Shown here piece after piece: positions 1 through 24,457 of a stretch of 24,457 bases of DNA (position 1 is the first letter of the stretch; each line of letters begins with the position of its first letter). The stretch is from a virus. Made by a program: the position numbers and the translations under genes. The stretch covers positions 1-24,457 of IMG/VR virus record IMGVR_UViG_3300020198_000098; one strand, given 5' to 3'. The notes under the pieces are model-generated. The model worked only from the letters and a program-made list of their open reading frames with translations, ran no database searches and was not told where the DNA came from.

Positions 1-94
1 AAAAGGAACTGATGAAAACATAAAGACTGAATTGCTAGTTACCAGTTATCCTACAGAAAAAATTAACTCACTGGAGAGTATTCTTTATGCCTGA
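1..94 (+). CDS. C-terminal end of an upstream gene (partial)
   Basis: A reading frame is open from base 2 to a TGA at 92-94 and encodes about 30 residues ending in SLESILYA. It overlaps the gp62 ATG at 87 by 8 bases, as is usual in phage operons. By T4 synteny the gene before gp62 should be clamp-loader subunit gp44. However, these residues do not resemble the T4 gp44 C-terminus as I remember it, so I leave the identity open. The frame and the overlap are seen; the gene name would be inference. Confidence 0.5.
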   Translation, partial: KGTDENIKTELLVTSYPTEKINSLESILYA

Positions 95-470
95 ACTAAA
101 AGATTGGTTGAACTCGATTAATTTTACTAAAGAGAATCTGATTGATGTAGACCCATCATTAGAAAAAGATTATTCTCCTTACATCATCAATCGGTGTTTA
201 TCTGGACATGTTGATTGTATTATGTTTGCAAATGCTGTAAATCAATATCACTTTCTTCCTAAAAAAATGCAGTATGATTTCTTTATAAATAGTCTGAGGA
301 AAAAGAAGAGATTTTCTCCTTGGCTCCGAAAAGATAAAATTGATAATCTTGAACTTGTTAAAAAATATTATGGTTACAGTAATGAGAAAGCACATCAAGT
401 ACTTAAAATTTTATCAAAAGAACAACTTACATTTATTAAACAGCGACTTGAAACTGGAGGAAAAAAATGA
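87..470 (+). CDS. 62: Clamp loader small subunit gp62
   Basis: A 127-aa protein starting MPELKDWLNSINFTKENL, with the RRCLSGH-type segment (NRCLSGHVDCIMFANAVN) and a basic KKKRFSPWLRKDKI stretch typical of cyanophage gp62. T4 gp62 is longer (about 187 aa); the cyanophage form is shorter. With gp44 it forms the clamp loader that opens the gp45 sliding clamp and places it at primer-template junctions. CTGGAGAGT upstream is a usable ribosome-binding site. The stop overlaps the regA start (ATGA at 467-470), which fits translational coupling in the 45-44-62-regA order of T4. Recognition rests on remembered family sequence plus the RegA gene next door. Confidence 0.85.
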   Translation: MPELKDWLNSINFTKENLIDVDPSLEKDYSPYIINRCLSGHVDCIMFANAVNQYHFLPKKMQYDFFINSLRKKKRFSPWLRKDKIDNLELVKKYYGYSNEKAHQVLKILSKEQLTFIKQRLETGGKK

Positions 471-898
471 GTCAAATTGTTGAACTTGAAGTAAAATGGT
501 CTCCCGATGTGATGATTGAAGTGGTTCTCAATGAACCCGATGATTTTTTAAAAGTTCGTGAAACATTAACACGTATTGGAGTTGCCTCCAGAAAAGAAAA
601 AAAATTATATCAATCTTGTCACATTCTTCACAAACAAGGTAGATATTACATTGTTCATTTTAAAGAGTTATTTGCTCTCGATGGGAAAAAAGCAAATCTA
701 ACCCAGAATGATGTTCAACGTCGTAATCGTATTGTGCAACTATTATCTGATTGGGGTTTGATTGAAGTCATGCATCCAGAAAAAATTACAGAAATTGCTC
801 CTCTCAACCAAATCAAAGTTCTTTCTTACAAAGAAAAAAACGAGTGGATTTTAGAAACAAAATATTCTATTGGTAAGAAAAGAGAAGAGTCGAAATAA
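467..898 (+). CDS. regA: RegA translational repressor of early genes
   Basis: A 143-aa protein. From residue 16, MIEVVLNEPDDFLKVRETL and then LYQSCHILHKQGRYYIVHFKE and RRNRIVQLLSDWGL match T4 RegA almost residue for residue. RegA binds initiation regions of many early phage mRNAs and blocks their translation. T4 RegA starts at the methionine equivalent to residue 16 (base 512). Here I keep the start at 467 because GGAGG lies 7 bases upstream and the ATG overlaps the gp62 stop, giving a 15-residue N-terminal extension. A rho-independent terminator follows the stop, so gp62-regA appears to end a transcription unit. Confidence 0.95.
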   Translation: MSQIVELEVKWSPDVMIEVVLNEPDDFLKVRETLTRIGVASRKEKKLYQSCHILHKQGRYYIVHFKELFALDGKKANLTQNDVQRRNRIVQLLSDWGLIEVMHPEKITEIAPLNQIKVLSYKEKNEWILETKYSIGKKREESK

Positions 899-911
899 CC
901 GAATCTAAATT

Positions 912-938
912 AGACGGGTTTCCTACCTGTCTTTTTTT
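912..938 (+). terminator. Rho-independent terminator after regA
   Basis: An 8-bp stem AGACGGGT/ACCTGTCT with one G-T wobble and a 5-base loop, running into seven T residues. Confidence 0.85.
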
Positions 939-944
939 ATAAAG

Positions 945-953
945 TGTTATAAT
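945..953 (+). promoter_or_regulatory. Extended -10 promoter for hsp20
   Basis: TGT followed by TATAAT gives a consensus extended -10 box. The -35 position (about 925-930, inside the regA terminator) has no TTGACA match, which extended -10 promoters tolerate. The predicted start near 960 lies between the regA terminator and hsp20. Confidence 0.6.
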
Positions 954-1014
954 TATAGTATGGATGCCGAAAGGGTCCACAAAATCAAACCTCGCTTTTT
1001 AAGGAGCTACTAAA

Positions 1015-1449
1015 ATGACTAACCTTACAAGGTATACTGCTGCGGATCTTCCTGCACTGATGGAGAAGATTACTCGCAACTCTATTGGAATGGACGAATA
1101 CTTTGACCGTCTTTTCCATCTTCACGAAACTACAACAAATTATCCACCTTATAACCTTATTCAAGTAAATAATGTTGAGTCGCATTTGGAAATTGCACTC
1201 GCAGGATTTAAGAGGGAAGAAGTCAATGTATTCACAGAGTATGGAAAACTTTTTGTCGAAGGGCAAAAATCCGATACTGAATCGGACGGGACGTTTATCC
1301 ACAAGGGTTTGGCTCAAAGAAGTTTTAAACGAGCGTGGTCTTTATCAGACGATACAGAAGTCCGTGAAGTCATCTTTGAAGACGGATTACTTAGAGTTGT
1401 CTTAAGTAAAATTGTTCCAGAGCATCATGCAAGAAAAGATTATCTCTAA
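1015..1449 (+). CDS. hsp20: Small heat shock protein Hsp20 (IbpA-like)
   Basis: A 144-aa protein with an alpha-crystallin domain from about residue 45 (YNLIQVNNVESHLEIALAGF) to about 135, including the A-G-F-K-R-E-E-V core and the GLAQRSFKRAWSL segment of bacterial IbpA-type proteins. Such proteins bind unfolding clients and hold them for refolding. Cyanophages commonly carry hsp20, often near gp43, and it may protect phage structural or replication proteins during assembly. The ribosome-binding site AAGGAG at 1002-1007 fixes the start. It forms a one-gene unit with its own promoter and a strong terminator after it. The function during infection is inference. Confidence 0.92.
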   Translation: MTNLTRYTAADLPALMEKITRNSIGMDEYFDRLFHLHETTTNYPPYNLIQVNNVESHLEIALAGFKREEVNVFTEYGKLFVEGQKSDTESDGTFIHKGLAQRSFKRAWSLSDDTEVREVIFEDGLLRVVLSKIVPEHHARKDYL

Positions 1450-1472
1450 ATAAAAACGAATATCGTCGCTAA

Positions 1473-1514
1473 AGGGGATAAGATGACAAAGACCATCTAA
1501 TCCCCTATTTTTTT
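1473..1514 (+). terminator. Strong terminator after hsp20
   Basis: A 13-base stem (AGGGGATAAGATG with CATCTAATCCCCT, one A-A mismatch), 8-base loop, followed by ATTTTTTT. It closes the hsp20 unit. Confidence 0.9.
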
Positions 1515-1518
1515 AAGC

Positions 1519-1677
1519 ATGAAAACTTTTAATCAGTTTATTCGGGAAGTCAAAACTATTCCTTATCTGATGTCAAAAAAACATAAGATTTATGATAAAG
1601 GAAGAGTAACTAATGTTGGATCTGGAAGAGCAGTTCCAGACAGATCTCCTTCCAGTGCTGGTGGAGATGGAGATTGA
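1519..1677 (+). CDS. 52-aa protein with a capsid-targeting-like N-terminus
   Basis: A small gene between the hsp20 terminator and the next promoter, encoding 52 aa. It begins MKTFNQFIREVKTIP, which closely resembles the capsid-targeting peptide of T4 internal proteins IPII and IPIII (MKTYQEFIAEA, from memory). The rest is short, basic in the middle (KKHKIYDKGRV) and Gly/Ser-rich at the end (SPSSAGGDGD). No catalytic motif is seen. I infer a small internal head protein delivered with the DNA. There is no clear ribosome-binding site before the ATG. Its stop codon lies inside the -35 box of the next promoter. Confidence 0.6.
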   Translation: MKTFNQFIREVKTIPYLMSKKHKIYDKGRVTNVGSGRAVPDRSPSSAGGDGD

Positions 1678-1702
1678 CAATTTGTATTAATTCACTTATA
1701 CT
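1674..1702 (+). promoter_or_regulatory. Sigma70-type promoter of the gp43-uvsX-gp41 block
   Basis: TTGACA at 1674-1679, a 17-base spacer and TATACT at 1697-1702. The predicted start is about 1709, only about 14 bases before the ATG at 1723. The upstream gene's TGA stop lies within the -35 box. Confidence 0.75.
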
Positions 1703-1722
1703 GATAAAAACTGTTTTTGAAA

Positions 1723-2121
1723 ATGAGCATTCGACTTGCGGTATTAAAATCTGGTGAAGATATTATTGCGGACATGAAAGAAATTCGCAGAGAAGATTCT
1801 GATGAAATAGTTGCATATCTTTTTGTGGATCCATTGGTATTAAAAACTTCATTCAAAAATGAACCAGTTGTCTTAACTGAAAATTCATTAGAGTCTGGTA
1901 ACACGGCAACAATGAGCACTAAACTTGACATTAAGTTTTATCCATGGATTCCTCTTTCTGCAACAAATAGAATACCGTGTTCTGCAGATTGGGTCGTTAC
2001 TGTTGTTGAACCAGTTGCAAATCTTAAAAATCTTTATTTGGAGAAGTTAAATGGAAGAGGAAGTGAAACAGGAAGTCAAAAAAACGAAATTAATCAAGAG
2101 TCTTTTGATTTCAACGAATGA
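1723..2121 (+). CDS. Conserved cyanophage protein, paralog 1 of a tandem pair
   Basis: A 132-aa protein starting MSIRLAVLKSGEDIIADMKEI. I choose the ATG at 1723 over a TTG two codons upstream. There is no ribosome-binding site and the predicted mRNA leader is very short. The first half is beta-rich (LAVLKSGEDIIADMKEI, then IVAYLFVDPLVL). The second half carries FYPWIPLSATNRI and DWVVTVVEP, with an acidic tail. The same pattern recurs in the next gene (LLISTNEILISEIEEV, LINPCVI, LVPWLNDV, DKIITLMNP), so the two appear to be diverged duplicates. The small beta-rich layout reminds me of Sm-like proteins, but that is only a suggestion. The function is unknown; the position before gp43 suggests an early role. 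Confidence 0.75.
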   Translation: MSIRLAVLKSGEDIIADMKEIRREDSDEIVAYLFVDPLVLKTSFKNEPVVLTENSLESGNTATMSTKLDIKFYPWIPLSATNRIPCSADWVVTVVEPVANLKNLYLEKLNGRGSETGSQKNEINQESFDFNE

Positions 2122-2332
2122 AATTTTAATTTCTGAAATTGAAGAAGTTACATCTGAAATTGGTGAACCTGACTGCAAATTAATTAATCCATGTGTTATC
2201 AAAGATGACTTAGTTCCTTGGTTAAATGATGTTACAGATCAAACTCAATTTATGATTAGTTCTGATAAAATCATTACTTTGATGAATCCAAAATCATCAC
2301 TTTTATTGAAGTACAAAAAACTTTTTTCTTGA
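2051..2332 (+). CDS. Conserved cyanophage protein, paralog 2 of a tandem pair
   Basis: A 93-aa protein overlapping the previous gene by 71 bases in another frame. The start ATG at 2051 has GGAG seven bases upstream. After a charged N-terminus (MEEEVKQEVKKTK) comes LLISTNEILISEIEEV and then LINPCVI, LVPWLNDV and DKIITLMNPKSSLLLKYKKL. These align in order with segments of the upstream protein. No enzymatic residues are apparent. The unusually long overlap means that part of one duplicate's acidic C-terminal tail and the other's N-terminus are encoded by the same DNA. The function is unknown. Confidence 0.72.
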   Translation: MEEEVKQEVKKTKLIKSLLISTNEILISEIEEVTSEIGEPDCKLINPCVIKDDLVPWLNDVTDQTQFMISSDKIITLMNPKSSLLLKYKKLFS

Positions 2333-2342
2333 ATTATTTGTA

Positions 2343-4850
2343 ATGTCTCAAAGATTTTATACTAATGTTCAACTTGTTGGAAATCAATTTCTTGTCCGTG
2401 GTTATGAAAATGGTAAAAGTTTTATAACAAGAGATGAGTGGAGACCAACTCTCTATGTTCCTTCAAAACAAAAAAGTAAATTTAAATCTTTGAGTGGAAA
2501 ATATTTAGAACCAGTTGTTCCTGGTTATGTGCGAGATTGTAGAGAATTCTATAAAAAGTATGATGGAGTAGATGGATTTGAGATTTATGGTAACGATAGA
2601 TACATCTATCAATACATTTCGGAAAATTATCCAGAAGAACGTATTGAATTTGATTTAACTAAGATTAAAGTAGCAACTCTTGACATTGAGGTTGCATCTG
2701 AAAATGGATTTCCAGATGTTGAAAGTTGCTCCGAAGAAATTCTTACTATAACAATACAGGATTACTCAACAAAAAAAATTATTACCTGGGGGATTTATCC
2801 ATTTACAGTTAATCAGGATAATGTTAGGTATATTGAGTGTGGAACAGAGAAGCAGCTGCTATCAAATTTCATTGACTATTGGATGAACAATACTCCAGAA
2901 ATTATTACTGGGTGGAATATTATGCTATATGATATTCCATACATTGTTGGTAGACTGAATCGCATTCTTGGTGAAAATTTGATGAAAAGAATGTCTCTTT
3001 GGGGACTTGTAAATTACAAAGAAATTTATATTCAAGGGAGAAAAAATACTTCTTATGACATTGGTGGTTTGACTCAACTTGATTATCTTGATCTCTATAA
3101 GAAATTCACCTATAAAGCACAGGAGTCTTATCGTCTGGATTACATTGCTGAGGTGGAACTTGGTCAGAAAAAACTTGATCACTCTGAGTACGAAACGTTC
3201 AAAGATTTTTATACTCAAAATTGGCAGAAATTCGTTGAGTATAACATCAAAGACGTAGAACTAGTAGATCAACTTGAAGATAAAATGAAGTTGATTGAAT
3301 TGGCAGTGACTATGGCATACGATGCTAAGGTCAATTTTTCGGATGTGTATTCCCAGGTTCGTATGTGGGATACTATCATTTACAATTATCTCAAGAAAAA
3401 GAACATCATCATTCCACCTAAAGAGAACAAGAAAAAAAGTGAAAGGTATGCTGGTGCTTATGTGAAAGAACCAGTTCCTGGAAAGTATGATTGGGTCGTA
3501 TCATTTGACCTCAACTCTCTATACCCACATTTGATCATGCAGTATAACATTTCACCAGAAACTCTTTTGGATGAGAAACATTCGTTAGCTTCTGTAGACC
3601 GTATTTTGAGTCAACAGATTAATTTTGAGATGTATAAAGACTATGCGGTGTGTGCGAATGGTGCAATGTTCCGTAAAGATGTTCGAGGATTTCTTCCAGA
3701 ACTCATGGAGAAGATTTATAATGAACGTGTTATCTTCAAAGAAAAAATGCTTGCTGCTAAGCAGCAATATGAAAAAACTCCATCTAAAAAATTAGAGAAA
3801 GAGATTGCTCGTTGTAATAACATTCAGATGGCACGAAAGATTCAACTGAACTCTGCTTATGGCGCAATTGGTAATGAATATTTTCGTTATTATAAGTTAG
3901 AAAATGCGGAGGCAATTACTCTGTCTGGGCAAGTTGCAATTCGTTGGATCGAAAATAAAATGAATAGATACCTTAACAAATTGCTTAAAACTGAAAATGA
4001 AGATTATGTTATTGCTTCTGATACTGATTCCATCTATCTCAATTTGGGTCCTTTGGTTCAAACTGTATACAAGGGAAGAGAGAAAACTACTGAAGGTATT
4101 GTTTCGTTCCTTGATAAGGTCTGTAAAATGGAACTTGAAAAGTATATTGAGAGTTCTTACCAAGAGTTGGCAGAGTATGTGAACGCTTATGATCAAAAAA
4201 TGTTCATGAAAAGAGAGAACATTGCTGATCGTGGAATTTGGATGGCAAAGAAAAGATACATTCTAAATGTTTGGGATAGTGAAGGTGTTCGTTATGATGA
4301 ACCAAAACTTAAGATAATGGGAATTGAAGCAATCAAGTCTTCAACACCAGCACCTTGTCGTAAAATGATTAAAGATGCTCTTCAATTAATGATGACGGGT
4401 AGTGAGGATGATGTCATAGAATTTATTGATAGAAAGAAGAAACAATTTAAAACTTTGCCTGCAGAAACAATTTCATTTCCAAGGTCTGTCAATAATGTTG
4501 CAAAATATAAATCAAATTCTGCAAGTCAAATTTATATAAAAGCAACTCCGATTCAAGTTCGTGGTGCTTTATTGTTTAATCATTATATTAAAGAAAATAA
4601 TTTGACTCACAAATATTCTTTAATTCAAAATGGAGAAAAAATTAAATTTTGCTATCTCAAAAAACCAAATCCAATTCATGAAAATGTAATTTCTTTCATT
4701 CAGGAATTTCCCAAGGAACTGAATCTTGACAAATACATAGACTATGAACTACAATTTGAGAAGAGTTTCTTAGAACCACTTAAATCAATTCTTGAGGCAA
4801 TTGGTTGGAAAATAGAAAAAACTGTAAATCTTGAATCATTTTTTGCTTAA
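2343..4850 (+). CDS. 43: Family B DNA polymerase gp43 with 3'-5' exonuclease
   Basis: An 835-aa replicative polymerase. Exonuclease motifs: Exo I TLDIEV with D114 and E116; Exo [16 protein letters not shown]; Exo [13 protein letters not shown]. Polymerase motif A is SFDLNSLYP with D389, motif B is KIQLNSAYG (K499, N503, Y506, G507), and motif C is ASDTDSIY with D560 and D562. All catalytic residues are present, and the length is somewhat under T4 gp43 (898 aa), as in other cyanophages. It copies the phage genome with the gp45 clamp and proofreads. There is no split and no inserted intein or intron. The start has no strong ribosome-binding site. The stop overlaps the uvsX ATG (TAATG). Confidence 0.98.
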
Positions 4851-5851
4851 TGGACTTCTTAAAAGATATTGTAAAAGAAATTGGTGGAGAATACACCCAA
4901 CTTGCATCAGAGATTGATGAAACCGAAACTTTTGTGGATACAGGTTCGTACATTTTTAATGCTCTTGTATCTGGTAGTATATTTGGTGGTGTATCTGGGA
5001 ATAAGATTACTGCAATCGCAGGTGAAAGTTCTACTGGCAAAACTTTTTTCTCTCTCGCCGTCGTTAAAAATTTCCTTGACAATAATCCTACTGGATATTG
5101 TTTGTATTTTGATACTGAAGCAGCAATCACAAAATCTCTTTTGGAAAGTAGGGGAATTGACACAACTCGTTTGGTGGTTGTCAATGTCGTAACCGTTGAG
5201 GAGTTTCGTGGAAAGGCACTCAAGGCACTTGATCTTTATATGAAAAAACCAGAAGGAGATCGTAATCCTTGTATGTTTGTGTTAGACTCTTTGGGAATGC
5301 TTTCTACAAGTAAAGAGATTAATGATGCTCTGAACGATAAAGAAGTTCGGGACATGACTAAATCTCAACTGATTAAAGGTGCATTCCGTATGCTTACCCT
5401 TAAGTTGGGTCAGGCAAAAATTCCTATGATTGTAACTAATCACACTTATGATGTTATTGGTTCTTATGTTCCAACAAAAGAAATGGGTGGTGGTAGTGGC
5501 CTTAAGTATGCTGCCTCTACTATCATTTACCTTTCGAAGAAAAAGGAAAAGGACGGGACAGAAATTATTGGAAATATTATTAAAGCAAAGACTCATAAAT
5601 CACGTTTGAGTAAAGAAAATCAAAGTGTTGAAATTCGTTTGTATTACGATGATCGTGGTCTTGATCGTTATTATGGTCTTCTGGAACTTGGTGAGATTGG
5701 TGGACTCTGGAAGAATGTAGCAGGTCGATATGAAATAAATGGTAAAAAGATTTATGCAAAAGAAATTTTGAAAAATCCCGAACAGTATTTTACTACAGAA
5801 GTGATGCAAGCACTTGATGAAATTGCCCAAAAGGAATTTTCCTATGGTTGA
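4850..5851 (+). CDS. uvsX: UvsX RecA-like recombinase
   Basis: A 333-aa RecA-family ATPase. Walker A is GESSTGKT at residues 58-65, Walker B ends in FVLDS with D146, and [10 protein letters not shown] with [14 protein letters not shown] corresponds to the region around DNA-binding loop L2. UvsX coats single-stranded DNA and drives strand invasion, which primes recombination-dependent replication in T4. The length is a little below T4 UvsX (about 390 aa). It is translationally coupled to gp43 by the TAATG overlap. Its own end overlaps the start of the oxygenase gene. Confidence 0.96.
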
Positions 5852-6401
5852 TTTGTGTGATTTTATTTGCGTCTATGATGATGTATTAGATTCTGATACT
5901 TGCAAATTTTTAATAAACTTTTATGAGTCGCATAAAGATTTGCAAGAAAGAGTTGATAATGATAAAAAACCAAATTTTACTCAAATTAATCTCACACAGA
6001 ATGCATCAATTTCGGATCAAATAAATCAAACTCATAATCTGTTAATTTCAAAAACTTTGGAGTATCGTAACCAATACTATGAAATTTTTGATAAAAGAGT
6101 CTTCCCAGAAAGTCATGCATTTGAGCAGTTTAGAATTAAAAAATATCACAATGACGGTAACGATTTGTTTGATACACATGTAGATGTTCAGGACTATTCT
6201 AGTGCTCGTAGATTTCTCACATTTATGTGGTATCTAAATGATGTTGATGAAGGAGGAAAAACAATTTTTTATAAGTTCAATGTTCAACCAAAAATTGGTA
6301 GACTGTTAGTTTTTCCACCTCTTTGGATGTTTCCACATAAAGGAGAACCTCCGATCAGTAATGAAAAATACATTCTTCATACTTACTTGCATTACAAATA
6401 A
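5844..6401 (+). CDS. 2OG-Fe(II) oxygenase, prolyl 4-hydroxylase type
   Basis: A 185-aa protein. I choose ATG 5844 because AAGGA lies 8 bases upstream; an in-frame ATG at 5814 would lie deep in uvsX. The iron-binding triad is visible: H112-V-D114 in DTHVDVQDY and H165 in FPHKGEPP, followed by [10 protein letters not shown] near the C-terminus, where the 2-oxoglutarate-binding residue is expected. [22 protein letters not shown] is the typical core strand of phage P4H-type enzymes. Such enzymes hydroxylate proteins or modified bases; the substrate here is unknown. The gene sits between uvsX and the helicase, each junction overlapping, so it is expressed with the replisome. Fold assignment is confident; target is not. 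Confidence 0.9.
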
Positions 6402-7777
6402 TGGATCGAATTGAGACTACAATTTTACATAATCTAATTTCCAATGAAGAATTTTTGAGAAAGGTATTACCGTTTATTCAACCCGAATACTTTAATAATA
6501 GAGAAGAAAAAATTATCTTTGAGGAAATTGCTCAGTTTGCAGTAAAGTATAACAATACAATTCCTAAGGAAGCTTTATTGATTGAAATTGAAAATCGTAA
6601 TGATTTAACGCAGCAAGAGGAAACAAAAATTAATTCAACTATTGAATTATTTGATGATTCCACTACAGATTTAAATTGGATGATTGATACGACTGAAAAG
6701 TGGTGTCGTGATCGTGCCATTTATCTTGCTTTAATGGAATCTATCAAGATTGCTGATGGACAGGATGATAATAAAAATCGTGACGCTATTCCATCAATTT
6801 TGTCAAAAGCATTATCGGTATCTTTTGATACTCACATCGGGCATGATTATCTGTTAGACTATGAATTGCGTTATGATTCTTATCACAGAAAGGAGGACAA
6901 AATTGAATTTGATCTCGAATATTTTAACAAAATTACAAAAGGTGGTTTACCTAATAAGACTCTCAATATCGCTCTTGCTGGTACGGGTGTCGGAAAAAGT
7001 CTCTTTATGTGCCATGTTGCTGCTTCCGTCTTATTGCAAGGCAGGAGCGTTCTCTACATCACTCTTGAAATGGCGGAGGAAAGAATTGCTGAACGAATTG
7101 ATGCAAATCTTTTGAACGTAAACATTCAAGAGATTATTGATTTGCCCAAACAAACCTTTGAAAATAAAGTTACCAGTTTGTCAAAAAAGACTCAGGGAAC
7201 TCTTATAATTAAAGAGTATCCAACAGCATCTGCTCACAGTGGTCATTTCAAATCACTTCTTAATGAACTTGCACTTAAAAAATCATTTAGACCTGATATT
7301 ATTTTCATTGATTACCTTAACATTTGTGCTTCCTCAAGATACAAAGGAAATAGTAATATTAATTCATATACCTTTGTAAAAGCAATCGCAGAAGAACTTC
7401 GTGGTCTTGCCGTGGAGTTTAATGTGCCAATTGTCAGTGCTACACAAACTACAAGATCTGGTTTTGGTTCTTCTGATGTTGATATCACTGATACTTCTGA
7501 GTCCTTTGGTCTCCCTGCTACTGCTGATCTTATGTTTGCCCTTATTAGCACAGAAGAGTTGGAGCAGTTGGGACAGATTATGGTGAAACAACTGAAGAAT
7601 CGCTATAATGATCCTACCATTTATAAGAGATTTGTGATTGGAATTGATCGTGCAAAAATGAGACTTTATGATTGTGAGCAGTCCGCACAAAATGATATTC
7701 TTGACAGTGGACAAGAAGATGATTATAATGATGAAGGAAGAAAACCTAAAAAATCATTTGAGGGATTTAAATTTTGA
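6401..7777 (+). CDS. 41: Replicative helicase gp41 (DnaB-like)
   Basis: A 458-aa protein. The N-terminal helical domain spans about residues 1-140, followed by a RecA-like C-terminal domain. Walker A is AGTGVGKS (ending S200), the catalytic-glutamate region is YITLEMAEERI near 220-229, Walker B is IIFIDYL with D304, and VPIVSATQTTRSG is the glutamine-containing H3 motif. gp41 is the hexameric 5'-3' helicase that travels with primase gp61 on the lagging strand. The acidic tail (DILDSGQEDDYNDEG) may contact partners. The start overlaps the oxygenase stop (TAATG). Length and motifs match T4 gp41 (about 475 aa). Confidence 0.97.
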   Translation: MDRIETTILHNLISNEEFLRKVLPFIQPEYFNNREEKIIFEEIAQFAVKYNNTIPKEALLIEIENRNDLTQQEETKINSTIELFDDSTTDLNWMIDTTEKWCRDRAIYLALMESIKIADGQDDNKNRDAIPSILSKALSVSFDTHIGHDYLLDYELRYDSYHRKEDKIEFDLEYFNKITKGGLPNKTLNIALAGTGVGKSLFMCHVAASVLLQGRSVLYITLEMAEERIAERIDANLLNVNIQEIIDLPKQTFENKVTSLSKKTQGTLIIKEYPTASAHSGHFKSLLNELALKKSFRPDIIFIDYLNICASSRYKGNSNINSYTFVKAIAEELRGLAVEFNVPIVSATQTTRSGFGSSDVDITDTSESFGLPATADLMFALISTEELEQLGQIMVKQLKNRYNDPTIYKRFVIGIDRAKMRLYDCEQSAQNDILDSGQEDDYNDEGRKPKKSFEGFKF

Positions 7778-8079
7778 AATACAAGTCAGAAGATTATTTT
7801 TCTATTCTTAATAAAAGAACTGGTAAAAAAATCTGCGATTGCTCAGATGAAATTGATGCACTTATGATGGTATCATTTGATCCCACAAACAGAACTATTT
7901 CAAGAAATCAATTTCTTATGAGTGATGTTATTGATGTCGAAATTAAAAAACAACTACCGACCTCAAATGTTACAGTTTCTAATACTAAAGAAAACGGATG
8001 TTCTCCTAGAAAGGAGCAACTTGAAGATGTCACACCTTTAAAACTACCACAAAGTGATTTGCAACCATTAGACTTATGA
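7774..8079 (+). CDS. Hypothetical protein downstream of gp41
   Basis: A 101-aa protein starting with TTG at 7774, which overlaps the gp41 stop (TTGA). GAGGG about 10 bases upstream is a possible ribosome-binding site. The first 60 residues (KYKSEDYFSILNKRTGKKI, then DEIDALMMVSFDPTNRTISR) look folded and mixed alpha/beta. The C-terminal 40 residues are polar and likely disordered. I do not recognise a family. Its stop overlaps the mazG ATG (ATGA), so it is part of the same operon. Confidence 0.7.
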   Translation: MKYKSEDYFSILNKRTGKKICDCSDEIDALMMVSFDPTNRTISRNQFLMSDVIDVEIKKQLPTSNVTVSNTKENGCSPRKEQLEDVTPLKLPQSDLQPLDL

Positions 8080-8480
8080 CTATTGATCTTAAAAAGTATG
8101 TTGAGTTCGTTGATACAACTACATCAAATCCCAGCAAACAACATAGTGAGTTTCTCAAACGTCTTCAGGATCTTGAGACACAAGGATTTCCTACCCAGCG
8201 ATTGCTTACTGCTGCTGTAGGAATGTCTGCTGAAGCAGGTGAGTTTACTGAAGTCGTAAAAAAAATGATCTTTCAAGGCAAACCAGTTAGTGAAGAAAAT
8301 CTGTTTCATCTGAAGCGTGAACTTGGAGACATTATGTGGTATGTTTCACAAGCATGTCTTGGACTGGGAGTCACTCTTGAACAAGTCATTCAAATGAACT
8401 TCGAAAAACTGAGTGCTCGTTATCCTGAGGGTGCTTTTACTATTGAACGTTCTGAAAATCGTGTTAAAGGAGATTTATGA
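8076..8480 (+). CDS. mazG: MazG-like nucleotide pyrophosphohydrolase
   Basis: A 134-aa single-domain MazG protein. The metal-binding pattern ExxE...ExxD is seen as E53-A-G-E56 in SAEAGEFTEVV and E82-L-G-D85 in KRELGDIMWYV. The family hydrolyses nucleoside triphosphates to monophosphates. Cyanophage MazG was proposed to lower (p)ppGpp, but published work favours dNTP substrates, and the true role is debated. It is coupled at both ends by ATGA overlaps and sits behind gp41, which is consistent with a role in nucleotide supply alongside NrdAB. The length matches other phage MazG proteins. Confidence 0.93.
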   Translation: MTIDLKKYVEFVDTTTSNPSKQHSEFLKRLQDLETQGFPTQRLLTAAVGMSAEAGEFTEVVKKMIFQGKPVSEENLFHLKRELGDIMWYVSQACLGLGVTLEQVIQMNFEKLSARYPEGAFTIERSENRVKGDL

Positions 8481-8662
8481 GTAAAGAAAAACAAGTAACA
8501 ATCAAAATGGATACTTATGCTGCAGCAGCAGTTCGTCAAGTATTGTTTGAGTCACAAAAATCTTATACTTATGATGATGTGAGTGTTCCACCTAGAATTA
8601 CAAGTATTAGGTCTGTGATTCTAGATCTGGATCAAAAAATTGAAGAAAATGTAACTGAATAA
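8477..8662 (+). CDS. Hypothetical 61-aa protein after mazG
   Basis: A 61-aa protein with a strong ribosome-binding site (AAAGGAG) 6 bases before an ATG that overlaps the mazG stop. The sequence is helical at the N-terminus (MDTYAAAAVRQVLFESQKS), then TYDDVSVPPRITSIRSVILDLDQKIEEN. No known motif is seen. It is the last gene before a terminator and therefore the end of the replication operon that starts near 1674. The good ribosome-binding site makes translation likely; the function is unknown. Confidence 0.75.
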   Translation: MSKEKQVTIKMDTYAAAAVRQVLFESQKSYTYDDVSVPPRITSIRSVILDLDQKIEENVTE

Positions 8663-8665
8663 TCT

Positions 8666-8699
8666 AAACCCTTTCATAAATAAATGGAAGGGTTTTTTT
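8666..8699 (+). terminator. Terminator at the end of the replication operon
   Basis: A 12-base-pair stem (AAACCCTTTCAT with ATGGAAGGGTTT, one T-G pair), loop AAATAA, and a T-rich tail. The descending arm plus loop contains CATAAATA, one base off the late-promoter octamer. Confidence 0.88.
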
Positions 8700-8723
8700 A
8701 ATACTAAAAAAGTATTTCAATAG

Positions 8724-9782
8724 ATGGCTAAATTAAATGAGGGAGATGTTATAGAAGGAATCTTCTCCATCACTATTGCTCAACTTTTTGCTTATGGAAC
8801 AGTTGATAAAGGAAAATTAAATGCATTGAGAGCAAGAATAGATCCATCAATGTTCTCTACTGGTAGATTTACTACCACAGTGAGAGAATATAGAGATGGA
8901 AAACCAGAGGATAAAATAAAAGTTATACTTACTGTTAGACTGAAACCATCTAGTGTATCGGAGGCTTTTGGACCTCAATATGAATTGCTTTATAAGGAAT
9001 CACGTGACGTTGGAAACATCAATCAAAAAATAGACCAATTAATAACACAAACAAATACAAATTATAGAAGAAGAATAGAAACAATTAAAACAAATTTTCT
9101 TAAGAATAATCAAAGTGATGTTGTAGATATTGATATTATCGCAGACGGAATTGCAGGAGAATCTTCTGGTGGACTAATAAAAGGTGATATTGATGTTAAA
9201 GTAACAATAAATGGAAAAGAGTCAATGGATGATAGATTATCTTTTTCTTTAAAATCTGGTAGTAAAACTCTTGCAAATTTGAGTCCTTTCAATGGAATGA
9301 TGGACGTTGTTTCTAGATTTGGAATTACTTTGAAAGACAGAAAAAAATATGAGGAACTTCTTGGAAAAACACTTGCCTCTGCAAAAACATCCGCAGAGAA
9401 AAGAATGAAAGTTGAACTAATTGAAGAACTTTATAGTGAAATTAAAAATGCTCTTAAAAGCAAAAGCGGAACTCCTCAGTTTAGTAACTCTGCTTATGAA
9501 TTGTTTAAAGATAGTGCTTTTGGTAGTGATTTAGCAGAAGTTGTTGATATTAATAAAACAAAAATAAAAGAAATGAACGTTGATGCAATAAATCAACTTC
9601 AACAAAGTAAAGAAAAAGTTACCTGTACAATAAGTGGCAATAACATGAAATTCCTGGTAAAGAACAAAGAATTATTCCAAATGAGATTTAAAAAGAGAGC
9701 AGAGGAAATAGGATCGAATGATTATGCAATTAAAGAATTGAAATTCTATATTGAAGCAGGTCCAGCTGCATACAGCAAATAG
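8724..9782 (+). CDS. 352-aa protein with nuclease-like core, uncharacterised
   Basis: A lysine-rich 352-aa protein with no signal peptide or membrane segment. The central part reads GGLIKGDIDVKVTING and then RLSFSLKSGSKTLANLSPFNGM (residues about 149-191). An acidic residue on one strand (D155 or D157) followed by S-x-K on the next (S175, K177) resembles the D...(E/Q/S)xK core of PD-(D/E)XK nucleases. I only suggest this. The C-terminal half is helical and charged. It starts a new unit after the terminator, with no ribosome-binding site and possibly a late promoter in the terminator loop. It is followed by virion-type genes, so it may be a packaged or late protein. The function is unknown. 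Confidence 0.75.
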   Translation: MAKLNEGDVIEGIFSITIAQLFAYGTVDKGKLNALRARIDPSMFSTGRFTTTVREYRDGKPEDKIKVILTVRLKPSSVSEAFGPQYELLYKESRDVGNINQKIDQLITQTNTNYRRRIETIKTNFLKNNQSDVVDIDIIADGIAGESSGGLIKGDIDVKVTINGKESMDDRLSFSLKSGSKTLANLSPFNGMMDVVSRFGITLKDRKKYEELLGKTLASAKTSAEKRMKVELIEELYSEIKNALKSKSGTPQFSNSAYELFKDSAFGSDLAEVVDINKTKIKEMNVDAINQLQQSKEKVTCTISGNNMKFLVKNKELFQMRFKKRAEEIGSNDYAIKELKFYIEAGPAAYSK

Positions 9783-9789
9783 ATAAATA
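9782..9789 (+). promoter_or_regulatory. T4-type late promoter candidate
   Basis: GATAAATA, matching the cyanophage late consensus NATAAATA, 35 bases before the nucleotidyltransferase ATG. It begins on the last base of the upstream gene. Confidence 0.5.
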
Positions 9790-9823
9790 ATTAGAAAGCA
9801 AATAAGTGCAATAAGACACATTA

Positions 9824-11062
9824 ATGAAAAGTTTTTTACAGTTTCTATCTGAAGTAGTAACAGATGCATCTAAGCAAGCTCATGAAATGGGTTTGAAAGG
9901 TGATGGACATGGTGGATGGGTTGATGATAAGGGAACTTATGTTGCAAAAACTGTAAAGGGAAAATTATATTTTTTTGGTAAGCATAAAAGAAAAGAAGAA
10001 CCTCAAAAAGCACCTGCTGCAAAAGCATCTGCTGCAAAACCCCAACAAGCATTTAAGTTACCAGCACCTGCTCCAGTTCAACAGACATCTGGTATGCCTC
10101 TTCCTCCAGCTGGGGCACCAGAACAAGGAGAAGAGCAGCAAGTTGTTCCGTTGACTGTTGTGTTTGGTAGATTTAATCCACCTACAATTGGTCATAAGAA
10201 ACTTTTAGATCGTGCAAAGGCAATCTCAAAAGGTGGTGACTTTTTAGTGTTTCCATCAAGATCGCATGATCCTAAGAAGAATCCATTATCACCTGCAGTG
10301 AAAATTGATTTCATGCGTCAAATGTTTCCTAAGTATGCAGATAACATTGTAGACGATTCTAATGCTAAGACAATCTTTGATGTTTTGATAGATGCTCAAG
10401 AACAAGGTTATACTGATGTTACACTTGTTGTTGGTGCAGATAGATTGAAAGAATTTGAAAATCTTGCAATGAAATATAATGGTGAACTTTACAACTTTAA
10501 TTCTATTGAAGTATTATCTGCAGGAGACCGTGATGCTGAATCTGAGGGTGTTGAGGGAATGTCTGCATCTAAGTTGAGAAAGTTTGCTGCTGCAGGAGAT
10601 TTTGATTCTTTTGTGAGAGGAGTTCCGAAAGAACTTGATGATGAATCAGTAGATAAACTGTTTAAGATTCTTCGTAAATCTATGAACATTAAGGAAGGAG
10701 TTTCTCTTTGGGAAATTGCACCAAAACTTGACTATTCTGGGTTACGTGAAAATTACGTTGGTGGTTATGTTTTTGAAGTAGGTGATGTAGTTCAGAATGA
10801 TAACACTGGTTTGTGTGGAGAAATTATTCGTGCTGGTGCCAATCATGTGATTGTAATTACTGAAGATGGGGTTATGTTTAAATCGTGGATTAAAGATCTC
10901 TCTGAGTGGACTGAAGTATCTGGTGTTCCAGCAGATCAAAGATTAGTCGGAACTGATTCTTATAGGGAATACGTCAGAGACTTGACTCCACCTCGTCAAC
11001 CAATTTTAAATTTCATAAATAATTCAAGGAAAAATCGTTCAAGATCTGGCAATGTACGATAG
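9824..11062 (+). CDS. Nucleotidyltransferase-domain protein with capsid-targeting-like leader
   Basis: A 412-aa composite protein. Residues 1-12 (MKSFLQFLSEVV) resemble the T4 capsid-targeting peptide. Residues 20-52 form a GDGHGGWVDDKGTYVAKT module, followed by an Ala/Pro-rich linker to about 105. Then comes a nucleotidylyltransferase-like domain with VVFGRFNPPTIGHKKLL (PTIGH at 120-124, the HxGH-type motif) and MSASKLRKF near 246-254, the second signature of NMN-adenylyl/cytidylyltransferases. A small beta-rich domain follows at about 314-363 (VFEVGDVVQNDNTGLCGEII). The likely chemistry is nucleotidyl transfer from a triphosphate; the substrate is unknown. Its end overlaps the next gene by 11 bases. 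A late promoter and the leader suggest a head-packaged enzyme. Confidence 0.85.
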   Translation: MKSFLQFLSEVVTDASKQAHEMGLKGDGHGGWVDDKGTYVAKTVKGKLYFFGKHKRKEEPQKAPAAKASAAKPQQAFKLPAPAPVQQTSGMPLPPAGAPEQGEEQQVVPLTVVFGRFNPPTIGHKKLLDRAKAISKGGDFLVFPSRSHDPKKNPLSPAVKIDFMRQMFPKYADNIVDDSNAKTIFDVLIDAQEQGYTDVTLVVGADRLKEFENLAMKYNGELYNFNSIEVLSAGDRDAESEGVEGMSASKLRKFAAAGDFDSFVRGVPKELDDESVDKLFKILRKSMNIKEGVSLWEIAPKLDYSGLRENYVGGYVFEVGDVVQNDNTGLCGEIIRAGANHVIVITEDGVMFKSWIKDLSEWTEVSGVPADQRLVGTDSYREYVRDLTPPRQPILNFINNSRKNRSRSGNVR

Positions 11063-12509
11063 AGAAGACTTCATTCAAGAAAAAGCACCTCCTGGTGCAA
11101 AGTATGAGCGTATGGTAAAACATATAAAAGCAAAGTACAAAAAGGGTGGATTATCCGATAAAGAAAAATCAATTGCTTATGCGACTGCTCGGAAGCAATA
11201 TAATAAGGAAGAAGTGGAGCAACTTGATGAAAGAAGAAGAGCAGAGAAAGGAACTCCAAGAAAACCACGCAATCCGGCATTTGAGTTGGTTGCTAAGTCT
11301 ATGGCAACTGGTAGATTAGGAGTGCAACCAAGAGGTCAGAAAAAAGAACCAGGCAAAAAACCACCCGCTGCTGGTGAGTATGGATCTGAAAGAAGATCTC
11401 CTGCACAGAAAGTAGAAAAGCGTCGTGCTGATGCTCAAAGAGCACAAAACATGATGCATTCTAGATTTGATCATTTTGAATTAGATGGAAATGATCTTCA
11501 AGAAAAGTATCTTTACACTTATCTGTATGAGCGTAATTATGATGCTCTAGATAAAGACATGGATGGTGATAAAGATTTTGCTGATGTGATGATTGCTAGA
11601 ATGATTGCTTCTGGTAAAAGCAGAGAGGAAGCGATTAAAGCAACCATGAGTAAAGAGTATAACAAGAAAGGGAAAAAGGTTAAAATCTCCGATGAGTTTT
11701 CTGATTGGAGAGATGAGTTGGAAGAGTCACTCTCAAAAAAGTCTCCATTCGTTGATGTGATGCCTAGAGATGGGCAAAATGGTGATGAAAGTAACAGTTT
11801 AAAGGCAGCAAGAAATAGACAACAACCAAATCAAAATGTAACTGCAGAAAGTCTTGATGAATTTGCAGATTCTATTGGTGGATTTTTGGTTGAAGCAGAG
11901 CAACTAAATGAGTTTCTTCCTGCTGTTGGTGTTGCTGCTAGCAAATTACCTTTTCTTGTTCGTGCAGTTACAACTGCTGTAAAATCTCCTGCTGCTAGGA
12001 ATGTAATTGTTAGAGGACCTAAGGGGTTTAAACCACCGACAATTCCCAAACCTGGACCATCAACACCAGTTGTAACACCAGGAACAAAACCAGCAGTTCC
12101 AGTCCCAGTTACACCTGTTCGAACTCCAGGAACAAAACCACAAACACCAACAATTCCCGGACCAGCACCAGCACCAGCACCAGCACCAGGTCCAAAACCA
12201 ACACCAGCACCAGCACCAGGTCCAAAACCAGTTCCATTTGTAACACCAACAATTCCCGGAGTAAAATCACCTGTTAAAACTGGATTAGCAGTTGGAACTG
12301 GATTAGCAGTTGGCGCTGCTGTAAAAACAGCAACTGATATTCTTCTTGATCCATTAAAAAAACCAGAAATTGATTCAGTAATTCCAAGTGGACCTGATGG
12401 GCCTGAGGGTCCTACCTATGGTGATAATCAAATACCAAACATTCCAACACCCAAACCAAGAAAAAACAGATACAAAGGAATTATTGGATCCACATTAAAT
12501 CCTCAATAA
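11052..12509 (+). CDS. Virion-type protein with Pro-rich region and EF-hand-like loop
   Basis: A 485-aa protein. The N-terminus carries KAPPGAKYERMVKHIKAKYKKGGLSDKEKSIAY-type sequence (residues 11-43), which I recall from several cyanophage structural proteins. An acidic loop D167-K-D169-M-D171-G-D173 with D175 and D178 fits a calcium-binding EF-hand pattern. Residues about 330-396 are Pro/Ala/Thr-rich repeats (PAPAPAPGPKP), followed by a Gly/Ala hydrophobic stretch (GLAVGTGLAVGAAVKTA) and a Pro-rich tail. FLVEAEQLNE contains an L-x-E site like those cut by the T4 head protease. I infer a head or virion protein expressed late. Other catalytic motifs are not seen. Confidence 0.75.
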   Translation: MYDREDFIQEKAPPGAKYERMVKHIKAKYKKGGLSDKEKSIAYATARKQYNKEEVEQLDERRRAEKGTPRKPRNPAFELVAKSMATGRLGVQPRGQKKEPGKKPPAAGEYGSERRSPAQKVEKRRADAQRAQNMMHSRFDHFELDGNDLQEKYLYTYLYERNYDALDKDMDGDKDFADVMIARMIASGKSREEAIKATMSKEYNKKGKKVKISDEFSDWRDELEESLSKKSPFVDVMPRDGQNGDESNSLKAARNRQQPNQNVTAESLDEFADSIGGFLVEAEQLNEFLPAVGVAASKLPFLVRAVTTAVKSPAARNVIVRGPKGFKPPTIPKPGPSTPVVTPGTKPAVPVPVTPVRTPGTKPQTPTIPGPAPAPAPAPGPKPTPAPAPGPKPVPFVTPTIPGVKSPVKTGLAVGTGLAVGAAVKTATDILLDPLKKPEIDSVIPSGPDGPEGPTYGDNQIPNIPTPKPRKNRYKGIIGSTLNPQ

Positions 12510-12554
12510 AACAACAAAAAACTAAATAATTAAAGAATAACTTAGGAGGTTACT

Positions 12555-12740
12555 ATGTCTGCAGGACTTATCTGGGCTTGGGTTGTTGCTAATGAAGCAA
12601 CAGTAGCTACACTTCTTTTACTTATTTCTGAACTTCTTGGAGCAATTCCCAAAGTTAAGTCAAACGGAATTATATCTTTTGTGATTATTCAAATTCAACA
12701 GCATCTTAAGAAAAGGGGTGCAGTAGACCCAACTCCTTAA
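12555..12740 (+). CDS. Small membrane protein
   Basis: A 61-aa peptide with a strong ribosome-binding site (AGGAGG) ahead of its ATG. The N-terminal half (LIWAWVVANEATVATLLLLISELLGAI) is one hydrophobic helix, followed by a basic C-terminus (KVKSNG and LKKRG). It would sit in the membrane as a single-pass protein; a role in lysis or head assembly is conceivable but unsupported. A perfect terminator follows. Confidence 0.75.
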   Translation: MSAGLIWAWVVANEATVATLLLLISELLGAIPKVKSNGIISFVIIQIQQHLKKRGAVDPTP

Positions 12741-12758
12741 ATTTTATACAAATAATCC

Positions 12759-12785
12759 AAGGAGACCAAGTTAAGGTCTCCTTTT
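12759..12785 (+). terminator. Terminator before the MSLWG-type gene
   Basis: A perfect 9-bp stem AAGGAGACC/GGTCTCCTT with loop AAGTTAA and a short T tract. Confidence 0.85.
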
Positions 12786-12787
12786 AT

Positions 12788-12795
12788 TATAAATA
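12788..12795 (+). promoter_or_regulatory. Late promoter octamer TATAAATA
   Basis: An exact T4-type late promoter, 2 bases after the terminator and 28 bases before the ATG of the structural gene. Confidence 0.7.
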
Positions 12796-12822
12796 ATAAC
12801 AGGAATTTATAAGGTAAGAAAC

Positions 12823-13380
12823 ATGTCTCTTTGGGGCGATACGGACGCAGTACCATCAGTATCTACCGCCACAGTTAGCCTTTCTGGATTTACTGTAACT
12901 GGATCTGGAACATCATTCGGTCTTACTGGTTGTGCTCAAACTGGTGATATTATTAGATTTGGCGCTCCTAGCAGAGGGGCAACTGGTGCAGGTCATACAT
13001 ATTACGGTGATGCGGTTATCACGGGAATTACTAGTGCATCTATTTGCACGATTGGATCAACTGCTGGATTAGATGCTCATGCAGGAATGAGTACTCATTT
13101 TACTATCAGTAGATATCCAAAGTTCCTTGTCAAGGATTCTTTGTATAGTCATGCAAGAACTGATGCTGATGCTGTAGTTTATGGCATCTCAACAACTTCA
13201 TCAACGACTTATTCTGTTACACATCAAGGTTGGGTAGGTGTTACCACTTATCTTGATAATGCAGGAAATCTGAGAGTAAAGAATGAAGTTATGGTTGCAA
13301 TGTCTGGTATTAATACTGCCGCAAATGTAATTAATAATACACCTAGCCTGACATTCCCAACAGATGCTGGTAGATCTTGA
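12823..13380 (+). CDS. Putative virion structural protein (MSLWG type)
   Basis: A 185-aa protein starting MSLWGDTDAVPSVSTATVSL, a start typical of cyanophage virion proteins. The composition is Ser/Thr/Gly-rich with alternating beta-strand patterns (TVSLSGFTVTGSGTSFGLTG, YGISTTSSTTYSVTHQGW), consistent with a beta-sandwich or fibrous particle protein. An exact late promoter precedes it and there is no signal peptide. I cannot assign a specific position in the particle. Confidence 0.75.
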   Translation: MSLWGDTDAVPSVSTATVSLSGFTVTGSGTSFGLTGCAQTGDIIRFGAPSRGATGAGHTYYGDAVITGITSASICTIGSTAGLDAHAGMSTHFTISRYPKFLVKDSLYSHARTDADAVVYGISTTSSTTYSVTHQGWVGVTTYLDNAGNLRVKNEVMVAMSGINTAANVINNTPSLTFPTDAGRS

Positions 13381-13394
13381 TTGAATAAACTCAG

Positions 13395-13766
13395 ATGAGA
13401 TTTGATGAATTGAATGATAATAATTATTTAATGTTTGCTATTAAAAATTATGAAAATCCTCAAGCCTTAACGCAAGAAGATTTTTATGAAGATTTAAAGC
13501 GTTTTAAATACATCACTCGTCTTTTGCGTCGTTATAAAAAAACTGGAGAACTGAAATCTCATTTAATTTTAAATCATTTTATTTGTTTATATAATGTTTG
13601 GGGTGAAGCAGCAACTCCTTTATTATTTTTTAAATTAGAAAAAGAATTTTGGTCTTCAATAAAAACATTTTTAATGTATTTAAATAGAATACCAGAGTAT
13701 CCAAGAACTGTATTACATGAAATTCCTATAGATCAAAATTGCTTAAAGGAGTTGGAAAAGGTATGA
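13395..13766 (+). CDS. Conserved phage protein, function unknown
   Basis: A 123-aa protein starting MRFDELNDNNYLMFAIKNYENP with FYEDLKRFKYITRLLRRYKKTGELK and LILNHFICLYNVWGEAATPLLFFKLE. This pattern is familiar from T4-like cyanophage genomes (I believe a DUF72xx family), and it is predicted to be mostly helical. It sits 14 bases after the structural gene and overlaps the next gene by ATGA. No ribosome-binding site is evident, so translation probably couples to upstream ribosomes. The function is unknown. Confidence 0.8.
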   Translation: MRFDELNDNNYLMFAIKNYENPQALTQEDFYEDLKRFKYITRLLRRYKKTGELKSHLILNHFICLYNVWGEAATPLLFFKLEKEFWSSIKTFLMYLNRIPEYPRTVLHEIPIDQNCLKELEKV

Positions 13767-13987
13767 TGAACCCAGAAAAACTAAATAAAATTATGAAAAT
13801 TCTTCATGACTTAAAGGAGGATGGGACAGCAATTGAACCAACCAATTCTCTTGCTGCTGGCAAAATTGCAGGAACTGTTGAGTCTGGAGATAATCCACCA
13901 GTTGATTTAAGAAAAAGAAATACAAAAAGATGGAATCCCTTTTTCAAACAAATGGCCCAGGTTCAGAGGAGAAAGTCCGCAAAGTAA
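13763..13987 (+). CDS. Hypothetical 74-aa basic protein
   Basis: The start is taken at ATG 13763, overlapping the upstream stop (ATGA) with AAGGAG upstream, rather than at an in-frame TTG at 13739. The protein has a helical N-terminus (MMNPEKLNKIMKILHDLKEDG), a Ser/Ala/Gly centre and a strongly basic tail (RKRNTKRWNPFFKQMAQVQRRKSAK) that could bind nucleic acid. No family is recognised. The next gene follows its stop codon without a gap. Confidence 0.7.
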   Translation: MMNPEKLNKIMKILHDLKEDGTAIEPTNSLAAGKIAGTVESGDNPPVDLRKRNTKRWNPFFKQMAQVQRRKSAK

Positions 13988-14416
13988 ATGTTCAATCAAA
14001 ACACCATAGCAGACACTAAAATTGCTGTGTTAGAAGAAAGACTTTCTTCCTATGAAGTTATGATTAAAAGAATTGATGAAGCAATACAATTGATGGGAAA
14101 GAGTAGTCAAAACATCAGTAAAATGCTTGCCGTTCATGAGGAAAGAATTGAGCAGTGTCACAAAACAGATGATTCTATTGCTAGAATGATTGAAGAATTA
14201 AGACTTGAAAATAAAGATCAACATGACGCAGTTTCAGAAAGAATTAACCGAATTGAAAATGAAGTTAAAGAAATTGGTAAAATAAAATGGATGGTCGTTG
14301 GGTGTGGTACTCTTTTGGCAGTATTGGTAGCAGCGTTTTCTTCACTTGCTTCAGGGTGGTGGACTCCATCAGAAATGCAACAGCATCACAGAATAAATTC
14401 AGAAAGAGTAAATTGA
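13988..14416 (+). CDS. Coiled-coil protein with C-terminal membrane helix
   Basis: A 142-aa protein. Residues about 5-98 are charged heptad-like helix (KIAVLEERLSSYEVMIKRID, then ISERINRIENEVKEIGKIK). A single membrane segment spans about 100-122 (KWMVVGCGTLLAVLVAAFSS), followed by a short tail. It resembles small cyanophage membrane proteins of the holin-like or tape-like kind, but no family signature is certain. The gene is directly abutting its upstream neighbour (TAA then ATG). Its stop TGA lies inside a TTGACA box. Confidence 0.75.
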   Translation: MFNQNTIADTKIAVLEERLSSYEVMIKRIDEAIQLMGKSSQNISKMLAVHEERIEQCHKTDDSIARMIEELRLENKDQHDAVSERINRIENEVKEIGKIKWMVVGCGTLLAVLVAAFSSLASGWWTPSEMQQHHRINSERVN

Positions 14417-14441
14417 CATTTTATCTAAGGCATGATAAAGT
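14413..14441 (+). promoter_or_regulatory. Possible promoter for primase-nrdAB
   Basis: An exact TTGACA at 14413-14418, with TAAAGT 17 bases further as a weak -10 box (4 of 6 matches). The -35 box overlaps the upstream stop codon. A start near 14448 would leave almost no leader for a start at 14453, which favours the ATG at 14465 for the primase. Confidence 0.4.
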
Positions 14442-14452
14442 AGAATACTTGA

Positions 14453-15472
14453 TTGCCTAAGCAAATGCTATACAATGAGACAAAATACATTGGATTAATA
14501 TCTGTACGTCTTGGAAAATTTGCAAAGAAAAAAATAGGTTTATACAATTTTAGATGCCCGTATTGTGGAGACTCTAAGAATAGTAGAAATAAAGCCAGAG
14601 GATATTTATATCAAGTTAAGAATGATTATAATTTTAAGTGTCATAATTGTGGTATTTGTAAATCCTTTTCCAATTTTTTAAAGGATCAAGATCCTTCACT
14701 TTATGATGAGTATGTGATGGAAAGATATAAAAGTGGTCTCACGGGAAAAGCAACTGTCGTAGCAGATCCAAAATTTACATTTAAGCAACCAATTTTTCAA
14801 AAAAAATCTAAAAGTATCTTAGAAGAATTGGACACTGTGTATTCTCTAAATACATCGCATCCAGCTAAAGAATATCTTTTATCAAGAAAAATTACTGAAA
14901 ATAACCTAAAAGATTTATATTTCTGTCCCCATTTCAAAGAATGGACAAATAAACATTTAAAGGTTTTTAATGATACAACTAATGATGATGAAAGAATTAT
15001 TATTCCACTTAAAGACGAGGAGGAGAATGTTTTTGGTTATCAAGGAAGATCATTAAATGCAAAATCAAAACTTAGATACATTACGGTTATGATGGATAAT
15101 ACCAAACCAAAAGTGTTTGGATTAAATAAAATAAATCAAAAAGAAAGAATTTATGTTACGGAGGGTCCATTTGATAGTTTGTTTTTAAAAAACTCAATAG
15201 CAATGTGTGGAGCAGACGTTTCTCTGGACTCGTTTGACTTTTCAGAAATTGTTTATGTTCTTGATAATGAACCAAGAAACTTTGAAATTGTAAAAAGACT
15301 TTCTGCTTTAATTGAAAGAAGCAATAAAGTTGTCATTTATCCCAGTGATCTAAAAGAGAAGGATTTAAATGAAATGGTAATGAATGGTAAAAATGTACAA
15401 GATATTGTAGAATGCAATGTATATGAAGGTCTTGAAGCAAAGTTAAAACTACTAAACTGGAAGAAAGTATGA
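14453..15472 (+). CDS. 61: DNA primase gp61
   Basis: A 339-aa primase. The N-terminal zinc finger is C35-P-Y-C38 and C63-H-N-C66, with RCPYCGDSKNSRNKARGYLY between. The TOPRIM fold follows with IYVTEGPFDSLFL and IVYVLDNEPRN; the usual acidic pair appears as D-N-E. Primase works with gp41 to make RNA primers for Okazaki fragments. TTG at 14453 and ATG at 14465 are both possible starts (335 aa for the latter); I keep the longer form but the ATG is credible. The stop overlaps the nrdA ATG (ATGA). Confidence 0.93.
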   Translation: MPKQMLYNETKYIGLISVRLGKFAKKKIGLYNFRCPYCGDSKNSRNKARGYLYQVKNDYNFKCHNCGICKSFSNFLKDQDPSLYDEYVMERYKSGLTGKATVVADPKFTFKQPIFQKKSKSILEELDTVYSLNTSHPAKEYLLSRKITENNLKDLYFCPHFKEWTNKHLKVFNDTTNDDERIIIPLKDEEENVFGYQGRSLNAKSKLRYITVMMDNTKPKVFGLNKINQKERIYVTEGPFDSLFLKNSIAMCGADVSLDSFDFSEIVYVLDNEPRNFEIVKRLSALIERSNKVVIYPSDLKEKDLNEMVMNGKNVQDIVECNVYEGLEAKLKLLNWKKV

Positions 15473-17763
15473 GCAACGGAACAAAAGTTAAAAAAAGAAA
15501 CGGATTATTTGAGGGACTCAATTTAGATAAAATTCACAAAATGGTTGACAGTGCTTGTGAAGGATTAACTGGAGTTTCTCCGTCACAAGTTGAAATTAAT
15601 TCTGGTATTCAATTTTATGATGGTATCACCACTGAAGAAATTCAAGAAATTTTAATTCGATCTGCTAGTGATCTTATTGATTTAGAATCTCCTAATTATC
15701 AATTTGTTGCTGCCAGACTTCTTTTGTTTGGATTGTATAAACAAGTATTTGGCCAATCGTGGAATCAGGGATTCCTTCACATTTATGATCATCTCATGCA
15801 TGGTGCATGTAGTGGAATTTATGATAAACATCTTCCTGCAAAATATTCTACAGAAGATTGGGATAAAATTAATTCGTGGATTGATCACGATAGAGATTTT
15901 CTGTTTACCTATGCTGGTCTTCGTCAAGTTGTAGATAAATATTTGGTACAGGATAGAAGCAGTGGACGTGTCTTTGAGACACCGCAGTATGCTTACATGT
16001 TGGTTTCAACCACCATTTTTGCTGAGTATCCAAAGGAAACCCGTCTCTCTTACGTCAAAAAATACTATGACGCAATCAGCAAACACAAAATCAACGTACC
16101 AACCCCCATTTTGGCAGGAGTGCGAACCCCACTTCGTCAATTTGCATCTTGCGTTCTCGTTGATGTTGATGACACCCTCGATAGTATCTTTAGCAGTGAT
16201 ATGGCTATTGGCAGGTATGTCGCACAAAGGGCTGGTATCGGTATTAACGCTGGAAGAATCCGTGGCATTAACTCTAAAATCAGAGGTGGAGAGGTACAAC
16301 ACACAGGCGTTGTCCCCTTCCTTAAGAAGTTTGAGGCAACTGTCCGATGCTGCACTCAGAACGGCATCAGAGGTGGTTCTGCTACAGTTCACTTTCCTAT
16401 CTGGCACCAAGAAATAGAAGACATTCTAGTTCTGAAAAACAATAAAGGAACCGAAGATAATCGTGTTCGCAAACTTGATTATTCCATTCAAATTAGCAAG
16501 TTATTCTATGAAAGATTCATTCAAGATGGTGAGATCACTCTTTTCTCCCCGCATGATGTTCCTGGACTTTATGATGCTTTTGGAACAGATCGTTTTGACG
16601 ATCTCTATGTTTCGTATGAAAAAGATTCGACCATTCCGAAAAAAACTATTAAAGCACAAGAACTCATCCTCAACTTTCTTAAGGAACGTGCGGAAACAGG
16701 TCGTATTTACATTATGAATATCGACCACTGCAATTCTCATTCCTCTTTTGTTGATAAGGTTGAGATGAGTAACCTTTGCCAAGAGATTACTTTACCTACT
16801 AAACCATTAAAGCACATTGATGATTCAGAAGGTGAAATTGCATTATGTATTCTTTCTGCTGTCAATGTTGGAAAAATTAAACATCTTGAAGAACTTGAGG
16901 AATTGTGCGATCTTTCGGTTCGTTCTCTTGATGAGCTGATTGATTATCAGGGGTATCCAATTATTGCTGCTGAAAAGTCTACAAAGGCACGTAGATCACT
17001 TGGAATAGGATACATTGGTCTTGCACACTTTCTTGCAAGACATCAAGTAAAGTATTCTGATGCTGCTGCTGCTCTTATCGTGCATGATCTTACCGAAGCA
17101 TTTCAGTACTATCTTCTTAAGTCATCTAATCAACTTGCGATCGAAAAAGGTAAATGTGAATTTTTTAACAAAACAAAATATTCACAAGGTATTCTTCCCA
17201 TAGATACTTATAAAAAAGATGTAGATGAAATCACAAACCAGGAGTATAAGTATGACTGGGAAGCATTACGCAGAAATATTGTGGACAAGGGTTTACGGAA
17301 CTCCACCTTGTCTGCTCAGATGCCATCAGAGAGTAGTTCCGTTGTGTCAAACGCAACTAATGGAATCGAACCGCCTCGTGGGTATTTGTCCATTAAAAAA
17401 TCGAAAAAAGGTCCACTCAAACAAATTGTTCCACAATATCATACTCTCAAAAACCACTATACTCTTCTTTGGGACATGCCTGATAACACTGGTTATATTA
17501 ATGTTGTTTCTGTGATACAAAAATTCTTTGACCAAGCAATTTCAGGAAACTGGTCTTATAATCCAGAAAACTATCCGAATAATGAAGTTCCTGTCTCCGA
17601 AATGGCAAACGATCTATTAAGAACATATAAGTATGGTTGGAAGACATCATATTATCAAAATACCTATGACATTAAAACTGACGAAGTTATGGAAGAAAAA
17701 AATAGTTTAATTTGTGACATTTTAAATTCTGGTGAGGAAGATTGTGAAAGTTGTAAAATTTAA
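15469..17763 (+). CDS. nrdA: Class Ia ribonucleotide reductase large subunit NrdA
   Basis: A 764-aa protein. The N-terminal ATP-cone (KVKKRNGLFEGLNLDKIHKM to about residue 95) closely follows E. coli NrdA. Active-site residues are C228 (FASCVLVDV), N435, C437 and E439 in SNLCQEI, and C460 (IALCILSAVN). The C-terminal redox pair is C759-E-S-C762. All are present, so the enzyme should reduce ribonucleoside diphosphates and be regulated by the ATP/dATP cone. The ribosome-binding site lies inside the upstream primase gene, whose stop it overlaps. NrdA with NrdB supplies dNTPs for phage replication. Confidence 0.98.
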   Translation: MSNGTKVKKRNGLFEGLNLDKIHKMVDSACEGLTGVSPSQVEINSGIQFYDGITTEEIQEILIRSASDLIDLESPNYQFVAARLLLFGLYKQVFGQSWNQGFLHIYDHLMHGACSGIYDKHLPAKYSTEDWDKINSWIDHDRDFLFTYAGLRQVVDKYLVQDRSSGRVFETPQYAYMLVSTTIFAEYPKETRLSYVKKYYDAISKHKINVPTPILAGVRTPLRQFASCVLVDVDDTLDSIFSSDMAIGRYVAQRAGIGINAGRIRGINSKIRGGEVQHTGVVPFLKKFEATVRCCTQNGIRGGSATVHFPIWHQEIEDILVLKNNKGTEDNRVRKLDYSIQISKLFYERFIQDGEITLFSPHDVPGLYDAFGTDRFDDLYVSYEKDSTIPKKTIKAQELILNFLKERAETGRIYIMNIDHCNSHSSFVDKVEMSNLCQEITLPTKPLKHIDDSEGEIALCILSAVNVGKIKHLEELEELCDLSVRSLDELIDYQGYPIIAAEKSTKARRSLGIGYIGLAHFLARHQVKYSDAAAALIVHDLTEAFQYYLLKSSNQLAIEKGKCEFFNKTKYSQGILPIDTYKKDVDEITNQEYKYDWEALRRNIVDKGLRNSTLSAQMPSESSSVVSNATNGIEPPRGYLSIKKSKKGPLKQIVPQYHTLKNHYTLLWDMPDNTGYINVVSVIQKFFDQAISGNWSYNPENYPNNEVPVSEMANDLLRTYKYGWKTSYYQNTYDIKTDEVMEEKNSLICDILNSGEEDCESCKI

Positions 17764-17791
17764 TTTCAAAACCAACTACGAGGAAGATTCA

Positions 17792-18931
17792 ATGAAAGGA
17801 ATGACTGTCTTTAATACTGAAGAGGTTGATACAAAAAAACAACCAATGTTTTTTGGAAAACCTTTAGGCGTCCAGAGGTATGATTCTTATAAGTATCCTG
17901 TTTTTGATAAACTTACAACTCAGCAACTTGGATATTTTTGGAGACCAGAAGAAGTTTCTCTTCAGAAAGATAGAGCAGATTATCATCAATTGCGTCCAGA
18001 ACAAAAACACATTTTTACTTCAAATCTAAAGTATCAAATCCTTCTTGATTCTGTTCAAGGTCGTGGTCCTGGTATGGCATTTGCTCCATACTGCTCTCTT
18101 CCTGAACTGGAAGCATGTATGAAAGTTTGGGAGTTTATGGAGATGATACATTCCAGATCATATACATACATTATTAAGAACGTTTATTCAGATCCATCTG
18201 AAATTTTTGATTCAATTTTAAATAATGAAAAAATCTTAGAAAGAGCATCTTCTGTTACAGGTGCTTATGATGATTTTATAAATTCTGCTCATCTTTACGA
18301 TTCTTCTAATACATGGAAGTTTGCTAATGAGGGTGTGAATTTGGGTAAAACGGAACGTTATGAATTAAAAAGAAAACTTTATCGTGCTATTGCAAATGTC
18401 AACATTCTCGAAGGTATCAGGTTTTATGTCTCGTTCGCTTGCAGCTTTGCGTTCGGAGAACTTAAACTTATGGAAGGATCCGCTAAAATTATCTCTCTCA
18501 TCGCAAGAGACGAAAATCAGCACCTTGTCATTACTCAGAACATCCTCAATAAATGGCGTGAAGGAGATGATCCAGAAATGCAACAGATTACTAAAGAAGA
18601 GGAAGAATGGGTAGTATCTGCCTTCGAAAACTGTGCAAATCAGGAGAAATCTTGGGCACAGTATCTATTTAAAGATGGTTCAATCATTGGATTGAATGAT
18701 AAATTGCTCAACAATTATGTTGAGTGGATTACAAATCGTCGTATGAAATCTATTGGGTTAAAGCCTATCTATGATATCTCTGCCAGAAATAATCCTCTCC
18801 CCTGGACAGAACACTGGATCTCCTCTAAAGGTCTACAGGTGGCACCACAAGAAACGGAACAAGAAACATACATTGTAGGTGGATTGAAGCAAGACATGAA
18901 AAGCGATACTTTCGCTGATTTTAGACTATAA
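17792..18931 (+). CDS. nrdB: Class Ia ribonucleotide reductase small subunit NrdB
   Basis: A 379-aa diiron protein. I choose ATG 17792 (AGGAAG upstream; MKGMTVFNTEEVDTKKQPMFFG aligns with T4 NrdB's MSTVFN start) over a GTG at 17732 inside nrdA. The radical tyrosine is Y81 in SNLKYQILLDSVQGRG. The iron ligands include WEFMEMIHSRSY and the FGELKLMEGSAK / ARDENQHL segment. The two subunits form the active class Ia complex in the cytosol, with the radical passed from NrdB to NrdA. It is 28 bases from nrdA and evidently in the same operon. Confidence 0.97.
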   Translation: MKGMTVFNTEEVDTKKQPMFFGKPLGVQRYDSYKYPVFDKLTTQQLGYFWRPEEVSLQKDRADYHQLRPEQKHIFTSNLKYQILLDSVQGRGPGMAFAPYCSLPELEACMKVWEFMEMIHSRSYTYIIKNVYSDPSEIFDSILNNEKILERASSVTGAYDDFINSAHLYDSSNTWKFANEGVNLGKTERYELKRKLYRAIANVNILEGIRFYVSFACSFAFGELKLMEGSAKIISLIARDENQHLVITQNILNKWREGDDPEMQQITKEEEEWVVSAFENCANQEKSWAQYLFKDGSIIGLNDKLLNNYVEWITNRRMKSIGLKPIYDISARNNPLPWTEHWISSKGLQVAPQETEQETYIVGGLKQDMKSDTFADFRL

Positions 18932-18954
18932 TTTAAGACTGAAGCTGAATGTAT

Positions 18955-18962
18955 TATAAATA
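18955..18962 (+). promoter_or_regulatory. Late promoter octamer TATAAATA
   Basis: An exact late promoter 24 bases after nrdB, upstream of the NtcA-type box. It would let the riboswitch unit be transcribed late as well as from its sigma70 promoter. Confidence 0.55.
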
Positions 18963-18976
18963 AATGCAGATCATCC

Positions 18977-18992
18977 TGTAACAAATGTTACA
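18977..18992 (+). promoter_or_regulatory. NtcA-type binding site (GTA-N8-TAC)
   Basis: TGTAACA-AA-TGTTACA is a perfect inverted repeat of 7-base arms. It contains GTA-N8-TAC at 18978-18991, the consensus for the cyanobacterial nitrogen regulator NtcA. Its centre is about 50 bases before the predicted transcription start; classical NtcA activation uses about -41.5, so this sits roughly one helical turn further out. The match is seen; binding is inference. Confidence 0.6.
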
Positions 18993-18999
18993 AAACTAC

Positions 19000-19028
19000 T
19001 TGACTACATAATAGAGAGTAACTATACT
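19000..19028 (+). promoter_or_regulatory. Sigma70 promoter of the riboswitch unit
   Basis: TTGACT at 19000-19005, a 17-base spacer and TATACT at 19023-19028. The start near 19035 coincides with the first base of the riboswitch. CATAAT at 19007-19012 is a second possible -10 box. Confidence 0.7.
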
Positions 19029-19033
19029 CTAAT

Positions 19034-19090
19034 AACGTTCATCGGAGAAATCCGACGGAAGTAAGCCGACTCGGAACGGATCGTTCATCT
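19034..19090 (+). promoter_or_regulatory. Glutamine riboswitch (glnA / Downstream-peptide class)
   Basis: The RNA shows the hallmarks of the Breaker-lab glnA/Downstream-peptide aptamer. P1 is CGTTC (19036-19040) pairing with GAACG (19074-19078). A hairpin TCGGA-GAAA-TCCGA spans 19042-19055, and the conserved ACGGAAGTA core follows at 19055-19063. A short CCG/CGG helix lies at 19066-19074. Such RNAs bind L-glutamine and occur in cyanobacteria and their phages, where the Downstream-peptide form precedes a short ORF, exactly as here. CGTTCATC is repeated at 19082-19089, directly before the start codon, so GAACG can pair with either copy. No database search was run. Confidence 0.85.
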
Positions 19091-19249
19091 ATGGAAATCA
19101 TTCTCTGGACTTGCGTTGAATCTCAAAAGCTTATTGACAATGTTCGCACCTCAAAAGTGCCAAATAAGGTAAAAGCAGAGCTCATTCAAATTCATAAAGA
19201 ACACGCACCAAAGACCTGTAAATTTACCATAGACGCAAAAGCCGACTGA
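19091..19249 (+). CDS. Downstream-peptide protein (52 aa)
   Basis: The short gene expected after the riboswitch, starting MEIILWTCVESQKLIDNVRT one base after the repeated CGTTCATC. It encodes 52 aa, mostly helical with a basic centre (KVPNKVKAELIQIHKEH) and two Cys (C8 and C43). There is no Shine-Dalgarno within normal range; the closest purine stretch is GGA in the riboswitch 3' strand, so translation is probably controlled by RNA folding. The role is not established. By analogy with the cyanobacterial glutamine-synthetase inhibitor under the same riboswitch class, interference with host nitrogen metabolism is a reasonable hypothesis. Confidence 0.8.
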   Translation: MEIILWTCVESQKLIDNVRTSKVPNKVKAELIQIHKEHAPKTCKFTIDAKAD

Positions 19250-19288
19250 AGGAACGCTCTTTAACCTCAAAACCTAAGGAGAAACCTA

Positions 19289-19429
19289 ATGTCGAAAGTC
19301 GTATACCGTGGTGTCGAATATGATACCGAACAACGCCGTCAAGCACAGGCACAAACACAGCAACAACCTCAACAATACAATGAGACCTATCGTGGGGTCA
19401 AATTTGTAAAAGAGGGGACTAAGGGATGA
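19289..19429 (+). CDS. DUF4278-like YRG-repeat protein, N-terminal part (46 aa)
   Basis: Starts at ATG 19289 behind AAGGAG. It contains the repeats VYRGVEY and TYRGVKF, separated by a Gln-rich linker (QAQAQTQQQPQQYN). The YRGV.Y signature is that of a small cyanobacterial domain (DUF4278, as I recall). The frame stops at TGA 19427-19429, but the same frame stays open for 52 further codons with two more YRGV repeats, so the ORF is interrupted rather than terminated. It is the second gene of the riboswitch unit. The function is unknown. Confidence 0.7.
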   Translation: MSKVVYRGVEYDTEQRRQAQAQTQQQPQQYNETYRGVKFVKEGTKG

Positions 19430-19588
19430 CAGGCAACCTATCGTGGTGTGAAGTATAATACTCACACTCCGAAACTACAATACCGTAAGTGGTATTCAGA
19501 AACACACGCCCCATCACATTCAACAAACACATATCGTGGTGTTGCTTACCGTCCTTGTAACAACTGGAACTGGGAGGAGAAGAAATGA
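19430..19588 (+). pseudogene. DUF4278-like continuation after an in-frame TGA
   Basis: In the same frame as the upstream gene, directly after TGA, the sequence encodes QATYRGVKYNTHTPKL, QYRKWYSETH and TYRGVAYRPCNNWNWEEKK, then stops at TGA 19586-19588. There is no plausible initiation codon between the TGA and the first YRGV repeat. It is either produced by readthrough of the UGA (followed by C, the least efficient stop context), or it is a gene split by a recent nonsense change, or a sequencing error. The intact repeat pattern argues the break is recent or tolerated. Confidence 0.6.
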
Positions 19589-19683
19589 AAAAACTTAACT
19601 TCCTGCAATTGATTAAGGAGCAAAAGCAAAAAGAAGAGCGTCGTCATCAAGCACAACTAGCACAACTAGTGGGAGCAAAGTAA
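19585..19683 (+). CDS. 32-aa basic coiled peptide
   Basis: ATG 19585 overlaps the upstream stop (ATGA) with GGAGGAG upstream. The 32-aa product is a charged amphipathic helix (NFLQLIKEQKQKEERRHQAQ then LAQLVGAK). The stop overlaps the next ATG (TAATG). No family is recognised. The overlaps and the ribosome-binding site support translation. Confidence 0.6.
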   Translation: MKKLNFLQLIKEQKQKEERRHQAQLAQLVGAK

Positions 19684-19772
19684 TGGCACAAACCGTCGTA
19701 TCTTTAACTGCTGGACTTGCCTTAAGCACAATTCTACTCTCAACCTATATTCAATGGTTGTATAAGTATTAA
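19683..19772 (+). CDS. 29-aa single-pass membrane peptide
   Basis: Starts at ATG 19683, overlapping the previous stop. The peptide MAQTVVSLTAGLALSTILLS followed by TYIQWLYKY is almost entirely hydrophobic with an aromatic end, consistent with a membrane peptide. It is the last gene of the riboswitch unit, which then ends at a terminator. The function is unknown. Confidence 0.6.
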   Translation: MAQTVVSLTAGLALSTILLSTYIQWLYKY

Positions 19773-19778
19773 TCAAAC

Positions 19779-19805
19779 GGAGGGCTTGACACCCTCTCTT
19801 TTTTT
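19779..19805 (+). terminator. Terminator of the riboswitch unit
   Basis: Stem GAGGG (19780-19784) with CCCTC (19792-19796), extended by a G-T pair, then a T-rich tract. Its loop contains TTGACA, the -35 box of the next promoter. Confidence 0.8.
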
Positions 19806-19814
19806 GTGTATAAT
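19786..19814 (+). promoter_or_regulatory. Consensus sigma70 promoter of the nuclease gene
   Basis: TTGACA at 19786-19791, exactly 17 bases, TATAAT at 19809-19814: a perfect consensus promoter. The -35 box lies in the loop of the preceding terminator. The predicted start is about 19821. Confidence 0.85.
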
Positions 19815-19834
19815 AACTCTGTCAGGGTTAATAG

Positions 19835-19860
19835 ATAGTATTAGATATATCTAATACTAT
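19835..19860 (+). repeat. Perfect 26-bp palindrome abutting a start codon
   Basis: The sequence from ATAGTATTAG (19835-19844) to CTAATACTAT (19851-19860) is identical to its reverse complement over all 26 bases. It lies in the leader about 14 bases after the predicted start and ends on the base before ATG 19861. No ribosome-binding site is visible. It may be an operator or a cruciform/hairpin that controls translation. Confidence 0.85.
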
Positions 19861-20196
19861 ATGAAGACTAGTAGTGCAAAGAATAAGGGTAGGACACTAC
19901 AGAAGTGGGTTGTAGAAAGACTTATAGAAACCTTTAACATTCATCCAGAAGATATTAAATCCTGTTCTATGGGAGCAGGAGGAGAAGATGTTGTAATGGC
20001 AAGAGCAGCAAGAGAAAAGTTTCCTTTTAGTGTTGAGTGTAAGAACGTTGAAAAGCTTAATGTGTGGGAAGCATACGAACAAGCAAAAAGCAATTGTAAT
20101 GGTTATGAACCAATAGTAGTCATGAAAAAGAATCATAAAAAACCACTAGTCGTTGTTGATGCTGAATTCTTTATTCATCATTTTGGTAAATCTTGA
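19861..20196 (+). CDS. PD-(D/E)XK nuclease, Holliday-junction-resolvase-like
   Basis: A 111-aa basic protein. The active-site pattern is GGEDVVMARAAREKFPFSVECKN with D43, E59 and K61, followed by the helix WEAYEQAKSNC and VVMKKNHKKPLVVVDAEFF. Size and layout match the small phage endonuclease/resolvase group. It would cut DNA, perhaps at junctions or in host-DNA breakdown; the exact substrate is unknown. The start at ATG 19861 directly follows a 26-bp palindrome, with a consensus promoter upstream. The stop TGA lies within the next TTGACA box. Confidence 0.85.
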   Translation: MKTSSAKNKGRTLQKWVVERLIETFNIHPEDIKSCSMGAGGEDVVMARAAREKFPFSVECKNVEKLNVWEAYEQAKSNCNGYEPIVVMKKNHKKPLVVVDAEFFIHHFGKS

Positions 20197-20221
20197 CAAA
20201 ACCTAAATAGTGACTTATAAT
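20193..20221 (+). promoter_or_regulatory. Consensus sigma70 promoter before the lysozyme gene
   Basis: TTGACA at 20193-20198, 17 bases, TATAAT at 20216-20221. A transcript from it would start about 20228, one base before a terminator hairpin. Confidence 0.8.
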
Positions 20222-20228
20222 GTAAAAT

Positions 20229-20254
20229 CCCTGTTATGAGCAGGGTCTTTTTTT
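20229..20254 (+). terminator. Terminator directly after the promoter
   Basis: Stem CCCTG/CAGGG with loop TTATGAG, then TCTTTTTTT. It would stop read-through from the nuclease gene and may attenuate the promoter just upstream. Confidence 0.75.
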
Positions 20255-20292
20255 ATGAGTCTTTGAAGTGACACTTAGAGCCGTGGAAGATG

Positions 20293-20317
20293 CCCTTTGA
20301 GAAAGGGGTGGACCCCT
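20293..20317 (+). promoter_or_regulatory. Overlapping alternative hairpins in the lysozyme leader
   Basis: CCCTTT-GAG-AAAGGG (20293-20307) and AGGGG-TGGA-CCCCT (20304-20317) share bases 20304-20307, so only one can form at a time. This is an attenuator-like layout in the leader between the terminator and ATG 20351. Confidence 0.4.
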
Positions 20318-20350
20318 CTTCTATACGGATGCCGAATTCAATGTAACTAA

Positions 20351-20998
20351 ATGCTTAAAAACTTAACAAATGTAACCGTAGCTCTTTTAGGTGCGGTTGC
20401 AACATCAGCGGCAACACTGCCAGCACCGAGTTATGCGACTTCTTCAGCACTACAACCGCCTTTCGCAATTGTTCCTGAAGGTCCTACTCAAGAGACAGAG
20501 ACCAAAGAGGTTGTTCCCGAAAAACCTAAAGTGAAACGATTAGTTTGTAAAGGATGCAATACTAATGAATCCCGAACTTTGGATTTTCTCCAAGATCGTG
20601 GTATTACTGACAAAAACGCCCTAGCAACCATTATGGGCAATATTCGACAGGAATCAACATTCATTCCTAACATCTGCGAAGGTGGTGCTAGAATCTCCTA
20701 CAGAGGGTGTACGAGTGGTGGTTATGGATTAATTCAGTGGACTAATGCACCTCGTTATTATGGTCTTGGTAATTTTTCTGCTAAGATTGGTGCAAATCCA
20801 TCCTCTCTTGATGCCCAGTTGAATTATATGCTTCATGAGGGTGATTGGAAAATGATTGAGAACTACATGAAAAGACCCGGTGGAACCATTCATGATTATA
20901 TGCGGCTTGCTCGCAGGTGGATTCGTTGGGGTCATCATGGTGCTCGCACTGATTTTGCTTATAACTATGCACAAAAACTTGTATTAACTGAAGTGTGA
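20351..20998 (+). CDS. Secreted lysozyme-like protein (phage tail-lysozyme domain)
   Basis: A 215-aa protein. Residues 1-29 look like a Sec signal peptide (NLTNVTVALLGAVATSAATL) with an A-x-A-type end at SYA, followed by a Pro-rich linker to about 62 and a CKGC pair. The catalytic domain runs from about 73: MGNIRQESTF with E101, GYGLIQWTNAPRYYGL and a following RRWIRWGHH segment, typical of the phage tail-lysozyme family. It would cleave peptidoglycan in the periplasm. The signal peptide suggests Sec-dependent export instead of holin-only release. The stop lies in an extended -10 box. Confidence 0.88.
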   Translation: MLKNLTNVTVALLGAVATSAATLPAPSYATSSALQPPFAIVPEGPTQETETKEVVPEKPKVKRLVCKGCNTNESRTLDFLQDRGITDKNALATIMGNIRQESTFIPNICEGGARISYRGCTSGGYGLIQWTNAPRYYGLGNFSAKIGANPSSLDAQLNYMLHEGDWKMIENYMKRPGGTIHDYMRLARRWIRWGHHGARTDFAYNYAQKLVLTEV

Positions 20999-21004
20999 TA
21001 CAAT
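20996..21004 (+). promoter_or_regulatory. Extended -10 promoter TGA-TACAAT
   Basis: TGATACAAT, an extended -10 box whose TGA is also the lysozyme stop codon. No good -35 box is seen. The same GTGATACAATAA occurs at 21819-21830. Confidence 0.45.
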
Positions 21005-21011
21005 AAAATAA

Positions 21012-21019
21012 TATAAATA
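21012..21019 (+). promoter_or_regulatory. Late promoter octamer TATAAATA
   Basis: An exact late-promoter octamer directly before the next terminator stem; a transcript starting here would begin inside that hairpin and thus avoid it. Confidence 0.5.
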
Positions 21020-21051
21020 GGGAGGAGTGCTGCAGAACTTCTCCCTTTTTT
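21020..21051 (+). terminator. Terminator after the lysozyme gene
   Basis: A 9-bp stem GGGAGGAGT/ACTTCTCCC with one G-T pair, 8-base loop, and six T residues. Confidence 0.8.
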
Positions 21052-21101
21052 AGTGCGATGAAAACTTTCAAACAATGATGGTGCAATAGAGGATTTTTTT
21101 A

Positions 21102-21380
21102 ATGAGCAAGTTTAATATTTTTGAATTTAAATTTGGTAAAGAAAAAAAATCTCTTAAAGAACTGATTCAATTTGGAGCAATTCTTCATTTATCACTTGAT
21201 ACTCTTTCATTAGTACCTGGAATACAAAAAAGAAGATTGTTTAATTTGATTGACGAATTTCAACTTAGATTGAACATAGAAATTTTAAATGATTACATTG
21301 TTAGAGATACTGAATTATTGAGTTATCGTATAGATAGAGTAATTGATAAATCACTTAGAGATTATGAAAATGCCTCCTGA
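21102..21380 (+). CDS. Hypothetical protein, paralog 1 of a second tandem pair
   Basis: A 92-aa protein with AGAGG about 9 bases before the ATG. The N-terminus is basic (FKFGKEKKSLKELI), then a hydrophobic helix (FGAILHLSLDTLSLVPG). The C-terminal part LFNLIDEFQLRLN followed by ELLSYRIDRVIDKSLRDYENAS matches the next gene's NILNEIDFQLNERINRNPKLLDYKIKREVDDAIW-type segment at the conserved positions, so they are likely duplicates. It overlaps the next gene. The function is unknown. Confidence 0.72.
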   Translation: MSKFNIFEFKFGKEKKSLKELIQFGAILHLSLDTLSLVPGIQKRRLFNLIDEFQLRLNIEILNDYIVRDTELLSYRIDRVIDKSLRDYENAS

Positions 21381-21822
21381 AATAACAAGTTTTTCATTTT
21401 CTTTTAGATTATCTCCAAGAAGATCTTTGATTGGTGCTGCTGTTGCCGCTGCACTCACCTTTATGACTGTTAAATGTGGAATAAGTCAAGAAGATTTACT
21501 TAAGTTTTATAATGAAATTCGCAAGTCAATTAAGTCTGATTTACCAGATGAAAAAAACATACTTAATGAAATTGATTTTCAATTAAATGAAAGAATTAAT
21601 CGAAATCCAAAATTATTAGATTATAAAATTAAACGAGAAGTTGATGATGCAATTTGGAGTTATCAACGATTGACAGGAGATGATGAAATTGTTGGAATAC
21701 AATCACCAAGATATTTGGAAACCCCAATAGATACTTCTGTGTGTTATAGTGATGAGTGTAAGAAACTTGGTGGAGAAATGAGAATCTGTGCTCCTTGGGT
21801 TGACACCTGCAAAAAGGAGTGA
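21364..21822 (+). CDS. Hypothetical membrane-anchored protein, paralog 2
   Basis: A 152-aa protein if started at ATG 21364 (ATG 21370 is equally possible; a TTG at 21343 is less likely). A basic SFRLSPRRS precedes a hydrophobic helix (LIGAAVAAALTFMTV), so it is probably an N-terminally anchored membrane protein. The centre repeats the paralog pattern (ILNEIDFQLNERI, LLDYKIKREVDDAI). The C-terminal 30 residues carry four Cys (VCYSDECKKL and ICAPWVDTC), which suggests disulfides in an exported domain. The stop TGA is part of the promoter of the tRNA cluster. Confidence 0.72.
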   Translation: MKMPPEITSFSFSFRLSPRRSLIGAAVAAALTFMTVKCGISQEDLLKFYNEIRKSIKSDLPDEKNILNEIDFQLNERINRNPKLLDYKIKREVDDAIWSYQRLTGDDEIVGIQSPRYLETPIDTSVCYSDECKKLGGEMRICAPWVDTCKKE

Positions 21823-21828
21823 TACAAT
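21800..21828 (+). promoter_or_regulatory. Promoter of the tRNA cluster
   Basis: TTGACA at 21800-21805, 17 bases, TACAAT at 21823-21828, preceded by TGA (extended -10). It lies at the 3' end of the upstream gene and would start near 21835, before the Arg, Ala and Val tRNA genes. Confidence 0.75.
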
Positions 21829-21841
21829 AACTTCATGAGCA

Positions 21842-21908
21842 GCAGAGGTCCACACTCTGCATAAGTCTCGACCCTCCCATGCCTCTCAACGATGCACAAA
21901 CAGGGAGG
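21842..21908 (+). other. Structured leader before the tRNAs
   Basis: Hairpin GCAGAG-GTCCACA-CTCTGC at 21842-21860 and a longer-range pair CCTCCC (21873-21878) with GGGAGG (21903-21908), followed by TTCCTTT. It may be a weak terminator or a processing signal. No gene is seen here. Confidence 0.4.
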
Positions 21909-21917
21909 TTCCTTTAT

Positions 21918-21990
21918 GGGCACGTAGCATAATGGATAATGCACCAACCTTCTAAGTTGTCTATTGCTGGTTCGAGTCCAGCCGTGCCTG
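21918..21990 (+). tRNA. tRNA-Arg (anticodon TCT)
   Basis: A complete 73-base cloverleaf: acceptor GGGCACG/CGTGCCT, D-arm GCAT/ATGC, anticodon stem CCAAC/GTTGT with one mismatch, loop CTTCTAA (anticodon 21951-21953), T-arm GCTGG-TTCGAGT-CCAGC. CCA is not encoded. It reads AGA, common in AT-rich phage genes. Confidence 0.93.
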
Positions 21991-21993
21991 CTT

Positions 21994-22066
21994 GGGGAAT
22001 TAGCTCAGTTGGTAGAGCATCGCCTTTGCAAGGCGGGTGTCAGGAGTTCGAGTCTCCTATTCTCCA
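21994..22066 (+). tRNA. tRNA-Ala (anticodon TGC)
   Basis: Acceptor GGGGAAT/ATTCTCC with one G-T pair, D-arm GCTC/GAGC, anticodon loop TTTGCAA with TGC at 22027-22029, T-arm AGGAG-TTCGAGT-CTCCT. It lies 3 bases after tRNA-Arg. Confidence 0.95.
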
Positions 22067-22094
22067 TCAAAGATAATAATCTTTGAAAACATAT

Positions 22095-22167
22095 GCCGTG
22101 GGTAGTCTAGTGGTCAGGACAGGCAGACAATGCACTTGGAGTTTGGGTTCGATTCCCGATCTGCGGC
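22095..22167 (+). tRNA. tRNA-like element without a normal anticodon arm
   Basis: It has a good D-arm (GTCT-AGTGGTCA-GGAC at 22105-22120), a canonical T-arm (TTGGG-TTCGATT-CCCGA, 22143-22159) and a closing acceptor (CCGTGGG/TCTGCGG plus an extra G-1:C73 pair, as in tRNA-His). Between 22121 and 22142 the spacing is right, but no 5-bp stem with a 7-base loop can be formed, and I can assign no anticodon. It is either a degenerate tRNA or a tRNA-like RNA. Confidence 0.55.
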
Positions 22168-22174
22168 ACACAAA

Positions 22175-22247
22175 GGGCGAATAGCTCAGCGGTAGTAGCG
22201 TCTCCTTTACACGGAGGATGTCGGGGGTTCGAATCCCTCTTCGCCCA
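22175..22247 (+). tRNA. tRNA-Val (anticodon TAC)
   Basis: Acceptor GGGCGAA/TTCGCCC, D-arm GCTC/GAGC-type with a small irregularity, anticodon stem TCTCC/GGAGG, loop TTTACAC with TAC at 22208-22210, T-arm GGGGG-TTCGAAT-CCCTC. CCA is not encoded. Confidence 0.93.
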
Positions 22248-22249
22248 CT

Positions 22250-22257
22250 TATAAATA
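22250..22257 (+). promoter_or_regulatory. Late promoter octamer TATAAATA
   Basis: An exact late promoter 3 bases after tRNA-Val; the start near 22264 would leave only about 8 leader bases before the Dps-like ATG at 22272. Confidence 0.6.
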
Positions 22258-22271
22258 CTTCAAAAACTATA

Positions 22272-22709
22272 ATGGAATCTCTATACGAATCTTTATATAA
22301 AACTCAAGCAAGTTTATTTCAACTGTTCCAAAAAACTTGGGTCTATCATTGGAATGTAATAGGATCGGACTTTCATCAGTTGCATACATTGTTTGGTGAA
22401 CAGTATACTGCTATGTTCGAAGAACTTGATAGATTGACTGAACACATGCGTTATCTTCGCATGAAAGCACCTGCTCAACTTTCGAGAGTGTTGGATTTAT
22501 CTGAAATTTCAGAAGCAGATTCAGCACCAACGGATAAAGTAATGGTAAGTCAACTTTTGTCTGACAATAAAACATTGATTACATTCTTTGCTGAGATATC
22601 AGAGATGGCAGAAGATCATAAATCTTATGCTACTGCTAATCTTGCACAAGATCTTATGGAATCGCATGGAAAATTTGTTTGGATGTTGAGATCATTTTTA
22701 AAGGAGTAG
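22272..22709 (+). CDS. Dps-like ferritin-fold protein
   Basis: A 145-aa protein. I take ATG 22272 because an upstream in-frame start at 22218 lies inside tRNA-Val. The Dps signature YHWNVIGSDFHQLHTLFGEQY is followed by MFEELDRLTEHMRYL. Aligned to E. coli Dps, the ferroxidase ligands H26, H38, D53 and E57 are present, but the acidic residue four after H38 is G42. Dps proteins form 12-mers that store iron or bind and shield DNA during oxidative stress. The long lead is a late promoter, so it may protect DNA or be packaged. Fold fairly sure; iron oxidation uncertain. Confidence 0.8.
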   Translation: MESLYESLYKTQASLFQLFQKTWVYHWNVIGSDFHQLHTLFGEQYTAMFEELDRLTEHMRYLRMKAPAQLSRVLDLSEISEADSAPTDKVMVSQLLSDNKTLITFFAEISEMAEDHKSYATANLAQDLMESHGKFVWMLRSFLKE

Positions 22710-22713
22710 AAAA

Positions 22714-22965
22714 ATGTTAACCATAAGATGTAAAGAATGTAATACAGAACTTGTTGCAAACAATTCAAAAAGTCAATGCTGCGGTTGCCCAAACATGACA
22801 ACAGTTAAGGGAGATAAAATTACTGCAGTTGACTTATCAAAGGTTGTAATGTTAAACTCAATAAAGCAAAATCAAAAATCTAATGTTTTGTCTTCGCAAG
22901 ATATTGCTTGGCAAGAAGCAAGGCGACAACGTAAGGTTCGTCGTTTAGACTTTGAAGTTCGTTAA
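22714..22965 (+). CDS. Zinc-ribbon protein, 83 aa
   Basis: Strong ribosome-binding site AAAGGAG before ATG 22714. The N-terminus carries CKEC and CCGC (IRCKECNTELVANNS, then QCCGCPN), a four-cysteine zinc-ribbon-like motif at residues 6-27. A central part (ITAVDLSKVVMLNS) precedes a basic tail (EARRQRKVRRLDFEVR). It could bind nucleic acid or a protein partner. No specific family is recognised. It lies 4 bases after the Dps-like gene and is cotranscribed with it. Confidence 0.8.
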   Translation: MLTIRCKECNTELVANNSKSQCCGCPNMTTVKGDKITAVDLSKVVMLNSIKQNQKSNVLSSQDIAWQEARRQRKVRRLDFEVR

Positions 22966-22987
22966 ACCATTGGAATACTCAAAATAT

Positions 22988-23069
22988 GGAGAATAGCACC
23001 GATGGTTGGTAAATCGTCTTGAAAACGATGCCAGGGTAACACCTGATAGTTCGATTCTATTATTCTCCG
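22988..23069 (+). tRNA. tRNA-Ser (anticodon TGA)
   Basis: Acceptor GGAGAAT/ATTCTCC, anticodon stem ATCGT/ACGAT, loop CTTGAAA (TGA at 23020-23022), a long class II variable arm (CCAGGGTAACACCTG), and T-arm GATAG-TTCGATT-CTATT. The D-arm is weak. CCA is not encoded. Confidence 0.9.
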
Positions 23070-23126
23070 TTACTATTAATATACATTTTAGATTTTATTA
23101 ATGTATGTTTTGAAATTCTCACAAAG

Positions 23127-23154
23127 TTGACATTTGCTTTATGTGCATTACAAT
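23127..23154 (+). promoter_or_regulatory. Sigma70-type promoter for the two micro-genes
   Basis: TTGACA at 23127-23132, a 16-base spacer and TACAAT at 23149-23154; predicted start near 23161, 18 bases before ATG 23179. Confidence 0.65.
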
Positions 23155-23178
23155 ACATAGTAGTACGTGTTTAATTTC

Positions 23179-23325
23179 ATGGACCAACACACTTATGATA
23201 ATTGGGTCCGAATAAAAGCAACGTTTGAGTCTTCTGGAAATACTAATAATACCTTTTATAAAAGAGCATGTGAGATTGTAAAATCAAAAAAAGATCCTTT
23301 GGAAAAATATTTAAACGGCAAATGA
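23179..23325 (+). CDS. 48-aa hypothetical protein
   Basis: Starts MDQHTYDNWVRIKATFESSG, then FYKRACEIVKSKKDPLEKYL. It is a short helical protein with no ribosome-binding site seen. Its stop overlaps the next gene's ATG (ATGA at 23322-23325), and a promoter lies upstream, which supports expression. I recall similar short proteins in cyanophages but cannot name a family or a function. Confidence 0.65.
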   Translation: MDQHTYDNWVRIKATFESSGNTNNTFYKRACEIVKSKKDPLEKYLNGK

Positions 23326-23483
23326 TGGATAAGGACGAAGTTCAATCAATGATCAATCAGTCAATTGCAAAGGCTATTGACAAACACAATAAAACTGCTA
23401 CAATTATTTCAGCAGCAATCGGTTCGGTTCTGCTTTTCTTTTATGCTCATGGAGTTTTAGCAGTGATTGATAAAGTTCGATAA
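23322..23483 (+). CDS. 53-aa membrane protein
   Basis: Overlaps the upstream gene by ATGA; the second codon is also ATG, so the start may be 23325. A polar N-terminal helix (DKDEVQSMINQSIAKAIDKH) is followed by one membrane helix (ATIISAAIGSVLLFFYAHGV) and a short tail. It is a probable single-pass membrane protein of unknown role. It is followed after 26 bases by tRNA-Pro. Confidence 0.65.
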   Translation: MMDKDEVQSMINQSIAKAIDKHNKTATIISAAIGSVLLFFYAHGVLAVIDKVR

Positions 23484-23509
23484 ATCTAACAAGAATATAT
23501 AAACAACAA

Positions 23510-23580
23510 CCGGGTGTAGTAGAAAAGTATAACTCTGCGTTTGGGACGCAGCGAAGAGGGGGCAGTACCTTCCACTCGGA
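23510..23580 (+). tRNA. tRNA-Pro (anticodon TGG), atypical
   Basis: Acceptor CCGGGTG/CACTCGG and anticodon stem CTGCG/CGCAG with loop TTTGGGA (TGG at 23542-23544) are good. The T-stem GAGGG/CCTTC has loop GGCAGTA instead of TTCRANY, and the D-stem is down to two or three pairs. It may be a degenerate or phage-specialised tRNA. Confidence 0.75.
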
Positions 23581-23613
23581 CTCATAAATTATTACATAAT
23601 CTATTTTTTACTT

Positions 23614-24174
23614 ATGTCCTCGCTTCTTACACAAGAATATAAAACTGCTTGTGAAACACCATCTGACATCAATGAGCATCTTCCTATTTTGAAACAACTT
23701 GCAGATGAATGTAAGCATGTTACCGAAATGGGAACCAGAACTGGAGTAAGCACTAGAGCATTTTTAGCATCAGATGTTATTCTTAGTGCTTATGATCTAT
23801 CTTTAGATCGAAGAATGATTGAACTTTTTGAACATGCTGCAGAAGAAGGTAAAAACGTTCAGTACATTGAAGCAAATGTTTTAGAAGTAGACATTGAAGA
23901 AACTGACATGTTGTTTATTGATACTTGGCATTGTTATGATCAATTAATACAAGAATTGAATCTTCATGCAGATAAGGTTAAAAAGTATCTGGTATTTCAT
24001 GATACACAAACTTATGCTGCAAGAAGTGAAGAATTTTTGGGAAGAAAGGGTAGCAATGGACTTCTTCCAGCAATTATACATTACATGATAGCAAATCCTG
24101 GAGTGTGGCAATTTAAAATACACCGCACAAATAATAACGGTCTTAGTGTATTGGAAAGAATTAGTTATGAATAA
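23614..24174 (+). CDS. Class I SAM-dependent methyltransferase-like protein
   Basis: A 186-aa protein. Motif I is VTEMGTRTGVSTRAFL (G-x-x-x-G after a beta strand), with AYDLS at strand 2, and VLEVDIEETDMLFIDTWHCYDQL at the motif IV region, then YLVFHDT. This resembles the CmcI-like and glycan-associated methyltransferase group found in phages, but the substrate is not evident. It begins after tRNA-Pro with no clear ribosome-binding site. Its stop overlaps the next ATG (ATGAATAA). Confidence 0.78.
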   Translation: MSSLLTQEYKTACETPSDINEHLPILKQLADECKHVTEMGTRTGVSTRAFLASDVILSAYDLSLDRRMIELFEHAAEEGKNVQYIEANVLEVDIEETDMLFIDTWHCYDQLIQELNLHADKVKKYLVFHDTQTYAARSEEFLGRKGSNGLLPAIIHYMIANPGVWQFKIHRTNNNGLSVLERISYE

Positions 24175-24391
24175 CAACATCAATGAACTTGAAAAATTTA
24201 CAGTTGAAGAGTTTCAATCAGATTTTGATAACCTAATGAATCGAGTTGAAAATGGAGAATCCTTTATGGTTACAAGCGAGCACGGAAATGCTGTAATGAT
24301 TCCTTACAATCAAGTAGTGCAAGTATTTGAAGATACTGGTGTGGATCAAGAGGTAATACGCATTCACACTGATCACGAAGAAGGTTCGTGA
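24167..24391 (+). CDS. Phd/YefM-like antitoxin-fold protein
   Basis: A 74-aa protein. I choose ATG 24167 over a GTG at 24146, since GGAAAG lies upstream and the ATG overlaps the methyltransferase stop. The first part FTVEEFQSDFDNLMNRVENGESFMVTSEHGNAVMIPYNQV follows the Phd/YefM pattern (helix, V...GE...VT..G..VM.P). The C-terminal acidic tail could wrap a toxin. No RelE/Doc-type toxin gene follows; a tRNA does. It may neutralise a host toxin or act as a repressor. The fold is plausible, the role is inference. Confidence 0.65.
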   Translation: MNNNINELEKFTVEEFQSDFDNLMNRVENGESFMVTSEHGNAVMIPYNQVVQVFEDTGVDQEVIRIHTDHEEGS

Positions 24392-24398
24392 TTTTTAT

Positions 24399-24457
24399 GC
24401 GAGTGAGACTTGGTAGTCAGAGGAGTCTTATAAACTCTTTCCGCCAGATTAGCGGCT
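24399..24457 (+). tRNA. tRNA-like gene truncated at the window end
   Basis: GCGAGTG as 5' acceptor, a small D-arm-like GACT...AGTC, stem GGAGT/ACTCT with loop CTTATAA, then CCGC...GCGG as a class II variable arm. The 3' part is outside the window. The loop would give TAT, which does not fit a class II tRNA; Leu is possible if the fold differs. Identity is left open. Confidence 0.5.

Follow-up and report, generated by a model that had tools for sequence, protein, structure and literature searches.

A short gene apparently nested within the second of two tandem glutamine aptamers in T4-like cyanophages

The locus and its lineage

The DNA analysed here (hereafter, the window) is the 24,457-base IMG/VR virus record IMGVR_UViG_3300020198_000098, positions 1 to 24,457. 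Three observations place it among the T4-like cyanophages: the window encodes a RusA-like resolvase downstream of the leader described below; several relatives with a matching layout carry a ribonucleotide reductase small subunit directly upstream of the leader; and the related records belong to the Kyanoviridae. Relatives were gathered by DNA similarity and their leaders were compared side by side. Within the leader (Table 1), a T4-like late-promoter motif, an NtcA-type box and a sigma70-type promoter are followed by an intact glutamine aptamer (A), by a 52-aa open reading frame (ORF) framed by the two halves of what appears to be a second aptamer (B), and by a 46-aa ORF resembling DUF4278 proteins.

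Table 1. Features of the leader and of the two short ORFs, in window coordinates.
Feature	Position	Strand	Basis and details
T4-like late-promoter motif TATAAATA	18955-18962	+	Sequence match; 6 in window against 2.06 expected
NtcA-type box GTA-N8-TAC	18978-18991	+	Sequence match; within perfect 16-base palindrome TGTAACAAATGTTACA
Sigma70-type promoter TTGACT-N17-TATACT	19000-19028	+	Sequence match
Inverted repeat AGAGTA-ACTA-TACTCT	19015-19030	+	Straddles -10 box
Glutamine aptamer A	19036-19078	+	P1 formed by 19036-19040 with 19074-19078; intact and ORF-free in window
Hairpin GAACG-GAU-CGUUC	19074-19086	+	Joins aptamer A P1 3' strand to aptamer B P1 5' strand
Putative aptamer B, 5' half	19082-19094	+	CGUUCAUCUAUGG; P1 strand CGUUC 19082-19086; P2 5' arm UCUAUGG 19088-19094 (holds ORF AUG)
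Nested ORF, 52 aa	19091-19249	+	ATG 19091-19093 in P2; TGA 19247-19249 in aptamer core; phrog_504-like
Putative aptamer B, 3' half	19227-19256	+	CCAUAGACGCAAAAGCCGACUGAAGGAACG; P2 3' arm CCAUAGA 19227-19233; core CGCAAAAGCCGACUGAAG; P1 strand GAACG 19252-19256
Possible hairpin CUCUUUA/UAAGGAG	19257-19281	+	Predicted fold; covers DUF4278 Shine-Dalgarno 19276-19281
DUF4278-like (YRG-repeat) ORF, 46 aa	19289-19429	+	phrog_5049 E 7.7e-14; Pfam DUF4278 E 4.2e-4

The promoter region

The initial annotation had described an NtcA box, a sigma70 promoter and a glutamine riboswitch stacked ahead of the 52-aa ORF, just downstream of a T4-like motif; all of these elements, the ORF included, were recovered where it had put them, and comparison with related phages established that the stack of box, promoter and aptamer is conserved. 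On window statistics alone the evidence for the NtcA box (seven matches against 2.45 expected) and for the promoter (one against 0.54) is weak, and their significance derives instead from conservation in relatives. TTGNNN-N16-18-TANNNT is present in 102 of 121 unique leaders, with an N17 spacer in 88, and 57 of the 102 unique promoter-bearing leaders have a GTA-N8-TAC box at one fixed offset, its first base exactly 22 nt upstream of the -35 TTG, where shuffled sequence predicts 0.03 such cases. The TATAAATA motif is not kept at the same position in the leaders inspected.

As the promoter ends just before aptamer A, the transcript is predicted to start within a few bases of it, and the centre of the NtcA box lies about 50 nt upstream of that expected start. 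The usual centre of an NtcA box is -41.5, and the phage box thus sits about one helical turn further upstream, a displacement that the initial annotation had noticed and that proves to be conserved in its own right. A canonical NtcA-activated (class II) promoter, which lacks a -35 box and has its -10 box 20-24 nt downstream of the NtcA site, was considered and rejected on spacing: from the TAC of the NtcA box to the -10 box TATACT is 31 nt, the -35 box TTGACT is also present, and the geometry is the same in relatives. Given this unusual position, the sense of any NtcA action, be it activation or repression, is not readable from position. Sullivan et al. (2010; PMC3037559) catalogued GTA-N8-TAC boxes before cyanomyovirus genes, 1-16 per genome, and the present leader shares this feature; the fixed 22-nt offset to a -35 box before a glutamine riboswitch is not known to have been noted there. 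Since the stack is both real and conserved, it is still plausible that the phage senses host nitrogen at two levels, through NtcA and through a glutamine aptamer.

The inverted repeat around the -10 box has arms that differ between relatives yet remain complementary (variants include GTGTTA/TAACAC, GGTATG/CATACC and GGGG/CCCC), with a mean perfect stem of 6.08 against 4.20 in shuffled sequence; it might serve as an operator, or form a hairpin when transcripts read through. Four further leaders (L035, L040, L043 and L098) carry the tandem without a sigma70 promoter; near aptamer A they show a stretch that is ATAAATA-like or otherwise AT-rich, which suggests late transcription in those phages.

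Two tandem aptamers, the second split by an ORF

A covariance-model match to a glutamine aptamer was obtained as the initial annotation had anticipated: Rfam family RF01739 matches 19034-19082 with 35.4 bits (E 2.4e-4), just above its gathering score of 35 bits. RF01704 (glutamine-II, Downstream-peptide; cut-off 33 bits) gave no match in the window at E<=1 and was borderline in two relatives, at 33.1 and 33.0 bits.

The sequence flanking the 52-aa ORF contains the elements of a second aptamer: its P1 strands are present, its core matches that of compact aptamer B copies, and its P2 helix covaries and folds across the ORF. UCUAUGG, which holds the start codon, is perfectly complementary to CCAUAGA, so that P2 closes across the whole reading frame, and the UGA stop falls inside the aptamer core GACUGAAGG. 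Nine loci with a compact aptamer B share the 25-base core GACGCAAAAGCCGACTGAAGGAACG without a single difference. The split copy was not matched in the RF01739 scan of the window, as expected when some 130 extra bases interrupt the model; its unsplit homologues score 37.8 (L013), 35.4 (L012), 34.5 (L010), 33.5 (L005) and 33.3 bits (L004). The phages S-PM2, Bellamy, P-TIM68, AG-345-P14 and S-CREM1 have two compact tandem aptamers followed by a YRG-repeat (DUF4278-like) ORF. Judged from sequence comparison, then, the leader is a pair of tandem glutamine-I-type aptamers with the 52-aa gene nested in the P2 terminal loop of the second, and the earlier picture of a riboswitch lying ahead of that gene gives way to one of two aptamers with the ORF inside the latter.

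The hairpin GAACG-GAU-CGUUC, which has a pair probability of 0.82-0.94 in the window fold, excludes both P1 helices. It can form in 112 of 112 loci scored, with a linker of 3-5 nt in 111, which is partly a by-product of P1 conservation.

Covariation and folding of P2

For filled aptamer B, all 61 unique arm sets among the matches listed form the first four P2 pairs and 60 form the fifth, the variable pairs alternating among C-G, A-U, U-A and U-G. P2 stems in B average 6.39, compared with 4.09 (sd 0.23) after shuffling of 3' arms from locus to locus, and with one representative per protein cluster (36 in all) none of 20000 shuffles matched the observed pairing. Folding at full length gave medians of 7.8 arm pairs in B and 7.1 in A, compared with 0.5 and 0.2 after arms were swapped. 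As shuffling between loci leaves some relatedness in place, the figures to be preferred are those from the swapped-arm folds and the representative set. Strict-register P2 pairing in A modules, with six representatives, was no better than in shuffles, and some helices have internal loops; P2 in A modules is supported by the folding comparison and by the complete set of arms.

The start codon itself is commonly involved, pairing with the 3' arm at a probability above 0.5 in 57 of 88 B modules and 23 of 34 A modules among the matches listed. In the unliganded window fold P2 has a pair probability of 0.83-0.997 and the nested AUG is paired at more than 0.99; P2 pairing is likewise strong in the unliganded folds of most relatives.

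Empty and filled aptamers among relatives

A core pattern scan returned at least 119 IMG/VR stretches which, together with named phages and the window, gave 134 classified loci among the matches listed. In these loci 5' half and core are separated by 14-36 nt or by 142-233 nt, and no intermediate spacing occurs. Aptamer A is empty and B filled in 51 (the window included), both are empty in 25, both are filled in 20, and A is filled and B empty in 14 of these matches; the remaining 24 are not fully typed, because the pattern did not pick up A or the contig stops short. In the named phage P-HM1 both aptamers are occupied. Again among the matches listed, each long-class module contains an ORF that begins with an ATG 9-13 nt after the first base of CGTTCA, in A and B alike, and that stops in the core or shortly before it; the one ORF ending just past the core is that of S-SRM01, in which the core stop is altered and the frame reads through. 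A homologous or analogous ORF occupies each of the 88 long-class B modules listed.

Nested ORFs range in size over ~48-73 aa, and their frames are open from fixed start to fixed stop although their lengths differ. The usual ending of B ORFs is D-A-K-A-D-stop, a consequence of the frame in which the core is read, and many ORFs in A finish with G-R-K-stop. Among the A ORFs, two types match phrog_6471 and a third (MTKALLLLAW...RC) has no family match, and one B ORF belongs to phrog_13397. In one locus (L116) an A-type protein is located in aptamer B, which indicates that nested content moves between sites. Homology between A- and B-type proteins was considered on the basis of an hhalign probability of 94 and set aside as a possibility only, the value falling to 40 once L116 was removed; a hydrophobic start and two cysteines are common to the two types.

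The protein encoded in the window matches a single family, phrog_504, of unknown function; it has no Pfam family and no solved structure by sequence. Its AlphaFold model (pLDDT 76) consists of two short helices, for which Foldseek found no meaningful match. Two cysteines are kept in 23 of 23 aligned B proteins, and their DA..D ending is dictated by the aptamer core. Purifying selection is evident in both positions: across pairs of equal-length ORFs with 70-95% identity, aptamer-shared ends excluded, median dN/dS is 0.13 in B and in A, and every pair lies below 1. In 201 host-family genomes there was one weak match to the nested protein (E 0.0014), inside a 233-aa frame, and we therefore treat the protein as phage-specific. 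Exact core matches in genome contigs number four, in two Prochlorococcus assemblies and in two contigs binned to unrelated phyla, and are most simply explained as phage sequence.

The downstream DUF4278-like gene

Among the matches listed, the YRG ORF starts within 62 nt of the tandem in 127 of 129 loci. Its Pfam DUF4278 match is below the Pfam cut-off in the window ORF and above it in P-SSM7. Cyanobacterial glutamine riboswitches of both types are ON switches ahead of DUF4278 genes, and DUF4278 forms the N-terminus of the glutamine synthetase inactivating factor IF17 (PMC6316151). The initial annotation had suggested that the 52-aa peptide acts on host glutamine synthesis; given the DUF4278/IF17 homology and the host riboswitch precedent, that idea belongs to the ORF at 19289-19429, which it fits better. 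From its sequence and position this ORF, rather than the 52-aa ORF, is likely the canonical riboswitch target.

Folding revealed no expression platform for the DUF4278 gene, and forcing both P1 helices barely altered pairing of its Shine-Dalgarno sequence. The possible CUCUUUA/UAAGGAG hairpin is found, on inspection, in close freshwater and estuarine relatives and not in DSL-LC02 or marine leaders.

Proposed mechanism and rival readings

The geometry of aptamer B suggests how the two genes might be controlled together. A ribosome at the nested AUG would unwind P2 and then, in the course of translating and stopping, the core, leaving aptamer B unable to fold; with P2 opened at the start and the core covered at the stop, a ribosome on the nested ORF would be incompatible with the folded aptamer. 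If so, binding of glutamine should turn the nested gene off, and translation of that gene should dampen the response downstream. With glutamine bound, aptamers A and B would both fold, the AUG would be buried and the nested gene off, and the DUF4278 gene would be turned on by glutamine, like the host glutamine ON switch. The two proteins would thus be made reciprocally, the nested one at low glutamine and the DUF4278 protein at high glutamine; the GAACG-GAU-CGUUC hairpin would couple the two aptamers, and at the level of transcription the NtcA box would bring in 2-oxoglutarate as a further input. That nested translation and glutamine-bound aptamer B exclude one another, with reciprocal output relative to the DUF4278 gene, is a reading to which we give slightly better than even chances. 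Because the predicted fold closes P2 even with no ligand, the target of glutamine may be P1 and the core and not the AUG; alternatively, the AUG may be accessible only while the RNA is being transcribed.

Three other readings have to be weighed against this one. Riboswitch stems often differ in the length of their terminal loops, and compact modules themselves vary by 14-36 nt from 5' half to core, so it could be that an ORF simply settled in the insertion-tolerant P2 loop, where overlaps save bases and translation proceeds independently of the aptamer. Such genome economy seems improbable when the AUG is held at 9-13 nt in every nested module, both A and B, and when the P2 pairs that contain the AUG covary, since insertion into a loop needs no AUG in the helix. 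A purely kinetic account, which we think rather unlikely, leaves the nested AUG open until RNA polymerase has completed the 3' arm ~140-200 nt later, after which P2 closes regardless of glutamine; nested protein would then appear in a burst from new transcripts and glutamine would matter for the downstream gene only. In its favour are the near-certain P2 of the unliganded window fold, the strength of P2 in most relatives, and crystal and probing work in which the P2-equivalent stem of glutamine-II formed without ligand (PMC6698751), yet alone it leaves unexplained both the stop codon in the ligand-binding core and the keeping of an aptamer around the gene. Finally, aptamer A could be the only aptamer, serving as leader of the 52-aa ORF with the sequence beyond that ORF unrelated. 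It is the sole Rfam glutamine-aptamer match in the window and ends just before the ATG, and short ORFs are known after Downstream-peptide RNAs (Weinberg et al.; PMC2864571). The comparative data already contradict this last reading, which we consider highly improbable: the post-ORF sequence is the exact 25-base core of compact aptamer B in nine other loci, the P2 arm next to that core pairs with the arm holding the start codon, and in many phages the tandem occurs free of ORFs.

Extending the reading in which nested translation and ligand binding are mutually exclusive, the aptamers might act more generally as sockets for genes, with small protein genes of several families occupying, leaving and swapping between the P2 loops of the two tandem copies, and each aptamer controlling the AUG inside it through its own ligand-gated helix as well as the downstream gene, with reciprocal output. 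We put this broader scheme forward tentatively, at somewhat less than even odds.

Relation to known systems

Both the tandem arrangement of glnA RNAs and the short ORFs that follow Downstream-peptide RNAs have been on record since 2010 (PMC2864571). The phage elements are like the host glutamine-I (glnA, RF01739) and glutamine-II (RF01704) riboswitches in aptamer sequence, in P1 and P2, in tandem arrangement and in having DUF4278 downstream (PMC2864571, PMC6316151, PMC6698751). The host gene PMM1846 brings DUF4278, a glutamine riboswitch and an NtcA motif together, with the motif reported upstream as in the phage leader (PMC6316151). The difference is one of placement: in host glutamine riboswitches the gene follows the aptamer, whereas the phages appear to have a second, unrelated gene within the aptamer, in either or both copies.

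Partial parallels exist elsewhere. The mgtL ORF encodes a short regulatory leader peptide, and its translation and the folding of the leader RNA influence each other. It is one of the leader ORFs that overlap ion or metabolite sensors, found in the Salmonella mgtA leader (PMC6460261), and the likeness lies in an interaction between short-ORF translation and leader folding, as proposed here. In contrast to that regulatory peptide, the phage nested ORFs are conserved genes of ~48-73 aa, from families that move between sites, and are closed by an aptamer helix. Group I introns are ribozymes, and homing endonucleases are mobility proteins. Homing endonuclease genes in such introns are an example of ORFs in the loops of structured RNAs (PMC3984707), similar in that a protein gene occupies a peripheral loop and leaves the RNA intact. 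They differ in that the host RNA is a ribozyme and the gene one of mobility; the phage RNA would be a metabolite sensor, with start and stop codons that are part of its conserved helix and core.

A literature search found no description of genes inside glutamine aptamers; Klahn et al. 2018 and Ames and Breaker 2011 lay outside its scope. Riboswitches have been described as preceding the gene that they control, and here a gene appears to lie inside the sensor, in many T4-like cyanophages (at least 100 relatives). Should translation and ligand binding prove exclusive, this would be a new layout for gene control in which one small aptamer serves two proteins with opposite outputs. The DUF4278 protein, for its part, marks a definite point at which phages may influence the nitrogen metabolism of the host.

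Annotation and neighbouring RNAs

These observations revise existing annotation, in that some 'downstream peptides' assigned to cyanophage glutamine aptamers are nested genes and the Rfam model misses the split aptamer. Several nested ORFs are annotated in named phages, and at least one is not: that of aptamer B in P-SSM2 (L011, ~1219-1368), which reads MDILLATILTCEEAKG...WDAEVD and stops at TAA rather than TGA, the core being altered and the stop retained.

Other RNAs were noted in the course of the survey. In the window, an abiF RNA (RF03085, 53.8 bits) lies at 21873-21909, immediately before a tRNA cluster, the abiF sRNA family being also reported from cyanophage S-CREM1; a tRNA-Ser (TGA) at 22987-23070 was called by ARAGORN and is absent from the Rfam listing. 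In P-RSM6 and P-SSM4, manA RNA motifs (L014 1638-1823 and L009 715-900) lie ~1 kb or less from the glutamine tandem.
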